From NCBI RefSeq assembly GCF_030186535.1, contig NZ_JASNVW010000001.1:248001-312000 (forward strand): a DNA stretch of 64,000 nucleotides, in the 5' to 3' direction. The position numbers were made by a program, and so were the translations under genes. Below are positions 1 to 64,000 of this stretch, one piece after another. The notes below the pieces were generated by a model. That model did not search any database and had not been told where the DNA came from. It saw only the letters and a list, made by a program, of their open reading frames with translations. The stretch's first letter is position 1. The number at the start of each line of letters is the position of its first letter. The DNA comes from Ignisphaera cupida (GTDB lineage Archaea; Thermoproteota; Thermoprotei_A; Sulfolobales; Ignisphaeraceae).

Positions 1-488
1 TCAGCATATCGAGTAGCCATAGCCACAACACTATTTATTATCTTACTCTCATTTATGAACACATACTGACCAGTTACAGGATTTATTGTTATTGGCTGGG
101 CAGCACCTATTACAGCATATGGCGATATCCCTACAATGTGCATTGGCTGAACAATTATGCTTGCAGCACTCAACGCCTTATCTGTTATATATCCTAGAAC
201 AGGAACTTTAGCCTCGAGAAAGGCATTGGCTATATTAATCATGGAGTCCATGTAACCTCCATAACTATCAACAACAACAACCAACGGCACATTTCTTTCT
301 TCAGCAATGGCAAGAGCATCTTTCACATAAAGTTCAACAGGAACATCGATAGTTCCCATAGAACCCTGTATTCTTATTAGAACAGCATTCGATGGTGTTT
401 GAAAATATGCAGAACTGTGTAGAAGCATTGATGTGAAAGCAAAAATCGAGAGTATGAGAATAGCTCTAATTATATCTGTGCGCATCAT
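1..488 (-). CDS. NfeD/ClpP-class membrane serine protease (partial)
   Basis: This is the N-terminal 162 residues of an NfeD-type (1510-N like) serine protease; the rest lies beyond the left edge. The ATG at 488 is followed directly by a second ATG at 485. Residues 1-27 form a signal peptide or membrane anchor. The ClpP-like core follows (VVVVDSYGGYMDSM near 70-83). By comparison with the family, the catalytic Ser is S107 in KALSAAS and the Lys is K149 in NESKIIN. NfeD proteases of this class act outside the membrane and cleave hydrophobic C-termini of stomatin partners. The start lies only 4 nt after the stomatin stop, so the two genes form the usual stomatin-NfeD operon. The family call is firm; the physiological substrate is inferred. 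Confidence 0.88.
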   Translation of the reverse strand, partial: MMRTDIIRAILILSIFAFTSMLLHSSAYFQTPSNAVLIRIQGSMGTIDVPVELYVKDALAIAEERNVPLVVVVDSYGGYMDSMINIANAFLEAKVPVLGYITDKALSAASIIVQPMHIVGISPYAVIGAAQPITINPVTGQYVFINESKIINSVVAMATRYA

Positions 489-492
489 GTTT

Positions 493-1302
493 CTACTCTT
501 TACTTGCTTTTTCATATTGTTTTGCTTTTTCTAAAGCTAGAGATGATGCTATAGCTTCTGAAACTGTTCTCGACACACCACTTTCAGTAATTATGATAAT
601 ATTCTTTTCTTTTGCTATATCAACATATGTTTGAAGCTCTCTAAGCCTAAGCGCCACTGGGTGTTGCTCATATGTTTGAGCAGCCTCAAGAAGTATTTTA
701 GCTGCAGCCCTTTCTGCTTCAGCCTCTATAATTCTTGCTCTCCTAATTCTTTCTGCTTCTGCTTGATATGCCATTGCTCTTATCATTCCCTCTGGTAATT
801 CAACAGCTTTTAGTGTAACCATAGACACTTTTATTCCCCAAGGCTCTGTAATCTCGTCTATTATGCTTTGAATTCTCTTATTTATCTCCTCACGCTTACT
901 CAGTATATCATCTAATTCCAACTGCCCAACAACATCTCTTAAAGTTGTTTGACCAAGTAATGCAATAGCATAGTTATAGTCTCTCACCTTCATAACAGCT
1001 TTCTCAGGATCCAAAACCCTGTAATAAACTACAGCATCTACTCTAACAGTAACATTATCTCTTGTAATAACATCTTGCTTAGGAACATCAACAGTATTTA
1101 TTCTTGTATCAACAACTATTCCCCTATCTATGAATGGAATTAGAAAAGCCAGACCAGGACCTTTAATACCAACATATTTTCCTAGTCTAAGAACAACCAT
1201 TCTCTCCCACTCCCTAACTATTCTAAAAGATCTTGAAAGTATTATAGCTATTATTATAATTAGAAGAAAAATTCCAAAAATTTCCAAAGGTCCTATGGGC
1301 AC
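493..1302 (-). CDS. Stomatin/prohibitin (SPFH, band 7) protein
   Basis: 269 residues. An N-terminal membrane hairpin (residues about 8-23) precedes a complete SPFH domain (REWERMVVLRLGKYVG onward) and a helical, Ala/Glu-rich C-terminal oligomerisation region (EAERIRRARIIEAEAERAAA). Start is GTG at 1302, supported by a GAAGGTG ribosome binding site 6 nt upstream. Stomatins form large cages or rafts in the membrane and are the known partners and substrates of the NfeD protease encoded immediately downstream. The promoter must lie in the 60 nt between this gene and the end of lysS. There are no disruptions and the length is normal for archaeal stomatins. Confidence 0.93.
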   Translation of the reverse strand: MPIGPLEIFGIFLLIIIIAIILSRSFRIVREWERMVVLRLGKYVGIKGPGLAFLIPFIDRGIVVDTRINTVDVPKQDVITRDNVTVRVDAVVYYRVLDPEKAVMKVRDYNYAIALLGQTTLRDVVGQLELDDILSKREEINKRIQSIIDEITEPWGIKVSMVTLKAVELPEGMIRAMAYQAEAERIRRARIIEAEAERAAAKILLEAAQTYEQHPVALRLRELQTYVDIAKEKNIIIITESGVSRTVSEAIASSLALEKAKQYEKASKE

Positions 1303-1362
1303 ATGCTACACCTTCTCTTTTGCATAAATAGTTTCTCGAGTATATTAGCTTCAATGCCACTA

Positions 1363-2913
1363 TTAAATTTTATCTAAACCAAGCTTTTCAATATAATAGC
1401 TCAGAATATTGTCATGCTGTTCAGCAATTGTTTTAAACTCTTCTTGCTCAACTATTGTAAATGGTATAACGTCTTTTATCGATGGAAGATTATGTAAAAT
1501 CATTACAAGTCTATAGATGCCTATTCCAACACCTGCTGTTGGAGGCATTCCATACTCCAGAGCTCTTACATAGTCCCTATCCATTGGATGATGCTCTATC
1601 TCACCAAACTTCTCTCTACTCTTTATGCGCAGCTCCTCCTCTTTTTTAAAGAAGTAGTACTGAACTATTGGATTGTTAAGCTCGCTATATCCATTACCTA
1701 TCTCCAAACCATTTACAAAAATTTCGAATCTTTCGGCATATTCAGAGTTTTCTCTTGAGGGTCTTGCAAGAGGGGATACATCTCTTGGAAACATTGTTAT
1801 AAATGTTGGCTGAATTATTTTTGGCTCAGCAACTTTCTCAAATATTTTCTCAATAATTTTTCCTTTTCTTGGATCATCAATTTTTATGTTGAGATTCTTT
1901 GCAATTTCCAGTAGTTCATCATAACTCTTTTTTCTAACCTTTATGCCTCCAAACCTTTCTATTGCATCCTCAATAGTTATTCTAGTCCATGGCGGCTGAA
2001 AATCTAGAACTATTTTTTCATTACCTTTTTGCAACTCTATTTTGTAGTCTCCATACACAGTTTTTATTGCTTGAGAAATCATTTCCTCAACAAGCATCAT
2101 CATGTCCATCCAATCTGAAAACGCTTGGTATATCTCTATTTGGACAAACTCAGGATAATGTTGAGCATCTATATCCTCGTTTCTAAAGCACACAGCAATT
2201 TCATAAACCTTGAAGAAATTGGCTACAACAGCTCTTTTCAAGTATGTTTCTGGTGCTATACTTAAATAAACATCTCTATCGAGAGCATACATTCTAGTTA
2301 CGAATGGTCTTGCCAAAGCACCTCCATAAACAGATTGAAGTTTTGGTGTATGTATCTCTATAAATCCTCTGGAGTCGAGGAAATCCCTAAATGCTTTTTC
2401 TATTCGATACATAGATACCATTGCTTTTCTAACATCATCATTAAGCATCATGTCTAAATATCTCATTCTATACCTTTTCTCAGAATCTGCCAAGCCATGC
2501 CACTTCTCAGGAAACTCTCTCCACGTGATGGCCAATACCCTGAAGTCTTCAACAAGAAGTGAAAGCTCTCCTCTCATAGTCTTTATTGGTCTTCCTCTAA
2601 CACCAATAATATCACCAACATTAAGTATCTCAACAAGTTTCCAAAGAGCTTCGCCAACAACATCAAATCTGAAAACAATTTGAAGTTTATCTGTTCCATC
2701 ATCAAGAACAGCAAAAACTATTTTTCCATGTCTTCTAATTCCCATGATTCTTCCAGCAACCGAAAATCTTTCCCCAGCTTCTTGACCCTTGTCTAAATAG
2801 CTATACCTATTTCTAATGTCACTAAGTGTTGTTGTTACATCATACCTATACTCTGTAAGATAAGGATCTACACCAATTTCGACAAAACGCCAAAACCTGT
2901 GAATAGTTGACAT
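1363..2913 (-). CDS. lysS: Lysyl-tRNA synthetase, class II
   Basis: Charges tRNA-Lys with lysine. The protein has an N-terminal OB-fold anticodon-binding domain (FSVAGRIMGIRRHGKIVFAV, about residues 50-70) and a class II catalytic core, with motif 2 in VCFRNEDIDAQHYPEF and motif 3 in GVGIGIYRLVMIL near the C-terminus. Many archaea use the unrelated class I LysRS; this one is clearly class II, as is usual in Crenarchaeota. The open frame extends to a TTG at 2925, but the ATG at 2913 begins MSTIHRFWRF and is the better start (516 residues). A C/D box RNA gene lies about 65 nt upstream on the same strand and may share its promoter. Confidence 0.93.
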   Translation of the reverse strand: MSTIHRFWRFVEIGVDPYLTEYRYDVTTTLSDIRNRYSYLDKGQEAGERFSVAGRIMGIRRHGKIVFAVLDDGTDKLQIVFRFDVVGEALWKLVEILNVGDIIGVRGRPIKTMRGELSLLVEDFRVLAITWREFPEKWHGLADSEKRYRMRYLDMMLNDDVRKAMVSMYRIEKAFRDFLDSRGFIEIHTPKLQSVYGGALARPFVTRMYALDRDVYLSIAPETYLKRAVVANFFKVYEIAVCFRNEDIDAQHYPEFVQIEIYQAFSDWMDMMMLVEEMISQAIKTVYGDYKIELQKGNEKIVLDFQPPWTRITIEDAIERFGGIKVRKKSYDELLEIAKNLNIKIDDPRKGKIIEKIFEKVAEPKIIQPTFITMFPRDVSPLARPSRENSEYAERFEIFVNGLEIGNGYSELNNPIVQYYFFKKEEELRIKSREKFGEIEHHPMDRDYVRALEYGMPPTAGVGIGIYRLVMILHNLPSIKDVIPFTIVEQEEFKTIAEQHDNILSYYIEKLGLDKI

Positions 2914-2978
2914 GGCTATTCCCAAGTCATTTTCTCTTTCAGCATCTAGTAGTTTTGAAATTCAAGTAAACAAGTTAA

Positions 2979-3033
2979 AAACTCAGCTGGATGCTCCTCA
3001 TCACTACTCAGAGAAGAGCGCTTTCATCACATT
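2979..3033 (-). ncRNA. C/D box sRNA (2'-O-methylation guide) 1
   Basis: Read on the minus strand, this stretch has all four boxes in canonical order. C box GTGATGA (3030-3024), guide AAGCGCTCTTCT (12 nt), D' box CTGA (3011-3008), 3-nt spacer, C' box GTGATGA (3004-2998), guide GGAGCATCCAG (11 nt), D box CTGA (2986-2983). Box sequences and spacing fit the archaeal double-guide consensus, and an A/T-rich end follows. The predicted targets are the complements AGAAGAGCGCTT and CTGGATGCTCC; by the D-plus-five rule the methylated bases would be the G and the A at position 5 of each. I could not place these targets in rRNA or tRNA from memory. It lies antisense in the aKMT promoter region and upstream of lysS. 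Confidence 0.86.
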
Positions 3034-3074
3034 AAAACTCTTCCAAAACTCTAATACCTAATTGAGGATTTAAT

Positions 3075-3650
3075 ATGTCTACAGTGCCATGGATTCCATC
3101 ACCCAAAACTCCAATAGAGTATTTGAAATATGCTTTAGGTGCAAGCAGTAATGATGTTGTTTTAGATCTTGGATGTGGAGATGGGCGAGTGCTTTTGGAG
3201 TTTGCTAAAGCAGGTGCTAAAACAATTTGCATAGAAATTAACAGAGTTCTATGTAATGTTAGTGAACTTGTGTTTGGATTGCATGGACTAAAAGATAGGC
3301 TTATTGTTATATGCAGTGATTTCTTTAGTGTAGATTTATCTGAATTAAGACCTAGGCCAACAATTGTATATGCATATCTATATCCATCTACTTTAGAACT
3401 GTTATCAGAAAAACTTGAGAAGGAGCTAGATCTCTGCACCATTATAGCAACACTTGATTTTCCTATAAGAAATTGGAGCCCAGTATTTGTGAAAAGTCTT
3501 GTTGACGAAAATGGGCATCACAGAACAATCTGGATTTACATAAATGGTTTTTCAAATCCTAAAGCAAGGCTCATTACAGAAGAAAAGATTAGTTTAGTAG
3601 AGCAAACAAATTACTGTCCCGATACTTGTAAGAGAAAATTGTTTCTATAG
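3075..3650 (+). CDS. SAM-dependent protein-lysine methyltransferase, aKMT-like
   Basis: 191 residues. It resembles the crenarchaeal aKMT family (related to eukaryotic FAM173), broad-specificity lysine methyltransferases that modify many cytosolic and DNA-binding proteins. Visible features are the start VPWIPSPKTPIEYL typical of aKMT, the SAM-binding motif I VLDLGCGDGRVLLEF (residues 29-43), an acidic residue after beta-2 (IEINR) and the C-terminal pattern PIRNWSP...GHHRTIWIYI. The length exceeds the roughly 160 residues of Sulfolobus aKMT by a C-terminal tail of about 30 residues that is Lys/Arg-rich and contains two cysteines. The ATG is preceded by GAGG at 3064-3067. The gene is flanked on both sides by minus-strand C/D box RNAs. 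Substrate assignment is inference. Confidence 0.78.
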   Translation: MSTVPWIPSPKTPIEYLKYALGASSNDVVLDLGCGDGRVLLEFAKAGAKTICIEINRVLCNVSELVFGLHGLKDRLIVICSDFFSVDLSELRPRPTIVYAYLYPSTLELLSEKLEKELDLCTIIATLDFPIRNWSPVFVKSLVDENGHHRTIWIYINGFSNPKARLITEEKISLVEQTNYCPDTCKRKLFL

Positions 3651-3663
3651 GTAAGAAGGAAAA

Positions 3664-3713
3664 TCAGTTTATCGACCCTTCGTCACTTCTCCGACAACGT
3701 CGACCTCATCATC
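3664..3713 (-). ncRNA. C/D box sRNA 2, with degenerate internal boxes
   Basis: On the minus strand: C box ATGATGA (3712-3706), guide GGTCGACGTTGT (12 nt), D' box CGGA (one change from CTGA), 3-nt spacer, C' box GTGACGA (one change from consensus), guide AGGGTCGATAAA (12 nt), D box CTGA (3667-3664), then TTTT. Perfect outer boxes with weaker inner boxes is the normal archaeal pattern. The stretch is more G+C-rich than its surroundings, as expected for a structured RNA in an AT-rich genome. The D guide complements TTTATCGACCCT; its core TATCGAC resembles helix 89 of 23S rRNA as I remember it, which would need checking against this organism. It overlaps the stop region of the small gene 3724-3927. 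Confidence 0.72.
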
Positions 3714-3723
3714 TACTCTAAAT

Positions 3724-3927
3724 TTAAATCTCATAAAGCTTAATCCTTATAGGTTCTGGCAACTGATTTTCGCTAATAATAGTTGCTGTATAAGGTGGCT
3801 TATTAACCTTGGGCCCAACAACAATGTATCTAGATTCGCTTTCCTCCCTGCTCTTCAGCACCCTCACCTTTACATAGACACCATCATTTCTTTTTACATA
3901 AACATACTTTTTATGCTTCAAACCCAT
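3724..3927 (-). CDS. Small basic conserved protein, possibly DUF5622
   Basis: 67 residues, rich in Lys/Arg and beta-branched residues, with no membrane segment and no cysteine. The sequence begins MGLKHKKYVYVKRNDGVYVK and ends in a short acidic tail. The layout resembles the small crenarchaeal family annotated DUF5622; that link is from memory. A strong GAGGTG ribosome binding site precedes the ATG at 3927 and a TATA-like TTTTTAATTAAAA lies upstream, so it appears to be a real, separately transcribed gene. Size, charge and beta-rich pattern would suit a ribosomal or RNA-associated protein, but nothing in the sequence proves this. Confidence 0.68.
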   Translation of the reverse strand: MGLKHKKYVYVKRNDGVYVKVRVLKSREESESRYIVVGPKVNKPPYTATIISENQLPEPIRIKLYEI

Positions 3928-4025
3928 AACAAAACACCTCTACACATGGCATTCTTTGCTGCAAAACCTTTTAATTAAAAATGGTATGAGAGAATTAATA
4001 AGCTGTTATTGCAATAAATTATGAT

Positions 4026-4703
4026 TTGTTTAGGGTGGCAATAACGAATACAAATAACTTGTTCTCTAGTTGGGAAGTACTTGAAGAAGAAATAAGAAGG
4101 TGTGTTAGATGCCCTTTGCATAGAAGTAGAAAAAATGCTGTTCCTGGTGAGGGAAATAAAAAATCAGTTGTAATGTTCATAGGTGAAGCACCAGGTGCTA
4201 CTGAAGATGAAATGGGAAGACCATTTGTAGGTGCGGCTGGAAAGCTCTTAACTATGATTATGGAAAGCGTTGGTATAAGTAGAGAAGGTGTTTATATAAC
4301 AAATGTTGTTAAGTGTAGACCTCCTGGAAATAGAGAGCCTAAGGATGATGAAATTGAGGCTTGCAGCATATTTCTGAAATCTCAAATAGCTTTGTTGAAA
4401 CCCAAGCTTATTGTTACTCTTGGTAACATAGCTGGAAAAACTGTTTTTTCCATGGGTAAGCGGGAATGGGTTGGAGTAATGAAGATGAGGGGAAAGAGAT
4501 ATGAGTTGACGATTCAAGGAATTCAAATTCATGTAATACCCACACTACATCCAGCTGCAGCATTGTATAATCCACAGTTGAGATCTATGCTTGAAAGTGA
4601 TATGAAACTTGTAAAGAGTTTTATTGATGAAATAACTAGTAGCATGAAAAGTTCTACATCTGATAAAACAAAACCTAGAACGTTACTTGACTACATCAAG
4701 TAG
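4026..4703 (+). CDS. Type 4 (Fe-S) uracil-DNA glycosylase
   Basis: Removes uracil arising from cytosine deamination, a frequent lesion at high temperature. The 225-residue protein has the family motif FIGEAPGATEDEMGRPFVG (51-69), the four cysteines expected to bind a [4Fe-4S] cluster (C26, C29, C97, C113) and the C-terminal motif HPAAALYNP (H175). A Lys-rich tail of about 20 residues follows the core. The start is uncertain: TTG at 4026 gives the full frame, and a TTG at 4059 would shorten the N-terminus without touching any motif. The 3' end overlaps the convergent gene 4683-6311 by about 20 nt. Confidence 0.9.
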   Translation: MFRVAITNTNNLFSSWEVLEEEIRRCVRCPLHRSRKNAVPGEGNKKSVVMFIGEAPGATEDEMGRPFVGAAGKLLTMIMESVGISREGVYITNVVKCRPPGNREPKDDEIEACSIFLKSQIALLKPKLIVTLGNIAGKTVFSMGKREWVGVMKMRGKRYELTIQGIQIHVIPTLHPAAALYNPQLRSMLESDMKLVKSFIDEITSSMKSSTSDKTKPRTLLDYIK

Positions 4704-6311
4704 CTTTAGAAGAGCCGCTAAAAATACTGCATATAGAGATATGAGCTCGTACAATACTATATCATGCAACATTCTTAAAAACGTAGCATAGCTTGTAACA
4801 CTAGTTATACCTACACCAAAATTATTGCTAACAATCTCGAGAACCATTACTATTAAACTAGATTCCAAAGTAGCCATAGAAAGTAAATATACACTATTGC
4901 TATCATCCACATAATTTGAATACTGGTAGTAGAGATATGGAACAGTAACAAGGTTAATGTCTAGCATTCTCGAATATATCTTGAATAGCTTTCTCAAAGA
5001 ATCTTTAACATATTGTTTGTAGGTTTCAGGTAATCTTGAATAGAGATAAGCTCTTGTACTAGCCAAGCCATCTAGTGTTAGAATAGAATATGTTTTATTG
5101 AATTCCACAATGCTACTAACAACATTTAACGCGTTCGCCAAAGCATTTTTAACATCCCTAAAGCTGTAAAGCTTTCCAGAGCCACTCACATTGATAGTCA
5201 TGGCCAAGTCTAGCCATTGTATTGCTGTTAATATTCTTCCATAGGCACTTGCTATTATTGATTTATCTAAACCTTGTGTAGTGTTGATTAAGTTCAGATA
5301 GTATTTTGCTTGAGTAACTCTATCAATAGCCATGACTAGAAATGGTATGGCGCTACTCTTAATTGTTTTTAAATTTTCCAATAACTGATAGATGTTGGAT
5401 AAATTAGAATTGCATTGTCTAATATAGTTTTTAAGATTCTTCGCACTTTGCAAAGAGAAGTACTCCTTAAGTATTGTTACATATACTGAATATGCCATAC
5501 TTGCTGCTGTGTACCACTCATCTTTACTTGCAGCTGCTTGCACTTTTTTCATTGCATCATCTAAATATTTATTTACATTTTCATTTCCAATAGCCTTAGC
5601 TATTTTCATTGCTTCTTCACTAAAGTAAATTGTAGCATTTTTAAAGAATTGATTAACTATTTTAAGTAAAGTAGTATTAACATATACTTCACCAGTTTCA
5701 TCAACATTTGCGCCACAAATATCTAGCAGTGATGCAATGGGTACTACAGCAGTTGTATTTACTACCCCATTTATCATTGGAGTATAAACTCTTTTTATAC
5801 CAGCAGAAGTTGCAGCAGCGATTTTCTCATTTAAACCAGCCACAGCATCAATAAAACCATCTATTGACACCACACCTGTAGCACTCCACAAGCCATTGTC
5901 ATACCTATTGTAGATTCTATACAGACTTATTGCAAATGCAAGTGATGCACTAGCTCCTTTAGCACTACCACTACTTCGAATAGATACTGTGACTTCGCCT
6001 AATCCCACTTTACAAATTTTGTTTAAGGCATATCCAGCCACTACAAAGGAGTTCAACAAGCTTTCATCATATTCAACTCCTTGGATATGTACTCTAAATA
6101 CTGAAGAATGTTTTAAACATATTTTTACAGGAACTGCCTCTCCCACACCCATTTTTTCAGAAACAGCAAGAAAGTATGTATCGATGCAGGAAGTATTATT
6201 ATCAGCTCTTAAACTGGTGTAGATGCTTGAAATATTTAAAAGAATCATTAAAATAACTAATGTAGTTGATACAAAGATTCTGCAGCAAGTCTTGAAGATC
6301 ATATTGTTCAC
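4683..6311 (-). CDS. Secreted, membrane-anchored Lon-like (S16) serine protease
   Basis: 542 residues. The N-terminal signal segment (about 12-32) is followed by a Lon-type S16 proteolytic domain without any ATPase domain. KGASASLAFAISL aligns without gaps to the Lon DGPSAG region, giving Ser121; VAGLNEKIAAATSAGIKRV aligns with GGLKEK, giving Lys163 as the second half of the dyad. After about residue 230 comes a long helical, Asn/Ser-rich extracytoplasmic region and a C-terminal hydrophobic helix (about 521-540). It resembles archaeal secreted Lon-like peptidases with an S16 domain outside the cell. Start is GTG 6311 or ATG 6302. No partner gene is adjacent. Protease activity is inferred from the dyad; the C-terminal region is unrecognised. 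Confidence 0.72.
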   Translation of the reverse strand: MNNMIFKTCCRIFVSTTLVILMILLNISSIYTSLRADNNTSCIDTYFLAVSEKMGVGEAVPVKICLKHSSVFRVHIQGVEYDESLLNSFVVAGYALNKICKVGLGEVTVSIRSSGSAKGASASLAFAISLYRIYNRYDNGLWSATGVVSIDGFIDAVAGLNEKIAAATSAGIKRVYTPMINGVVNTTAVVPIASLLDICGANVDETGEVYVNTTLLKIVNQFFKNATIYFSEEAMKIAKAIGNENVNKYLDDAMKKVQAAASKDEWYTAASMAYSVYVTILKEYFSLQSAKNLKNYIRQCNSNLSNIYQLLENLKTIKSSAIPFLVMAIDRVTQAKYYLNLINTTQGLDKSIIASAYGRILTAIQWLDLAMTINVSGSGKLYSFRDVKNALANALNVVSSIVEFNKTYSILTLDGLASTRAYLYSRLPETYKQYVKDSLRKLFKIYSRMLDINLVTVPYLYYQYSNYVDDSNSVYLLSMATLESSLIVMVLEIVSNNFGVGITSVTSYATFLRMLHDIVLYELISLYAVFLAALLKLLDVVK

Positions 6312-6401
6312 AACACTGTGTCATATTAGCTTAAAAGCAAATAAAGTTTCAAAACAATATATGTTTTCATTGATGATGACGTGGGCAGCCAATGACTTTG
6401 T

Positions 6402-6980
6402 GTGAATGGGATGAAGAACCCACATGCTCAATCTGATGTTCTATGCCTAAAACGAAATTCATGTTGTGTTGCAGTAAACGAGGTTTCGGAATTGATTAAT
6501 GCTGTTACGAAAATTGCTTACAGATTAAAATCTTCTTTAATGAGTAATAGCTGGTTATTGCAGGAGCTAGAAATAATGAAAAACATTGTTATAAATGTTC
6601 GCAGTTCTTTAGATTTTTTCACAAGAAATTTTTATAGAGTTGATGATAAAGGTATTGATCAAAACTCTTTAGCTTACACAGCTACAAATATTTTGAATAG
6701 ACTAGTTGAGTTTAGAAATAGGCTAATCAGAGTCATGGAACACATTGCTGAGAAAACAAGTGAGAAAGAGACTGAAAATGAGTTGTTAAATGTATTCAGA
6801 AAAACCAATGCAATAACAATGAAGCTTATTATAATATTTCTAGCATTTGCAACAAAAATTGAATGGAGTAAAGACTTGGCAGGACCATTTTCAGCATCAA
6901 TGGCATCAGCAACTCTAGCAACGCTTTTGAATATAGACAATCAAGTTGTTGAATCTATAAAAGAATGCGTATACAGCTAG
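6402..6980 (+). CDS. Hypothetical helical protein
   Basis: 192 residues, predicted almost entirely alpha-helical. There is no signal peptide and one hydrophobic stretch around AITMKLIIIFLAFATKIEW (about 137-155) that could be a buried or membrane helix. An N-terminal cysteine cluster (C15, C21, C22) is present. I do not recognise the family. Start GTG at 6402, or ATG at 6411 (MKNPHAQ). It ends 9 nt before the CxxC-type cluster protein at 6990, so the two are probably co-transcribed. It is divergent from the Lon-like protease gene with 90 nt between the starts. Confidence 0.6.
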   Translation: MNGMKNPHAQSDVLCLKRNSCCVAVNEVSELINAVTKIAYRLKSSLMSNSWLLQELEIMKNIVINVRSSLDFFTRNFYRVDDKGIDQNSLAYTATNILNRLVEFRNRLIRVMEHIAEKTSEKETENELLNVFRKTNAITMKLIIIFLAFATKIEWSKDLAGPFSASMASATLATLLNIDNQVVESIKECVYS

Positions 6981-6989
6981 GGGGCACCA

Positions 6990-7586
6990 ATGAGTATTGA
7001 TGCAAATCAAATCCATTTTCTTACGAAAAAAGCTTTGAAAGGCGATTTAGAATCTGCAAAGACAATAATAAACTTTTTGATGTCCTTGGATATGAGAGAA
7101 GCTATTGTCGTCGCTTATTTAATTGCTTATCAAATTATAATGAATATATACATGAATCTTGGTGAAGAATGCAAAAAATGTGGGGGCATATGCTGCAAAT
7201 TTGGATCTCCAATAGAGTTAACGGAATTTGACTTAAGTGAAATAATTGCTGAAGGCATTTCTCTTAGTGGAATTATGAATGAGAGCAATAAATATTTAAT
7301 TCCAAGACCCTGTCCATTTCAAGACGGGTGGAGATGTAGAATACATGAAAACAAGCCATATGCGTGTCTCTCATATCCATTTGCAGTTGAGGATATTCAA
7401 AAGGATGTTATAGTTTCGTGGAATTCCTCAGAACCTCCAAAACCATTTATACCACAATTCTGTGTTGCAGGTCAAAAAACATGGGACTATATAAAGTTTC
7501 TTATTGAGTCATTTAAGAAAGAGCATGGCAAAGTCCCAACACCACTAGAATTGCTAGAATTTGCAAATAGCAGTTCTAAGTCCTGA
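6990..7586 (+). CDS. YkgJ-type Cys-cluster (putative Fe-S/Zn) protein
   Basis: 198 residues. A helical N-terminal region (1-55) is followed by a YkgJ-like cysteine cluster: ECKKCGGICCKFGSPIELT around 60-78, then PCPFQ, GWRCRIHENKPYACLSYPF and a final FCVAGQ. This spacing of CxxC-x3-CC, C, C and C is typical of the UPF0153/YkgJ family, thought to bind a zinc ion or Fe-S cluster; members have been linked to modification or flagellar functions but no general reaction is established. It directly follows the helical hypothetical gene, 9 nt apart, suggesting a two-gene operon. Confidence 0.75.
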   Translation: MSIDANQIHFLTKKALKGDLESAKTIINFLMSLDMREAIVVAYLIAYQIIMNIYMNLGEECKKCGGICCKFGSPIELTEFDLSEIIAEGISLSGIMNESNKYLIPRPCPFQDGWRCRIHENKPYACLSYPFAVEDIQKDVIVSWNSSEPPKPFIPQFCVAGQKTWDYIKFLIESFKKEHGKVPTPLELLEFANSSSKS

Positions 7587-7650
7587 CATTAATTCAAGAT
7601 AAAATTGATTTAAAATTTTGGGCGAAATCTGCTTAACCGTGTGAATTCTT

Positions 7651-8076
7651 TTATCTGCGACCTTTTCTAGCAGGCTTTGGTGGTGTTGGTGGCGGGGTTA
7701 CTTTTTCTTTACCTGTTTTCATACCTATTACATAGCCTATAACAAGTGAGATTATAATTAGTATCAGTGATATTGATATGGCTAGTCTAGGCTCTAATCC
7801 GATGACCACTGTTTCGAGATTTGTTGTTGTATATGAGAAGAATACTGGGATTGTTGTTGTTGCAAATATTGTTGTTGGCTTTATTTCTGTTACTGTAACT
7901 GTTGTAATATTCGCGATAGTTGTGGCATTTGTTGTGTTCTTTGCTGATGTTTCTGTTGTAACTGTGTATCTTAAATCCACTGATTGTGCTTCGGCTTGAA
8001 TTGTCAACAGTAATGTTATTAGCAAAGCTAAGGCTATTGTGAATATAAGCAAAGCTTTTTTCTCCATGTTCATCAC
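7651..8076 (-). CDS. Small Thr-rich secreted/anchored surface protein
   Basis: 141 residues. A signal peptide (KKALLIFTIALALLITLLL, cut near AEA-QS) is followed by about 60 residues rich in Thr, Asn and Val with several N-glycosylation sequons (for example NTT, NAT and NIT), one transmembrane helix (about 97-119, AISISLILIIISLVIGYVIG) and a short basic, Pro-rich cytoplasmic tail (PPPTPPKPARKGRR). This is the architecture of archaeal glycosylated stalk or anchor proteins. No enzyme domain is visible. Start GTG 8076 or ATG 8073. The gene stands alone between two convergent or divergent neighbours. Confidence 0.65.
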   Translation of the reverse strand: MMNMEKKALLIFTIALALLITLLLTIQAEAQSVDLRYTVTTETSAKNTTNATTIANITTVTVTEIKPTTIFATTTIPVFFSYTTTNLETVVIGLEPRLAISISLILIIISLVIGYVIGMKTGKEKVTPPPTPPKPARKGRR

Positions 8077-8133
8077 ATGAATAATAATTGTTTAGTGGGT
8101 AAAGTATAAAAGTGTTAATAAATTAGGAGAGTC

Positions 8134-9120
8134 ATGAAATTAAGAATATGTGGTGCTTATTGCGTGACCTTTAATTCTGCATCTATCTTTCCTAAACAAT
8201 CCTCGCTTAAAGCGATAAAGCCTTTTGATCCTTGGAGATCACCTCTATGCACTTGTCCAATGAAGTGGGTTGTACATCCATATACTGGTTGTTCTCATGC
8301 ATGTTTATATTGCTATGCAGCAAACTATATACCTAAGCACTCAACTCCAAGACCTAAAAAAGATTTCTTATCTCTTATAACAAAAGATTTGAGTTTAATA
8401 CCCAAAGAAGCATTAATAGAGTTATCTACAAGTAGTGACCCATATTCATGGCCTGAAAAAGAACTTGGTTTTACTCGACTTGTTTTGCATAAGCTTTTGG
8501 AGAATGGGGCAAGGGTTTTGATAACAACTAAAAGCAGTTTTGTTGTACGTGACTTGGATTTGCTGAGCAAGTATAGAAACAGAGTTGCTGTTGCTATTAC
8601 AATAACAACACTAGATGATAAGCTAGCAAAAATTATAGAGCCTGGTGCGCCACCCCCTTCAGAAAGGCTAAAAGCAGTTAAGCTGCTTGCGGCAAACGGA
8701 ATTGGTGTTGTTGTGAGGCTTGACCCGATAATACCATTTATAAATGATTCTTATGAAAACATGGAGAATGTTATAAGCAGTGTAGCTGCAGCTGGTGCTC
8801 TTCAAATAACTTCGTCAACATACAAGGCCAAGCCAGTAGATTTTAAGAAGATTTTGAATGTGGTTAGAATGCTTCGTGGTGATAGAGTTGCAGAAGAATT
8901 TAAGTTTCTATACTTTGGAAACTCTAAAAATGTAGTCAGTGGCTATAGGTATTTAGATGAAAAACAAAGACTTGACTATATGAAAATTGTAAGAGAAATT
9001 TCGTATAGTAATGGATTGGTTTTTGCAACATGCAGAGAAGGATTTAAATATCTTCATACACCAGGCTTTAATTGTGATGGCTCATCCTTTGCATATAGAG
9101 ATATTACTGAGTTGCCATAA
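8134..9120 (+). CDS. SPL-like radical SAM protein (COG1533 type)
   Basis: 328 residues with the radical SAM cluster motif GCSHACLYCYA (Cys triplet C-x3-C-x2-C, about residues 53-60) in the context HPYTGCSH, and following motifs ELSTSSDPYSWPE and VVVRLDPIIPFIND typical of the SplB-like group. In bacteria SplB repairs spore photoproduct; archaeal members of this group have no proven substrate, so a DNA repair role is not assured. Cysteines close to the N-terminus (C6, C10, C39, C41) are additional. GGAG lies 5' of the ATG. The 3' end overlaps the convergent nikR-like gene by 17 nt. Confidence 0.8.
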   Translation: MKLRICGAYCVTFNSASIFPKQSSLKAIKPFDPWRSPLCTCPMKWVVHPYTGCSHACLYCYAANYIPKHSTPRPKKDFLSLITKDLSLIPKEALIELSTSSDPYSWPEKELGFTRLVLHKLLENGARVLITTKSSFVVRDLDLLSKYRNRVAVAITITTLDDKLAKIIEPGAPPPSERLKAVKLLAANGIGVVVRLDPIIPFINDSYENMENVISSVAAAGALQITSSTYKAKPVDFKKILNVVRMLRGDRVAEEFKFLYFGNSKNVVSGYRYLDEKQRLDYMKIVREISYSNGLVFATCREGFKYLHTPGFNCDGSSFAYRDITELP

Positions 9121-9529
9121 GCGTTGATCTAACAAGCAAAACACCTTTTACACTATGAATTCTGCCAATAAGCTCCTTAACCCTGTTGCTAGAACCCTTC
9201 ACAGCTACTATTAGCAAGCACCTCTCCTTATCTAAATGAATATGCATTGCAGAACTTATCACATCAAGAAAATCGTGTTGAAGTTCTGTCAACTCCTTAT
9301 CGCTATCACCTATTTTATGGTTGTAAAGAATGTTGATAGAACCAACAACCTCTTTAGCAATGCTCCACTTATTCTCAATTATGAACAATCTTAAAGATTC
9401 TTGAAGAAGCTTAGACCTATTCTCAATACCCAAACTCTTCATAAGCTCATCTAATTCACGTGCTAATTCAGATGGGATATAAACTCCAAACTTTGTTTTC
9501 CTACCCACTTCCTCGTATGCAGAATCCAT
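9104..9529 (-). CDS. nikR: NikR-family nickel-responsive regulator
   Basis: About 141 residues from the ATG at 9529 (an in-frame GTG at 9544 is also possible). The N-terminal ribbon-helix-helix DNA-binding part reads KFGVYIPSELARELDELMKS. The C-terminal ACT-like metal-sensing domain contains QHDFLD and AMHIHLDKERCL, which match the nickel ligands of NikR (one His, then HxH, then Cys five residues later). NikR binds Ni(II) and represses or activates nickel uptake genes. Next upstream, on the same strand, is a CDF metal exporter gene, a plausible regulatory target or functional partner. Confidence 0.84.
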   Translation of the reverse strand: MDSAYEEVGRKTKFGVYIPSELARELDELMKSLGIENRSKLLQESLRLFIIENKWSIAKEVVGSINILYNHKIGDSDKELTELQHDFLDVISSAMHIHLDKERCLLIVAVKGSSNRVKELIGRIHSVKGVLLVRSTLMATQ

Positions 9530-9572
9530 AACCACAAACAACACCAGTCATTCTAATCTCTATATTTAGCAT

Positions 9573-10517
9573 CTACACACTTTTTCCTTTTATACCTTTT
9601 CGCTTTTGCTTCAGAATCTTTCTATATTTTTCAACATCTGGATAAAACCTAACATCAACATGATATATCATTTCACTAACACTTCTACACATTCTTATAA
9701 TTTTCATGCGCATCTCGTTTAACTCAATCAATGTTGTGTATGGATCTACATACAAATCTACTGTAACAATATAGAAAGAACCTATTTTCCTAGCATCAAC
9801 ATTTTTCACTTTAACATTCTCTAACTCACTTAGCTTTAGCTTAATATTGTAAATAAGCTCCTTATCCTCCTCAACACCAATTATGGATCTTGCAGCATCT
9901 TCAACAATATTAGTTATGCTGTGCAATGCAAAGAAAAATCCTGCAATAACTGTTAACAACTCTGTAGATGGGTTTCTGGTTAAAGCTGTTACAACAACTC
10001 CAATAGTTGATATAAAAGCTGCAACAACATCTATTAGTGCATGTGTATATTCAGATTTTAGAATCTCTAGTTTTAGCTTTTCATATTCTTTTCTAAGAAT
10101 TGCAAAAGCGTAGAGTGTTAAAAACCCTCCTGAGAGAGTTACAAGGGATAGTAAAGGATTTTGTGTTGTAACCTTAGAGTTAGCACTATAAATAATGTTG
10201 TTAACATAATCAACAAAGCTTATAATATAGAAAGAGATTATAGCTATTGATGTGATGAGCATTAAAAATGTTTCCATGTATAGAACACCCCACGAAAATC
10301 TTCTCAAGGTTTTACTAGCATGATACAAAGCAATCATTGACATAAACTCTAAAGCAGTATCAACTGCCCAGTGAACAAAATCAGTGAAAAGTATCATAGA
10401 TTTTGAGAAATAAGCAAACACAAACTCCATCACCATACCCACAAACGAAACTATCAGAACGATTCTGATAACCTCACAACCCCTTTTCAACCTACTTGAA
10501 ATTTCGTGTAAAGACAT
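9573..10517 (-). CDS. Cation diffusion facilitator (CDF) metal efflux protein
   Basis: 314 residues with about six transmembrane helices, then a C-terminal cytoplasmic metal-binding domain. The metal site residues of CDF proteins are visible in TM2 (TDFVHWAVDTALE) and TM5 (HALIDVVAAFIST, H-x3-D). The open frame extends to 10550, but GGGGTGAG sits 7 nt before the ATG at 10517 (MSLHEISSRL), which I take as the start. It exports divalent metal with proton antiport; neighbouring NikR suggests nickel or a related ion, but specificity cannot be read directly. No IS or frameshift is seen. Confidence 0.85.
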   Translation of the reverse strand: MSLHEISSRLKRGCEVIRIVLIVSFVGMVMEFVFAYFSKSMILFTDFVHWAVDTALEFMSMIALYHASKTLRRFSWGVLYMETFLMLITSIAIISFYIISFVDYVNNIIYSANSKVTTQNPLLSLVTLSGGFLTLYAFAILRKEYEKLKLEILKSEYTHALIDVVAAFISTIGVVVTALTRNPSTELLTVIAGFFFALHSITNIVEDAARSIIGVEEDKELIYNIKLKLSELENVKVKNVDARKIGSFYIVTVDLYVDPYTTLIELNEMRMKIIRMCRSVSEMIYHVDVRFYPDVEKYRKILKQKRKGIKGKSV

Positions 10518-10560
10518 TGAGCTCACCCCAAGTAAAAAATAGCAATGCAAAGGTTTTTAG

Positions 10561-10645
10561 TGCGGGGGGTGGGATTTGAACCCACGCAGGCCTACGCCAG
10601 CGGGTCTTAAGCCCGCCCCCTTTGACCTAGCTCGGGCACCCCCGC
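10561..10645 (-). tRNA. tRNA-Leu (anticodon UAA)
   Basis: On the minus strand GCGGGGG (10645-10639) pairs with CCCCCGC (10568-10562) and discriminator A is at 10561. The anticodon stem-loop is GCGGG-CTTAAGA-CCCGC, anticodon TAA. The long variable arm (GGCGTAGGCC region) is that of a class II tRNA such as Leu, and the T arm is GTGGG-TTCAAAT-CCCAC. There is no intron and no encoded CCA. Confidence 0.95.
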
Positions 10646-10771
10646 TCAATAACGAGACTTTTTAGCTTCTCTCTAGCAAATTTACTTAATTTGTTCTAGG
10701 TTATTAACTTTTATAGCGGCTAAATAACACTAGTTTAATGCTGTGATGAAACACGAGCGTGATGAGAAGCT

Positions 10772-11308
10772 GTGATTGATGTCAAGAGTACTGAGCTAAA
10801 AGCTATTATTACAACAGATATTGATTTAGAGCATGAAACTTGCGAGGATATTGAAAATGCTCTTGCATTCTCACTTAGTAGTGTTCAGTGCTTGCCGCTG
10901 GAGAGAAGTGGAATTGCTTTGGTTTATGCCGAGAAGCATTCTGATCCCTTGCAAATTGTGAAGAAATTGATTAGAAGTAGTGTGAGGTGCCACTGGGTTT
11001 TCCCTATATACGCGTCTTGCAAGTCTATGTATGAAGAAATTAAGAAGTGTGTTATGGAGCTTCTTCTGCTTTCAAATGTTTCAAAACCTATTAAAATGGT
11101 TTGTAGATGTAGGAAGAGAGGCTGGTCAATAGATTCCTGCTCGAGATTAGTTAAATACATAGGTAGTTTTCTCGAGTCACTAAATATTGTTGTTGTGGAT
11201 TATAAAAATCCTGAGTATGTTCTGCGTCTTGAAATAGTGAATGAGATTACTGGTCTATCCTTTTATCACAAAACCCAAGAAAGAGAATTCAGAATGGGTA
11301 GATACTAG
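10772..11308 (+). CDS. THUMP-domain protein, TAN1-like
   Basis: 178 residues consisting mostly of a THUMP-type domain (VRCHWVFPIYASCKSMYEEIKKCV through YVLRLEIVNEITGLSFY). Size and architecture resemble the archaeal counterpart of yeast Tan1, the tRNA-binding partner needed for N4-acetylcytidine at position 12 of elongator tRNAs. It lacks a methyltransferase, PP-loop or other catalytic domain. Starts with GTG at 10772. Family confidence is moderate because THUMP domains are short and divergent; it could be another THUMP-only RNA-binding protein. Confidence 0.62.
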   Translation: MIDVKSTELKAIITTDIDLEHETCEDIENALAFSLSSVQCLPLERSGIALVYAEKHSDPLQIVKKLIRSSVRCHWVFPIYASCKSMYEEIKKCVMELLLLSNVSKPIKMVCRCRKRGWSIDSCSRLVKYIGSFLESLNIVVVDYKNPEYVLRLEIVNEITGLSFYHKTQEREFRMGRY

Positions 11309-11363
11309 CATTAAAAGCTTTGTCTAGAAGCAGCTTAGCAACTTTGGCTAGATTCGTTATTTG

Positions 11364-11903
11364 CTAACTGGATAGGGCTTTTGCTACTTGAATTGATGTT
11401 CTCCACACATCATCATCTAAGTGACTCACGTTCTTCACTGCCTTGCCTTTAACTCCTGGAGCAATTTGTGTTGAGTCTACTAATGCATATCCAATTACTA
11501 TGAAATATTTTTCTGAAGGCTCTAAAACAGCAACAATAGCGTTTTTGGAAAAACTCTTCAAAACTTTTTTAATGCCAGGAATCATAACATCTGCACCATT
11601 CTTCAAAAAACTTACAGCACCTTCATCAACTGTAACTGCAGGTACTGCTACAATCTTTTTTGTATTGTACAACATGTTTACTATGTACAGTGTTGGTAGA
11701 TAGAAATCAACTTTTTGTGTTTTGAAAAGTGCTGGAGTAGATCCAAAAACAACTATCTCAAACTTCTCCTCAACAACTTTTTTAACATCATCTTCAAACT
11801 CCTTTAGATAATCTATGAGCTGAGGATCTATCTCAACCCTTTTTTGAAGCTCGCCAAAAATGTTTTTAACATCTCTTTTCGATATGTAGTTAAGTCTTAA
11901 CAA
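11364..11903 (-). CDS. PUA-domain RNA-binding protein (Tma20/MCT-1 like)
   Basis: 179 residues. The N-terminal half is a pre-PUA domain; the C-terminal half is a PUA domain with VDEGAVSFLKNGADVMIPGI and VIGYALVDSTQI, the hallmark strand-loop pattern. This two-domain arrangement is that of MCT-1/Tma20 and archaeal orthologues, linked to ribosome recycling or non-canonical initiation in eukaryotes. Start is TTG at 11903 with GGTG upstream. It is convergent with the THUMP gene and divergent from the amidohydrolase gene. Confidence 0.72.
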   Translation of the reverse strand: MLRLNYISKRDVKNIFGELQKRVEIDPQLIDYLKEFEDDVKKVVEEKFEIVVFGSTPALFKTQKVDFYLPTLYIVNMLYNTKKIVAVPAVTVDEGAVSFLKNGADVMIPGIKKVLKSFSKNAIVAVLEPSEKYFIVIGYALVDSTQIAPGVKGKAVKNVSHLDDDVWRTSIQVAKALSS

Positions 11904-11970
11904 ATATTAAGCACCTTCACATAGAGTATTTATTAAAAGGTTCTTAAGAATTAATGAAGTGAATTAGTCT

Positions 11971-13083
11971 ATGAATATAGTGCTAAGGAAATGCAGGTAT
12001 GTTGTTAAGTCTTTCAAACCTTTTCACATAATTGAAAATGCTGATATAGTCATAGATGAAAACACCATTTCTTGCGTTGGTGAATGTAGCAATGTTCATG
12101 GCTACGATGTTCTGCATTGCGAAAACTCCATAGCACTATCAGGTTTTGTTTCATCACATACGCATATCTTCACAAAAAGTTGGGGTTGGCAAACAATTGA
12201 AATTGCAGAAAAAGCCCTAAAGGCTTTAGCTATACATGGCTTTGCATTAGTTCACATAGCCGATAATTATTTTGATGGTGTATGCGAAATTGCTAACAAA
12301 ATTGGTTTGAGAGTCTCTACAGGACCTCTCATCAAGAGTTATGGCGATTTAAAGAACTTGGTTATTGCAAAGAATTTGAAACGTGATTTATGTATTCCAT
12401 CAATTAATGTAGAGCTTTCGGCGAGTATCGATGATGATACTTTAAGAGAGGTTAGGGATTTTGCTATTGAAAACAAAATTAATTTGCATTTAATACTTCC
12501 ACAAAACGTTGCAAACATACTATCATTTTATAAAACAAGAGGGGAGTGGATCATTAACCACCTTTACAAATTGGGGTTGTTATCAAAAAATGTGTGTTTA
12601 GCCCACTTTTCATGGGCAACCACATGGGAGGTGGAGAAAGTGGCTCAAAGCGAAGCAAGCATAGCTGTTACACCATACTCAGACTCCATAAAGGGTGTTT
12701 ATGGCTCTGTTCATCCAAAACTTTTTGAATTGAAGAACATTAGCATAGGCATAGACGATATTTGGGGTAGAGCTGGAACATCAATAATATACGATGTTAT
12801 AGCTATGCAATCAGTATATTCAACAAAAACATGGGGCATATACCCATCAATAGAGGAGGTATTGCACTATGCCACAAGAGGTGGAAGCCAAGCACTAAAC
12901 ATAGAAACAGGGATTATAGACATTGGAAAACTAGCTGATATAGTAGTAGTAAAAATGAATAAGCTAGATCTGTTCAGAGATATGTCAAAAACAATTCTAA
13001 ACTCAATCAACACACTAAAATATGTAATAGTCAATGGAAAAGTTATATGGGCCCGCAACTCAAACTCCATTCTTCAACACTAG
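11971..13083 (+). CDS. Amidohydrolase-superfamily metal-dependent hydrolase
   Basis: 370 residues with the amidohydrolase beta-barrel signature: SSHTHIFTKSW (HxH, about 62-64) after a short beta-sandwich start, then LHLILPQ (metal His), VCLAHFSW (second His) and SIGIDDIWG (catalytic Asp). The C-terminal part IDIGKLADIVVVKMN closes the small beta domain. The pattern is closest to the cytosine deaminase/chlorohydrolase branch (COG0402). The substrate cannot be read from the sequence. There is no operon partner; a tRNA gene follows 245 nt downstream. Confidence 0.78.
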   Translation: MNIVLRKCRYVVKSFKPFHIIENADIVIDENTISCVGECSNVHGYDVLHCENSIALSGFVSSHTHIFTKSWGWQTIEIAEKALKALAIHGFALVHIADNYFDGVCEIANKIGLRVSTGPLIKSYGDLKNLVIAKNLKRDLCIPSINVELSASIDDDTLREVRDFAIENKINLHLILPQNVANILSFYKTRGEWIINHLYKLGLLSKNVCLAHFSWATTWEVEKVAQSEASIAVTPYSDSIKGVYGSVHPKLFELKNISIGIDDIWGRAGTSIIYDVIAMQSVYSTKTWGIYPSIEEVLHYATRGGSQALNIETGIIDIGKLADIVVVKMNKLDLFRDMSKTILNSINTLKYVIVNGKVIWARNSNSILQH

Positions 13084-13328
13084 AAGAGCTTTAAACTGGT
13101 AATATTGTGACCACAAATTAAAAGCAATACAAATGAAATTTTTAGATCTGCCAGATTCAATAACAACGTGTGAAACATTGGTAACGATATGTAAATTGTT
13201 AATACGTGAGAAACCTTGGTGTAACAACAAAAATAGTTTGAGGCAAACAACAAGAATTAAGCTGAAGTAAAGCTAAAAATCCCTCCAAAACAAAAACTTA
13301 CACAACAAAAAAGCCACCACACAAAAAT
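13084..13328. other. Intergenic region before tRNA-Arg
   Basis: No open frame, no C/D box set and no convincing repeat is visible in this A-rich stretch. It should contain the promoter of the tRNA-Arg gene, since an AT-rich run lies 40-70 nt upstream of the tRNA. Confidence 0.5.
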
Positions 13329-13403
13329 GGGCCCGTAGCTCAGCCAGGACAGAGCGCCGGCCTTCTAAGCCGGTGGTCCGGGGTTCAAATCCCCGCGGGC
13401 CCG
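13329..13403 (+). tRNA. tRNA-Arg (anticodon UCU)
   Basis: GGGCCCG (13329-13335) pairs with CGGGCCC (13396-13402), discriminator G at 13403. The anticodon loop is CTTCTAA, anticodon TCT, on a GCCGG stem; the T loop is TTCAAAT. The genome reads CCA at 13404-13406 directly after the discriminator, so the CCA end may be encoded. No intron is present. Confidence 0.95.
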
Positions 13404-13535
13404 CCACACAACAATTTTGTAAATACCTCTATCCTTTCTAATTAGCTTAAAGCTTTGATGATGTAATGAACTAATGCGTGTTGTGATAAAATGCTCCATG
13501 CTGTAGTGAGTAATTGTGCTGCAATTCTTACTTGA

Positions 13536-14393
13536 TTATTGCAATATTTTTATTGGCTGAGCTTTTAATTTTCTTTTCTTCTTCAAAATTTTTCTTATGT
13601 GGATAAGCATTGATACAACAACATATGTTATGCTGGAGGTTGCTAGGTAGAGCATATCCGAAAACCTTACTGTATCTGTACTTTCAACACGTTTGATAGG
13701 CTCCATGCTGATTATCATGTCGATGCGCCTCTCAATTTCTTCCTCAGTGAGATCAGGGGCGTAGAAAATCGTTTTTGCAGCTTCATATGCTGAACACTTG
13801 TAAATTACTGAATCGAAATAGGTTTTCACAAGATATGCAATTGAAATACTTAAAGCAGTAGCAGCTAAATATGCTGCTAAACCTGTTGCCAAAGCTTTTT
13901 TAGATGCTGTACCTGGTGGATACAGAATTCCCGATGGATACAAAATTCTTGTGAATACAAATGGCAAACCAAACCAGTAGAGGTATATTAGTGGTATTGA
14001 CAAAAAGATTTTATGTAGATCATCAACAAGAGCAGAATTTGCTTGATACAATCTAGACATGAATATTGATGCGTAAAACAAGAAAGTTGCTGAGCCATAG
14101 CCAATGGCAATGGGTATAACAACATGTTTAACTGCGTTAATCACAAATGATCTATCAATTGATTTAACAATAAGCAGCAAGCCCATTGCCATAAATAAGC
14201 AAATAGTTGAAACATCATAGAAAAACCTATTCAAAACATAAACCAGAAGAGCACTCCAAATATAGTGAGGATAGGGAACAATGGCTCTTAAAGAATCAGC
14301 AAAACACTTGTTTCTAGCAAGCAAAGGCGAAAACGCATAGAACGAAATAAAAACAGCAATAAAAGTAATCACCACTACAATTCTTCTATTCAT
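13536..14393 (-). CDS. Multi-pass membrane protein, unknown
   Basis: 285 residues with roughly seven hydrophobic segments (for example VVVITFIAVFISFYAFSPLL, STICLFMAMGLLLIVKSI, TGLAAYLAATALSISIAYLV, MLYLATSSITYVVVSMLI) and a short cytoplasmic Lys-rich tail. A charged loop EEEIERRIDMI lies near residue 225. I do not recognise the family. GGTGGG precedes its ATG. It starts 11 nt after the stop of the large surface protein gene, so both form an operon; it may anchor or export that protein, which is inference from position only. Confidence 0.65.
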   Translation of the reverse strand: MNRRIVVVITFIAVFISFYAFSPLLARNKCFADSLRAIVPYPHYIWSALLVYVLNRFFYDVSTICLFMAMGLLLIVKSIDRSFVINAVKHVVIPIAIGYGSATFLFYASIFMSRLYQANSALVDDLHKIFLSIPLIYLYWFGLPFVFTRILYPSGILYPPGTASKKALATGLAAYLAATALSISIAYLVKTYFDSVIYKCSAYEAAKTIFYAPDLTEEEIERRIDMIISMEPIKRVESTDTVRFSDMLYLATSSITYVVVSMLIHIRKILKKKRKLKAQPIKILQ

Positions 14394-14404
14394 AGCTACC
14401 CACC

Positions 14405-16930
14405 TTAGCCAAGCGGACTTGGTTTAAATCTCAACTCACCAACAAAATAATTCCAAATATTACCTGTTACAGGTGAAGACCCAGGTGCCAACCAATATAT
14501 AGCAGTAACACTGTATTTAATAATAATATCATTGTCATTCCAGGGACTATATGATGGCATAATATACAACTTTACTCTCAATAAGTCTCCTGAGCAAATA
14601 CCAGATGTGCTTGATGTGCATGTGATGTAGGAGTTTTTCCAATAGATTACACAAGACACAGTATCTGAACTAGGCTTTGAACATGTTACATAGGTTGTGC
14701 AAACAGGTATGCAAGATGCCAAACTCTCTATTATCCATGATGCAGCACCAATAACTATTCCAACAACTCCTGGAACAAAATTCAAAATAAATGAAAGTGC
14801 TGAAGCCACAAGAAACTCTCTTAACTCTTGTGGAGGTGTTGATATACCCTTATGATATGCATTTACAAAAGGATCGCTAAGCATTGTTCCGGTCTGCGTC
14901 ACATTAATGACTATATGCAAATATCCAACAACATAAGCAATATTTGCATAGCTATCACTTTCCGAATACGTTGAGGTGTATTTTCCAATAGCATCAAGCG
15001 TAAGAAACACCGCTAACATATCATATTCATTAATTGAAGGTCTATTAACCTCAACTGTAAATACATCACTTGCAAGTTCTGTATGTTTTCCTGGTACAAA
15101 CCATTTGCTTGTACCTCCATATGAATATGTCTGCATACTTATAATGTACGCTGAATTTATCGTAGGACTTTCTGTGGGATCTAGCCACATGGGCTGTATA
15201 TAAGGTGCTGCACTCATTCTTGCGTAGTATCTTATTTTGAATGGTTTTACGAACCAGTATGAATCGTAGTTGTTGTATCCTCGGATTTTAACATATATTA
15301 TTGGCATGTCAGAGTCTCTTAGCGATGCGTATATGAGGTATGGTACTAGGTATTGCGCATTTGTCTTTAGTTGTTGTGCTGAACAAGTAAATGTTCTTAC
15401 TCCTGCTGTTCCATTCGCTATACTACTTCCTCTAGCAACACCACTACAAACATTGACTAGAGGTCCTCGAGCAAAACCAATGTATATATTGACATATCTA
15501 TCGTATAGCTGATTAGAATCGCTTTCAACAGTAATGTCAGTAAAATCAGCTGGAATATCATCAAAAACATCCAGGTTTTTATAGATGAAGAATACTCCAT
15601 CACCAGTATATCTATTTAGAACATATCTCTCATCCCAAGCACTTCCATCGTCTGGAGCACCACCTCCAGAGAATTTCTGTTCAGCAACATAAACAAAGTT
15701 TGTTGGTCTACTACTCGATACATATGCTTGGCAAACAACATTTGCATGAAGTTTTAGCAAAGCATTTGATGGTGTTGCATATGGAATTGATATTGCAACG
15801 CTCAAATTCGATTTAGGTTTGAAGTATTGACTGTTGGACGGTTTTGGAATGTAAAAGTAGATATCTGAAAGCTTATCTCTAAAAACATCGAGGTTATAGC
15901 TATAGGAAGAGCCATTGATATTGATTGTTATTGGAATTTTTGCATCAACATTCAAAGAACCAATGAAAATTCTTAGATAACACATTGAGGTGTTGTGCAT
16001 AATTGTTACTCTATCGATTTGATACCATGGATAAGAAGAAATTGTTGCATTAATGAATTTACCTAGATACACATATGATGTTGGCGAAGTTACTTCACCA
16101 ACAACACCACTTGATTCCCATGGTCTATAATAGTAAAGCGTTGGATCATCATCACCTTTAGCAATTTTCTCTACTAATTGTTTAGGTGCTTTCTCAACAG
16201 CTTTCACATTGCTTCTTGAAATTTTAGCAAGCTTATATCTATTCACAAGCTTGTTACTATCTATAACCATTTCAATTATTTTTTCACCATTTTCAACGTT
16301 GATTACCGTGTATATTGTTTTTGTTGATAATGTCAATAGGTTTTCTATTGGTGTTGATACTTTTGACTTGTTGTTGAAGTACATTGCTATTTCAAAACCA
16401 TTGTAATCTATTATTGCTCTATTCAAAAAGCCTTTTTTCAATGCCTTCAAACTCCAGTTCTCAACAGGGTATCTACCTCTAGCATTGCTTGGAATAAAAA
16501 CAACAACTGTTGATGTGTCTTCAACTGTATATGGATTTAAAACAATGTCAACATCCTTTAAATACCTTCTGTTTTCCTTTTTAGATAATTCCTTAACGAG
16601 ATTCTCATAGCCTATTTCACTAACCCACTTACTAATAGACTTGTTCTTGTATAGAGTATCTACAGTAATGTTAATTGAAACTCTTTCACCAGGTAACAAA
16701 GTATATGGTAACTCAACCTCAAAACCGTTGATGTAAGCTAAGAACATAATGGAATCGAATCTAGCACCAAAATACGAAAGATCAACAATAAGAGGAGTAG
16801 ATTCAACAAAACTATTAACAAAATTAGCCACACTGCTTTGAGCATACAAATAAACAACGAAAATAGTCTGATCAGTGAAAAGTAGAAGCAAAATCAAAAA
16901 CGCAAAAACAAGCCTTGGCTTTAAAAACAT
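14405..16930 (-). CDS. Large secreted surface protein, unknown
   Basis: About 841 residues from the ATG at 16930, which has GGTGGTG upstream; the frame continues to a GTG at 16939. A signal peptide or anchor (FLKPRLVFAFLILLLLF) is followed by a long Thr/Ser/Tyr/Asn-rich extracellular region of beta character with many N-glycosylation sequons. Near the C-terminus there is one hydrophobic stretch (EFLVASALSFILNFVPGVVG) and a cysteine-rich part (CIPVCTTYVTCSKPS with further CVIYW, ITCTS and GICSG), which suggests disulphides or a metal site. No catalytic motif is visible. The promoter is the divergent region contained in the 206-bp inverted repeat copy 16933-17138. Confidence 0.68.
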   Translation of the reverse strand: MFLKPRLVFAFLILLLLFTDQTIFVVYLYAQSSVANFVNSFVESTPLIVDLSYFGARFDSIMFLAYINGFEVELPYTLLPGERVSINITVDTLYKNKSISKWVSEIGYENLVKELSKKENRRYLKDVDIVLNPYTVEDTSTVVVFIPSNARGRYPVENWSLKALKKGFLNRAIIDYNGFEIAMYFNNKSKVSTPIENLLTLSTKTIYTVINVENGEKIIEMVIDSNKLVNRYKLAKISRSNVKAVEKAPKQLVEKIAKGDDDPTLYYYRPWESSGVVGEVTSPTSYVYLGKFINATISSYPWYQIDRVTIMHNTSMCYLRIFIGSLNVDAKIPITININGSSYSYNLDVFRDKLSDIYFYIPKPSNSQYFKPKSNLSVAISIPYATPSNALLKLHANVVCQAYVSSSRPTNFVYVAEQKFSGGGAPDDGSAWDERYVLNRYTGDGVFFIYKNLDVFDDIPADFTDITVESDSNQLYDRYVNIYIGFARGPLVNVCSGVARGSSIANGTAGVRTFTCSAQQLKTNAQYLVPYLIYASLRDSDMPIIYVKIRGYNNYDSYWFVKPFKIRYYARMSAAPYIQPMWLDPTESPTINSAYIISMQTYSYGGTSKWFVPGKHTELASDVFTVEVNRPSINEYDMLAVFLTLDAIGKYTSTYSESDSYANIAYVVGYLHIVINVTQTGTMLSDPFVNAYHKGISTPPQELREFLVASALSFILNFVPGVVGIVIGAASWIIESLASCIPVCTTYVTCSKPSSDTVSCVIYWKNSYITCTSSTSGICSGDLLRVKLYIMPSYSPWNDNDIIIKYSVTAIYWLAPGSSPVTGNIWNYFVGELRFKPSPLG

Positions 16931-16932
16931 GC

Positions 16933-17138
16933 ACACCACCTTTCATACCAGTTTTCTCATTTAGGGTATTTATTTTTTTGTATATCAGAGTATGAATTGC
17001 TGTGATTGCAATGCACCATTGAGGCAATTAAAATGTTGTTTGCATATTTGAATTGAGGAAACGAGGAATGTAGATAAATAAGTTTTGTTAGAAAAATATT
17101 TTTTGTTGCGGTTTATTTCTATGGGTGTTTGCAAACTT
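16933..17138 (+). repeat. 206-bp inverted repeat, left copy
   Basis: This sequence is the reverse complement of 20658-20863 with only two mismatches in 206 positions, both substitutions and no indel. It spans the entire divergent promoter region between the large surface protein gene (16930, leftward) and the radical SAM gene (17121, rightward), including the GGTGGTG ribosome binding site of the former and the first five to six codons of the latter. The identity ends abruptly on both sides. Confidence 0.97.
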
Positions 17139-18269
17139 TGTGGCGCTAAAGGTGTTGTGATTAGCGATGTTATTGGTGTTTGCTCAGCTTGTTTGAGGAG
17201 TAGAGGTGAGGAGGCTGTTTCAATTGCTATGAAGGTGCATAGTAGGTATAGATCTGGTTTGGGTCTTCCAGTAAACCCCCCAAATAATTTAAATGGTGTT
17301 AAATGTGGTTTGTGTGTTAATGAGTGTGTTATTGGTGTTGGGGAAACTGGTTATTGTGGTCTTTGGCTTAATGATGGTGGATTGCTAAAATTTGTTGAGG
17401 GTTTCAATGCGGGTGTTTTGTATGCTTATCTAGATCCTCTTCCAACAAATTGTGTTGCGACACCTGTGTGTCCAGCTGCTACTGGGTGTGACTACCCCAG
17501 GTATAGTGTTAGCATGGGTTCTGAATATGGCTATTACAATCTTGCAGTGTTTTTTGCTGGTTGCAACCTCAACTGTGTTTTTTGTCAAAACTTGGATCAC
17601 AAAAACATAGTTGCTTCTCAGGCTCTTAGAAAAAGATATGTTGTTTCTAAGAGTGAGCTTGTTGAAAAAGCTTTGAACAATGATAGAGTTACATGCATTT
17701 GCTACTTTGGTGGTGATCCAGGGCCCCACATACTCTACGCACTTGAGGTTTCTAAAGTAATTGTTGATGAGGCTAGGAGAAGGGGCTTAGTGAAGAGAAT
17801 TTGCTGGGAAACTAATGGTCTTGAAAACCCAGGTGTTATGAGGGAAATGGCTAGGCTAAGTCTAGAGTCAGGAGGTATTGTGAAAATAGATTGGAAAGCA
17901 TATACACCAGAGGTGTATCAGGCGCTTACAGGTGTGAATGGATATAAAGCTGTTGAGAGAATTAAGGAGAATATAAGAATTGTTGCTGAAATGGCTAGGG
18001 AAAGACCGGAGGTGCCGCTTCTAACAATTAGCATTCTTCTTGTGCCAGGCTATGTGGATGAGAAAGAGCTTATGGGGATGGCTGAATACATAGCTTCCAT
18101 AGATAATGAGATACCAGTTGTTTTGCTTGCTTTTCACCCTGATCATCTACTAAAGGATTTGCCTCCAACAAGCATAGGCCATGCTGCAGCAGCTGTGAAG
18201 ATATTTAAGGGTTATGGAGTAGAAAGAGTTTTTATAGGAAATGAATGGCTTTTAGGGCCATACTACTGA
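17121..18269 (+). CDS. Radical SAM enzyme, PFL-activase-like, with N-terminal Zn ribbon
   Basis: 382 residues from ATG 17121 (an in-frame TTG at 17085 lies inside the inverted repeat and is less likely). The N-terminus has zinc-ribbon cysteines (VCKLCG, GVCSACL, KCGLCVNECVIG and YCGL). The radical SAM triad is GCNLNCVFCQN, followed by CYFGGDPGPH, WETNG and a C-terminal VPGYVDEKELMGMA. The order resembles the AmmeMemoRadiSam-type radical SAM (COG1180) and pyruvate-formate-lyase activases; no glycyl radical enzyme is nearby, so the substrate is unknown. Its first codons are duplicated in the second repeat copy at 20658-20863. Confidence 0.85.
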   Translation: MGVCKLCGAKGVVISDVIGVCSACLRSRGEEAVSIAMKVHSRYRSGLGLPVNPPNNLNGVKCGLCVNECVIGVGETGYCGLWLNDGGLLKFVEGFNAGVLYAYLDPLPTNCVATPVCPAATGCDYPRYSVSMGSEYGYYNLAVFFAGCNLNCVFCQNLDHKNIVASQALRKRYVVSKSELVEKALNNDRVTCICYFGGDPGPHILYALEVSKVIVDEARRRGLVKRICWETNGLENPGVMREMARLSLESGGIVKIDWKAYTPEVYQALTGVNGYKAVERIKENIRIVAEMARERPEVPLLTISILLVPGYVDEKELMGMAEYIASIDNEIPVVLLAFHPDHLLKDLPPTSIGHAAAAVKIFKGYGVERVFIGNEWLLGPYY

Positions 18270-18350
18270 AATATTTGGTTAGATATCTGCAAAAATATTC
18301 TAGGCTTAAATATTGCTGAATGTTAATTGGATTTGAAGAGGTGTAATTGT

Positions 18351-19565
18351 TTGGATAGTCTTGTTGATACTGTGATTAGCTATGGCAAAGAAGCTTTAAA
18401 CATTCTTTCTAAACATGTTCACAAAACTCCTTTGGACTTCAGCTTAACCTTTTCCAAGTTAAGTGGAAACAGTGTTTATCTAAAGCTTGAAAACATGCAG
18501 AAAACAGGTTCTTTCAAAATTAGAGGAGCTTTATACAAAATTCAAAAGCATTTGGAAGAGGCTAGGGCAAGAGGTGTTGTTGCAGCTTCTAGTGGTAACC
18601 ATGCCCAGGGTGTTGCATATGCAGCTTCTATTCTAGGTGTTGAAGCAACTATTGTCATGCCTATAACAACACCTGTTTTCAAAGTTAATGCAACAAAGGG
18701 TTATGGAGCAAATGTTGTTCTCTTTGGAGAGTTCTATGATGATGCATATAAAAAGGCTTTGGAGATAGCTGAAGAGAGAAAAGCTTTGTTTATTCATCCA
18801 TTTAACGATGTTGAGATTATTGCTGGTCAAAGCACAATAGGTTTTGAAATTGTTGAGCAGCTACCCTCTGTGGATGTTGTTGTTGTGCCTATTGGTGGTG
18901 GAGGACTCATATCCGGTGTGGGAGCAGTGTTGAAGAAGCTTAGACCAGGGGTTAAAGTCATTGGTGTTGAACCCAAAAATGCACCAAAATACTTTGTTTC
19001 TAAGCAGTATGGAAAAGTTATTGAGATTGTCCCAGCCCCGTCTCTCGCTGATGCTGTTGTAGCTAAGAGTGTTGGTGACATAACTTTTCAGATAATGAAT
19101 GAGGTTGTAGATGATGTTGTAACAGTTGATGAAGATTCTATTGCAAAAGCTATATATTTGCTTATGGAGAGATCAAAAATTGTTGTAGAAGGTGCTGGTG
19201 CTCTTCCTCTTGCAGCTTTGCTTGAAGGCTACTTATCTGGAAAGCAAAAAAATGTTGTGCTTGTTGTTAGTGGGGGAAACATTGATTTGACAACTCTGTA
19301 TAGAGTTGTTTTGAGGGGGTTGGCAAGTGATGGTAGAGTAGCTATGCTTAGAATTGTTTTGAGGGATGTTCCCGGGGAGTTGCTAAAAGCTCTAAATATT
19401 TTCTATAGATATAGATGCAACATAATAGACATTAGACATGATAGATATAGCTTAGCTACTCCAGTAGGCTATGCAGTTGTTGAAATTATTTTTGAAACTC
19501 CAGAGAAGGGAGTTGTTGATGAGATTAGGAAAGAGCTTGAGAAAATGTCTATAAAGATTATTTAG
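18351..19565 (+). CDS. ilvA: Threonine dehydratase (PLP, with ACT domain)
   Basis: Deaminates threonine to 2-oxobutanoate, the first step to isoleucine or a catabolic reaction. PLP fold type II with the Lys motif GSFKIRGAL, SSGNHAQGVA for the phosphate/substrate and VVPIGGGGLISG. The C-terminal 80 residues (MLRIVLRDVPGELLKALN onward) form an ACT domain, typical of allosteric control. The frame opens with TTG at 18327, but GAGGTG lies 7 nt before a second TTG at 18351 (encoding LDSLVDTVIS), and the TATA-like TTAAATATT near 18306 would place transcription start near 18330, so I prefer 18351. Bacterial tdcB- and ilvA-type enzymes are hard to separate here. Confidence 0.9.
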   Translation: MDSLVDTVISYGKEALNILSKHVHKTPLDFSLTFSKLSGNSVYLKLENMQKTGSFKIRGALYKIQKHLEEARARGVVAASSGNHAQGVAYAASILGVEATIVMPITTPVFKVNATKGYGANVVLFGEFYDDAYKKALEIAEERKALFIHPFNDVEIIAGQSTIGFEIVEQLPSVDVVVVPIGGGGLISGVGAVLKKLRPGVKVIGVEPKNAPKYFVSKQYGKVIEIVPAPSLADAVVAKSVGDITFQIMNEVVDDVVTVDEDSIAKAIYLLMERSKIVVEGAGALPLAALLEGYLSGKQKNVVLVVSGGNIDLTTLYRVVLRGLASDGRVAMLRIVLRDVPGELLKALNIFYRYRCNIIDIRHDRYSLATPVGYAVVEIIFETPEKGVVDEIRKELEKMSIKII

Positions 19566-19587
19566 AGAAACAAGATTTGTGCATGGT

Positions 19588-20454
19588 CTAGCTACAAGTG
19601 TTTGAATTGCTTTTTGATGCTACATATATTGCTAATGTGATTAGAGCTCCACCAGCCACTCTTCTAACATCTATTTCCTCACCATATATAGCAACAGAGA
19701 ATAGAAATGCGAATAAAGGCTCTAGAAGATATATTGTAGATGCTATAGCTGGATTCACATGCCTTTGCCCAATTACTTGAAGAAGCGATGCAGCTATTGA
19801 GCATGCAGCAGCTAGATAGAAAATGTAGAGCCATGTTCCAAAGCCTACTGATGAGATATTGTCAGAAGCAAGTGTTATTGGTGCTAGTGAAAGCGAGGGA
19901 ATAAACATGCCGTAGAGAAAATCAGAAAAACTCTTAACATTTTTGCTATACCTCGACACAAGAACTATTTGAGCTCCCCAAGCTATTGAACCAGCAAAAA
20001 CCATGAGCTCTCCAAAGCCAAAATCACCACTAGGTAATGTAACCATGTAGAGACCAAGCAATGCAAGTATAAGTGAAGCTAAGAGGGAAAGACCATAGCT
20101 TTTCTCAACAAAAGCGCAGTAAACATGCACATGAACAGTATTAAGCCCAGTTATGAAAGCACTCGTCGATGGTGTGGTGTACCTCGTTCCAATACCTTGA
20201 AGAAGAAGACCAAACAAATAAGCAACACCTGTAACAACGCCACCAAAAAATCCAGCAGAATCAAACAAGCCAGTAAACAGTCTATACAAAACAAATGGTG
20301 TTAACAAAGCAACAGCAAAAAGCATTCTGTAAAAAGTGTAGCCAAAACCAGAAACAACTTCAACAGAAAACTTGATAAAAACAAATGAGCTGCCCCACAA
20401 AACAGCTACGAAAACAAGTACAACATAATATAAAAGCCTAGACCCCAACAACAA
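19588..20454 (-). CDS. DMT/EamA-family transporter
   Basis: 288 residues with ten transmembrane helices in two EamA halves, beginning YYVVLVFVAVLWGSSFVFIK and including the family pattern GYTFYRMLFAVALLTPF and LEPLFAFLFSVAIYGE. Such permeases export metabolites, often amino acids. It is convergent with the threonine dehydratase gene with a gap of about 20 nt. Threonine or a related amino acid is a plausible cargo by position only. It may have a short 5' leader; the next feature upstream is tRNA-Gly. Confidence 0.82.
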   Translation of the reverse strand: MLLGSRLLYYVVLVFVAVLWGSSFVFIKFSVEVVSGFGYTFYRMLFAVALLTPFVLYRLFTGLFDSAGFFGGVVTGVAYLFGLLLQGIGTRYTTPSTSAFITGLNTVHVHVYCAFVEKSYGLSLLASLILALLGLYMVTLPSGDFGFGELMVFAGSIAWGAQIVLVSRYSKNVKSFSDFLYGMFIPSLSLAPITLASDNISSVGFGTWLYIFYLAAACSIAASLLQVIGQRHVNPAIASTIYLLEPLFAFLFSVAIYGEEIDVRRVAGGALITLAIYVASKSNSNTCS

Positions 20455-20562
20455 ACACCAACAAGTGCCAACAAAACCACGAGAATATAAGCACTAAATC
20501 TGTGAATCCAAAATCCTTGACAAACAAAAATTAAAAAACTCAGAGCACTATCAAAGCATCTG

Positions 20563-20638
20563 GCGGCGGTCGTCTAGCCTGGTCTAGGACGCCGGCCTCC
20601 CAAGCCGGAGATCCCGGGTTCAAATCCCGGCCGCCGCA
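20563..20638 (+). tRNA. tRNA-Gly (anticodon CCC)
   Basis: GCGGCGG (20563-20569) pairs with CCGCCGC (20631-20637); discriminator A at 20638. The anticodon loop is CTCCCAA on a CCGGC/GCCGG stem, anticodon CCC. T arm CCGGG-TTCAAAT-CCCGG. There is no intron. Its 3' 30 nt recur at 23257-23286, marking it as the attachment site of an integrative element. Confidence 0.95.
20609..20638 (+). repeat. Attachment repeat, tRNA-side copy (attL)
   Basis: These last 30 nt of tRNA-Gly match 23257-23286 at 27 of 30 positions in the same orientation. A repeat of a tRNA 3' end flanking a tyrosine recombinase is the signature of integration into a tRNA gene. The three mismatches in the distal copy indicate that it is no longer under tRNA selection and that the insertion is old. 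Confidence 0.88.
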
Positions 20639-20657
20639 CCTCTCTACATAGATCGAG

Positions 20658-20863
20658 AAGTTTGCAAACACCCATAGAAATAAACCTCAACAAAAAATAT
20701 TTTTCTAACAAAACTTATTTATCTACATTCCTCGTTTCCTCAATTCAAATATGCAAACAACATTCTAATTGCCTCAATGGTGCATTGCAATCACAGCAAT
20801 TCATACTCTGATATACAAAAAAATAAATACCCTAAATGAGAAAACTGGTATGAAAGGTGGTGT
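20658..20863 (-). repeat. 206-bp inverted repeat, right copy
   Basis: Reverse complement of 16933-17138 with 204 of 206 matches. It begins 20 nt after tRNA-Gly and ends 4 nt before the start codon of the secreted-protein gene at 20868, to which it supplies the promoter and GGTGGTG ribosome binding site. Read on the minus strand its inner end holds the first five to six codons of the radical SAM gene, now fused to unrelated sequence running into the tRNA. Both ends coincide with gene starts, so a complete divergent promoter was copied. Confidence 0.97.
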
Positions 20864-20867
20864 ACTG

Positions 20868-21881
20868 ATGAGAGTTGGAACGTTAATAACAATAATGCTT
20901 ATGTTAGTCATAGTGTCTAGCATTCCCATGGCGTTGGCTGATAGTAATATACAAATATACACTATATATGACTACGATAATCTTGTGATAGTTGCTATAA
21001 ATAGATCTGCTCTCACGTATTTAGGTAATGGTTATTGGCTCTTAGTGTTACCAAACATGGATGCAGTAACGTTCTCGTCAGAACTTGTTAATGAAATAAT
21101 TGGTAAATTTATAGGTCCTAGAGCAACCTATTTAAGACTACGCATTACCATGACCGTTGATGGTTATAGAATTGTAAAGACTATTGACAGTTTGAATGCT
21201 TTAGATGCGTCAGATAATGAGGTTATGAGTGCGATTATGCGGGCACTCAATGTAACTAGAGCTCGTGAAGCATGGGTCTTGTTCCTTGGTAATAATGTGA
21301 TTAGAATTGATGTTGTAGCTGAGAATGGTATTGATGTTGAGAAGATTGCTAAGGAGCTCTCAGATATTGCTAGGAGTCATAAGATTGTTGTTATCGAGAC
21401 TTTGAGTAGTGGAATACCCTCATACTTTGATGCTCAAGATCTCTATGAGAATCTGAAAAAGATCTCTTGCTTTGTTAGCATGGGAGAATCGCTCTATGGA
21501 GTCAATATATGGTTTAACATTTCGTGTATTAAGGAGTTAGCTATTGCAACTAATAGAAGCTTCAATGAGGCAATAGAGGATGTTGCCAACTCTGTGAAGA
21601 CTCTAAACCCATTATTAAGAAAGTATCTACCTTACCAGGATATCGTGGTACTAGTTGCACAGCCTCCACCACCAGCCATACCTCTACCTGGTGAAGTTAA
21701 ACCTGTCGAGAAGATAAATCACACAGAAATAGTGGAGATCGAGAAGATAAAGCATACAGAAACTGTAGAAATATTGCAGACATCATCCGACTTACCACAA
21801 CAGATCTTTATCATTTCAGCAATCGTTGTAACAGTTGCTATAACACCTGTGCTATGGAGAATAAGATCAATAAAAAGATAG
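20868..21881 (+). CDS. Secreted, C-terminally anchored surface protein, unknown
   Basis: 337 residues from ATG 20868, which has GGTGGTG 5 nt upstream; the frame is open to 20769 but that extension lies in the inverted repeat and is not credible. A signal peptide (residues 1-24) and a C-terminal transmembrane helix (about 313-331, IFIISAIVVTVAITPVLW) with a basic tail frame an ectodomain of about 280 residues that is rich in Ile/Asp/Asn. Just before the anchor are two near-identical 10-11-residue repeats (EKINHTEIVE and EKIKHTETVE) after a Pro-rich linker. The domain is unrecognised. The gene shares its promoter with the large surface protein gene via the inverted repeat. Confidence 0.7.
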   Translation: MRVGTLITIMLMLVIVSSIPMALADSNIQIYTIYDYDNLVIVAINRSALTYLGNGYWLLVLPNMDAVTFSSELVNEIIGKFIGPRATYLRLRITMTVDGYRIVKTIDSLNALDASDNEVMSAIMRALNVTRAREAWVLFLGNNVIRIDVVAENGIDVEKIAKELSDIARSHKIVVIETLSSGIPSYFDAQDLYENLKKISCFVSMGESLYGVNIWFNISCIKELAIATNRSFNEAIEDVANSVKTLNPLLRKYLPYQDIVVLVAQPPPPAIPLPGEVKPVEKINHTEIVEIEKIKHTETVEILQTSSDLPQQIFIISAIVVTVAITPVLWRIRSIKR

Positions 21882-22180
21882 TTATTTTTAGGTTATAACT
21901 ATACATCAAGTGTTGCTTTATTTGTTAAATAATGACAAGGCATGTTGTTTGATAGATGAGCGTTTATTGAACTTAAGTTACTTGAAGACGAAATTCGCAT
22001 GAGGATTTTCTAAGAAACAACACAACGAACCACGATTAGGTAAATATACTACTGGATTATTGTCTAATGTACATGTTTATGTTGATTGAATTAGGGTCGA
22101 AACCTTGGACAGCCGTATTTCAAGATGTAGTTTTATATCATACTGCCGCCTGAACTAACTAATATTTTTTTCCTAATTAA
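21882..22180. other. Non-coding stretch within the relic element
   Basis: No open frame, RNA gene or repeat is visible here. Base composition changes gradually from AT-rich towards the more G+C-rich recombinase debris. Confidence 0.5.
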
Positions 22181-22306
22181 AACTTAAATAACATTATCAT
22201 TGATAGGTTAGAGGCTGAAAAGCTTGTTGAAGCGATCATCCACGCCATTTTTGAGAAAAGGGTTCTAGTGCAGGAGGTTGTAGGTCTCGGTAGAGCGCCC
22301 TTCTAG
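22181..22306 (+). pseudogene. Gene fragment, origin unknown
   Basis: An open stretch of about 41 codons without a start codon reads RLEAEKLVEAIIHAIFEKR and ends VGLGRAPF before TAG at 22304. The even, charged composition and more G+C-rich codons look like the C-terminal end of a formerly real protein in the relic element. I cannot assign it. Confidence 0.35.
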
Positions 22307-22340
22307 GACATGGAGAGAGTAGTTCCCATAGGCTTGATGC

Positions 22341-22655
22341 TTAAAACCCTAATCTTGTAATACCGCTCTCTAGAATAGCATTTGCATACTCTATTATGTC
22401 TCCCCATCCGCTAGGATATGCAGCTACCGAGCCGATCCTATTATGCTGGTGGTGCTCCATATTTATATGGGCGAGGCATAGCCTTCCATACTCAGTGTTT
22501 GCACAGTAATCGGTGAATAGAGACATTAGAATTCTAGCAAGCCTATCAGCTGTGTTAAGGATATCAATACCCCATGCCGAGGTCTTACCTGTAGTTTGGT
22601 AATATTTTACAAGAAATGCCTTAGAGAATATAGTGTGAACTACTGATATCTCTGC
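22341..22655 (-). pseudogene. Gene fragment in frame after the recombinase stop
   Basis: Directly after the stop at 22656 the same frame stays open for about 104 codons with protein-like composition (TGKTSAWGIDILNTADRLAR, then HINMEHHQHNRIGSV and AAYPSGWGDIIEYANAIL). It lacks the HxxR and Tyr boxes of a recombinase C-terminus, so it is probably the remnant of another element gene joined by deletion. The function is not recognised. Confidence 0.4.
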
Positions 22656-23286
22656 TTAATTCAAGGCTATCTTTAGATAATTGTCAGTTACGAAGCAATA
22701 GTAAGCTCTTTTAGTGCTTGACCCCTTCATAATAGGTGTTATCACATCCCTAATCTCTATATGCCTCGCCTCAGAGGGTCTTAGCCCTGAGATTGAGAGG
22801 AGATATATGAATAGACCATAGTTTATATAAGCATTGCTCGATATAGAGACGATGTCAGTGAACTCATCAATACTCGGAATTCTCCTCGGATTGAGGGGCT
22901 CAATGCTCCATTTTATCCTCAGCCTCTTCTTAAGAATCTCATAGTGATCACTACATATCGTTGTTTCATACTTATTATCGAGGAACCTAGTGAAATTAGC
23001 AATAACCTTGAGTATGTGCGTCCTCACCTTAGGAGTTTTTATAGCCAGAACCTGGGCAAATCTGGCTGATGAGGCCAAATACCTTAGATACCTCACACAG
23101 ATCTTCATATTCTTCTCATAATAGCTCTTGGAAACAAAATCCCTGACCCAACCGAGAAACTCTGAACCTCTGAATCTAGGTTAAGACCCGCAACAGGGTT
23201 CCAACCAAGAGGTGCACTGGCCTGCCTATCATATGACTTGTCATATGACCCACCATAGATCCCGGGTTCAGATCTCGGTCGCCGCA
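22656..23286 (-). pseudogene. Broken tyrosine recombinase (integrase)
   Basis: The frame 22656-23108 encodes a tyrosine recombinase: helical core-binding part (YLRYLASSARFAQVL, ILKVIANFTRFLDNKYE) and the box I region LLSISGLRPSEARHI with its catalytic Arg. Upstream it can be extended as GSEFLGWVRDFVSKSYYEK to an in-frame stop near 23173. The segment that begins over the attachment repeat (RRPRSEPGIYGG, 23287-23105) is in another frame, so at least one frameshift separates them. The His/Arg box II and catalytic Tyr are absent. The gene reads inward from the tRNA remnant, as in archaeal integrases that carry the attachment site at their start. Confidence 0.78.
23257..23286 (+). repeat. Attachment repeat, distal copy (attR)
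   Basis: A 30-nt copy of the tRNA-Gly 3' end with three substitutions, including two C-to-T changes that break T-stem and acceptor pairs. No 5' tRNA half is present, so it is not a functional tRNA. Marks the outer end of the relic element. Confidence 0.88.
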
Positions 23287-23510
23287 TTAACGAAATACAT
23301 TAAAACAAATATTTCAATAATTCATATGGTTTTCTACTATTCTATAAAAGGCATTACTAATATAACTTATTCCATTCGTTTGAAAAGAAGATTACTTTGG
23401 TTTGTAGCTAGAGATTGTTGTGGTATAGTAAATTGATGAAGTAACATGTGCATTATTTCTGATTATATACATAACTAATGTATATATTTACATAGGTATT
23501 AAATAAAGTG

Positions 23511-23520
23511 CTTTTAAATT
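23511..23520 (+). promoter_or_regulatory. Candidate TATA box of the ECF operon
   Basis: CTTTTAAATT lies about 65 nt before the ATG at 23581 and would place transcription start near 23540, giving a leader of about 40 nt that ends in the GGAGGT ribosome binding site. The rest of 23287-23510 shows no open frame. Confidence 0.4.
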
Positions 23521-23580
23521 CTGTGTGTATAGTTTTCACATAGAAAAATAGTTTGGTGCAAGTTTATGGAGGTTTCATCT

Positions 23581-24129
23581 ATGAAATATGGAAAGCCAGA
23601 TGCAACTACAGCAATAGCCTATATAGCTGTGACATCAGCTATTACAGCTGTAGGGTTTTTGTTAACAGCGCCAATACCTCTAATACCAGGTGCTATACAT
23701 TGGAGGGTTTTAGCGTTTTTGCCATGCCTCTTTGGCATTATCTATGGCCCTGTAATAGGGTTCTTGTCAGGTGCTATAGGCAATACCCTCTGGGCTATTA
23801 TAGGAGGTTACTTTAATCCAGCAACACCTGTGTTTGATCTGGTTGGTGTTGGCTTAACTGGTTTAATACCTGGTTTGCTGTGTAAACCAAGTGATGCTTT
23901 AAGCAGAAGAGGATTAGTAAAGATAGCAGTTATTTCCCTAGCTTCGGGCATAGTAATGGTTCCAATCGTCGCAATAGGATTTGACTTAGTTGGTGTAGCA
24001 CCCTTTGGACCTGCTGTAGCTCTTCTTTCTCTTAGTGATTTACCTCCAATTCTTGTAGGAACACCGTTAGCAGCTAGAATTATTGTTCCTCCACTGCTTA
24101 GAAGAAATGTTATTAGGTGGAGATTATAG
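23581..24129 (+). CDS. ECF transporter S component (substrate-binding)
   Basis: 182 residues from ATG 23581, chosen because GGAGGT lies 6 nt upstream (an earlier ATG at 23566 overlaps that site). About five or six transmembrane helices, with the Gly/Pro-rich pattern of S components: TAPIPLIPGAIHWRVLAFLP, GPVIGFLSGAIGNTLWAIIG and GVGLTGLIPGLL. S components bind the vitamin or nucleobase and dock on the EcfAA'T module, which is encoded immediately downstream. The substrate cannot be read from the sequence, but the operon ends with a phosphoribosyltransferase. Confidence 0.83.
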   Translation: MKYGKPDATTAIAYIAVTSAITAVGFLLTAPIPLIPGAIHWRVLAFLPCLFGIIYGPVIGFLSGAIGNTLWAIIGGYFNPATPVFDLVGVGLTGLIPGLLCKPSDALSRRGLVKIAVISLASGIVMVPIVAIGFDLVGVAPFGPAVALLSLSDLPPILVGTPLAARIIVPPLLRRNVIRWRL

Positions 24130-24130
24130 C

Positions 24131-25600
24131 ATGTTTGTTGTTAAAAACTTGAGTTGTTCTTTTAACGGGAAAAATGTTTTTAGTAACATATCCTTCTCTC
24201 TTGGTAGAGGAGAGGCTATAGCTATTCTGGGTCCTGCTGAATCAGGTAAAACAGTTCTTGCATATTGCTTAACAGGCATTATACCAAATAGAATAGCTGC
24301 TGAGGTTCATGGGGAAATTGTTTTAGATGGTGAAAACATTCTAGGTAAGAAACCTGGTGATTTAGCAAGTAAAATAGGTCTTGTTATGCAGAATTACGAA
24401 GCGCAGTTATTTGGTTTAACAGTTGAAGAAGATGTAAGATTTGCTTTAGAGAACATGGGTCTTGATGAACATGAAATTGAGGGAAGAGTTGATTGGGCTC
24501 TTAAATCTCTTGGATTGGAAAAGTATAGAAGTTATCGCACATCCCAACTATCTGGAGGTTTAAAACAAAGACTTGCCATAGCCTCTGTAATTGCTGCAAA
24601 ACCAAAGGTTGTTATATTAGATGATCCAACACTTAATCTTGACTGGATTGGAATTAAAAGCTTAGAAAACATTATTGCAAGACTTAAAAACGAAGGAATG
24701 AGCTTTGTAGTTCTTTCTAAATGTGTTGATGGAATAGAGAATGTGATAGATAAAACCATTGTTCTTGGAAATAATGGCTGGAATGGGAATGCAATAGAAT
24801 GTGGAGAGGTTAAACCACATGACTTATTAACAAAATCTAAAGTTTCGAAGAACATGAAAGAAGAGGAATTGATAAGAGTAGAGAATGTATGGTTCAAATA
24901 CCCAGATACAGACTATATCATCAAAAACATTTCATTAAGTATAAGAAGAGGTGATGTTGTAGCTATAATGGGATCTAATGGATCAGGTAAAACAACACTT
25001 GTAAAGCTTATGAGTGGTATTCTAAAGCCTTCTAAAGGAAGAGTAGTTGTTTTGGGAAAGGATACAAGGAAGTATTCTGCTTCGGATATAGCTAAACATG
25101 TTACAGTAGTTTTTCAAAACCCAGAGAGGTACACAGTATTTGAGACAGTATTTGATGAGGTTTACTTTGGTTGTAGAAACATTGGGTTGCCTAAAGAATT
25201 TGCTGAAAATGCCTTGAGGTTTACTGGTCTTTATGATAAAATGTTTGAGGCTCCATACAACTTGAGTAGAAGTGAGAAAATTAGATTGCATATAGCATCA
25301 GCACTTGCCATGAACCCAGATGTGCTCATACTTGATGAGCCTTTAACATCATGTGATTTAATTATGTTCTCTATGCTAAAATCACTTGTGGACTACATGT
25401 ATATGCAGGGAAAAGCTGTTGTAATTGTTACTCATGATACTAATATAGCTGCTAAGCTATGTAATAGAGTTGTTGTTTTAAATAATGGTGTTGTTGTAAC
25501 TGATTCAAATCAATCAATTTTCTTCAATGATAATTTCGTTAGGAACACTGGGATAAGGCCTTTGAAGATATTTAACAAGATTTTTGTTGGAGGTGCATAA
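24131..25600 (+). CDS. ECF transporter ATPase, fused A-A' (two ABC domains)
   Basis: 489 residues, two ABC ATPase domains in one chain. Domain 1 has Walker A GPAESGKT, signature LSGGLKQR and Walker B VVILDDPTL. Domain 2 (from about 250) has Walker A GSNGSGKTT, a degenerate signature NLSRSEKIR and Walker B DVLILDEPLTSCD. In domain 1 the usual Glu after Walker B is Asp, so one composite site is probably weakened, a common asymmetry of EcfA/A' pairs. The ATG at 24131 follows GGTGGAG and lies one nt beyond the S-component stop. Powers uptake with EcfT downstream. Confidence 0.9.
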   Translation: MFVVKNLSCSFNGKNVFSNISFSLGRGEAIAILGPAESGKTVLAYCLTGIIPNRIAAEVHGEIVLDGENILGKKPGDLASKIGLVMQNYEAQLFGLTVEEDVRFALENMGLDEHEIEGRVDWALKSLGLEKYRSYRTSQLSGGLKQRLAIASVIAAKPKVVILDDPTLNLDWIGIKSLENIIARLKNEGMSFVVLSKCVDGIENVIDKTIVLGNNGWNGNAIECGEVKPHDLLTKSKVSKNMKEEELIRVENVWFKYPDTDYIIKNISLSIRRGDVVAIMGSNGSGKTTLVKLMSGILKPSKGRVVVLGKDTRKYSASDIAKHVTVVFQNPERYTVFETVFDEVYFGCRNIGLPKEFAENALRFTGLYDKMFEAPYNLSRSEKIRLHIASALAMNPDVLILDEPLTSCDLIMFSMLKSLVDYMYMQGKAVVIVTHDTNIAAKLCNRVVVLNNGVVVTDSNQSIFFNDNFVRNTGIRPLKIFNKIFVGGA

Positions 25601-25604
25601 CAAA

Positions 25605-26324
25605 ATGGCTTTGCTAGATCCTAGAACAAAGCTCGTTCTTTTCATGGTGTTGTTTGCACTAATATTTATTGTAAAGGACATAACATATCTACTGCTAATA
25701 TCTCTTGCAGCATTTCTCATAACAGTTTCTAGCCAGAGTTGGAAGAGGTTTTTAAGACTCTTGGCAAAGTTTTCTCCACTAATAGTAGTAGCCTTCGTAA
25801 TATGGTCTCTTTTCCATCGAATGTCTCTTTTTCACGTAAGTTATATGGGATCTGATTTCGCAATAGGTGTTTTTGCAGCTACTAGGTTGTTCGCACTAAT
25901 ATCTGTCTCTATATCATTTATCCTTTGTGTTAAACCAGAAGATCTTGTTAAAGGTTTGGAGTATTTCAGAATTCCCTATTCAATTGTTTTTCCACTTGCT
26001 CTTTCACTAAGATTCGTAGATACATTATCTGATGAGTACATATCTATTAAAGAAGCGTTAATGGTAAAGGGTTTAGAGTTGGAAAAAGGCTCCTTACTAA
26101 AAAGAATTAAAAATTACTCATATCTGCTCATCCCATTTCTTATACGAGGAATAGAGGTAGCAGATAACATTGTTTTAGCCATGGAGCTAAAAGCATTTTC
26201 ATTAAGAAAGCAAAGAAGATGTTGTAAAGGTAAAAAGTTAAGCTTGTTAGATATAATGATGATTTTTGTTTCTATAATTACTTTGCTGATTGCAATATCA
26301 CATTATGTTTTTGGGTTGATCTAG
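25605..26324 (+). CDS. ecfT: ECF transporter transmembrane component EcfT
   Basis: 239 residues, five or six transmembrane helices, with the CbiQ/EcfT coupling region ALSLRFVDTLSDEYISIKEA and the cytoplasmic helix MELKAFSLRKQRR (a variant of the usual Ala-Arg-Gly motif). The ATG at 25605 is 4 nt after the ATPase stop and uses a GGAGGTG site located within that gene's end. Couples ATP hydrolysis in the A-A' protein to substrate release from the S component. Confidence 0.88.
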   Translation: MALLDPRTKLVLFMVLFALIFIVKDITYLLLISLAAFLITVSSQSWKRFLRLLAKFSPLIVVAFVIWSLFHRMSLFHVSYMGSDFAIGVFAATRLFALISVSISFILCVKPEDLVKGLEYFRIPYSIVFPLALSLRFVDTLSDEYISIKEALMVKGLELEKGSLLKRIKNYSYLLIPFLIRGIEVADNIVLAMELKAFSLRKQRRCCKGKKLSLLDIMMIFVSIITLLIAISHYVFGLI

Positions 26325-26942
26325 ATGAGCAGTGTTTTGTTATATGAGGGGCAGAAGTTTTATAGAGTAAATGTATTTGGTCTTACTAGAGACTTGCCCA
26401 TAGTGCCAATAGATAATGGGCTGTGGATAGCATCTGATGCAGAACTTGTTTTAGGAGATGTTGAGTTTATAGATGTTGCAGGTAGAGAAATAGCAGAAAC
26501 TATAAAACGTTTTAGTCCAAGTGTTATAGTTACTGCAGAAGCCAAGGCAATAACAATAGCATATGAAATTGCTAAAAACCTTGGACATAAGAGATTTGTT
26601 ATTGCAAGAAAAAGTGTTAAAGGCTATATGAAGGAGTATATAGTTGAGAACGTAAAGTCGATTACAACAAAAGAACAGCAAATACTGGTTCTAACAAGAG
26701 AAGATGCAAATCTAGTTAAAAATCAAAGAATTTGCATATTTGATGACGTAGTTTCAACAGGTGGAACAATAAATGCTCTAGAAAATTTAGTTAAGAAAGC
26801 TGGAGGAAATATAGTGTGTAAAGTATGTATATGGAAAGAAGGTCCTTGGTACAAATCACAGGATCTAATATACTTTAGCATACTTCCAATATTCGTATCT
26901 AAAAATATTTATGAAGAATATGTGAAAAACATCAGAGCATGA
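26325..26942 (+). CDS. Purine-type phosphoribosyltransferase (APRT-like)
   Basis: 205 residues. It carries the PRPP loop ICIFDDVVSTGGTINAL (about residues 136-152) and an APRT-like N-terminal half (VIVTAEAKAITIAYEIAKNLG, then FVIARKSVKGYMKE). Such enzymes join a purine base to PRPP. The start codon follows the EcfT stop without a gap, so it is the last gene of the four-gene ECF operon. This suggests that the imported substrate is a nucleobase trapped as a nucleotide. Adenine, guanine or xanthine specificity is not evident. Confidence 0.8.
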   Translation: MSSVLLYEGQKFYRVNVFGLTRDLPIVPIDNGLWIASDAELVLGDVEFIDVAGREIAETIKRFSPSVIVTAEAKAITIAYEIAKNLGHKRFVIARKSVKGYMKEYIVENVKSITTKEQQILVLTREDANLVKNQRICIFDDVVSTGGTINALENLVKKAGGNIVCKVCIWKEGPWYKSQDLIYFSILPIFVSKNIYEEYVKNIRA

Positions 26943-27123
26943 AATAAATCAAATTCCTAAAAATCAAAACAAGAGATTCAGCATATCATTACCACTGAAA
27001 GATGATGCAATAATTCATACTATGTGCAAAACTAAAAAATATTTGTCAATGCTTAAAATATGTAATTTAGAATTTTCTAAAAGTTCATTAGAGTAATTCA
27101 ATTATTTTGGTTGCTACTAGTTA

Positions 27124-27133
27124 GTACCGGTAC
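27124..27133. promoter_or_regulatory. Palindrome GTACCGGTAC upstream of the glycosidase-like gene
   Basis: A perfect 10-bp palindrome about 45 nt before the TTG start at 27177, just upstream of a TATA-like TTTATTTTAC (27146-27155). Its place beside the presumed TATA box fits a repressor or activator site. A related half site (ACTGGT) follows 6 nt later. The rest of 26943-27176 shows no open frame. Confidence 0.35.
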
Positions 27134-27176
27134 ACTACTGGTTCTTTATTTTACTATACAAAATTAAATTTTTATT

Positions 27177-29096
27177 TTGATTAATACTAAGGCTAATTAT
27201 GGTGCAAGAGAATTGGCAACAAAATTTGCGTTATACATTGCTTTGCCTTCTGTAAAAGCTATTCTAAGTGATAGTTCTAAGTTCGAAACACTTGTCTCCG
27301 TATTGAATAGACTAGGTTTTCAAAAGGTTTATATAGAGAATTATAGGGATGGTCAACTGCTTGGTGTAGATGATGTGGCTAGGGTTAGAGACATGTTTGA
27401 GAAGGAGTTTAGTGTTGCAGGCGGTCTTGCCATAGGTACTTGGGGTTTTGGCATGGGTAGAAATGCTGATTGGTGGAGTGTGTGTGCTTGTATTGATGAT
27501 GAGAAAAATCTTCAGATTTTTGAAAAAGCTATCATTAATCAAGCGAAAGTGTTTGACGAAATTTTGATAGATGATTTCTGGGCTAATTGGTGTTATTCAA
27601 AGGAGCAAATAGAGGAGTTTAACAAGATCTATGGCCTTTCCCTAGATTCCAAACAGCTTAGGTATTTGCTTTCATTTGACCATGAAATAGCGAGGCTATG
27701 GTCTGAGTACTCCAAGAGTTTACTTGCATCAGCATCAAAAAGATTGTATAGTAAGGCTAAGGAGATTAACAGTAATGTTAAAGTTGTTTTGAAAGTTGCT
27801 GAATGGCGTGAGCAGTTTTTGCATAGAGGTCTCGACCTCAAATTAATGACTCAAATATTTGATGGACTATACGTTGGTACCGAATCTAGAGAAGGGACTA
27901 TCAGATATGGTTCACTCTTTATAATAGACTATGTTAGGGCATTGGTTGGAGACAAGCTTAAAGGTGCATGGTTCGATTCTTATAACGGACTTGGGATTCC
28001 AACAGTTATAACCCCAGAAATATTTGTTGAACAGCTTTGGTATAGTTTTCTTGGAAAAGTAGATGAAGTAACGTTTTTCCAGGGAATTGAATATGTTGTT
28101 CAGGAGGTGGGTGAGGAATCAAAGAGTGTTGGAAGCATACCGCAAAGTATTGAGAGTAGAGCAGATCATGTGAAACTTGTTGAAAGGGATTTGCTGCTGC
28201 TAAAAAGAATTGAGAATTTGATTACAGATGAGAAGAGGGGTTTGGTGGTGCCAGCAATTCAAATTCCCATAGCAAATCCTAGTGATAACTATGTTGAGGA
28301 TGTTTTAGGCTATATGGGGATACCAATAACATCTAAACCTATTGACAAAACTGCTGAGGGGGAAGTAGTTCTTGTTAAAGGCTTTACCACAAAATATATA
28401 GATGTAGATGGTTTGTTGAGAAAAGGTATAAGTATTGTTTTAACAACTGGTGCTGTTGAGGATCTTGTTAAAGGTGTTCAAAGTTTAGATCTTATAGGTG
28501 TTGATAAATATGCGCCCATAGTTAAGGATGTTGTAGACGCTGTTGCGTTTATTGATGGCAAAATCATTAGTTCGAGAAGTCATAGAAGACCACATCTATA
28601 CCCCTTGGGCCCAATACTAAACATTGATAAGAATGCCATAGTTCATCTATATGCTGTAGATAAATTCGGCAATAGATATCCAGCTCTCTATGAAATAAAA
28701 TATGAAAAGGCCAGCATTATAGTAGCTCCCATTCTGAAATACCCACTAGCTTTATCAAGTACATTTCCAGAAATTGCTCGCCAAACTCTCAGAGATGTTG
28801 TAGCAAAATTTGTTGGGATTAAAATTGAAACTAGACAAGCTACATCCATAGACCTAAACGAAACCTCTGGCATAGGCCTAGTTTTGTACAAGTCCAAGAG
28901 CATTGCAATTACTAATGAGAATCTTCACAATAAATACTTTGACTTGGTGATCTATAAAAGCGTATCAGGTTTGACAAAGCTTAATGGTGTTGTTCTTGGC
29001 AATGCCAGAATTGAAGAGGTTATCAATAGCAGTGATGAGCTAAGGCTAAGAATTAGAATGTCTAGACACTCAATAGATGCTATAACCTTTAGCTGA
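27177..29096 (+). CDS. Putative glycosidase-like TIM-barrel protein, unknown activity
   Basis: 639 residues, no signal peptide. The N-terminal about 330 residues have the alternating pattern and acidic strand ends of a (beta/alpha)8 hydrolase: IGTWGFGMGRNADWW, FDEILIDDFWANWCY, FDGLYVGTESREGT and LKGAWFDSYNGLG. A middle alpha/beta domain (LVVPAIQIPIANPSDNYVED onward) resembles the GATase-like domain of GH42-type enzymes, and the C-terminus is beta-rich. I do not recognise a defined family. The TTG start is probably leaderless (TATA-like sequence about 25-30 nt upstream). It precedes a decayed secreted glycosidase, suggesting a carbohydrate locus. Function inferred only. Confidence 0.55.
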   Translation: MINTKANYGARELATKFALYIALPSVKAILSDSSKFETLVSVLNRLGFQKVYIENYRDGQLLGVDDVARVRDMFEKEFSVAGGLAIGTWGFGMGRNADWWSVCACIDDEKNLQIFEKAIINQAKVFDEILIDDFWANWCYSKEQIEEFNKIYGLSLDSKQLRYLLSFDHEIARLWSEYSKSLLASASKRLYSKAKEINSNVKVVLKVAEWREQFLHRGLDLKLMTQIFDGLYVGTESREGTIRYGSLFIIDYVRALVGDKLKGAWFDSYNGLGIPTVITPEIFVEQLWYSFLGKVDEVTFFQGIEYVVQEVGEESKSVGSIPQSIESRADHVKLVERDLLLLKRIENLITDEKRGLVVPAIQIPIANPSDNYVEDVLGYMGIPITSKPIDKTAEGEVVLVKGFTTKYIDVDGLLRKGISIVLTTGAVEDLVKGVQSLDLIGVDKYAPIVKDVVDAVAFIDGKIISSRSHRRPHLYPLGPILNIDKNAIVHLYAVDKFGNRYPALYEIKYEKASIIVAPILKYPLALSSTFPEIARQTLRDVVAKFVGIKIETRQATSIDLNETSGIGLVLYKSKSIAITNENLHNKYFDLVIYKSVSGLTKLNGVVLGNARIEEVINSSDELRLRIRMSRHSIDAITFS

Positions 29097-29177
29097 AATA
29101 GTTAAATCTTCAAATACTTTTAAACTCACATATTATCCACATGCACAATCTACACCATCTTCTCAACAAAGATTTGA

Positions 29178-31686
29178 AACCTTATTGATTTACTACATGT
29201 TAAATACTGTACTGAAATAACAAAACCTTGTGGTATATTCACAGCGAGGCAACAGCTCTTGATCTTAATTGTTGTTGGAATCATCTTAATTATAACAGTC
29301 TCATTATTTGTCATGAACATCTTTCCTTTAAGTAAAGGATCAAAAACTTTAGCCCCAACCCCTACACAGGTTGAGAAACCTGTTGAAACGACTTTGGTGA
29401 CAAGACCTCTGGAGCAAACACAACTTAGCACTGTTGTGGAGGTGAGTAAAAGAGTTACAGTAACACTAACAACTGCTCAAACAACAACTACTGTAGCTAC
29501 TGAAGCCAAAACTGAAGCAGCTTTAAAAACCTTGATAACTGTACAACCTCGCCTATAGTCAAACCATCTATTAATGTAGTTTATCATTCAGAGGAGGGTG
29601 TGCGCTATGATGTTGTTGAAATAATGTTTAATATTACTAGAAATAAGCTATTTAAATCCGTTCAATTCAAGTGATATAGATGTAGTAGGCTATGTAACAA
29701 CACCAGAGGGTAAAACCCTAGTTGTTCCAGCTTTCTACACAAGAAATTACACCATCCAAAGTATTGCACCTAATGAGCGTGTAGTTGTATTTACATCTCC
29801 ATACATATGGAGCTTAAGGTTTACGCCACTTAAGCAGGGAGAGTACAGAATACGTATTGAGGCAGTTAATAGCATTGGTATGAAAACTACCAGCAACAAC
29901 ATTGTAATTCCTGTTAAGAATTGTTCAGAAGGCAGGGGATTTCCGGTTATAGATCATAATGGCAAATACCTTGTGTTCAACAATGGAAGCTCCGAGATAA
30001 TGGTTAGTATAAACCTTGCCTGGCCACCTGGTAAGAATTAAGAATGAAGCGATATCCTTTTACAAAAAGTGGTTTGAAAGACTAAGAGAGCTTAGGGTCA
30101 AGGTTGTTAGAATAGGTCTTGTGTCATGGGCTTTAAATCTGGAATCTAGTGCATATCGCTACAGCTTATCTGATGCAGCTAGAATAGATGAGATTATTAG
30201 ATTTGCCAAGGAAAACAATATATAATATATAATACCTGTTTTTATGTGGCATAATGAATTAGCAGATCAGTGGAGCAAAAATCTATACAATGTTGCAAAT
30301 GGTGAGTCGCTCAAATCGCTTGAAGAGTTTTGGTCTAATCCATTGACTATAAAAATGTTTAAGGATAGAATTAGGTGTATGATAGCTAGATGGGGTTATT
30401 CTCCAAACATAATCGTATGGGAAATAATGAACGAAGCTAATTTAATAACAGGCTTTTTTGCAAATAGAGATGCCTTTGTGAAGTGAATTAACGACATTGC
30501 TAGCTACATAAAATCTTTAGATCCATACAAAAGAATTGTAACTATTAGCCTATCCTATTATGGTTCTAGCTAAGAGTATGGAGACTAGATAACATAGATG
30601 TTATAACAGTTCATATATATGGTCCAACAGAGCTTAAGGATGTTGCAACTGCAATACACAATGTGATTCAAAATCTCTAAACCTTGTATAGAAAACCTGT
30701 GATTGTAACAGAGTTTAGCGTAGACTATAGATGGATTGAAATACCTGGTTTCACAGACACACCATACTGGGCCTTGGATAAAAATGGTATTGGTCTTCAC
30801 GAAAGTCTTTGGAGCTCAGCTTTATCAGGCACATCAATATCGGCTATGAGCTGGTGGTGGGATGTGCAAATAGAGAAGTATAGTCTCTTCTATCACTTCA
30901 AAGCATTTTCAACATTTTTGAAAGGTGTTGACTTAGTTAAGAGCGGTTTGAAGGAGGTAAGTGTCATAGTCAAGGAGGCGTCTACAGAGAGAGGTGAAAT
31001 AGCATCTATAATTCTTTATTCAACAACAGGATGGGTTTCAACAACATAACAAACAAAATAATATATTTGTTACACATATTGATGGTGTTGTTGAAGGGGA
31101 TACAAGTCTTCTGAGCAGCTTCATCTATGGCAAAAGCCATTCACAGAGAGTGTTAAACCCAGTATTTAAGGTTAGGTTTTTGGATAAGGGCAAGATGATT
31201 TTGCATGCGAATTCTGTTGGAAAAGGTTCAGCCCAGCTTGTGATATATGTTAACAATAGCAAACACTTGGACATGCCACTACCTGACAAAGATAGTAAAG
31301 GAGATGAGGTTGCCAATGAGTACAACATTGATGTTGTTTTAGAGCTTGGGCCAGGGAGTTACGAGATTAAAATAGATAATGATGAGGTTAATTGGTTCAC
31401 ATGGGACTATATAGTATTTGAAAATGCCGTTTATGCAAAGGCAAAAGTACAGGTAATTGGGTTAAGCAATAAAACGTTTGCAATGTTGTGGATCAGAAAT
31501 AGAGACTACAACTGGTGGAATATTGTTGTAGCAGATAGAGATGTGGAAACCTTGAAAAATGTCACAATAGAATTGATTGGATTAGAGGAAGGAAAGTATG
31601 TTGTAGAGTTTTGGAATACAACCACTGGAGAGATTGTGCAGATGCAAAAATCATTGTTACAAACAATAAAGCTGAGATATGTATAG
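29178..31686 (+). pseudogene. Secreted GH5-like glycoside hydrolase, multiply disrupted
   Basis: One protein can be followed through all three frames. Signal/anchor (LILIVVGIILIITVSLFVMN) and Thr-rich linker (29259-29558); an N-terminal beta domain (VGYVTTPEGKTLVVPAFYTR and EYRIRIEAVNSIGMKTTS); the barrel start INLAWPPGK and FERLRELRVKVVRIGLVSW; acid/base IIVWEIMNEANL (about 30412); nucleophile PVIVTEFSVDYRW (about 30700); SAMSWWWDVQ; and a C-terminal carbohydrate-binding-like beta domain (31150-31686). Breaks: frameshifts near 29545, 29665, 30030, 30577 and 31035, and in-frame stops at 30223, 30484, 30570 and 30678. Both catalytic Glu remain readable, so decay is recent. The product was probably a large extracellular mannanase- or cellulase-like enzyme. 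Confidence 0.85.
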
Positions 31687-32243
31687 AGTTTTTAGAAAAG
31701 GATATAGCATTGAAGATATATAAAGAACAGGAATAGAATGCATCATCAGCAAAACCTCGAATCAAACACCTTTTATAACTCTACCTTGGATCAGACTATG
31801 CCAGCTTTACACTTTAAAAATATTTAGCTTTAATAACAATAAAGTCAGCTTCTTGACCATACTCAATAGCAAGTATTTCAACTTCTTCAAGTAGTTTTAA
31901 CAAAGCTAAGCTAAAGATTTTTGAAATAACAAACTCTATGTTAAGTACAGCTTTTTAAGTGAAAAAGAATACAATGTAGTCTCTTCTTGCAAAGCCTTAA
32001 ACAATATATTTTTTCAAAAATCATGAAGAACATAGGCTATTACCAGACCTCCTTATTTGCTATAACATATCTGTTTATTGTATTGCTTACCATATTCATG
32101 TTAATAAACTTCAAAGTATTTACGAGCATTAGAAGCATTTACTCATATTGTTATAATTGCATTGGATTAATGTGAATGTATAGTGCTTCTGGGTCTTGTA
32201 TATTCCAGTTAAGAAGTTGGATAATATAGATTTGTCTCATTAA
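31687..32243. other. Intergenic debris
   Basis: Apart from the minus-strand fragment listed separately, I see only short frames here, including a hydrophobic one at 31987-32175 that starts with TTG and has no ribosome binding site. There is no RNA gene or repeat. It looks like decaying DNA next to the broken glycosidase. Confidence 0.5.
31814..31954 (-). pseudogene. Short gene remnant
   Basis: 46 open codons with no start read, on the minus strand, LALLKLLEEVEILAIEYGQE and end ADFIVIKAKYF before TAA. The amphipathic helix followed by a beta strand looks protein-like. It could be the last part of a deleted gene. No family is recognised. Confidence 0.3.
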
Positions 32244-32903
32244 TTATGTCATGTTCTTGCACATTGTGTTTAGTATTTTTTCTATTCTGTTGTAAACTGA
32301 TTCAAATATTTTCCTATATATGTTCTGCTGAATAAACTTCATAGCCTTTTCAGCAAAAATTGATGTTTCTATACAAAGTTCTTTTAGATGCCTATTCTTG
32401 GCAATGTCATCAACAGGCTTTTCTGCTTGAATTTTTGGATTTCCCTCCATAAAACCCTCTGGAAAATACCAGTCTTTAAACCATGTAAACCCATTTTCAA
32501 GTAGCATAAACCCCAGCCTAGTTAAATGTGGTGGTGTGCCCATTTCCAAAGCCTTCCAAGTTTCAACATCATAGATATACTCGATAAATATTCTCTCTCC
32601 TGCGTCAATAAATCTAGACAAACATTCTATAAGCTTTCTCTCCTCCTCTGAGTTCAAAAAACGATATTTTTTCTCGCTAATAACTATTTCTGGACTTATG
32701 AAGAATATCTCTATCCACTTTCTATAAAATGGTTGTCTACCATGAAAAAATTTTATTATTAAGAGTCTATGCCAAGAATCTTTGTAGCCCACGTAAAATT
32801 CAAAGGTTTTTTCCTCTGGAAATCTACCACTTTTTTCAACAACTTTAAAATCTAAATTTAGATTCTTTAACGAATTAAACACTTGGTGACAAACCATGGA
32901 CAT
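32244..32903 (-). CDS. Conserved hypothetical protein, possibly DUF1122
   Basis: 219 residues, soluble, aromatic-rich. Characteristic stretches are FEFYVGYKDSWHRLLIIKFF, EIFFISPEIVISEK, GTPPHLTRLGFMLLENGF and FTWFKDWYFPEGFMEG. The combination of a Gly-Thr-Pro-Pro turn and a Trp/Phe-rich C-terminal part recalls the archaeal family DUF1122; this is from memory. No catalytic motif is evident. It lies 45 nt downstream of a ferritin-like gene on the same strand and may be co-transcribed. Confidence 0.6.
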   Translation of the reverse strand: MSMVCHQVFNSLKNLNLDFKVVEKSGRFPEEKTFEFYVGYKDSWHRLLIIKFFHGRQPFYRKWIEIFFISPEIVISEKKYRFLNSEEERKLIECLSRFIDAGERIFIEYIYDVETWKALEMGTPPHLTRLGFMLLENGFTWFKDWYFPEGFMEGNPKIQAEKPVDDIAKNRHLKELCIETSIFAEKAMKFIQQNIYRKIFESVYNRIEKILNTMCKNMT

Positions 32904-32948
32904 ACCTAGTTTTCTACTTTGAATATGCCTTGGTTTTTCTTGGATTGC

Positions 32949-33557
32949 CTAACCTCCTGGAGTTCCATGCCATGGACTATCTCTCCAAATAAGTTCCCAA
33001 ATATCTTCTTCAGAGATGACTTCTTTCTTAGCTATATTTTCTCTAATGTCTATCAATATTTTATGGTGTTTAACCTCATCCTCATATATAGCAGCTAGAA
33101 TTAGTTTAAGTCTTGGATCATTTGTGTGCTGAAGAGCTTCTCCAACTATTTTAATCATTTGTGCTTCTGTCTCTATGTGCTTCTCAATTTCTTTAGAGAT
33201 TATCTCTAGTTCACTATCTGATATTACTGGTTGAGGAGATGTGAGCAATTCTGTAATTGATTTGTATAATTGTGAATGTTTAATACTATCATTGGCAACA
33301 GCTATGAATATTGATCTTAAAACAGGATGATTTATTTTATTACCCAATTCGGAAAGTGCTTCAGCATAGCTCTTTTCAATATCAATCATTTTCACAAATA
33401 ATTCCAAGTATTTTCTGTGTTCAGATAACATTGTAACCACAGGGAAGGAATAGGCGACAAAGGTTAAAACTTTTTCATTTATAACAAGCTTCTCTAAGTC
33501 TGAATTATTGTTGAATACAATAAATAGCAGATTTAACGTTATTAAGAATAAAAACAT
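32949..33557 (-). CDS. Ferritin-like (diiron-type) protein
   Basis: The core is a four-helix ferritin-like fold with metal ligand patterns: IEKSYAEALSELG, NDSIKHSQLY (ExxH-like), EKHIETEAQMI and AIYEDEVKHHKILI. The pattern resembles rubrerythrin-type or VIT1-type ferritin-like domains without the rubredoxin part. The C-terminal tail WRDSPWHGTPGG is unusual. The start is doubtful: the frame opens at 33557 with a hydrophobic N-terminus (FLFLITLNLLFIVF) unlike the family, and an ATG at 33431 (MLSEHRKYLEL) gives the usual length of about 160 residues. Role probably iron or peroxide related. Confidence 0.65.
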   Translation of the reverse strand: MFLFLITLNLLFIVFNNNSDLEKLVINEKVLTFVAYSFPVVTMLSEHRKYLELFVKMIDIEKSYAEALSELGNKINHPVLRSIFIAVANDSIKHSQLYKSITELLTSPQPVISDSELEIISKEIEKHIETEAQMIKIVGEALQHTNDPRLKLILAAIYEDEVKHHKILIDIRENIAKKEVISEEDIWELIWRDSPWHGTPGG

Positions 33558-33593
33558 GTATGTGCAGATGAGGTTTTGTCAATCTTTACGGAA

Positions 33594-34775
33594 TCATATA
33601 TATTTTGACAGCTGCTCTACGTACTTAAACCCCATGTCTGGAAAGATAAGAATGTAGTCTCCTTCCTCAAGCTCCTTGTTTTCAACCATTTTCTTGTATG
33701 CCGCGTAAACAGCTCCACTGCTTAAACCAACAAATATTCCATCATTTCTAACAATTTCTAAAACAGCTTTGGCTGCTTCATCTGGTGATATCTCCACAAT
33801 TTTATCTATTTCCACTTTGTGTACCCATTTCATTCCGCTTTCTATTCTTCTAATGCCCTGAATGAATGTTCCCTGTTTAGGTACAACACCATATATCTTA
33901 ACCTCTTTGAATCTGTTTTTGAAGTAAAATGCTATGGTTGATAAATGTCCTGATGTTCCAAGTCCTCCAAAAATTGCTTTTGGAATTATTCCAGCTTCCC
34001 TAATTTGAAGCTCTAATTCTTTGGCTGTGTATCTTAAATGAACTTCAAAGTTTGCATCATTGTAAAATTGATTTAGATGAATAGCACTTTGTTTCTTCGC
34101 AACATCTTCAACTTCATCAATAAGCTCAACAGTTAAGGACTTTGGAGATCTAATAACATCAGCACCAAAGATCTTCAATAGAATCTCGCCTGTTGTGGAA
34201 ACAGTTGATGGTATATATGCTCTTAGCTTAGAACCATAAATAGTACACATAGCAGCAATAGCTAAACCAGTATTGGTTGACGTGGCTTCCACAAGCATTC
34301 TAATATTTTCTTTACCAGATTTTTCTAGACTCTTTTTAAACATATACCAACCAATTCTATCCTTAACACTCATACTCCAAGGATTAAAACCCTCTAGCTT
34401 AGCCCAAGCAACTCTACCATTAATAGATGATTTCCTCAGTTTTACCAAAGGTGTTGGCCAATTTCTGTAAAGAAGCTCTTCAGTATCCATAAAAACTCTA
34501 TATTTGCTAGGCTTAATGTCTTCAAAAAATCCAAGATGTTCAAGAGGAATAAAAATGGTTTCAGAAACTTGATGTGATACAGGTAAGCGTATTACCCCAA
34601 TTTTTTTCAAAGCCGCACACAACTTTTTATTTTCAATTACTTCTCCACTTCTACTATCAACAACAATTGTTTTGTCCACACCACCACTTCTAAGAATCTC
34701 ACCAACAATATCAAGAAACTCCTCTAATTCCAGCTCCTCTTCACAAATAACTCTATTAACATCCTCAAGATACAC
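33594..34775 (-). CDS. O-phosphoserine-type cysteine synthase (OPSS-like)
   Basis: 393 residues. PLP fold type II enzyme with the Lys motif FNPWSMSVKDR, the phosphate loop EATSTNTGLA and GGLGTSGHLS. Length, the N-terminal helical domain of about 90 residues, and the stretches HLNQFYNDANFE, GIRRIESGMKW and GDYILIFPDMGFKY match the Aeropyrum O-phosphoserine sulfhydrylase that I recall, rather than bacterial CysK. It would convert O-phosphoserine and sulphide to cysteine. GTG start with GGTG upstream. LarE, a sulphur-transfer enzyme, is the next gene on the same strand. Confidence 0.82.
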   Translation of the reverse strand: MYLEDVNRVICEEELELEEFLDIVGEILRSGGVDKTIVVDSRSGEVIENKKLCAALKKIGVIRLPVSHQVSETIFIPLEHLGFFEDIKPSKYRVFMDTEELLYRNWPTPLVKLRKSSINGRVAWAKLEGFNPWSMSVKDRIGWYMFKKSLEKSGKENIRMLVEATSTNTGLAIAAMCTIYGSKLRAYIPSTVSTTGEILLKIFGADVIRSPKSLTVELIDEVEDVAKKQSAIHLNQFYNDANFEVHLRYTAKELELQIREAGIIPKAIFGGLGTSGHLSTIAFYFKNRFKEVKIYGVVPKQGTFIQGIRRIESGMKWVHKVEIDKIVEISPDEAAKAVLEIVRNDGIFVGLSSGAVYAAYKKMVENKELEEGDYILIFPDMGFKYVEQLSKYI

Positions 34776-34873
34776 AAATGTTGATCACCATTAATCCAAT
34801 TTTTGCAAATCAAATACAAAGTATTTTCCAAAGGATCTAGGTTTTTAAATTTTTACTTAATTGGAATAAATAT

Positions 34874-35752
34874 TTATTGCTTTTGAAGAGGTATTATCTT
34901 CTTTGACAATACTTCATCCATGCTTCCACTTCTATAACCTAAAAGATCTAGAGTAACATATTTATATCCAAGTTTTTGAAGCTCTTGAGCAATTCTATCC
35001 ATTAATTCCTCGTTAAAGAATTTTCTTCTCTCATCACGACCTACCTCTATTCTTGCTATGTGTCCATGGTCTCTAACCCTAATTATGGTAACACCTGCTA
35101 AGTTCTTTACAATTTTCTCTGCTTCTGCAACTCTTCTTAGTTTTTCAACTGTTATTTGTTCTCCATATGGTATTCTAGATGCTAAGCAAGCCATTGGTGG
35201 TTTACTCCAATTAGGTAAGCCAAGAGCTTTTGCCAATAGCCTTGCCTCATCCTTTGTTATGCCAACCTCTGCTAATGGGCTTCTAACACCCTCTTCCTTA
35301 AATGCTAAGTAGCCTGGTCTATGAGTTGCTAGATCAGAGAAGTTTGTTCCATCAACTATGGTTTTTGCATTGAATTTATTAGCAACATCCTTTAACTCTT
35401 TCGAGAGAGACTTTTTACAGAAATAACATCTATTCGGAGGGTTAGCAACAAAATATGGATTCTGCAGCTCGTTGCTTTCAACAAAAACATGCTTAACATC
35501 AAGGATACTAGCAATCTTTTTTGCCCAGTGAAGATCATCCTCGGGGTATGTTGGCGATACAGCTGTAACAGCAATGACATTGTTCTTGCCGAGGGCAAGG
35601 GTAGCAGCAGCTAGAACCACTGAACTATCAACACCACCAGAAAATGCCACTACTACAGGTCCTCCAATATCTCTAAACCAATTCAAAAGCTTTTCAAATT
35701 TTGCTCTAAGCTCATTGTTTAAACTTTTTAAATCTATTTCTAAGTGTTCCAT
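34874..35752 (-). CDS. larE: LarE-like sulphur transferase (PP-loop)
   Basis: 292 residues from ATG 35752 (frame opens at 35785). It has the PP-loop VAFSGGVDSSVVLAAA, CYFCKKSLSKEL, and the catalytic region KPPMACLASRIPYGEQ followed by GYRSGSMDE. In LarE the Cys of PCLASR is sacrificed to sulphurate the pyridinium dithiocarboxylate precursor of the nickel-pincer cofactor, or binds a [4Fe-4S] cluster together with the CxxC in cluster-type members. Here all three Cys are present, suggesting the cluster type. There is no larA, larB or larC in the window. Confidence 0.85.
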   Translation of the reverse strand: MEHLEIDLKSLNNELRAKFEKLLNWFRDIGGPVVVAFSGGVDSSVVLAAATLALGKNNVIAVTAVSPTYPEDDLHWAKKIASILDVKHVFVESNELQNPYFVANPPNRCYFCKKSLSKELKDVANKFNAKTIVDGTNFSDLATHRPGYLAFKEEGVRSPLAEVGITKDEARLLAKALGLPNWSKPPMACLASRIPYGEQITVEKLRRVAEAEKIVKNLAGVTIIRVRDHGHIARIEVGRDERRKFFNEELMDRIAQELQKLGYKYVTLDLLGYRSGSMDEVLSKKIIPLQKQ

Positions 35753-36054
35753 GGAACATAGCCACCTAAACATGTTTGAAAACAAATTATTAAAGTTTTG
35801 GCTTTGTGACAGAGGTTTTCAACTCTAATAACGCATTACCATCATAATTTTCTTAAGCAACTGCAAGGTGCTTTTACATATTAGCTTCAATAAATTTGAA
35901 TTGAATTGACATTACACTTAATAGCGTTAAAAACAAAAAATCTTTGGCTTAAAACACAACAAATTTTGGTTTTATAAGCTCTAGCATTATCTTACTGGAA
36001 ATAAAAGAATATAGGTAAAATATCGAAGCAATACAAGCAGTACTGAAGCTGTGT
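35753..36054. other. Intergenic region between larE and pheA
   Basis: About 300 AT-rich bases with no credible open frame. It should hold the larE promoter. No C/D box set, repeat or terminator hairpin stands out. Confidence 0.45.
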
Positions 36055-37116
36055 CTATACAATTCTTTTATAAGATCCAAGTATTTTCATTGAAGTTGTA
36101 ACTCTTTTTACATCTTCTAAAGCTTCAACAACCTTGGCATCTTCAATGGATCCAGCAAAGTCTACAAAGAACATGTATTCCCATGGCCTTCCTTTTATTG
36201 GTCTCGACTCTATTTTTGTTAGGTTTATACCTCTAATAGCAAATGGCTCTAGAGCCTTGTAAAGTGCTCCTGGAACATTCTTTACAGTAAATATTATCGA
36301 GGTTTTTGTTTCTACTCCTTTATCAAGAGGCTTAAAGCCTATTGCTATAAATCTTGTGTAGTTTTCTCTGTTATCTTCTATCCCACTAGCAATTATCTCT
36401 CCTCCATATAGCTTAGCTGCAAGTGCTGAACCTATGGCTGCTACCCTCTCTTTGCTAACAGCCTCCTTCACAGCCTCAGCTGTGCTTGCCCTCGTCTCGA
36501 TTCTAACATTTTTCAGCTTATTGCTTATATAGCTTCTACACTGAGCCAATGCCATTGGATGGCTCAAAACAATCTCTATGTCTTCAAGTTTCGTTCCAGG
36601 TTTTGCTATTAGGCAGTGACTTATTCTAAGCTCAGTTTCGCCACATATCTTCACATTTGAGTATGTGAGCATGTCTAGTGTTTCCCCTACACTACCCTCT
36701 AGAGAATTCTCTAAGGGCACAACACCATAATCTATTTCACCAGCTTCAACAGCTTTGAAAACATCTTGAATTGAATTATATGAAACAAGTCTTGCTCCAA
36801 GATCACTAAATATTTTTATTGCAGCTTCCTCTGTGAAACTCCCCCTAGGACCAAGAAAACCAACAGATAGAGGTTTTAAAAGCTGAAGTGTAAAACCATC
36901 TATGTAGCTAAGCAAAAGCGCTAAAGAATCTCTTGGTAACGCATAGTGCTGAGCAACATCATCTAAAAACCTATTTAGTCTAGACCTTAGCACAAATCTA
37001 GCATTTTCATATCCCAGTTCTTTCAAAAGCTCTACACGCTTAACTAGAAGCTTTAATATTTCAAGATCTAAAGCATTTATATCAAATTCAATTTTCTTAG
37101 CAGCTATAAATACCAC
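36055..37116 (-). CDS. pheA: Prephenate dehydratase with N-terminal chorismate-mutase-like domain
   Basis: 353 residues. Residues 1-80 form a helical domain resembling an AroQ chorismate mutase (INALDLEILKLLVKRVELLK) but without the usual arginines and the IPITD-type loop, so it may be vestigial. The dehydratase core has VGFLGPRGSFTEEA and the active-site stretch ENYTRFIAIG. The C-terminal ACT domain contains the Phe-sensing ESRP motif (TKIESRPIKG). Makes phenylpyruvate from prephenate; ACT suggests feedback inhibition by phenylalanine. Start GTG 37116 is preceded by a TATA-like sequence, indicating its own promoter 100 nt after trpC. Confidence 0.88.
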   Translation of the reverse strand: MVFIAAKKIEFDINALDLEILKLLVKRVELLKELGYENARFVLRSRLNRFLDDVAQHYALPRDSLALLLSYIDGFTLQLLKPLSVGFLGPRGSFTEEAAIKIFSDLGARLVSYNSIQDVFKAVEAGEIDYGVVPLENSLEGSVGETLDMLTYSNVKICGETELRISHCLIAKPGTKLEDIEIVLSHPMALAQCRSYISNKLKNVRIETRASTAEAVKEAVSKERVAAIGSALAAKLYGGEIIASGIEDNRENYTRFIAIGFKPLDKGVETKTSIIFTVKNVPGALYKALEPFAIRGINLTKIESRPIKGRPWEYMFFVDFAGSIEDAKVVEALEDVKRVTTSMKILGSYKRIV

Positions 37117-37169
37117 CTATATCAATTCCAAGACTTAAAAGTCTAACTAGCATTCAATTCTCTTGCAAA

Positions 37170-37186
37170 TATTTATAAATTTAAAT
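37170..37186 (-). promoter_or_regulatory. Candidate TATA box for pheA
   Basis: TTTAAATTTATAAATAT on the minus strand, about 60 nt before the pheA GTG. It would place transcription start near 37150 and a leader of about 35 nt, so pheA is likely transcribed separately from the trp genes as well as by read-through. Confidence 0.45.
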
Positions 37187-37216
37187 CAGGCATAGATAGA
37201 CAACTCATTGCATTGA

Positions 37217-37975
37217 TTATAAATAGCTAGCTTCAGTTAATTGATATATCCTATTTGGATTGAGCATAAGCTCTGTTCCAATTAGAAATGCTTTTGCACC
37301 AGCATTTCTAAGATACTTAACGTCTTCAACACTTCTTATGCCGCTTTCAGCAATTTTTATAAATTTGTTGGGTATGAAACTAAGAACTGTATATGCATGT
37401 TCTAAACTTATTTTAAGAGTATTTAAATTTCTGGCATTAACACCTATCATTAGATATCCCATGTTTATAACATCTTCTGCTTCGTCTAAGCTATGAATCT
37501 CAACAACAGCTTCTAGTCCAAAGCTTTTTGCATCTTCATATAGTTGCTCAAGCTCTTTATCTGTTAATATCGATGCTATTAACAAAACTGCATCAGCACC
37601 AATGTTGTAAGCTGTTTCTATTTGATTTCTAGAAATAATTATGTCCTTCATCAAAATTGGTATGTTGGTGCAAGCAGCTATTTTAATTAAATCTCTGTAG
37701 CTTCCTTTAAAGTAAAGCTCTTCAGTTAAGACACTTATTCCAACAGCATGTTTTTCAACAATTTTTACATACTCTACAGCATCTCTATCAACTCTGAAAC
37801 CGGATGGAGAACTTAGTTTATACTCTGCTATAACTGCTACTTTTCCAGTGCTATAGAATTTTTCTATTCTTTCACCAAGACTGTAAATATCTCTAAACCT
37901 TGATATCCTTAAAACCGGTCTAGATAAGTTATGCTCAATAACCTCTTTAAGCCATGGTGAAACAATTTTTGGCAT
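37217..37975 (-). CDS. trpC: Indole-3-glycerol phosphate synthase
   Basis: 252 residues, TIM barrel with VAVIAEYKLSSPSG (Lys/Ser-Pro motif), VLTEELYFKGSY, LMKDIIISRNQI, VIMG-type INMGYLMIGVNARNL and IAESGIRSVEDV, all standard TrpC motifs. Converts 1-(o-carboxyphenylamino)-1-deoxyribulose 5-phosphate to indoleglycerol phosphate. Last gene of the trp block, 5 nt after trpG. The length is normal. Confidence 0.95.
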   Translation of the reverse strand: MPKIVSPWLKEVIEHNLSRPVLRISRFRDIYSLGERIEKFYSTGKVAVIAEYKLSSPSGFRVDRDAVEYVKIVEKHAVGISVLTEELYFKGSYRDLIKIAACTNIPILMKDIIISRNQIETAYNIGADAVLLIASILTDKELEQLYEDAKSFGLEAVVEIHSLDEAEDVINMGYLMIGVNARNLNTLKISLEHAYTVLSFIPNKFIKIAESGIRSVEDVKYLRNAGAKAFLIGTELMLNPNRIYQLTEASYL

Positions 37976-37980
37976 AGTTT

Positions 37981-38562
37981 CTACACCAAATCAATAAAGT
38001 TTTTCAGTATTTTCTTACCATATTTTGTTTCAATGCTTTCAGGATGGAATTGAACTCCATATACATGATACTTGGTGTGAGCTAAAGCCATTATCTCCTC
38101 ATCATCTATAGACATAGCTGCTACAATCATTTCTGGTGGTGGGGAGTCAACGACTAGGCTATGATATCTAGTAGCCTTAATTATTTTGGGAACACCTCTA
38201 AATATCTCCACATCACTTAGTATTTCTATTTGCGATATCTTTCCATGCATAATAGTTCTAGCTCTTCTAATTCTAGAACCAAATGCATAGCCTATAATTT
38301 GATGACCAAGGCATATACCAAGTATAGGTGTTGATCTATAAAATCTCTTGACTATGTCGATGGATACTCCGATATCCTCTCTTCTTTCTGGTGTTCCAGG
38401 ACCAGGGGATATAATTATTGCATCTGGATCTATTCTCTCAACAGCTTTAATCGACAATTCATCATTTCTAACAACAATAGGTGCGCCACCTAATTCACCA
38501 ACTATTTGAGCTATGTTGTATACAAAGCTATCGTAGTTATCTACAATTAGTATGAGTTTCAA
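37981..38562 (-). CDS. trpG: Anthranilate synthase glutamine amidotransferase subunit
   Basis: 193 residues. Class I glutamine amidotransferase with [13 protein letters not shown], the nucleophile motif GICLGHQ, the oxyanion YHSLV region and the His/Glu pair HPES. Delivers ammonia to TrpE to make anthranilate. TTG start, one nt after the trpE stop, arranged for translational coupling. Confidence 0.95.
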
Positions 38563-38563
38563 T

Positions 38564-39835
38564 TCAAATCACGCCAAGAGCTTTCTTCAAAGCAGCTAAT
38601 TTATGATCGGTCTCCTCTAGCTCTAGCCATGGATTAGAGTCATAGACTATTCCAGCTCCAGCTTGTATTCTAATCAAGTCTTTATATACAAATGCTGTTC
38701 TTATTGCTATTGCAGCCACAGAGTCTCCAGATGTTGTGAAAAAGCCAACTGCACCAGCATATGGCCCCCTCTTATAGTCTTCAACTTCCTCTATCAACCT
38801 CATTGCAAAAGGTTTTGGAGCACCACTAACAGTTCCTGCTGGTAACATAGCCTTTAGCAAGTCTACTGATGTATACTTCCTCTTCAAAACCCCAACAACT
38901 TTTGATACAATGTGTTGCACATGACTATACTTCTCTACATACATAAACTTCTCAACTTTCACAGAACCAAATTCACATACCTTCCCCAGGTCATTTCTAG
39001 CCAAGTCAACAAGCATTAAATGCTCAGCTCTATCCTTTTCAGATTTAATCAGCTCCTCCTCAAGAGCCCTATCCTCCTCAGGAGTTGCACCTCTAGGCCT
39101 TGTTCCAGCTATTGGATAGGTTTCCACAAACCTATTTCTACAAGCATATAGCAACTCTGGACTAGCACCAATTAATACTTTATCACCAAATTTCATGAAA
39201 TATGTGTGTGGCGATGGATTAACTCTTCTAAGGATTATGTAGAAATCTGCTAGATCACCAGCATAGGCATATCTCAAAAACCTGGAAATGACAACTTGAA
39301 ATGCATAGCCATCTCTAATATGCTTAAGAACTTCTTCAACAGCTCTAACAAACTTCTCCCCATCTAACATTGAGTCATAGATGCTTACCCTAGGCATTTC
39401 AAGTGCATAACTTTTTCTGCATTTTTTCAATTCACTAGAATCTCCATCCACATAAACCACGCCTTTGCTGTAATCATAAACAGCAATATTAATCGGCTCA
39501 AACATTTCTACAAAAGGCCATTCCTCTGCATGAGGCTTCAAATCAGGTACTTTCTCCCACAGCCTAACAGCATCATAGCTTACATAACCAATTAAGCCTA
39601 TGTCAAAGGGATAGAGATGCCTTCTATCAATAGTCTTTTCAAGACTCGACCTAAGACTATTCAAAACATCCTCATCACTTCCACTAACAACACTTCTCAC
39701 ACCCCATGCTACTATGCTATACATGCTACTGTTCCTTGACAGATTTTCATATACTGCAAACACTTTTTCCTCGTTGTTAAAACACTTAACAACTTCCTCA
39801 ACGCTTAGCATGCTCTTTAGTGGGAAGATCTCCAT
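38564..39835 (-). CDS. trpE: Anthranilate synthase component I
   Basis: 423 residues, chorismate-binding family. Conserved motifs: [59 protein letters not shown] and [12 protein letters not shown]. Converts chorismate plus TrpG-delivered ammonia to anthranilate and pyruvate. The short N-terminal region is compact and no LLES-type Trp-binding motif is obvious, so feedback inhibition cannot be confirmed. Its start overlaps the 3' end of trpF by 19 nt. Confidence 0.94.
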
Positions 39836-40422
39836 TGATGAACAACCTCCTTCAATCTTCTAACCTTATCCAAATCCTTTTTACCAGGTCTAATCTCAAC
39901 ACCACTCGACACATCTATCCACATAGGCTCTAACTCCAAATACAGATGAACATTCTCCAAAGTTATTCCACCAGCAACCCCAGCCTCTCTATGATGATCA
40001 AGAAGTAAGCGCAAAACCTTTGGATCGCTCCTCACACCTTTGATTGGCGCATCAAACAAAACCATTTTGAAGTATCTCTGAACCTTCTTAAGGTAGTGGA
40101 GATAGTCTAGAGATGCAGGTACATAAAGTATAAATCTTCTTGTATCAAAAGATGCTAGCTCCTCCAGCTCCTCATCTGACAAGACCCTATGAATTTGCAC
40201 ATAACTAGCTTTGCTCTTGGCAAAATCACTTGGTGTTCCATGCACCTTAACACTAACAATTGGTGTATGTACAATTTTTCTAACTTCATCAACAACAGTC
40301 TCTGGTACATACCTAGGGCTGGCGGGGTCTGTGACCATACCTATGAAATCAACACCTATTCTATCTATTTCGATAGCATCTTCAATATTTACAACTCCAC
40401 ATATCTTTAACTTAATCCTCAT
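39817..40422 (-). CDS. trpF: Phosphoribosylanthranilate isomerase
   Basis: 201 residues, small TIM barrel starting LKICGVVNIEDAI, with FIGMVTDPASPRYVP, SVKVHGTP, VQIHR, VLFDAPIKG, GGITLENVH and DVSSGVEIRPGKKD, the canonical TrpF order. Catalyses the Amadori rearrangement of phosphoribosylanthranilate. The start ATG overlaps the trpD stop by 4 nt and the end overlaps trpE. Confidence 0.94.
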   Translation of the reverse strand: MRIKLKICGVVNIEDAIEIDRIGVDFIGMVTDPASPRYVPETVVDEVRKIVHTPIVSVKVHGTPSDFAKSKASYVQIHRVLSDEELEELASFDTRRFILYVPASLDYLHYLKKVQRYFKMVLFDAPIKGVRSDPKVLRLLLDHHREAGVAGGITLENVHLYLELEPMWIDVSSGVEIRPGKKDLDKVRRLKEVVHQWRSSH

Positions 40423-41453
40423 AGCACCTTCGCCAAGAGACTTCTAAACTTGTTTTCATCACCATTTGTCTTAACTAATTGCTCAATTCTATCTACGAGT
40501 TTCGGTAAAAGCTGATCTACATATTCAAAACCATCCCTATAGTCCTTAACCACATTGGCTACATACAAAGCAAATGCAGTATTCATTTTTATGAATATAC
40601 CTACTTCCCTATCTAAACCCATTGACGCTCTTAAAATTCTTAGTGCTGACTCCACAGCATTGTTTACAATCAGCTTTTGTATCGGCATTCTCTCTACACC
40701 TAAATCCTCAGGAGTAATCGTATAGTAATCAACTCTATGTCCATTAACCTCATACACATGGGTAATTCCAGAAGGTGAAACCTCATCTATACCAGGCTCA
40801 CCATGAACAACCAGCACTCTTTCATAGCCAAGCCTAGTTACTGCTTCAGCAACAAGTTTTGCAAATGTTTTTGAAAACACCCCTATTACCTGTCTCTTAA
40901 CACCACCTGGATTTGTTAAAGGACCTAAGATATTGAATATTGTTCTAACCCCTAGCAATCTTCTTATCGATGCTACTTTCTTCATTGCTGGGTGATAGAG
41001 AGGGGCAAAGAGGAAAACAAAACCTGTTTTACTTAGAATTTCAGATGCTTTCGATGGCTCAACCTCTATTTTATAGCCTAGAGCCTCTAAAACATCTGCC
41101 GAACCACTTCTACCACTAACTGCTCTATTCCCATGTTTAGCCACTGGATGTAGCATCGATGAAAGAATAGCTGTTGCTGTACTAACATTTACTGTTCCTA
41201 CACCATCTCCACCAGTTCCAACAACATCAATTGCATGTTCGGCAGATATTTTCACAGCTTTTTCCCTCATAGCTTTAGCAAATCCCACTATCTCATCAAC
41301 ACCTTCTCTCTTCATTCTAAGAGCAATGAGAAAAGCTGAAATAATTGCATCTGGCACTTCCCCACTCATAATAGCTAGGGCTACTTCCCTAGCCTCTTCC
41401 TCTGTTAAACTACTAAAATCAACAACCCTCCTAAGGAGCTGATTATAAATCAT
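40419..41453 (-). CDS. trpD: Anthranilate phosphoribosyltransferase
   Basis: 344 residues, with the PRPP site DVVGTGGDGVGTVNVST, AKHGNRAVSGRSGSADVLE (KHGNR motif) and RTIFNILGPLTNPGGVKRQ. Joins anthranilate to PRPP. The ATG overlaps the trpA 3' end by 11 nt. Standard length and no anomaly. Confidence 0.95.
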   Translation of the reverse strand: MIYNQLLRRVVDFSSLTEEEAREVALAIMSGEVPDAIISAFLIALRMKREGVDEIVGFAKAMREKAVKISAEHAIDVVGTGGDGVGTVNVSTATAILSSMLHPVAKHGNRAVSGRSGSADVLEALGYKIEVEPSKASEILSKTGFVFLFAPLYHPAMKKVASIRRLLGVRTIFNILGPLTNPGGVKRQVIGVFSKTFAKLVAEAVTRLGYERVLVVHGEPGIDEVSPSGITHVYEVNGHRVDYYTITPEDLGVERMPIQKLIVNNAVESALRILRASMGLDREVGIFIKMNTAFALYVANVVKDYRDGFEYVDQLLPKLVDRIEQLVKTNGDENKFRSLLAKVL

Positions 41454-42174
41454 CTAGAACACCTCTCAACTCTTTAACAAGCTCCAATGCTTTTTCAACA
41501 TCACTTTTTTCAATGGCTTCTATAATTGCAGTTCCAACTGCTATTCCATCAGCACCAGCTTTCACAACCTTTTCAATATCTTTTATTGATAGTCCAAATC
41601 CCACAACAAGCTTGTTTTGTACAAGCTTTCTTGCTCTAGTTACAAGTATCACTGGGTCTACTGGAAGAGGTATTCCTGTAGCTGGTCTAAGACCAAAGTA
41701 TAGAAATGGTTTTGAATGCTTTGAAGCTTCTGCTATGAGCTTGTCTGGTGTTGATGAAGATACAAACATGGTTGTTTTAATTCCGTATTTATGCAGGGTA
41801 TTTACAATATCCCTATACATATCCACATAGTCAATGAGCAAATCAGGTAACAATACACACTCTATACCTGTGCTTAGCATTTTTTCAGCAAACTCATCTA
41901 GGTTATTCACATAGTCATCTAGATATGTCAAAGCTATTACAGGTGCACTAGAATTCTTTGCAACTATTTTAAGAACATTCTCAGCATTTATACCAAGGCT
42001 TTTCACATATTCATAGCTTCTTCTTATAGCAGGTCCATCATATTTTGCAAAACTTGGTGGTATACCCACTTCAATATAGCTTGCTCCACAATCTCCAACC
42101 TGGGATATGAACTGAGTGAATTTCTCTATTGAGGGATAGCCCAAAGTAATATAAACTACTAAGAGCTTCTTCAT
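41443..42174 (-). CDS. trpA: Tryptophan synthase alpha subunit
   Basis: 243 residues, TIM barrel with YITLGYPSIEKF, YIEVGIPPSFAKYDGPAI (catalytic Glu), LTYLDDYV, VLLPDLLIDYV, GLRPATGIPLP and VGFGLSIKDIEKV. Releases indole from indoleglycerol phosphate for the beta subunit. Slightly shorter than bacterial TrpA, as usual in archaea. Starts 26 nt after trpB. Confidence 0.92.
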   Translation of the reverse strand: MKKLLVVYITLGYPSIEKFTQFISQVGDCGASYIEVGIPPSFAKYDGPAIRRSYEYVKSLGINAENVLKIVAKNSSAPVIALTYLDDYVNNLDEFAEKMLSTGIECVLLPDLLIDYVDMYRDIVNTLHKYGIKTTMFVSSSTPDKLIAEASKHSKPFLYFGLRPATGIPLPVDPVILVTRARKLVQNKLVVGFGLSIKDIEKVVKAGADGIAVGTAIIEAIEKSDVEKALELVKELRGVLDDL

Positions 42175-42200
42175 AGGGTCTCCACCAGTCTTCAGCTTTG

Positions 42201-43508
42201 TTAGAATCTTCCATATCTAATCATCATAGATTTGTAGTTGTCTATGTCGAGAAGTCCATGACCACTCAAATTGAATAGTATTGTTATTTTCTCGTTTCTT
42301 TTCCTAGCCTCTAAAGCAATATCAATTACAGCTTTTACAGCATGTGCACTTTCTGGAGCAGGTACTATTCCCTGTGTTTCAGCAAATATTCTAGCAGCTT
42401 TATATACCTCCACCTCCCTGTACTCAATAGCTTCAACAACTCTTTCCCTAATCAATAAACTTAGCGATGGGGCTAGACCATGGTATCTTAATCCCCCAGA
42501 GTATATTGGTGGAGGCACAAAGTCTTTTCCTAAAGTAATCATCTTCAGAAGTGGTAAAAGCCCTGCTGTATCAGGATAATCATATCTATACTCACCTTTG
42601 CTAAACTTTGGTACCTCAGCTGAACCCACAGCTATAAATCTTTTGCCTTTGTTTCTAAGGCCTATGAATGGATAGGCCAGTCCAGCAAAATTGCTTCCAC
42701 CACCAACACATGCCACAATAATATCGGGTTCTTCACCAATCAACTCCATTTGCCTCATAGCCTCTAAACCTATGATAGTTTGGTGAAGCAGCACAACATC
42801 AATTACACTACCCATAACATATCTATAGCCATGTTCAAGAGCATATTCAATGGCTTCGCTAATGGCTATGCCAAGAGATCCTGGATGATCTGGATTATTC
42901 TCCAAAAGGCTTCTACCAAATCTTGTTATTTTAGATGGGCTTGGCACAACCTCAGCTCCGTAAAACTCTATCAAACTTCTTCTAGCTGGTTTATGATCAT
43001 AGCTTGTTTTAACCATGAACACAATAGATTTTAATCTGTATAAGCTAGATGCCAGGGCTACAGCAGAACCCCATTGCCCAGCTCCGGTTTCTGTTGTAAC
43101 ACCCTCAACATTTTCGCTATAGGCGTAATACACCTGTGCAATGGCAGTATTAACTTTATGTGAACCTGTAGGCAAAGCCCCTTCATACTTGAAGTATATT
43201 CTAGCTGGAGTATCCAAGAATTTCTCAAGGCCAATAGCTCTGAAAAGCGGTGTTGGCCTACCAACAACAACATACTTTTCCAGAATTTCATCAGGTATTT
43301 TCACAAATCTGTCAATGGTGAATTGTTGCTTAATAACTTCCTTTGGAAGTATTCTTTGTAGCAATTCTATTCTAGAATTGGTGTCTTTTGGATCCATTGG
43401 TGGAGGAAGTGGTTTTGGTAGATCCGGAATGATGTTATACCAGTACTTTGGCAGAATTTCTTCTCTATATTTATAGAGATACTTATTTACCTCTTGAATA
43501 TTTACCAT
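42201..43508 (-). CDS. trpB2: Tryptophan synthase beta subunit, TrpB2 type
   Basis: 435 residues. The PLP Lys lies in GSHKVNTA, the catalytic region is [13 protein letters not shown], and the phosphate loop is CVGGGSNF. Length, the N-terminal extension ([14 protein letters not shown]) and the motif [10 protein letters not shown] mark the TrpB2 subfamily rather than TrpB1. Joins indole and serine to give tryptophan. Being directly upstream of trpA and first in the trp block, it is probably the TrpB2a type that works with TrpA. No TrpB1 is in the window. Confidence 0.92.
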
Positions 43509-43550
43509 TGGCTCATATCAATCCCCAAACAACAATAACGTTATCAAAGC

Positions 43551-43564
43551 ATTTATTTATAAGT
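43551..43564 (-). promoter_or_regulatory. Candidate TATA box of the trp block
   Basis: ACTTATAAATAAAT on the minus strand, about 45 nt before the trpB2 ATG, in the only larger gap (116 nt) between aroD and trpB2. It would give a leader of about 20 nt, so the trp block may be separately regulated from the shikimate block. Confidence 0.5.
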
Positions 43565-43624
43565 TTTTCTCTAGTAAATGTGATAAACAAGAAAATGTCT
43601 CAAGTATCTCGAATATTAATATAT

Positions 43625-44260
43625 TCAATTAGTATTCTCAAAAAGATTTAATACTTCCCTAATCTTTTTGTAGTGCATTTGTCCATTGGCTGTTGGCTCT
43701 GTTACATAGCCATAAACAAGTTTTGATCCTAGTAAAGCAAATGCTATTCTCTCTCTAGGCTCAACATTCATTGGCATAACAGCTACATTTTCTCCAAGTT
43801 CTAGAAGCTTTGCTAAAAATGATTTGTATCCTTTGAATGGAACAACAGCAATTTTGACTGCGAATGCCTTGTCTAAATACTTTATAACCTTGTTCTCTAC
43901 TTCAATAATGTTTTTAGGCTCACTCAAAATATGTATAGAGACAATAGCATTGTTGTATTCAACATTGTATTTTTCAATAAATGAAGCTTCTACATCGTAG
44001 AGTATTCCAAGTTTTCTCCAAAGCATTATCAAACTCTTCTTCACATTTGGATCAAAGCTATTGACACCACCTTCACTTTTTTCTCTGAGTGTTGCTATAA
44101 ACCTTCCATTTGCAAACATTGTATAGTCTATTCTTTCTGGGCTGCTGTAATAGTCTAGTCTAAGCTCAACATAATCGGCATCCTTTATGCTTAGAGCAAT
44201 CTCAAGATCCTTCACATTTCTTATTGGAATAGATGCAACTACCAATGGTTGTTTAACCAT
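43625..44260 (-). CDS. aroD: 3-dehydroquinate dehydratase, type I
   Basis: 211 residues from ATG 44260, which has GAGGTG 5 nt upstream (formed by the end of aroA). Type I (Schiff base) dehydratase: VASIPIRN, YVELRLDYYSSPE, FIATLREKSEGG (first His/Arg region), VKIAVVPF with the Schiff base Lys, and YGYVTEPTANGQMHYKK. Step 3 of the shikimate pathway. Last gene of the shikimate block. Confidence 0.92.
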   Translation of the reverse strand: MVKQPLVVASIPIRNVKDLEIALSIKDADYVELRLDYYSSPERIDYTMFANGRFIATLREKSEGGVNSFDPNVKKSLIMLWRKLGILYDVEASFIEKYNVEYNNAIVSIHILSEPKNIIEVENKVIKYLDKAFAVKIAVVPFKGYKSFLAKLLELGENVAVMPMNVEPRERIAFALLGSKLVYGYVTEPTANGQMHYKKIREVLNLFENTN

Positions 44261-44262
44261 CT

Positions 44263-45507
44263 TCACACCTCTATCACCAAACTTATTTTAGCACCCAAAA
44301 ACTTCATATCGCTCCAGAAAAGAGGATTACTTTTATTAACACACTCAGCATTATCCAATATCCCACCAGATTTCACAGCTATGGATGCAAACATCATAGC
44401 TACTCTATGGTCGTTAGGGCACCTAGATACAGCACTAAAAGGTTCGCCACCAACTATATACAAAGAATTGTTATGAACGTAAGCCTCTATGCCAAAGCTT
44501 TTTAGCGTAGAAATTATTGCTTCAATTCTATCACTTTCCTTCAATCTAAGGTTAGCTACATTACTTAAAATTGTTGTGCTTTTAGCTACAGATGCTAGAG
44601 GCGCAATGGACATGGCCATGTCAGGATCGTCAAACACGTTAACAGATACACCTCTATAGATATCAGAGGCTTTTGCAATCCAAACACCATTGCTGTAAAC
44701 GCTATAAGCACCCATATATCTATATATATCAACGATTTTATGTGGTTTATCTCTATTCCCAAATCCACGTAGATTATAAACCTCTATAAAGCCATCTGTA
44801 AGAAGTGCTGAAGCTACATAGAAAGATGATAAGAGGAAATCACCTGGAATACTACCACTATATGCTCTAGGTCTTTCATTGACATCAATATCAACTCTGT
44901 TTCCACAGAACTTAACATCTACCCCAAGAGTTTTCAAAACATCTGCAGTCATCTCAATATAGCTTTGTGAAGCAATTGGTGGTTTAATTTTTATAGTGCC
45001 TCCACCAACAATTGCAAATGCAATCATAAAACCACTTACATATTGACTACTTTCAGCTCCGGAAATCTCTATGTAGTTGTCATTCAACTTTCCATCAATC
45101 ACCATAGGTAAAGAGTCACTTGAAAATCTAATACCTTTATCCTTTAAAGCCTCTACAACAGCTTTAACAGGTCTTCTCCTAAGTGATTCCCCACCATCTA
45201 TAAAAATTCTACCCCCAACAACAGCTATAATAGGTATTAGCATTCTCAAAACAGTTGCAGATGCCTTCACATAGACTTTATCGCTATGCAAAGCTATTTT
45301 CTCAGGTTTTTCAAATCTGCCCTCACTAATCTTAACACCAAAAATTGATACAGCATTTATAGCATCTACAACATCCTCAGACAGCAGAAGATTGCTCAAT
45401 AACACCTCAGTAAAAAGAGATGAAAAGATGAGTCTGATGGCATAGCTTTTAGATTGTGGAGCAGATATTCTTCCATAAACCCTAGACTTTTCTATAATAG
45501 CTTTCAA
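44263..45507 (-). CDS. aroA: 3-phosphoshikimate 1-carboxyvinyltransferase (EPSP synthase)
   Basis: 414 residues, two-domain inside-out barrel. Motifs: SAPQSKSYAIRL (usually PGSKSxxxR), FIDGGESLRRRP (LxNAGTxxR counterpart), GAESSQYVSGFMIA, GIPGDFLLSSFYVA-like region, RLKESDRIEAI and the final RCPNDHRVAMMFA. Adds enolpyruvate to shikimate 3-phosphate. TTG start overlaps the shikimate kinase TGA by 4 nt. Confidence 0.93.
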   Translation of the reverse strand: MKAIIEKSRVYGRISAPQSKSYAIRLIFSSLFTEVLLSNLLLSEDVVDAINAVSIFGVKISEGRFEKPEKIALHSDKVYVKASATVLRMLIPIIAVVGGRIFIDGGESLRRRPVKAVVEALKDKGIRFSSDSLPMVIDGKLNDNYIEISGAESSQYVSGFMIAFAIVGGGTIKIKPPIASQSYIEMTADVLKTLGVDVKFCGNRVDIDVNERPRAYSGSIPGDFLLSSFYVASALLTDGFIEVYNLRGFGNRDKPHKIVDIYRYMGAYSVYSNGVWIAKASDIYRGVSVNVFDDPDMAMSIAPLASVAKSTTILSNVANLRLKESDRIEAIISTLKSFGIEAYVHNNSLYIVGGEPFSAVSRCPNDHRVAMMFASIAVKSGGILDNAECVNKSNPLFWSDMKFLGAKISLVIEV

Positions 45508-46304
45508 GGAGTTTCACCAACTCTAACAAATCTATGGACACGAACCTCTCCATACCTGGAAAAGAACTCTATGATAGGACCTTCATCACCAGCTCTACAA
45601 ACAGCAAATGTTGCAGGTCCATTACCTGAAACCCCAGCAGCCGAAGCACCCATGCTCAACGCTTTTCTCGGCACATCCTCTGAATAGCCCATGAGCCTAG
45701 CTATTAACAGTCCATTCAAAGTCATGGCTCTGAAAATATCTCCTTGGATAGCAATGCTAAACACCTCCTCAAACAAGTGTGAATATTTTCTAAGCTTATC
45801 AACATTCATGGGGGGTCTGGAAACACCTCGGGGTATTAAGATAACTACAGACATTTCAAGTTTTGGATCTAGAACTCTTATAACCTTCATGTTTGTGTTA
45901 TCTGTGAAGACAACTCCACCATAATAAGCAGCTGCAGCATCATCAAGAGCACCAGTTATGGATACTCCTGCTAATCTAGACAATTCTGCTGCCAATCTAG
46001 GCACATCGAGTTCCTCAACAATGTTAAGATTCTTCACAGCTTTTATCAATGCTACAGCCACTGAGCTACTACTTTTCAGCCCACTTCCCATGGGGATATC
46101 AGAAACCACATCTGCGCATAAGTTGGATAAGCCATATCGACTTGAAAAATACTCCAAAATCTTTTCAACAAGTCTAGAACTAGGCTTCTTCTCAAAATTA
46201 CTGCAACGTCTAATGAAAATCTTCGTCTTCATGTCTATTGCTATTGCCGATCCCAGTCCAGATGGTATGGCGTTAACTACGGAGATTCCTCCCCATGCTG
46301 ACAT
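45504..46304 (-). CDS. aroK: Archaeal shikimate kinase (GHMP type)
   Basis: 266 residues from ATG 46304, which has CAGGAG 4 nt upstream (frame opens at 46325). GHMP kinase fold with the phosphate loop SDIPMGSGLKSSSSVAVAL and N-terminal GGISVVNAIPSGLGSAIAI, plus GVSGNGPATFAVC near the end. This is the archaeal shikimate kinase unrelated to bacterial AroK/AroL. Phosphorylates shikimate. The start lies within the 3' end of aroC (28-nt overlap). Confidence 0.93.
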   Translation of the reverse strand: MSAWGGISVVNAIPSGLGSAIAIDMKTKIFIRRCSNFEKKPSSRLVEKILEYFSSRYGLSNLCADVVSDIPMGSGLKSSSSVAVALIKAVKNLNIVEELDVPRLAAELSRLAGVSITGALDDAAAAYYGGVVFTDNTNMKVIRVLDPKLEMSVVILIPRGVSRPPMNVDKLRKYSHLFEEVFSIAIQGDIFRAMTLNGLLIARLMGYSEDVPRKALSMGASAAGVSGNGPATFAVCRAGDEGPIIEFFSRYGEVRVHRFVRVGETP

Positions 46305-47449
46305 AAACTCCTGTACCTCTTCCAACCATTTTCAATAATTTCAACATCCTTTTGACTAAGCTTTGTAGAAGGAATTAGCCCAGATCTCATAGCATGATCA
46401 ACCAAGGTTATTGCTGTCATGGCCTCTACAACAGCAACACCTCTAATCCCTATACATGGATCATGCCTACCCTCAACAGTTATCATAGCCTCTTCCAATG
46501 TTCTAAGATCAATTGTTTTAATTGGTTTTCTAATTGAACTTGTTGGTTTGAAAGCACATTTGAAAACAATTTGCTCACCAGTAGATATACCTCCCAGGAT
46601 ACCACCATAGAAATTATGTTTCCATCTAATCTCATTATTAATAACCACGAGCTCATCAGAAACTTCGCTACCCCTCTTTCTAGTAGCCTCAAAGCCTATT
46701 CCAAGCTCAAAACCTATGACACCAGGTATAGACATTATCGCCTTAGCCAAATCTGCCTTGAGCTTATCAAACACAGGTTCTCCAAGGCCCTTGGGAACAC
46801 CATCAACCACAACTCTAACTATTGCACCTATACTATCACCTTCGTTTATAATGGTTTCTAAAACATTTTGAAATATGGAGTCATAGTCTTCTCTACACGC
46901 CCTGGTTTTTCTACATCTGGACTTCAATGCATCTAAAAATGTTATTTCACGATCAATTCTTATCCAGCCCAAAGACTCAATACATCCAGCAATCTGAGTG
47001 TTTAGCAACATAAGAAGCTTTTTGGCAATAGCGCCTGCAATAACTCTTGCAACTGTTTCTCTACCACTTGCCCTACCCCCACCACGATAATCCCAATTAT
47101 CAAACCCATATCTAAATATGTATGGAAGATCGGCATGTCCAGGTCTGGGGGTATATTTAATGCTTTCATAATATCTAGAATCAACATCAACATTCTCTAC
47201 AATAATTGTTATTGGTGCTCCAGTTGATTTGCCATTGAAAACACCACTCACAATTCTAGCTTTGTCTAGCTCTCTTCTAGGAGATACAAAAAATCCGCCA
47301 GGTCTTCTAAAGAATAGCTCATAGTTTATATCATCCTCAGATATCGGTAAACCAGCTGGAACACCATCTATAACAACACCTACTAGAGGCCCATGACTTT
47401 CTCCAAACGTTGTTACCCTAAATATTTTACCAAATGAGTTTCCTGGCAT
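46277..47449 (-). CDS. aroC: Chorismate synthase
   Basis: 390 residues from ATG 47449 (MPGNSFGKIF). Conserved motifs: FRVTTFGESHGPLVGVVIDG, RPGHADLPYIFRYGFDNWDY (usual GHAD), YRGGGRASGRETVAR and the C-terminal GRHDPCIGIR. Needs reduced FMN; makes chorismate from EPSP. The frame is open to 47473 but that stretch lies over the end of aroE. No anomaly. Confidence 0.95.
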   Translation of the reverse strand: MPGNSFGKIFRVTTFGESHGPLVGVVIDGVPAGLPISEDDINYELFFRRPGGFFVSPRRELDKARIVSGVFNGKSTGAPITIIVENVDVDSRYYESIKYTPRPGHADLPYIFRYGFDNWDYRGGGRASGRETVARVIAGAIAKKLLMLLNTQIAGCIESLGWIRIDREITFLDALKSRCRKTRACREDYDSIFQNVLETIINEGDSIGAIVRVVVDGVPKGLGEPVFDKLKADLAKAIMSIPGVIGFELGIGFEATRKRGSEVSDELVVINNEIRWKHNFYGGILGGISTGEQIVFKCAFKPTSSIRKPIKTIDLRTLEEAMITVEGRHDPCIGIRGVAVVEAMTAITLVDHAMRSGLIPSTKLSQKDVEIIENGWKRYRSLCQHGEESP

Positions 47450-48233
47450 GGAGATAACCCACAACCTTTTCAAAGGGAAACTCTATGCCAAGCCATATTC
47501 TCTGAGCTTCAAGAGCTTGGGCAACAAGAATTTCAAGACCGTTTATAACAGGAATCCCTTTCTCAATAGCCTTTTTAACTAGCAAAGTTTCAACAGGTCT
47601 ATAAACAAACTCTATAACAAGTTTGAGATTGTTATGAAGGCATTTATCTGGAATAAAGCTCGGGTCTGGTGTTGCATTAACAATCACCTCAGCTTCTTCA
47701 CATGTTGATGTATTAGCTACTTCAATGCTATTCACAATTTTTCTAAGATCTTTGGCCATCTTCAATGCTCTGTCAACTGATCTATTCACTATACGAATAC
47801 TGCATCCTTGTTCCCCTAGTGCTGCAGCCGCTGCTCTAGCCGCACCTCCAGCCCCAAATATATAGCAAATACCCTTTTCAAGACTATGGCGATACTTCTC
47901 AAACAGTTTTTTTGTTGCTATGTAATCTGTGTTATAGCCTCTTCCTCTATAAACAGTGTTTACAGCTCCTATAATTTCAGCTGATTTGTCTAAATGGGTT
48001 AGATATGGAATAATTTTTTCTTTGTATGGTATTGTCACATTGAATCCCTCGCATATATCAATCAACGCCTTGGCTACATAATCAAACTTGTTTTCAGGAA
48101 CATCAAAAACTAGATAAACAGCGTTGTATCCAATTTCCATGAATATGTAGTTGTGTATTGCTGGTGATAGGGTATAGCTAATGTTGTGTCCAAGTACACC
48201 AAAAATTTTTGTTTTAGCATCTATTAAGTGCAT
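47427..48233 (-). CDS. aroE: Shikimate dehydrogenase
   Basis: 268 residues from ATG 48233 (MHLIDAKTK), with GAGG upstream; the frame is open to 48290. Substrate domain: FGVLGHNISYTLSPAIHN, and GFNVTIPYKEKIIPYL with the catalytic Lys; GAVNTVYR, then NADP domain ICYIFGAGGAARAAAAAL, IVNRSVDRA and NATPDPSF. Reduces 3-dehydroshikimate. Its start overlaps the aroB stop by 20 nt, so it is translationally coupled. Confidence 0.92.
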   Translation of the reverse strand: MHLIDAKTKIFGVLGHNISYTLSPAIHNYIFMEIGYNAVYLVFDVPENKFDYVAKALIDICEGFNVTIPYKEKIIPYLTHLDKSAEIIGAVNTVYRGRGYNTDYIATKKLFEKYRHSLEKGICYIFGAGGAARAAAAALGEQGCSIRIVNRSVDRALKMAKDLRKIVNSIEVANTSTCEEAEVIVNATPDPSFIPDKCLHNNLKLVIEFVYRPVETLLVKKAIEKGIPVINGLEILVAQALEAQRIWLGIEFPFEKVVGYLHARKLIW

Positions 48234-49293
48234 TAGCAAGAGCCTCAACATAGCTATCGATATTAACTGTAAGTGGTTTCCAAACACCAATATCTACTAC
48301 AACAGGTAGTGTAAGACCTCTCCAACCAGCTTTCTTATCTTTTGAAATAACAGCTTTCAGAGTTTCTAAATTCTTTGGAATATCAACATTGAGTTCTCTA
48401 ATGCTTGTAGGCAGTCCATAAACTTTTATCATTTCAATAGCTTCCTTAAGCACATAGTCTTTGGTTATACCCATTTCAGTAGAAATCATAAGCTCATACA
48501 CCATGCCAACAGCAACAGCTTTTCCATGGCTAACAGAGAAGTTCGATAGAGACTCTATCATATGTCCTACTGTATGCCCAAAGTTAAGAACAATTCTAAC
48601 ATCCTTAACATCAAACACATCTTTTTCAACAACAGATAACTTGTTTAGAATAGATCTCTCTATTAAGTATTCTAAAGCTTCTTCATCTCTACTCAAAACA
48701 TTTTCAAAGTTTCTTTTAAGAAAGTTGTATAGCTCATAATCTAGTGTAAAGGCATATTTGATGACCTCTGCAAGACCATTAACAAACTCTGCTTGAGGTA
48801 ATGTATTGAGAAATAGCGTATCAGCAATAATTATGCTTGGCTGGTAAAAGGTTCCAAGAACATTCTTTATTCCACGGAAATTCACAGCATTTTTTCCACC
48901 AATAGCTGCATCGACCATGCTTAAAAGTGTTGTAGGTATGTTGACTAGATTCACACCTCTAAGGTAAATTGATGAAACAAATCCTGCAACATCAAGTAGT
49001 GTTCCACCACCAAAAGCCACTACATAATCACTTCTTTGAATACCAACACTATGCATTTTCTCAGCAATTTTCAAAACAATTTCAATATCCTTTGACTCCT
49101 CACCACCTTTCAAAACAAATTCCGCAACAATGTTTTTAAACGCACTGCGTATTGGAGTAGGATCTAAAACATCCTGTCTAATGAGAAACACCTTAGCTTT
49201 TTCAGGAATTTCGCTAGCAGCATTCTCTAAAGCGTTTTTGCCTATAAACACCTTTGTTTCTTGGCAGCAAAGAATTTTGCTCAGAATCTTCAT
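48214..49293 (-). CDS. aroB: 3-dehydroquinate synthase
   Basis: 359 residues. The NAD-binding part has VVAFGGGTLLDVAGFVSS and IPTTLLSMVDAAIGGKNAVN; zinc ligands lie in VLNFGHTVGHMIE and VSHGKAVAVGM. Cyclises DAHP to 3-dehydroquinate. This proves the classical entry route rather than the aspartate-semialdehyde-based route of some euryarchaea. The start overlaps the DAHP synthase stop by 4 nt. Confidence 0.95.
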   Translation of the reverse strand: MKILSKILCCQETKVFIGKNALENAASEIPEKAKVFLIRQDVLDPTPIRSAFKNIVAEFVLKGGEESKDIEIVLKIAEKMHSVGIQRSDYVVAFGGGTLLDVAGFVSSIYLRGVNLVNIPTTLLSMVDAAIGGKNAVNFRGIKNVLGTFYQPSIIIADTLFLNTLPQAEFVNGLAEVIKYAFTLDYELYNFLKRNFENVLSRDEEALEYLIERSILNKLSVVEKDVFDVKDVRIVLNFGHTVGHMIESLSNFSVSHGKAVAVGMVYELMISTEMGITKDYVLKEAIEMIKVYGLPTSIRELNVDIPKNLETLKAVISKDKKAGWRGLTLPVVVDIGVWKPLTVNIDSYVEALANALNRC

Positions 49294-50282
49294 ATGGATC
49301 TACCCAAAGCTTCTGCAACCATTTTCAGCTTCTTCATAAGCTCTTCAAACATGGATATAGTTAACTGCTGTTCGCTATCACTCAAAGCTTTTTCAGGAGC
49401 AATATGAACCTCAACTATTAGCATATCAGCACCAGCAGCAATAGCTGCTAATGCCAAGGGCTCAACGAGATCTCTTCTACCAGCTGGGTGACTTGGATCA
49501 ACGGCTAGAGGTAGATGAGTAACTGTTTTCACATAGGCTAAACCAGCTAAATCAAGTGTGAATCTAGTGTTTTTCTCAAATGTTCTTATACCCCGTTCAC
49601 ATAGAACAACATCTCCATTGCTCTCCAAGAGAATGTACTCTGCTGCTAAAAGCCATTCTTCAGTAGTCATTGACATGCCTCTCTTCAGCAAAACAGGCTT
49701 TTTGGCTTTGCCAACTTCTCTTAGCAGTGGAAAGTTCTGAGAGTTTCTAGCTCCTATTTGAAGCATGTGAGCAAAGCTAGCAACTTTTTCAACATCTCTT
49801 GTATCCATAACCTCTGTAACAATGGGTAGTCCAACAACTTCATATACTTTTCTAAGTATTTTCAACCCATTTTCTCCAAGACCCTGAAACGTGTATGGGC
49901 TTGTGCGAGGCTTGTACGCACCACCTCTAAACATTTTTGCACCAGCTTTCTTCACAGCTTTTGCAATTTCTATAGCAATATCCTCATCCTCTATTGCACA
50001 TGGACCTGCAGCAACAACTATATTTCTACCCCCAATTTCTATACCATCTACATTCACAATAGTTTTATCTTTTTTCCATTCGTTTGATGCTAGCTGCCAC
50101 GGTTTACTAACTCTAACTTTCAACTCAACATCATCATCAATAACATTCTCTACAAGCTTATCTGGCCATGCAACAACTATCTTTCTTTTGTAGAGATCAA
50201 CAACTTTATATGAAGCTGATTTTTCCTTCAATTTCTCTATAAGTTTTAACCCATTTGAGTTGTTTTTCAAAATGAATAACAT
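49290..50282 (-). CDS. aroF: DAHP synthase, type I beta
   Basis: 330 residues. The N-terminal about 70 residues form a ferredoxin-like regulatory domain (SASYKVVDLYKRKIVVAW), as in the Thermotoga enzyme, followed by the KDO/DAHP barrel: VAAGPCAIEDEDIAIE, GGAYKPRTSPYTFQG, ARNSQNFPLLREVGK and LPLAVDPSHPAGRRDLV. Condenses erythrose 4-phosphate with PEP. Ferredoxin-like domains mediate inhibition by aromatic amino acids in relatives. Located 6 nt after tyrA. Confidence 0.94.
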   Translation of the reverse strand: MLFILKNNSNGLKLIEKLKEKSASYKVVDLYKRKIVVAWPDKLVENVIDDDVELKVRVSKPWQLASNEWKKDKTIVNVDGIEIGGRNIVVAAGPCAIEDEDIAIEIAKAVKKAGAKMFRGGAYKPRTSPYTFQGLGENGLKILRKVYEVVGLPIVTEVMDTRDVEKVASFAHMLQIGARNSQNFPLLREVGKAKKPVLLKRGMSMTTEEWLLAAEYILLESNGDVVLCERGIRTFEKNTRFTLDLAGLAYVKTVTHLPLAVDPSHPAGRRDLVEPLALAAIAAGADMLIVEVHIAPEKALSDSEQQLTISMFEELMKKLKMVAEALGRSI

Positions 50283-50288
50283 CTTACT

Positions 50289-51326
50289 TCAACCCAAGGA
50301 CTTTTCAATCTCATTGGCAATAATCAAAAAAGAGTCTCTAACCATTTTAGCAAATGGATTCATTTTCTGAATTTCATCAACTGTGGAACGTATTTTCCCA
50401 AGCCTCATCAAAACACTGTAAACATCTCTATAGGTAGGTGTTGCAAACTTAGAAGCATCTACACTAAGTTCTTTAGACAATTTCACAACAGCCTGGCCAT
50501 AGGCTAACAAAACAAAATGTGTTAGTACTTGTACTATTGCCATAGCTTTTTCATGCTCCTCTATGGAGGCAATAACAGGTTCTACACCAATAGAAGTCCA
50601 CAACTCAATAACATCACTTAGTATGTCAAGACCTGTTTCTGATGGTATTAAAACAACTTTTTCGCCTACAGGTGATGTATATGGTCCGAATAGTGGATGT
50701 GTTGAAACATATTTGAAGCCAATGTTTTTTGACTGTTCAACCATATGCTTAAATATGTAAAGTTTTGTGGATAGAATATCCATCACTATTTTACCCCTCA
50801 TGTAATTAGCTATGGAATTTACATACCCATTGCTAAAAGCATTAATTGACAAGGCCAATAAAACAAAGTCGCAATTTTCCATAGCCTGTGGAATGGGCTT
50901 AGCATCAACACCAAGCTCCTTTCCCAGAGAAGTAGCCTTCTCAATGTTTCTACCAGTTATTGTTACACTGCATCCACTATTTGAAAATGCTTGTGCTAGT
51001 GTCTTGGCCATAGCCCCATAACCAACTATACAAATACTTCTATTCTTTGAAGCATTATTAGAAACACTTTTTATTTGCACGGCTCTCGATATTCTCATAA
51101 TGTCTTGAGCTAGTAGAGAAGCTAAATCTGATGAAACACCATACTTAGCTAACCTTATTCTCCACTTTAGCAAAACCTCTGATTCGCGATTAACATCAGT
51201 TATGGGAATGTTCTTATCATTTTTTATAGCTGCTATCCTCTTCGCAATCTCCAGTCTTCTACCCAACAACTCAGCTATGGCATCATCGATTTTGTCTATT
51301 TCTTCTCTAAGCCTATCTATTTCCAT
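50289..51326 (-). CDS. tyrA: Chorismate mutase-prephenate dehydrogenase
   Basis: 345 residues from ATG 51326 (GAGG upstream; frame open to 51434 over tktC). AroQ chorismate mutase domain ([39 protein letters not shown], about 1-85), then an NAD(P)-binding dehydrogenase domain ([41 protein letters not shown]). Makes 4-hydroxyphenylpyruvate. A GY-GAM loop replaces the usual GxGxxG fifth Gly pattern with GYGAMAK, tolerated in this family. Fusion order CM-PDH is the one seen in enterobacteria and some archaea. Confidence 0.92.
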
Positions 51327-52266
51327 GGCTAATAACCTCGAGAACTGCTTTAACAATAGCCTTTTTATCCAAGTTGAAGTACTCCAGCAACTCTTGATGA
51401 GACTTAGCAGATTTACCAAATGTTGTGCTTCCAAGAATCCTCATTGGAACAGGATATTCTTGTGCCAAAACCTCTGCTATAGCACTTCCGACACCACCGA
51501 AAACCATGTGCTCCTCAACAGTCACAACCCTTCCTGTCTTTTTAGCAACATTCAATATTGTCTCTCTATCAATTGGCTTAACCGATAAAACATTCACTAC
51601 AGCTACGCTAATACCCATTTTCTTAAGTTCTTCAGCTGCTTGAAGAGCTTCATAGAGAACTACACCAGAACCCATAATAGCTATGTCATGACCATCTCTA
51701 AGCAGATATGCTTTCCCAAGTTCACAATCATATTCAATACCAAATGTGATTGGAGGTGAGTAATCTCTGCCAATTCTTATGTAAACAGGCCCCCTAGTTT
51801 CAATAACAAGTTTCTTGAGACATCTTCTAAGATCATGTACATCAGCTGGGACAACTACATTCATATTCGGAATAACCCTCATCAGTGCTATATCCTCTAA
51901 CATTTGATGACTTGAACCATCAGCATAGTTGCTATAGCCAGAGTGTGTAGCAATTATCTTCACATTTAGATTCATTCGAGCTACACTATTTCTTATCTGC
52001 TCCCAAGCCCTCATAATAAATGCTGCATAGGCCACCACAACAGATTTTGCCCCAATAGCAGCTAGGCCAGCAGCAAATGTTATCATGTGCTGCTCCGAAA
52101 TCCCAACATTGTAGTATCTGTCTTTGAACACCTCCCCAAATTTAGCAGCTCTTGTAGACTTTCCAACGTCAGCTGTTATCACAACAACATTCTGATCCTC
52201 ATTCCCTATCTCAACCAGAAGCTCTCCCAAAACATCTCTAAAACTTTGAACACTAGTGAGCGCCAT
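51313..52266 (-). CDS. Transketolase, C-terminal subunit
   Basis: 317 residues corresponding to the pyrimidine-binding and C-terminal domains: [39 protein letters not shown] (catalytic Glu) and [18 protein letters not shown]. With the N-terminal subunit it forms the split archaeal transketolase. In an aromatic operon it supplies erythrose 4-phosphate for DAHP synthase. ATG start overlaps the N-subunit stop by 14 nt. Confidence 0.92.
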
Positions 52267-53053
52267 GAGATGCTATCGCCTCTAACAACTTTCTAACATC
52301 ACTTGTTTGAACAAAGATCACAGTTGGTTTATCTGATTCCAATATTTCGTCAAAAGCCATTATCATGCTAACTATATCTCTTCCACTGGCCCACAGAACT
52401 TTCCAGCCAATGATTTTCCAAATTAGTGGAATGTAATGCTTTGGCTTAATTTCATTGGTGACACCATCTAGCTGGGTATTATTCCAGTCAACTATTACAA
52501 CAAGATTGTTGAGCCTCAAACTAGCTGCATGTGTTATTGCTTCCCAAACCTGCCCCTCATCCTGTTCTCCATCACCCATAATAACAAATACTCTTCCCTT
52601 GCCACCCATTCTCTTAATCCAGGTTGCTACACCTATGGCAAAGCTTATACCCTGGCCAAGACTTCCAGATGAAAAGTCTATACTAGGTGTGGAGATATCT
52701 GTGTGGTTTTGAAGCATAGAATCAATTCTATTTATTTTTGGAAGCTCTGACTTGGGTATAACACCAACCTCAGCTAGTATTGCATATAGGGCTGGTGCTG
52801 CATGACCTTTGCTTAGTATTAGCCAATCTCTATCTATATCATTTTCACTTCTTCTGATATACTTCGATATGAGAACAGCTAGTATTGGTAAGCAACTTAA
52901 AGATGAGTTGAGATGTACATGCTTATCGTGTTTATACATTAAGAGAACGTCTTCATATGAATTTTTTATGAGCTTGTTTATCGCTTTAATATCTTCCTCT
53001 AGGTTTATTAAATCCGATATCTTTAGTATTGGCTTTGCATCTCCCTTCACCAT
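52253..53053 (-). CDS. Transketolase, N-terminal subunit
   Basis: 266 residues, thiamine diphosphate-binding half: [36 protein letters not shown], and the ThDP motif [16 protein letters not shown] ending VIVDWNNTQ. Transfers two-carbon units between sugar phosphates. First gene of the aromatic supercluster. The ATG is preceded by a short overlapping frame (see findings) and two TATA-like boxes. Confidence 0.93.
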
Positions 53054-53108
53054 TGGAGTAGATTGAATTCCATGTGGATCGCCTAGCTTCTTTAATTGTG
53101 TTAGCAGA

Positions 53109-53120
53109 GGTTTAAAAAGT
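53109..53120 (-). promoter_or_regulatory. Candidate proximal TATA box of the aromatic supercluster
   Basis: ACTTTTTAAACC on the minus strand, about 60 nt before the tktN ATG; it predicts a leader of about 35 nt. A second similar box, AGGTTTTTAAAGC, lies at 53148-53160 and would give a leader of about 75 nt, so two tandem promoters are possible. Confidence 0.5.
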
Positions 53121-53212
53121 TTATCTCTCTACATACTGTATTTAATGCTTTAAAAACCTATAGAATTTTCAATTCTTAGCTTTAGCAACCAATCACATTA
53201 GCTGTTGTAAAG

Positions 53213-54568
53213 CTAGGCTAATATTTGAAGCAGCTTTTTAACAGCATCTATAGCATTTTTGCCCAATACTCTTATCATAGGCTCTTTTCCAACATCACCA
53301 ACATCATATATTAAATCAGGAATCTCTTTCGTTATTTGAGATGCAATCCACTCCATACTACCCATGGGAGCTTCCTTAATTTCTGCAGGTTCTCTTCTTC
53401 TATCCACAAAAGCAACTTTGAATCCTTTCTCAATAGCTTTTTCAACAACAGCTTTATCAAATCTTATGTTAACAGCAGCATATATTTCGTGACCACTTCT
53501 CATTAAAGCGATTACAAGTCTGGCTAAGTGGCTTGAACCACCCATTTTCACTTCCCCAACTTTGGCTAGGCGATTACCGGCTTTCACAATTCTTCCCTCA
53601 ACACCAGCAACATCATTTACACCTGTAACATACCTAGCCTCTATTGCTTCCACAACATTTATACCAACTTCAGGAACATAGGGAAGTACAAGGCTTTGAT
53701 TTTCTAAAAGAATTTCAACAGCTTTTCTAACATTTTCAATGGCATGGAATTTAGCAGCCGGTATTTCGATATATGCAATTGGATTAACAGGGCAATGCCC
53801 CTTACCAATTTTTAAACCGAATCTTATAGCCATGTCTATAAACTTCTTAGCTTCTTGTATAGCATTGAGTAGTGGGAAGCTCTTGGCTAGAAAAGCTGTG
53901 ATTGCTGCTGAAAATGAGCATCCTGTTCCATGGAAACACCCATCTAAAATTCTTTCAGACTCAATTAAATAATATTCGCCATTGTAATAAACAACATCAA
54001 CTGCTTTCAACTCTTTTAAATGACCTCCCTTAACAATTACTGCTGCAGTGCCATACTTTTCATGTATTGTTTTAGCAGCTTTTTTGGCATCATCTAACGT
54101 CTTCACACTAAAACCTGCTAAAACCTCAGCTTCGCTAGCATTTGGCGTTGCTACAAGTGCTAGTGGAAGAAGCTTACTCTTTAGAGCTTCAACAGCATCT
54201 TCTCTAAGAAGTCTAGCACCAGATTTTGCTATCATAACAGGGTCTACAACTAAATTCTTGATACTGAAATCTCTAATGGCTTGTGCAACAGCTGAAATGA
54301 TTTCAGAATTGCTTAGCATACCTGTTTTAGCAGCATCTATGCCCATGTCCTCATAAACAGCCTTTATCTGGTTATAAACAATTCTTCCTGGAAGGTCATA
54401 AACATCAATAACAGAGTAGGTGTTTTGTGCTGTTATACTAGTTATTGCAACAGTTCCGTGAACACCCAATGCACTAAATGTTTTTAGGTCAGCCTCTATA
54501 CCAGCTCCTCCACCAGAATCACTACCAGCTATGGTCATTGCAACAGGGATTTTCCTCAAGCTAACCAC
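53213..54568 (-). CDS. thiDN: HMP/HMP-P kinase - thiamine phosphate synthase fusion
   Basis: 451 residues. Residues 1-265 are ThiD ([50 protein letters not shown]), phosphorylating the pyrimidine HMP. Residues about 280-451 are the ThiN domain ([46 protein letters not shown]), which joins pyrimidine and thiazole moieties in archaea in place of ThiE. GTG start overlaps the thi4 stop by 8 nt. Confidence 0.92.
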
Positions 54569-55346
54569 TCAAATCATTAACAATTATTTCAGCAACTTTC
54601 TTACCTGATAAAAGCATAGAGCTAAATATTGGACCCATTCTGGGTAGTCCATGGATTGTTGCTACAGACATTCCAGCTACGTAAAGACCTGGTAAAACCC
54701 TTCCAGTTTTCTCTACAACAACTCTTTCAGATAATTCTGAATAAGCAGATTTCTCACCAATTAGCTGAATTCCTGCCTCAGGTATTTTTCTTGCAACAAT
54801 TTGAAGAACTTCAGCATCATGACCAGTAGCGTCTACTACAGCCTTAGACCTTATAAACAGGGGATCTACATGAAGACCAGACATTATCACAGCACTCCAC
54901 TGAATAACAACACCCTCTATACGCAACGGGTTTTCCCTATATATCACATCCTCAATGTGAATACCATGAACAATTTTTGCACCAGCATCTATTGCACCTA
55001 CTGCAAGTTTTGCCATGAGCTCAGAAGAGTCTAGAACATAGAGATTCTCCTCCTCATCCACTTGATACCTAATCTTAAAATCATCTAGTATGTGCTTTGC
55101 TGACTCATCAACAACAATTTTATGGAAAAGCATACCACCACCACCAATTCCACCACCAAAGCTAAGTCTACGCTCAAATACAACAACCCTAAACCCCTTC
55201 TCGGCAATGTATTTAGCTGCAGTCATTCCAGCTGGGCCAGCACCAACAATAACAACATCAACATTGCACAGATTTAGATAGTCAGCCATAGTATTTCTAA
55301 TTATTGCTCTAGTTATTCTCTCCTCTAAACTTTTGCCATTAACCAA
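54561..55346 (-). CDS. thi4: Thiazole synthase Thi4, sulphide-dependent (His) type
   Basis: 261 residues, FAD/NAD fold: [36 protein letters not shown], and [18 protein letters not shown] at the end. At the position where yeast Thi4 has its sacrificed Cys, this protein reads [10 protein letters not shown], with His. Methanococcal Thi4 with His uses free sulphide and works catalytically. Makes the thiazole moiety from NAD and glycine. Start TTG 55346; ATG at about residue 20 is an alternative. Coupled with thiDN. Confidence 0.9.
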
Positions 55347-55469
55347 TTCAAAGCACCCTAAACAATAACTAAATCAAAACAAAGAAAGATGCAAAATTAA
55401 TAAGTTTTTAGCTTATAAACAATACAACACTCTCTCCTTAAAAATTCATGCACAGTTGTTTAGTAATAC

Positions 55470-56441
55470 CTATAGCCTTGCTGTTACAGAACCTGTTACA
55501 TAATCCCATGTAATTTTAGGCACGGGCCTACCACCCCACAAAACATCTTCCAAAATAGTTACAAAGCCTATTGCTATTGGCTCCAACCCAACCTCTCTAA
55601 GTTCCTGAACTATTACATCTTCATAACTCAGATTCACAACCAGTAGCGGGGTATACTCTTCATTTGATGCCAAAGCCATGACAATTGAATCTATGTTACT
55701 ACTTCTTGAATACTCTACTGCTAATGGATGAAGAATTTTCAATGGGTTTTCATATATGTAAACCCCATTTCCACTAACATCATGTAGTTGCTGCAATGCT
55801 TCTGCCAATGTGTCGCTAACATCTATTGATCCAGTTATGCCCTGTCTACACCTTTCCAGAACACTTACAATATTGGTGTTTACCACTGGTCTACAAGCAA
55901 AGTTTCTAACTTCTTCAAAAGCTGGGTATCTACCTTTCGAATACTCAATGTATGCAATAGTGGAAAGACCTATTTTTCTTGGTATTAAAATCTTGTCTAG
56001 AGGTTTTGATGCCCTGGGTATGGGTCTATAAACACATTCGCCAATAATGAAAACATCTATCCAATCATCTAAACCAACATTAGTATCAACATTCTCGATA
56101 TAGCCACCATACAAATTAACAGCTTCTTCAACACCCTTCATAACATCATCGACGAAACTCACATGATCAGGTTTAACACCAATAGAAACAGCATATATGT
56201 ATGGTCTACAGCCCTTGGCAACAACATCGCTTACAGCAGCAGATACACTTCTAAAGCCAAAGTCTCTAAAAGAACACCATGGGTATAAAGCTCTTGAAGT
56301 AGCAAAACCATCTACCTTAATAATTATGTAGCTATCACCAAATTTTATGGCACCAGCATCATCAAACCACTCAAGCAGTGTTCTAGGATGTCTTCTAATA
56401 ATTTTAGCCCATTTTCTAACATATTCACTTAGTGAAGACAA
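55470..56441 (-). CDS. thiL: Thiamine-monophosphate kinase-like protein (AIRS/ThiL family)
   Basis: 323 residues, AIRS/PurM-like fold. Visible are the N-terminal FDDAGAIKFGDSYIIIKVDG, the sequence FRSVSAAVSDVVAKGCRP (usual ALSDxxAMGxxP) and VDTNVGLDDWIDVFIIGE, DVSDTLAEALQQL and PEKITWDYVTG-like ending. ThiL makes thiamine diphosphate; the neighbourhood with thi4 and thiDN supports this. The motifs are somewhat divergent, so another AIRS-type kinase is possible. TTG start. Confidence 0.75.
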   Translation of the reverse strand: MSSLSEYVRKWAKIIRRHPRTLLEWFDDAGAIKFGDSYIIIKVDGFATSRALYPWCSFRDFGFRSVSAAVSDVVAKGCRPYIYAVSIGVKPDHVSFVDDVMKGVEEAVNLYGGYIENVDTNVGLDDWIDVFIIGECVYRPIPRASKPLDKILIPRKIGLSTIAYIEYSKGRYPAFEEVRNFACRPVVNTNIVSVLERCRQGITGSIDVSDTLAEALQQLHDVSGNGVYIYENPLKILHPLAVEYSRSSNIDSIVMALASNEEYTPLLVVNLSYEDVIVQELREVGLEPIAIGFVTILEDVLWGGRPVPKITWDYVTGSVTARL

Positions 56442-56572
56442 ATATGCTCAACCAAAGTATAGGTTACCACGCAAAACAAGCTATAAACACTTTACTAGCT
56501 TCGACATGTATAATGTTGCTTTGATGAGGTTTAAAAATGTGTGTAAATGGATTTGAGGCTTGGTTAAGGACT

Positions 56573-58018
56573 TTAGCTAATTATGAGGAGATTTACAGAG
56601 TGTGGCGGTAGTGTTACTGGTTCTCTGAATGCATACGCCTTTTCCTCGATTCCAACTTTGTTAGGCTCTTCAAAAACGTTTTTATCATTGATTGAAGAAC
56701 CAGCTACGTATTTGTGTTGAATTGTTGATGGCTTAAGGTTCTTTATATGAATATACACTTCTGCATTTTCTTCTGGATGTCTATTAACTATGAAGAGATA
56801 CACCTTGTTTTGTGCATATATAGCTGAGGCGTCTATGTATGGCACAACCTCTTCAAGTTCTTTGGATATGTAGTGTGGTGAAATAACATCTGTGGCTACA
56901 ACATTACCTTCCTCAACCTCTGTATATAGCTTAAACACTAGATATTGTGGTGTTAGCAGCATCTTGTCTTCTTTTGTTAGTATAAGCGGTAAAACGTTGA
57001 CTGTTTGTGCAAATGTTGCTATCGGCACTATTCTTGATAGTCTTTGCAAGGCATTTAGAACCAAGCCAGTGAATACAGCATCTTTAACACTTGTTATCTG
57101 CTCTAGATATGGTGGTTGGGCCTCTGGATACCAAACATTCCACTCGTCAAACGCTATCTTTATTTCTTTCTTTATTCCATATTTTCTTCTTGTTTGCTCA
57201 ATTGTGTAGTATACGTGTCTAAGATTCTTCTCTATTTGAATAGGCCACGCAACAAGATCTTCATAGGTTTTCCCCTGTCTATCAGTGAAAATGTATGTAT
57301 GTATCGATAAATAGTCTATGTATTCACCAGCTATTCTAATCATGTCAACATTCCATTCAGTATCATAGTCAACACCAACAGCAACTAGCTTTATCTCAGG
57401 ATCAACTCTCTTCATATGATCAGCAAACTCAACTGTTCTCCAACCACACTCCTCAGCATCTCTACAAAACCCAACTTGCCACCTACCCCACAACTCATTG
57501 CCTATACCCCAAAGCTTAACACTGAAAGGCTCTGAATGACCATACCTTCTCCTCAGATTTGCATAGTAAGTATCCTTTGTCGAATTGCAGTACTCAACCC
57601 ATGCAGCAGCCTCTTCGGGAGATCCATTACCAGCATTAACAACTATGAATGGCTCAGCACCAATAAGTCTAACCCACTCAATATACTCATCAGTTCCAAA
57701 CTCATTGGACTCCACCTGACCCCAGGCTAAATCAAATTTCCTTGGTCTTTTATCCCTAGGCCCAACACCATCAATCCAATGATACTGAGAAGCAAAATTA
57801 CCACCAGGCCATCTAACAATAGAAGGCTTAATAGCCTTAACAGCATTTAAAACATCAAGTCTATAGCCCTTTAAATTGGGTATAGCCGAATTCTCACCAA
57901 CCCATATACCACCATAAACACATCTTCCAAGATGCTCAATAAACTGTCCATATATTCTTTTATCGAGTGAAGTTATGATTGAATCCGTATCTACATAAAC
58001 ATGAGATTTTATTGTCAT
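56573..58018 (-). CDS. abfA: GH51 alpha-L-arabinofuranosidase
   Basis: 481 residues, cytosolic (no signal peptide). TIM barrel with SIVRWPGGNFASQYHW, the acid/base Glu175 in LWGIGNELWGRW and the nucleophile Glu292 in IAFDEWNVWYPEA, followed by a beta-sandwich domain. Removes arabinofuranose from oligosaccharides. Divergent from the rhamnulokinase operon. TATA-like ATTTAAATAT at 58056-58066 lies about 40 nt upstream, consistent with a short leader. Confidence 0.93.
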   Translation of the reverse strand: MTIKSHVYVDTDSIITSLDKRIYGQFIEHLGRCVYGGIWVGENSAIPNLKGYRLDVLNAVKAIKPSIVRWPGGNFASQYHWIDGVGPRDKRPRKFDLAWGQVESNEFGTDEYIEWVRLIGAEPFIVVNAGNGSPEEAAAWVEYCNSTKDTYYANLRRRYGHSEPFSVKLWGIGNELWGRWQVGFCRDAEECGWRTVEFADHMKRVDPEIKLVAVGVDYDTEWNVDMIRIAGEYIDYLSIHTYIFTDRQGKTYEDLVAWPIQIEKNLRHVYYTIEQTRRKYGIKKEIKIAFDEWNVWYPEAQPPYLEQITSVKDAVFTGLVLNALQRLSRIVPIATFAQTVNVLPLILTKEDKMLLTPQYLVFKLYTEVEEGNVVATDVISPHYISKELEEVVPYIDASAIYAQNKVYLFIVNRHPEENAEVYIHIKNLKPSTIQHKYVAGSSINDKNVFEEPNKVGIEEKAYAFREPVTLPPHSVNLLIIS

Positions 58019-58337
58019 TTCTATACACCAAATTTTTCCACATATCCTCTACCATATTTAAATTTGACTCTAACTCAAGTCATGAGTTTTCTTACAATAG
58101 ATCTAGATGCTATGAAAGAAGGTGTTAATGTAAATAGTATTAATTAAGTGTCAAAGGTATTGCAATTAGATTATTTAGTACAGGTTTGTGATACAATCAA
58201 TGGTTGCATACTGGCATAATCAATGAATACGTATTATAATTGGTGATTTTCCACTAATTCTAAAACTTTGAAGTAGTTACTTGGATTTAATAGATTTAAA
58301 TTATGTTAAGAATTATTATGAAATAGGTGAGAATCTG
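58019..58337. other. Divergent promoter region between abfA and rhaB
   Basis: AT-rich. Holds the abfA TATA-like box (58056-58066, minus strand), a 10-bp palindrome AATACGTATT near 58225-58235, and a TATA-like ATTTAAATTAT (58294-58304) about 34 nt before the GTG at 58338. No open frame or RNA gene is seen. Confidence 0.5.
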
Positions 58338-59858
58338 GTGAAAAGCTCTTTAATTGTTTTAGCATTTGACTTGGGGGCAAGTAGTGGTCGCGCTATAATA
58401 GGTAGGATAGATCTTGATAATAGGAGGCTTGAAATGGAAGAGGTATATAGGTTTCCTAATGGACCTATTAGAGTAAGGAATCATTTGTACTGGGATGTTT
58501 TGAGAATATGGAGCGAGGTTAAGGAGGGTATTCTACAGTCCTATAGAAAATATGGAGATTCTATTGCTTCAATAGGTGTTGATACCTGGGGTGTTGACTT
58601 TGCTCTTCTAGATAATCAGGGAGAGTTAGCGGGGCTTCCATATTGCTATAGAGATCCGAGACGTGCCAATGCCTTTAGGGAATTGTTGGCTGTTATTCCC
58701 CCGGAGAGAATATATATGAGAACAGGCATACAGTTTATGCCTATAAACCCACTTTATCAACTATATGCGCTTGTCAAAGATGGTTCTTCGTTGCTTAAAT
58801 CCGCTAAAACATTTCTCATGATCCCAGATCTATTCAATTATTGGCTATCAGGTAAAGTAGTATCTGAATATACCGATGCCTCTACAACACAATTTCTAGA
58901 CCCATGGACCAAGAAATGGGCTTATGATCTTCTAGAAGAAATAAAGTTTCCAACAAATATATTTCCAGAGATTATAGAGCCTGGAACATTGCTTGGAGAA
59001 ATAGATTTGCATTTAGCAGAAGAACTTGGAATACCGAAAAACATTAAAGTAGTTGCACCAGCAACTCACGACACAGCCTCGGCTGTGGTGGCTTCGCCAA
59101 TAGACGAAGACTCTGCATATATAAGTTGTGGTACTTGGAGCTTGGTTGGTGTAGAGCTTAGGGAGCCTCTAGTCAATAGAAAGGCTATGGAATATAATTT
59201 CACTAATGAGGGTGGAGCATTCAATACCATAAGATTTCTGAAGAATGTACAGGGTATGTGGTTTATGCAAGAAATTAGAAGAGCTTTGCAGAAACGTGGA
59301 CAAGACTACGACTACACCACTCTTACGCAAATGGCTGAAAAATCCCAGGGATTTATAGGTTTTATCGATCCTGATGATCCAAGATTTCTAGCACCCATAG
59401 ACATGATTGATGAGATAATGAAGTTTCTTGAGGAAACAGGTCAGAGAAAGCCTAAAACAGTTGGTGAGTTAGTGAGGTTAGTACTTGAGAGTTTAGCGCT
59501 GAAATACAGGTTTGTGATAGAACGAATAGAAGATTTGATGGGTAGAAGGATTAAGAAGATAAACATTGTTGGTGGAGGCTCAAGAAACTGGGTTCACAAT
59601 CAACTTGTAGCGGATTTCACTAACAGAATTGTTGAGGCTGGACCAGAAGAGGCAACATCTATAGGAAACATGTTGATGCAGCTAGTTGGACTTGGATATG
59701 TTAAGTCTCTTGAGGAGATAAGAAAATATGTTAGAAATTCATTTGAGATTAAGCGATATGAGTCTCGATATGATAAAAGACACGAGGATGCATATTCAAC
59801 GTTTTTATCTATACTAGAAAAAACAGGTGGGTTGGCTGGTTGGGCACTGAAGATCTAA
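58338..59858 (+). CDS. rhaB: Rhamnulokinase-like FGGY kinase
   Basis: 506 residues from GTG 58338, preferred because GGTGAG lies 6 nt upstream and a TATA-like box is 34 nt upstream (a TTG at 58281 opens the frame). FGGY fold: LAFDLGASSGRAIIGRI at the N-terminus, GVDTWGVDFALLD, ATHDTASAVVASP, CGTWSLVGVEL, and NIVGGGSRNWVHNQLVADFT. The last motif and GASSGR are those of rhamnulokinases. Phosphorylates L-rhamnulose, or possibly another ketose. First gene of an operon with an aldolase and GH127. Confidence 0.85.
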   Translation: MKSSLIVLAFDLGASSGRAIIGRIDLDNRRLEMEEVYRFPNGPIRVRNHLYWDVLRIWSEVKEGILQSYRKYGDSIASIGVDTWGVDFALLDNQGELAGLPYCYRDPRRANAFRELLAVIPPERIYMRTGIQFMPINPLYQLYALVKDGSSLLKSAKTFLMIPDLFNYWLSGKVVSEYTDASTTQFLDPWTKKWAYDLLEEIKFPTNIFPEIIEPGTLLGEIDLHLAEELGIPKNIKVVAPATHDTASAVVASPIDEDSAYISCGTWSLVGVELREPLVNRKAMEYNFTNEGGAFNTIRFLKNVQGMWFMQEIRRALQKRGQDYDYTTLTQMAEKSQGFIGFIDPDDPRFLAPIDMIDEIMKFLEETGQRKPKTVGELVRLVLESLALKYRFVIERIEDLMGRRIKKINIVGGGSRNWVHNQLVADFTNRIVEAGPEEATSIGNMLMQLVGLGYVKSLEEIRKYVRNSFEIKRYESRYDKRHEDAYSTFLSILEKTGGLAGWALKI

Positions 59859-59872
59859 ATATGGTTTCCTAG

Positions 59873-60487
59873 GTGAAGATGCATATGCAAAGCAGTGTTG
59901 ATAAAACTAAAGTTGGTAAGCAAATATGTGATGCTTTGAAAATGATGTATTTAAAGGGTTTGATAACCCCATTAACTGGGAATATAAGTGTTAGACTAGG
60001 CAATACAATACTGATGACACCATCATCATTTGTGCCAACTATAAGGTTGAAGTATGAGCTAAATCCTGAGGATCTGGTTGAGGTGGATTTAAATGGTAAT
60101 GTGGTAAGTGGTGGCAAACCCACTACAGAACTTCCAATGCATTTAGCAATATATAATGTATGCTCCAAGTGCAATGCTGTGGTGCATATTCATGGGGTCT
60201 ACTCACCTTTGCTAAAATCAAGTGATTTAGATGATCTTTTTCTAGATACTGAGCTAAAGTATATTCTCAAGCCGCGAATATGTTTTGTGAAGGAGCTAAT
60301 ACCAAGAACCCATGACCTTGCTAATGCTGTTGTGGAAAAGGTGAGGGAGGGGTGCGAAATAATTCATTTGGAGAGGCATGGCGTGGTAACAGTTTCAGAC
60401 ACTCTTGGAATGGCGCTGGAGCTTGCTGAATTAGCTGAGGTCATTGCAGAAAGAACAGTATTGCAGAAACTACTTTCCAAGATCTAA
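59873..60487 (+). CDS. Class II (zinc) aldolase, FucA/RhaD-like
   Basis: 204 residues. Zinc-aldolase motifs: GLITPLTGNISVR, TELPMHLAIYN (catalytic Glu), VVHIHGVYSPL (HxH zinc ligands) and HLERHGVVTVSD (third His). Cleaves a ketose 1-phosphate to dihydroxyacetone phosphate and lactaldehyde; directly after the rhamnulokinase gene it is probably rhamnulose-1-phosphate or fuculose-1-phosphate aldolase. Gap of 14 nt. No rhamnose isomerase gene is in the window. Confidence 0.84.
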   Translation: MKMHMQSSVDKTKVGKQICDALKMMYLKGLITPLTGNISVRLGNTILMTPSSFVPTIRLKYELNPEDLVEVDLNGNVVSGGKPTTELPMHLAIYNVCSKCNAVVHIHGVYSPLLKSSDLDDLFLDTELKYILKPRICFVKELIPRTHDLANAVVEKVREGCEIIHLERHGVVTVSDTLGMALELAELAEVIAERTVLQKLLSKI

Positions 60488-60493
60488 AGCATT

Positions 60494-62416
60494 ATGGTGT
60501 TTATAAGTATGAATGATGTTTATGTAGTTGATGCTCGCAAATCGCCTTATGCAAAGCTTGTGCCAATACCTCTAAACAGAATTGTTGTTAATGATGCTTT
60601 TTGGAGGCCTAGACTGATTGGTTTAGTTGAAAAGACTTTGCCTATGCAATACGATTTTCTTGAAAAAACGGGAAGAATTGATAATTTTAGAATTGCAGCT
60701 GGTTTGAAAAGCGGAGAGTATACAGGGCTTTGGTTTAACGATTCAGATGTGTATAAATGGGTTGAGGCATCATCGTATGCATTAATCCACAAATGGAGTG
60801 ACGACTTGTATAAAGCTGTTGAGAATGTTGTGGATGTTATTTCAAGAGCTCAGGAAAGAGATGGTTATTTGAACACATATATTCAGCTGAATAAACTTGA
60901 GAGATGGGCTAATCTGGCCTGGTCACATGAATTATATTGCGCTGGTCACTTGTTCCAAGCTGCTGTAGCAGCTAGAAGAGCTCTAGGCAACGAGACTTTA
61001 TTTAAAGTTGCTTTAAAGTTTGCTGATTTGCTTTCAACCGTTTTTGGATTTGAGGAAAACAAGCTTAAAACAGCTGATGGTCATCCAGAAGTGGAGATGG
61101 CTTTAGTTGAGTTGTTTAGAGAAAGTGGTGATAGGAAATATTTGGAGTTGGCAAGGTTTTTCATAGATGTAAGGGGTAGGGGGCTGGTCACTCAAACTAA
61201 TAAAAATCCATTTATTCGCATAGACTCTGTTTATCTAGTTGATCACGAGCCCATTCGTATAATGAATGATTTTGCTGGAAGCCATGCTGTAAGAGCTCTT
61301 TACCTCTTCGCTGGCGGTGCTGATTTGTATCTTGAAACTGGCGATGAGGAATTGTTGAATGCTTTGAAAAGGCTTTGGAGAAAAATGCTTTTGAAAATGT
61401 ATATCACTGGTGGGCTTGGTTCTAGATATGAGGGTGAGGCTTTTGGTGAGGATTATGAGCTTCCTAATGAGAGAGCGTATAGTGAAACATGTGCAGCTGT
61501 TGCAGGTGTTATGTGGGCTTGGAGAATGTTTTTAGCAACAGGAGATGCTGAGTATATGAATGTTTTAGAAACAATATTGTATAACGCAGCTTTGGCTGGA
61601 ATATCAATTGATGGAACAAAATATTTCTATGTTAATTCATTGGCAGATCCACATGCAAAACATGAGAGAAGGCCATGGTATGAATGTGCCTGTTGTCCAC
61701 CCAACATAGCCAGGCTGCTAGCATTCATGCCTAGCATAGCATATGCTATTTCAAAAAACGAGTCGAAGATATGGATAAATCTATTCATTGGTAGTATAGC
61801 TGAGGTGAATCTACATGGAAATAGGATAAAAATTGAGATAAAAACTAACTATCCGTGGGAAGGACACGTGGAGATTAGGGTTTATCCAGAGAAATCAGAT
61901 GAATTCTCCATAATGATTAGAATACCTAGCTGGGGTCTAGGCACAAAAATTAGAGTTGAAGAAAATGTGATTGAGCCTAAACCAGGTGAATATGCCGAGA
62001 TTAGGAGAAAGTGGAGCTGGGGAAAAGCTATTGAAGTTAAAATACCTTTAAAACCAAGGTTCATCAAGTCACATCACTGGATTGAAAGCAACTATGGCAA
62101 AGTGGCTATAGCTAGAGGTCCCTTGATTTACTGTATCGAGCAAGTAGACAATAAAGAATTTGATGTAAGAAACCTGGCTGTAAAACCAGATGAGGCAAAG
62201 CTTGAAGAGGAGTATAGAAAGGATATGCTTAACGGAATTGTTGTTATCAAGGGTCATGGATATGAGTTACCTAGTGATAGCGAAAAGCTCTATAGAGATT
62301 TTGATGAAACACTGGAAAAACCAGTTAAGAAACTAACATTTACTGCTATACCATACTATGCCTGGAACAATAGAGGAGCTACAAAAATGCTTGTATGGAT
62401 TAAAACAATTCAATGA
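60494..62416 (+). CDS. GH127-family beta-L-arabinofuranosidase-like protein
   Basis: 640 residues, cytosolic. (alpha/alpha)6 barrel of the DUF1680/GH127 type with beta-sandwich C-terminal domain. The zinc/nucleophile cysteines are readable: ERAYSETCAAV (E331, C333) and WYECACCPPNIAR (C400, C401); E315 in RYEGEAFGEDY matches the acid/base Glu. WSHELYCAGH also matches the family. Removes beta-L-arabinofuranose or related sugars from glycoconjugates. Start 6 nt after the aldolase stop: last gene of the operon. Confidence 0.88.
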   Translation: MVFISMNDVYVVDARKSPYAKLVPIPLNRIVVNDAFWRPRLIGLVEKTLPMQYDFLEKTGRIDNFRIAAGLKSGEYTGLWFNDSDVYKWVEASSYALIHKWSDDLYKAVENVVDVISRAQERDGYLNTYIQLNKLERWANLAWSHELYCAGHLFQAAVAARRALGNETLFKVALKFADLLSTVFGFEENKLKTADGHPEVEMALVELFRESGDRKYLELARFFIDVRGRGLVTQTNKNPFIRIDSVYLVDHEPIRIMNDFAGSHAVRALYLFAGGADLYLETGDEELLNALKRLWRKMLLKMYITGGLGSRYEGEAFGEDYELPNERAYSETCAAVAGVMWAWRMFLATGDAEYMNVLETILYNAALAGISIDGTKYFYVNSLADPHAKHERRPWYECACCPPNIARLLAFMPSIAYAISKNESKIWINLFIGSIAEVNLHGNRIKIEIKTNYPWEGHVEIRVYPEKSDEFSIMIRIPSWGLGTKIRVEENVIEPKPGEYAEIRRKWSWGKAIEVKIPLKPRFIKSHHWIESNYGKVAIARGPLIYCIEQVDNKEFDVRNLAVKPDEAKLEEEYRKDMLNGIVVIKGHGYELPSDSEKLYRDFDETLEKPVKKLTFTAIPYYAWNNRGATKMLVWIKTIQ

Positions 62417-62671
62417 ATTATTTTGATTTTCAACAACATTACATAGCTTTACCAGATGCAGCTTTAACCAAGGATTCAATTCTAAATCTTGGAGTAAATT
62501 TATGAATAAGTTTTTATGATTACATAGAGTTACATCATCGCCAAAGACATAATTATAGAGATAAGTGTACATAATTCTTTACTGCTTTTAATGCAAAGAC
62601 TAATATGAACTTATTTTACATTTAAAATTTGTTATATTTTGTTTGGAATTTGCTTCAGCATCTGCGGTGAA

Positions 62672-63328
62672 ATGATGATAGATATGGGAGTTGTTATAAG
62701 CATTGTAAGTACTATTGTATCTATAGCTGTATCTATTGCTAGCTTAGCTTATTGGCTTGGCAAAAAGTTTTCAGAGATAGATTCAAGATTTAAGCTAATG
62801 GATGAAAGATTTAATCGAATAGATAAAAAGTTTGAGTTAATAGATACAAAATTTAAGCAAATTGATGAAAGATTTAATCAGATAGATAAGAAGATTAGTG
62901 ATCTAGAAAATAGCATTTCTAATCTGAGGTCGAGAATGGATAGATTGGAAAACGCCTTTTCGCAATTTTCAGACCTTCTTATATCTCTACTAAGCAGTAA
63001 AGGCATGTTTACATCAACTGAGGTTATTCTTGTAAAAAGTGTTGTTAAAGCACTGCTTCCAGCAACAAGATCCAAGTACTACACAAAAGAAGTTTATGAA
63101 AAACTCAAGCAACTACTAGATAAGAATCCAGAAGACTACACAATGGCTGATATTGAAGAGCTTTTCAGAATAGCAGATCTCATAGAAATGGAGGGATTTG
63201 AAAGCAATAGAAGAGATTTGAAAGAGTATGCATGGAGACTAAGATTCTATGCCATGATAGTTAGAGCAGTTTACATATATCCAAAGATTGTAAAAGCAGA
63301 AGAAAAAATTGAACACATTAAACGATAA
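62672..63328 (+). CDS. Membrane-anchored coiled-coil protein with heptad repeats
   Basis: 218 residues from ATG 62672 (GGTG upstream; the frame opens with TTG at 62639). One N-terminal membrane helix (VVISIVSTIVSIAVSIASLAYWLG) is followed by a coiled coil with five clear 7-residue repeats of the form F-x-x-I/M-D-x-R/K (FKLMDER, FNRIDKK, FELIDTK, FKQIDER, FNQIDKK, about residues 38-72), then further helix and a helical C-terminal domain rich in charged residues. No known enzyme motif. It could organise other proteins at the membrane. Unrelated in strand-neighbours to the upstream operon. Confidence 0.68.
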   Translation: MMIDMGVVISIVSTIVSIAVSIASLAYWLGKKFSEIDSRFKLMDERFNRIDKKFELIDTKFKQIDERFNQIDKKISDLENSISNLRSRMDRLENAFSQFSDLLISLLSSKGMFTSTEVILVKSVVKALLPATRSKYYTKEVYEKLKQLLDKNPEDYTMADIEELFRIADLIEMEGFESNRRDLKEYAWRLRFYAMIVRAVYIYPKIVKAEEKIEHIKR

Positions 63329-63480
63329 TTTTATCCAACTTAATTCCAAGTTTATTTCCTGTTTTGATAACACCTCTACACAAAACGCTTTAAATGAACT
63401 AAGTAAGTCAAGAACATATTTTCTTTTAGTTAATGTAATGCTGAAAATATAGCATTGAATAATATGGCATATACACAAAA

Positions 63481-63490
63481 ACTTTAAAAG
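63481..63490 (+). promoter_or_regulatory. Candidate TATA box of the Gfo/Idh/MocA gene
   Basis: ACTTTAAAAG lies 33-42 nt before the ATG at 63523, a spacing typical of leaderless or very short-leader crenarchaeal transcripts. Nothing else is apparent between 63329 and 63480. Confidence 0.5.
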
Positions 63491-63522
63491 TATTAATATT
63501 GAAAAAAGTTGATGTGTGTTGT

Positions 63523-64000
63523 ATGGCAGATAAATTAAGAATGGCTCTTGTAGGAGCAGGCATGATTGTAAGAGAGGCTCATATAAAATCATTGAAAAGG
63601 TTAAGTGATAGAGTTGAGGTAGTGGCAGTATATTCTCGTAGACTTGAGGTTGCGAAAAATTTTGCTAAGGAGCATGGAATTCCTTTATATACAGATAACT
63701 GGAGAGAGGTTATTGGAAGAAGCGATGTGGATGTAGTTTTAATTGCCACTCCTAATTACACTCATAAGCCCATAGCTGTTGAAGCTGCTAAAAGCGGTAA
63801 ACACATATTTCTTGAAAAGCCTATAGCATTGAGTATAGAAGATGGTGAAGCGATTGTTAAGGAAGCAGAAAGTCATGGAGTCAAGCTGTTAGTGGGACAC
63901 TGTCTCAGGTTTTGGCCAGAGTATGTAAGGATCAAGAAAGCTGTTGAAAATGGTGTTATTGGTGAGCCTAGAGTTGCTCGAGCCTATAGGCTATCTTCAT
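63523..64000 (+). CDS. Gfo/Idh/MocA-family NAD(P)-dependent oxidoreductase (partial)
   Basis: 159 residues to the window end; the C-terminus is missing. Rossmann domain RMALVGAGMIVREAHIKSL, the VVLIATPNYTHKPIAVEA stretch, and the family signature FLEKPIALSIEDGEAI (EKP motif), followed by LLVGHCLRFWPEY with a substrate-binding His. Oxidises or reduces sugar-type substrates such as inositol or other polyols; the substrate is not evident. Position beside the sugar-utilisation operon suggests a role in carbohydrate metabolism. Confidence 0.88.
   Translation, partial: MADKLRMALVGAGMIVREAHIKSLKRLSDRVEVVAVYSRRLEVAKNFAKEHGIPLYTDNWREVIGRSDVDVVLIATPNYTHKPIAVEAAKSGKHIFLEKPIALSIEDGEAIVKEAESHGVKLLVGHCLRFWPEYVRIKKAVENGVIGEPRVARAYRLSS

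Follow-up and report, generated by a model that had tools for sequence, protein, structure and literature searches.

The RNA gene and its neighbours

The window (the whole 64-kb stretch of DNA that we analysed) carries on its minus strand a short RNA gene between lysS and an aKMT-like methyltransferase gene. lysS lies downstream of the sRNA on the same strand, with 69 nt from box D to the lysS ATG, and the aKMT-like gene lies on the opposite strand, its ATG 44 nt from box C. This is where the initial annotation had placed a C/D box guide RNA. Of its two neighbour labels, lysS is well supported by its NCBIfam score, while the aKMT label is weak, scoring far below the model's cut-off. The features of the locus are as follows.

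1363..2913, minus strand: lysS, class II lysyl-tRNA synthetase (NCBIfam lysine--tRNA ligase, 531 bits; cut-off 468)
2983..3030, minus strand: C/D box sRNA gene body, box C to box D (exact boxes; homologues upstream of lysS in 7 further Ignisphaera genomes)
2983..2986, minus strand: box D, CTGA, read from the sequence
2987..2997, minus strand: D guide GGAGCATCCAG, 11 nt (homologues' 12-nt guides fit 23S nt 25-36, A29)
2998..3004, minus strand: box C', GTGATGA, read from the sequence
3005..3007, minus strand: spacer GTA, 3 nt, between D' and C', read from the sequence
3008..3011, minus strand: box D', CTGA, read from the sequence
3012..3023, minus strand: D' guide AAGCGCTCTTCT, 12 nt (homologues' guides fit 23S nt 50-61, G54)
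3024..3030, minus strand: box C, GTGATGA, read from the sequence
3075..3650, plus strand: aKMT-like methyltransferase (archaeal protein-lysine methyltransferase model, 82 bits; NCBIfam cut-off 200)
3664..3712, minus strand: second conserved C/D box sRNA, between the aKMT-like gene and a DUF5622 ORF

Read along the minus strand, positions 2983-3030 have the order GTGATGA-AAGCGCTCTTCT-CTGA-GTA-GTGATGA-GGAGCATCCAG-CTGA. The four boxes, C (RUGAUGA), D', C' and D (CUGA), are all exact and stand in the order of the class, and the guides of 12 and 11 nt fall inside the 10-12 nt that the excerpted text of PMC4644070 gives for archaeal C/D guides. Boxes, guide lengths and the 3-nt spacer are thus exactly as first described. 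The extent originally given, 2979-3033, does contain the RNA but adds 3-4 flanking bases on each side of the gene body. As had also been anticipated, the gene is invisible to ORF calling.

To gauge the chance level, we counted matches to the full consensus and found one in the 64-kb window, at 2983-3030, and none in 300 simulated first-order Markov windows; a relaxed pattern occurred at 0.027 per simulated window. A C/D finder allowing up to two box mismatches returned a single further candidate in the window, 3664-3712, and no match in 40 simulated windows. At gathering scores, Rfam called three tRNAs and no C/D sRNA across the whole window. The best Rfam model for the sRNA was RF00095 snoPyro_CD (32.0 bits, E 3.2e-5 in a 221-base search), which aligns end to end and covers 2980-3033. 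The C/D model run that had been proposed as a check therefore yielded a full-length alignment, but at a score under the gathering score of 45. Ten C/D Rfam families matched the sRNA below gathering, with E up to 1 in the 221-base search. A search of a plasmid collection for the sRNA gave no match, and none of the papers searched mentions a box sRNA from Ignisphaera.

Conservation of the RNA within and beyond the genus

Homologues were sought with a 62-nt DNA query against 31 genomes and with a sequence-only model of six homologues against 18 genomes of the family, comprising 11 from the genus (the window's own genome, G000, among them) and 7 others. Strong model matches (E <= 4e-11) were obtained in 8 of the 11 Ignisphaera genomes: G000, G001, G002, G005, G006, G007, G008 and G010. 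Six of these were used to build the model and so match it by design, and G001 and G002 were newly found by it. Conservation of the boxes in related genomes, which the initial annotation had asked for, is thus directly observed. lysS lies downstream of the RNA in all eight carriers, and an aKMT-like gene lies on its other side in seven; no aKMT match was found in the ~1.9 kb fetched upstream of the RNA in G001. In three genomes that have lysS (G003, G004 and G009), a scan of <=1.5 kb upstream of the gene did not find the RNA, and the whole genomes gave no match with E under 0.1.

The guides are conserved alongside the boxes in the genus homologues. The D' guides read AAGCGCTCTTC followed by G or T in six genomes, TAGCGCTCTTCG in G002 and AGGCGCCCTTCA in G001. 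The D guides read AGAGCAATCCAG in three genomes and AGAGCTATTCAG, AGAGCTATTCGA, AAAGTTATCCAT and AAAGCCATCCGC in the others, and the window's D guide, at 11 nt, lacks one base compared with its seven genus relatives.

The closeness of the sRNA to both neighbouring start codons suggests that the element could act in cis, either as an L7Ae-bound kink-turn in the lysS leader or as an antisense or promoter element of the aKMT-like gene. The stretch GTTTTTAACTT after box D, common to G000, G005 and G006, is a further point for this explanation, but the T-run after box D is lost in G007, G008 and G010. The distances also vary widely, from 58 to 529 nt between box D and lysS in the genus genomes and from 36 to 147 nt between box C and the aKMT-like start in the seven genus genomes that have both; the latter spread speaks against a role in the aKMT promoter, the region in which the RNA was originally placed. 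Additionally, G001 carries the RNA without an aKMT match in the stretch fetched, the homologues of G013 and G016 (see below) lie ~2.1 kb upstream of lysS, and an element acting in cis would not account for guides conserved as well as boxes. We regard action in cis as very unlikely, and regulation of aKMT by the sRNA is not supported. Shared transcription of the sRNA and lysS is possible. According to the excerpted text of PMC7994747, a TATA-like motif is found at ~20% of archaeal C/D genes, and most others lie in longer transcripts.

Outside the genus, weak model matches (E 2e-5 to 0.03) were found in five of the seven other family genomes: G013, G014, G015, G016 and G017. In these five outer homologues box C is exact and is followed by a guide (A/G)CG(C/T)GCCCTTCG; the D' and C' boxes are degenerate, and after them come a guide formed by (A/G)GAGCCATC and three more bases and then box D, CTGA. 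Because the D' and C' boxes are degenerate, the first 12 nt that follow box C were treated as the outer D' guide, which leaves its +5 site uncertain. The G013 and G016 homologues lie on the lysS strand; those of G014 and G015 sit on contigs that have no lysS match, and the G017 genome has no lysS match. No homologue was recognised in G011. G012 has a C/D RNA that shares the D' guide type only, with D' guide GAGCGCCCTTCG and a different D guide. This RNA, at G012:C129 ~707-744, has a D' guide containing the complement of 23S GAAGGGCGC and the D guide GAACCACCGTGA.

In total, homologues are present in 12 genomes besides the window's. This count, together with four intact boxes of which none is expected by chance, makes it extremely improbable that the window holds chance boxes or a decayed pseudogene, even though the shortened D guide, a poor fit to the site common to its relatives, is what decay might produce. 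On its exact boxes and its conservation in relatives, 2983-3030 is a genuine, conserved and previously unannotated archaeal C/D box sRNA gene, in agreement with the identity first proposed, and we infer that it is expressed.

An order-wide search matched 12 of 98 genomes at E <= 1e-4, seven of these in the genus. Outside the genus, the matches in G063 and G047, which belong to another family, are C/D RNAs that share the D' guide core of the window's RNA. Their D guides, GGAGCGCCTG in G063 (L220) and GCAACGCCTC in G047 (L221), are unrelated to the window's, their gene neighbourhood is different, and the neighbour proteins gave no match. The match in G011 is an RNA with D' guide GAGCGCTCTGTA, that in G014 is another C/D RNA, and the fifth is in G019.

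Several other C/D RNAs were noted along the way. Four genomes from other genera of the family (G015 L144, G016 L145, G013 L146 and G011 L148) have another C/D RNA with D' guides GCGCTCTG(C/T) and D guides (G/A)GACTACCGGC(A/G). With the G000 tRNAs, the only ones used here, these D' guides form 9 Watson-Crick pairs to the D-arms of tRNA-Tyr, -Arg or -Ala, and the D guide of the L146 RNA of G013 fits tRNA-Arg 41-51. The window's genome itself has another C/D box RNA at G000:C4 ~22988 (L161), GTGATGA-TACGACGGTCTC-CTGA-AAT-GTGATGA-AACTTCTCTTCG-CTGA, and a C/D-like RNA at G010:C93 ~5692 (L157) has the D guide AGAGTTACCCTT.

The second RNA of the locus, at 3664-3712 on the minus strand, reads ATGATGA-GGTCGACGTTGT-CGGA-GAA-GTGACGA-AGGGTCGATAAA-CTGA, with two box mismatches, and lies 11 nt after the DUF5622 stop. 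The aKMT-like gene thus has C/D RNAs on both sides, each on the opposite strand. Aligned genomes have the second RNA at the same place in 9 of the 11 members of the genus, and no copy was seen in the stretches retrieved from G001 and G003. For its D' guide, 23S nt ~2664 ranked first in five of five sets (the G009 set with a wrong first base); for its D guide, 23S nt ~2641 ranked first in four of five, and 16S ranked first in G008. Both candidate sites are present in the window genome's own 23S, 24 nt apart. Scores as high arise in 114 and 325 of 1000 shuffles, so neither site is significant alone.

Candidate targets in 23S rRNA and tRNA-Ala

Because no 16S was found for the genome of the window and its 23S reads N over the 5' part, target scans were run on the rRNA of relatives, and 23S positions are numbered on the 23S of G005. 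Its tRNAs were represented by 42 distinct ARAGORN calls with introns, among which some intron-containing calls may be misassigned. Pairing was judged by the +5 rule and the 9-bp criterion set out for archaeal C/D sRNAs in the excerpted text of PMC4644070, which also describes double guides that act within 100 nt and for which the pairing rule is relaxed.

At the level of the family, complementarity to 23S rRNA is observed directly. The family guides fit two sites near the 23S 5' end that are 25 nt apart, A29 for the D guide and G54 for the D' guide, so that both guides fall within 100 nt of each other on one rRNA. The outer D guides have Watson-Crick runs of 9, 9, 8, 8 and 8 at 23S nt 25-36, with A29 at +5, and the outer D' guides have runs of 10, 7, 10, 10 and 10 at nt 50-61. 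These are the best sites of the outer guides among the G005 23S, the G005 16S and the 42 G000 tRNA calls, and column shuffles reach the scores in 3 of 1000 cases for D and 55 of 1000 for D'.

The genus guides were ranked against G005 or G008 rRNA and the G000 tRNAs. For the D guides, 23S nt 24/25 is the strongest duplex in all seven relatives (six guide sets run), and their summed score at 23S is reached by 17, 5 and 19 of 2000 column shuffles under three choices of position, or by 1.2% of shuffles once tRNAs are included. Taken together, the genus D' guides have their best rRNA site at 23S nt 50, a score equalled within 100 nt of the D site by 112, 30 and 25 of 2000 shuffles. By itself the eight-genome D' score at nt 50 is unremarkable, as 76% of column shuffles reach it in rRNA. 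The D' guide of G001 forms 9 Watson-Crick pairs at nt 50 and has a stronger duplex at nt 1361 (-22.0 vs -20.1). Pairing of the genus relatives at A29 and G54 includes G-U pairs or a mismatch.

The window's own guides fit these sites less well. Against the G005 23S, its D guide has a 6-bp Watson-Crick run at A29; this is its longest 23S run containing +5, and the site is outside its five best duplexes. Its D' guide forms 8 Watson-Crick and 2 G-U pairs at nt 50, with a Watson-Crick run of 4. Neither guide has a Watson-Crick run of 9 containing +5 in the relatives' 16S and 23S, nor does the D guide in the 42 own tRNA calls. The D guide being one base short and the D' guide using G-U pairs, 23S activity may be reduced or shifted in this organism.

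Since the guides of the family pair with the two 23S sites, the sRNA most likely methylates that region. We put at roughly 60% the probability that it is the family's 23S double guide, which probably methylates the A29/G54 region and aids its folding. Transcription would run on the minus strand, towards lysS. By the mechanism described for the class in the literature, L7Ae would bind the C/D and C'/D' kink-turns, and Nop5 and fibrillarin would join the L7Ae-bound sRNA. Each guide would then pair with its target RNA and direct 2'-O-methylation of the target nucleotide that faces the guide's fifth base, counted upstream from D or D', so that the D guide would specify A29 and the D' guide G54, near the 5' end of 23S rRNA. 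Methylation there may help the 23S 5' region to fold. The 5' end of 23S corresponds to the eukaryotic 5.8S.

A different target is suggested by the D' guide of the window, which forms 10 consecutive Watson-Crick pairs with the organism's own tRNA-Ala(GGC), from G19 to U28 in the D-arm, with G22 at +5. The initial annotation had called for a search of the guide complements against rRNA and tRNA; its outcome is split between this D' guide match, which exceeds 9 consecutive pairs and includes +5, and the lack of any such run for either guide in the relatives' 16S and 23S or for the D guide in the tRNA calls. The predicted target strings in full have no perfect match in the relatives' 16S and 23S or in the own tRNA calls. 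Shuffled guides reach a 10-pair run in 8 of 3000 cases in tRNAs alone and in 29 of 3000 when 16S and 23S are added.

Accordingly, the D' guide of Ignisphaera could have been retargeted to G22 of the tRNA-Ala D-arm, with a D guide that is fading or accessory. The 10 consecutive pairs spanning +5 recur with the own tRNA-Ala(GGC) in seven of eight genus genomes, tRNA-Ala is the strongest D' guide duplex in six of seven sets, and the D' guide fits it better than 23S nt 50 in seven of eight genus genomes. tRNA-Ala was found in 15 of the 18 family genomes, at least one isoacceptor of each has GAAGAGCGCT, and some Ala(CGC) or (UGC) genes of G000, G003 and G007 mismatch it. The same D' core also occurs at another locus in G063 and G047, where one extends to 11 bp, as tested on the G000 tRNA-Ala only. 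Methylated G22 (Gm) was detected in M. maripaludis tRNA-Ala(UGC) and is termed unexpected in the excerpted text of PMC7668247; Gm at position 22 is likewise mentioned for a P. furiosus tRNA in the excerpt of PMC12247713. Moreover, tRNA guides use one guide and leave the other without a target, as described in PMC7994747.

Against a tRNA target, the five outer homologues and G001 mismatch tRNA-Ala, with a run of 4, and fit 23S. The summed tRNA-Ala score over eight genomes, 189, is just under the shuffles' 95th percentile of 192.5. As the run of the outer homologues is only 4, the comparison shows that the tRNA-Ala fit belongs to the genus guide and not to the family. Because these five outer homologues fit 23S, the odds are shifted to 23S over tRNA-Ala, and we consider retargeting to tRNA-Ala doubtful as the present function of the RNA.

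The two targets can be joined in a historical scenario, in which an ancestral 23S double guide would have drifted by a few bases in the D' guide of most Ignisphaera to become a 10-bp guide for tRNA-Ala G22; we offer this tentatively. In a lysS tree (FastTree, midpoint root), genomes with the CTC-type guide fall into two genus clades, and the CCC-type belongs to G001 and the outer genomes. Support is low (0.28 to 0.87) at several of the deep nodes, and so a single and a double origin of the CTC guide are both compatible with the tree. If retargeting did occur, it would supply a guide for tRNA-Ala Gm22, for which none is assigned in the excerpted text of PMC7668247. The locus is of interest mainly because its guide may have drifted between a ribosomal and a tRNA target, a small case that yields testable predictions for both.

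Relation to known C/D box sRNAs

One more C/D guide is in itself ordinary because thermophilic archaea carry many: Table 1 of PMC4644070 gives 26 to 128 such guides in six thermophiles. In the same paper, about one third of 489 sRNAs are without an rRNA target. The sRNA that we favour as a 23S double guide resembles archaeal C/D box sRNAs in the order and sequences of its boxes, in its two guides of 10-12 nt and in the two targets of its homologues, which are <100 nt apart in one rRNA. It shows no difference in kind from them, although the window's 23S pairing is weaker than the usual 9-bp rule. Similarly, its boxes and spacer align over the full length of RF00095 snoPyro_CD and RF01139 sR2, but the scores of 32.0 and 26.5 bits lie below the respective gathering scores of 45 and 42. 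Finally, it is like the tRNA-directed C/D sRNAs, exemplified by sR50 of the tRNA-Trp intron and by the Pyrobaculum set of Lui et al. 2018, as cited in PMC7994747, in having one guide with 10 consecutive Watson-Crick pairs to a tRNA. It differs from them in that the candidate site is G22 in the D-arm of tRNA-Ala and the homologues point to 23S.

Follow-up and report, generated by a model that had tools for sequence, protein, structure and literature searches.

The locus lies in a 64-kb window, by which we mean the whole stretch of DNA that was analysed, and it is organised around two inverted copies of a 206-bp unit that enclose about 3.5 kb and face, on their outer sides, two genes for surface-type proteins, here called surfA and surfB. 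Its features, in order of position, are the following:

14405–16930, minus strand: surfA, outward of the left copy, a secreted or surface-type protein of unknown family
16933–17138, plus strand: left copy of the unit and the original one; it holds the divergent promoter region of surfA and the radical SAM gene and takes in the first 18 nt of the latter gene
17121–18269, plus strand: radical SAM gene (Pfam PF04055), whose start lies inside the left copy
18351–19565, plus strand: threonine ammonia-lyase, ilvA-like (TIGR01127), inside the arms; its start codon could be 18327
19588–20454, minus strand: EamA-family exporter (PF00892), enclosed by the arms; the inward half of the right copy lies upstream of it
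20563–20640, plus strand: tRNA-Gly (CCC) (ARAGORN, Rfam), the integration target and left att site
20658–20863, minus strand: right copy, inverted and derived, immediately upstream of surfB
20868–21881, plus strand: surfB, intact and outward of the right copy, an acquired gene
22611–23264, minus strand: integrase remnant, C-terminal part, SSV-type archaeal, with an open part at 22656–23108
23257–23286, plus strand: distal att repeat, which copies the 3' end of the tRNA-Gly (27/30)

The original prediction had the arms agree, after reverse complementing 20658–20863, in 204 of 206 positions, and this was confirmed at 16933–17138, with the two mismatches falling at offsets 98 and 176 (0-based, left-copy orientation). 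The borders of the arms are sharp, similarity beyond the 206 bp being background only, and these arms are the sole inverted repeat of at least 45 nt found within the window. The unit occupies exactly two sites in the whole genome (1.74 Mb) and was found in none of the 30 related genomes searched, one of which gave a weak 32-bp match. As a base rate for repeats we took 432 kb of a single contig, C1, where no pair of sequences other than the arms reached 95% identity over a stretch of 100 bp or more; the remaining long repeats there are IS/TnpB remnants and ABC-transporter paralogues. A chance origin of the inverted repeat is excluded. A MITE, insertion sequence or other transposable element was also considered and rejected, as there are two copies only and the borders read without terminal repeats or target duplication, and a search for an RNA gene within the repeat gave, in Rfam, the tRNA-Gly alone, plus two sub-threshold matches on that tRNA.

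Two further repeats were observed. On C1 (G000) a GC-rich repeat of about 190–260 bp is present in four copies (112693–112883, 127470–127727, 503586–503769 and 505767–506026), adjoins resolvase/TnpB-type genes at one site and likely represents the ends of an IS607/TnpB-type element. In the window, 21-bp coding repeats with a coiled-coil-like reading stand in tandem at 62762–62908.

Since the genome is a 14-contig draft and 206 bp exceeds common short reads, which could have left the inner 3.5 kb placed in an arbitrary orientation, we weighed whether the second copy or that orientation is an assembly mis-join. The copies differ at two bases, however, and their flanks are distinct on all four sides; moreover, the order of ilvA, EamA and tRNA-Gly and the att geometry described below are biologically coherent, and the contig is 626 kb long. 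We regard an artefact as very improbable.

Outward, both copies finish with AAAGGTGGTGT. They had been thought to end at a start codon, which is not quite the case on this side: they stop 2–4 nt short of the ATGs of the surface genes (16930, minus strand, for surfA; 20868, plus strand, for surfB), right after a GGTG. In this genome 25% of gene starts have GGTG at positions -3 to -16, with its peak at -11 to -8, whereas a control position gives 1.7%. This enrichment makes the end of the unit plausible as a Shine-Dalgarno motif. Upstream of the GGTG the unit contains AT-rich, promoter-like sequence, though a composition scan gave no clear TATA consensus. That a whole divergent promoter region had been copied was borne out, as the 206-bp unit spans both promoter regions and is nearly uniform between the copies.

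The inward ends, which had both been said to carry the start of the radical SAM gene, do share its first codons, but only the left copy runs on into the gene. There, the region preceding the radical SAM gene is followed by the ATG and five further codons within the unit, and the frame continues. In the right copy the same 18 nt form an orphan stub of six codons, whose frame reads MGVCKLLDLCREVRRPGFEPG..., antisense into the tRNA-Gly, and then stops. The radical SAM gene has counterparts in 20 relatives, with identities of at least 47% and varying surroundings, and its N-terminus, MG(V/I/L)C(K/R)(L/I/V)C, is conserved in those relatives where the start could be read on the gene strand. Since this conserved start continues in the left copy and is orphaned in the right, the polarity of the copying can be read: the left copy is the original and the right copy its derivative. 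The inward half of the right copy points antisense through the tRNA-Gly toward the EamA gene, which is probably a side effect.

Gene order around the segment was less informative. Among 10 congeners the neighbours that the radical SAM gene has in the window were kept in none, so its synteny can neither date nor orient the segment. Likewise, the order ilvA–EamA–tRNA-Gly is also present in G005 and G006, but with neither the radical SAM gene upstream nor surfB downstream, which leaves the segment unoriented. In three congeners a contig end falls shortly before the radical SAM gene; this looked suspicious, but in two of them the local causes are different, a duplicated segment in G005 and tandem repeats in G003.

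The orientation becomes clearer from a feature that the original prediction had not mentioned. The right copy and surfB lie within what we identify, from sequence, as a decayed SSV-type element of about 20641–23286, integrated in the tRNA-Gly (CCC), where the copy has taken the place of the DNA that originally preceded surfB. The att pair, 20609–20638 and 23257–23286, is in direct orientation. In SSV-type elements the integrase gene is split at the tRNA upon integration, and as in those elements the C-terminal integrase part begins here at the distal att. An intact counterpart of the remnant was found in G030, a genome of the same order, as a 348-aa open frame with 84% protein and 87% DNA identity to it and a match to Pfam PF16795 ('Archaeal phage integrase'); the 5' part of the G030 gene holds a tRNA-Gly-like stretch (94% over 47 bp). 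The likeness to SSV-type elements extends from the tRNA target, the direct att repeat and the C-terminal part at the distal att to an intact relative with att-like DNA inside its integrase gene. The window element differs in being heavily decayed and in having the repeat copy where the N-terminal integrase part is expected: that part was not found beside the tRNA, its place being taken by 17 nt and then the right copy, and for this reason we class the element as a decayed remnant only. Searches of viral contigs with the repeat, surfB and the integrase, and of plasmids with the integrase remnant, gave no match; a phage search with the remnant gave a 28% stretch matching Betaguttavirus of Aeropyrum. 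As a separate observation, the orphan stub opens, within window 20675–20454 (minus strand), a 33-codon frame antisense to the tRNA-Gly, which coincides in frame with the VRRPGFEPGI segment that att encodes in the G030 integrase.

surfB itself encodes a protein with a hydrophobic N-terminus and a C-terminal hydrophobic helix; it had no family match, and its structure prediction (mean pLDDT 39) was unusable. The gene is sporadic, being present in 9 of 197 genomes of the order. In the congener G005 it stands behind another tRNA-Gly, with a partial tRNA repeat downstream, and in Desulfurococcales archaeon EvPrim.Bin15, which is identical to G049, a genome of family f4 in this order, throughout the stretch compared, it lies near a tRNA-Val. 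The DNA of the surfB region is 86% identical to the window over 871 bp in G005 and 84% identical over 1199 bp in EvPrim.Bin15, in contrast to the radical SAM protein, which is 54–56% identical in two other f4 genomes (G020 and G030). These patterns identify surfB as a mobile gene, brought in as cargo of the element, and its dN/dS of about 0.5 indicates moderate constraint only.

The same two relatives preserve the state before the copying, the comparison covering the surfB-side junction. In both, surfB is preceded by a protease-like sequence, as we read the translations (broken in G005; in EvPrim.Bin15 with no Pfam match), and in both the first position homologous to the window is 20866, leaving 2 bp between it and the repeat end at 20863. 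Since the relatives have this flank and become homologous only from 20866, the copy has evidently replaced native DNA upstream of surfB. Because the relatives keep the pre-event state, both the direction and the relative age of the event are readable.

How, then, did the repeat arise and what does it do? The original prediction held that recombination between the copies would flip 17139–20657 and leave the radical SAM gene intact, and this stands as physically possible. An invertible segment, kept uniform by frequent inversion or conversion and perhaps altering surface-gene expression, would fit the 206-bp inverted arms with their 99% identity, their two surface-type neighbours and a radical SAM frame that survives the flip. 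Several features argue against it. An inverton would hold a promoter or a gene end within its invertible part, whereas here the outward promoter regions and the radical SAM start sit in the arms; since the copies are almost identical, the surface genes keep the same upstream DNA either way, and no on/off output is expected. No dedicated recombinase was found beside the arms, and the integrase remnant is broken. Moreover, the direct att sites and the position of the remnant, placed as in SSV-type elements, imply that the current orientation is that of the integration event, and no second orientation was seen in the single assembly. We therefore consider such a switch unlikely, and the unit probably did not evolve as one. 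It is similarly doubtful that flipping of the 3.5-kb segment goes on in the population, so that the two surface genes swap roles, one paired with the radical SAM gene across the divergent promoter and the other facing the tRNA-Gly; were this true, a hyperthermophilic archaeon would have a reversible rearrangement at a locus of surface genes. In a typical inverton the repeats are short and enclose a promoter, and there is a recombinase. The locus resembles bacterial invertons (e.g. PMC5903667, PMC11892184) in its inverted repeats near surface-type genes and differs in having its promoters within the arms and no intact recombinase next to them. It warns against taking every large inverted repeat near surface genes for a switch.

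The explanation that we favour, and hold to be probable, is promoter capture by an inverted templated duplication. First, an SSV-type element carrying surfB integrated into the tRNA-Gly (CCC) and decayed, a step that can be read directly from the DNA. A 206-bp piece of the intergenic region between the radical SAM gene and surfA, 3.5 kb away, was then copied, inverted, into the space between the tRNA and surfB, where it displaced the native sequence in front of surfB; the copy and the replacement are likewise visible at the locus, and the route may have been break repair or a template switch, with the Shine-Dalgarno motif GGTGT as a possible point of joining. The copy would finally give surfB a promoter and a Shine-Dalgarno motif already in use in this genome, although surfB might be transcribed by other means. 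In line with this reading, near-identical upstream regions stand before the non-homologous genes surfA and surfB, and the copy before surfB appears both derived and newly placed, given its orphan stub and its absence in the two relatives.

If the joint formed at a common Shine-Dalgarno motif, this would account for the copy stopping immediately short of both start codons. The native flank of EvPrim.Bin15 has GGTGT in common with the end of the unit (chance about 0.008), while that of G005 shares 2 nt only, and the GGTGT match may merely reflect two Shine-Dalgarno motifs. In yeast, templated inverted insertions at breaks are known, most of them of 5–34 bp (PMC11724301).

With regard to age, a recent duplication was the best-fitting of the options first proposed, the copies differing at 2 of 206 sites, and their high identity would reflect this recency. 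The dS of surfB among three genomes is 0.18–0.24, compared with 1% divergence of the copies, suggesting, if rates are similar, that the element genes diverged long before the copy was made or last converted. Another reading is that the duplication is older, that gene conversion has kept the arms alike and that surfB has long been under this promoter, as might be suspected from the high identity of the arms next to a visibly decayed element (att 27/30, broken integrase). There is, however, no independent sign of conversion, recency alone accounts for the 2/206 differences, and the copy need not date the decay of the element, so we find this improbable. A staggered-break inversion that duplicated its breakpoints was rejected: it needs the unit to be an old neighbour of surfB, which the two relatives and the att geometry contradict.

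Promoter capture is a recognised route to the activation of acquired genes (PMC11111574), but the cases described there come from deletion or tandem duplication, unlike the one in the window. The 'mobile promoters' of Matus-Garcia et al. (2012; cited in PMC8049555 and PMC11111574) are alike in placing a near-identical upstream region before unrelated genes, one of them horizontally acquired, and different in that the window unit is divergent and inverted, comprises two promoter regions and a coding stub, lies 3.5 kb from its source and belongs to an archaeon. The locus is a tidy archaeal case with clear polarity and an unusual, inverted layout rather than a new kind of system. It shows how a mobile-element gene can be connected to its host: the original DNA upstream has disappeared, and in its place a divergent promoter region of the host sits precisely before the start codon.

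Finally, some observations concern the surface-type genes and their neighbours. surfA had no match in Pfam or NCBIfam and no homologue in the congeners searched, with distant matches only (25–28%) in two genomes of the order; together with a membrane gene at 13536–14393 it may form another acquired unit (13536–16930). At L058:7504–9014 and L058:11695–13552 in EvPrim.Bin15 a protease-like gene is in each case followed by a surfB-type gene, and the pair may be a recurrent surface protease module on elements at tRNA genes.
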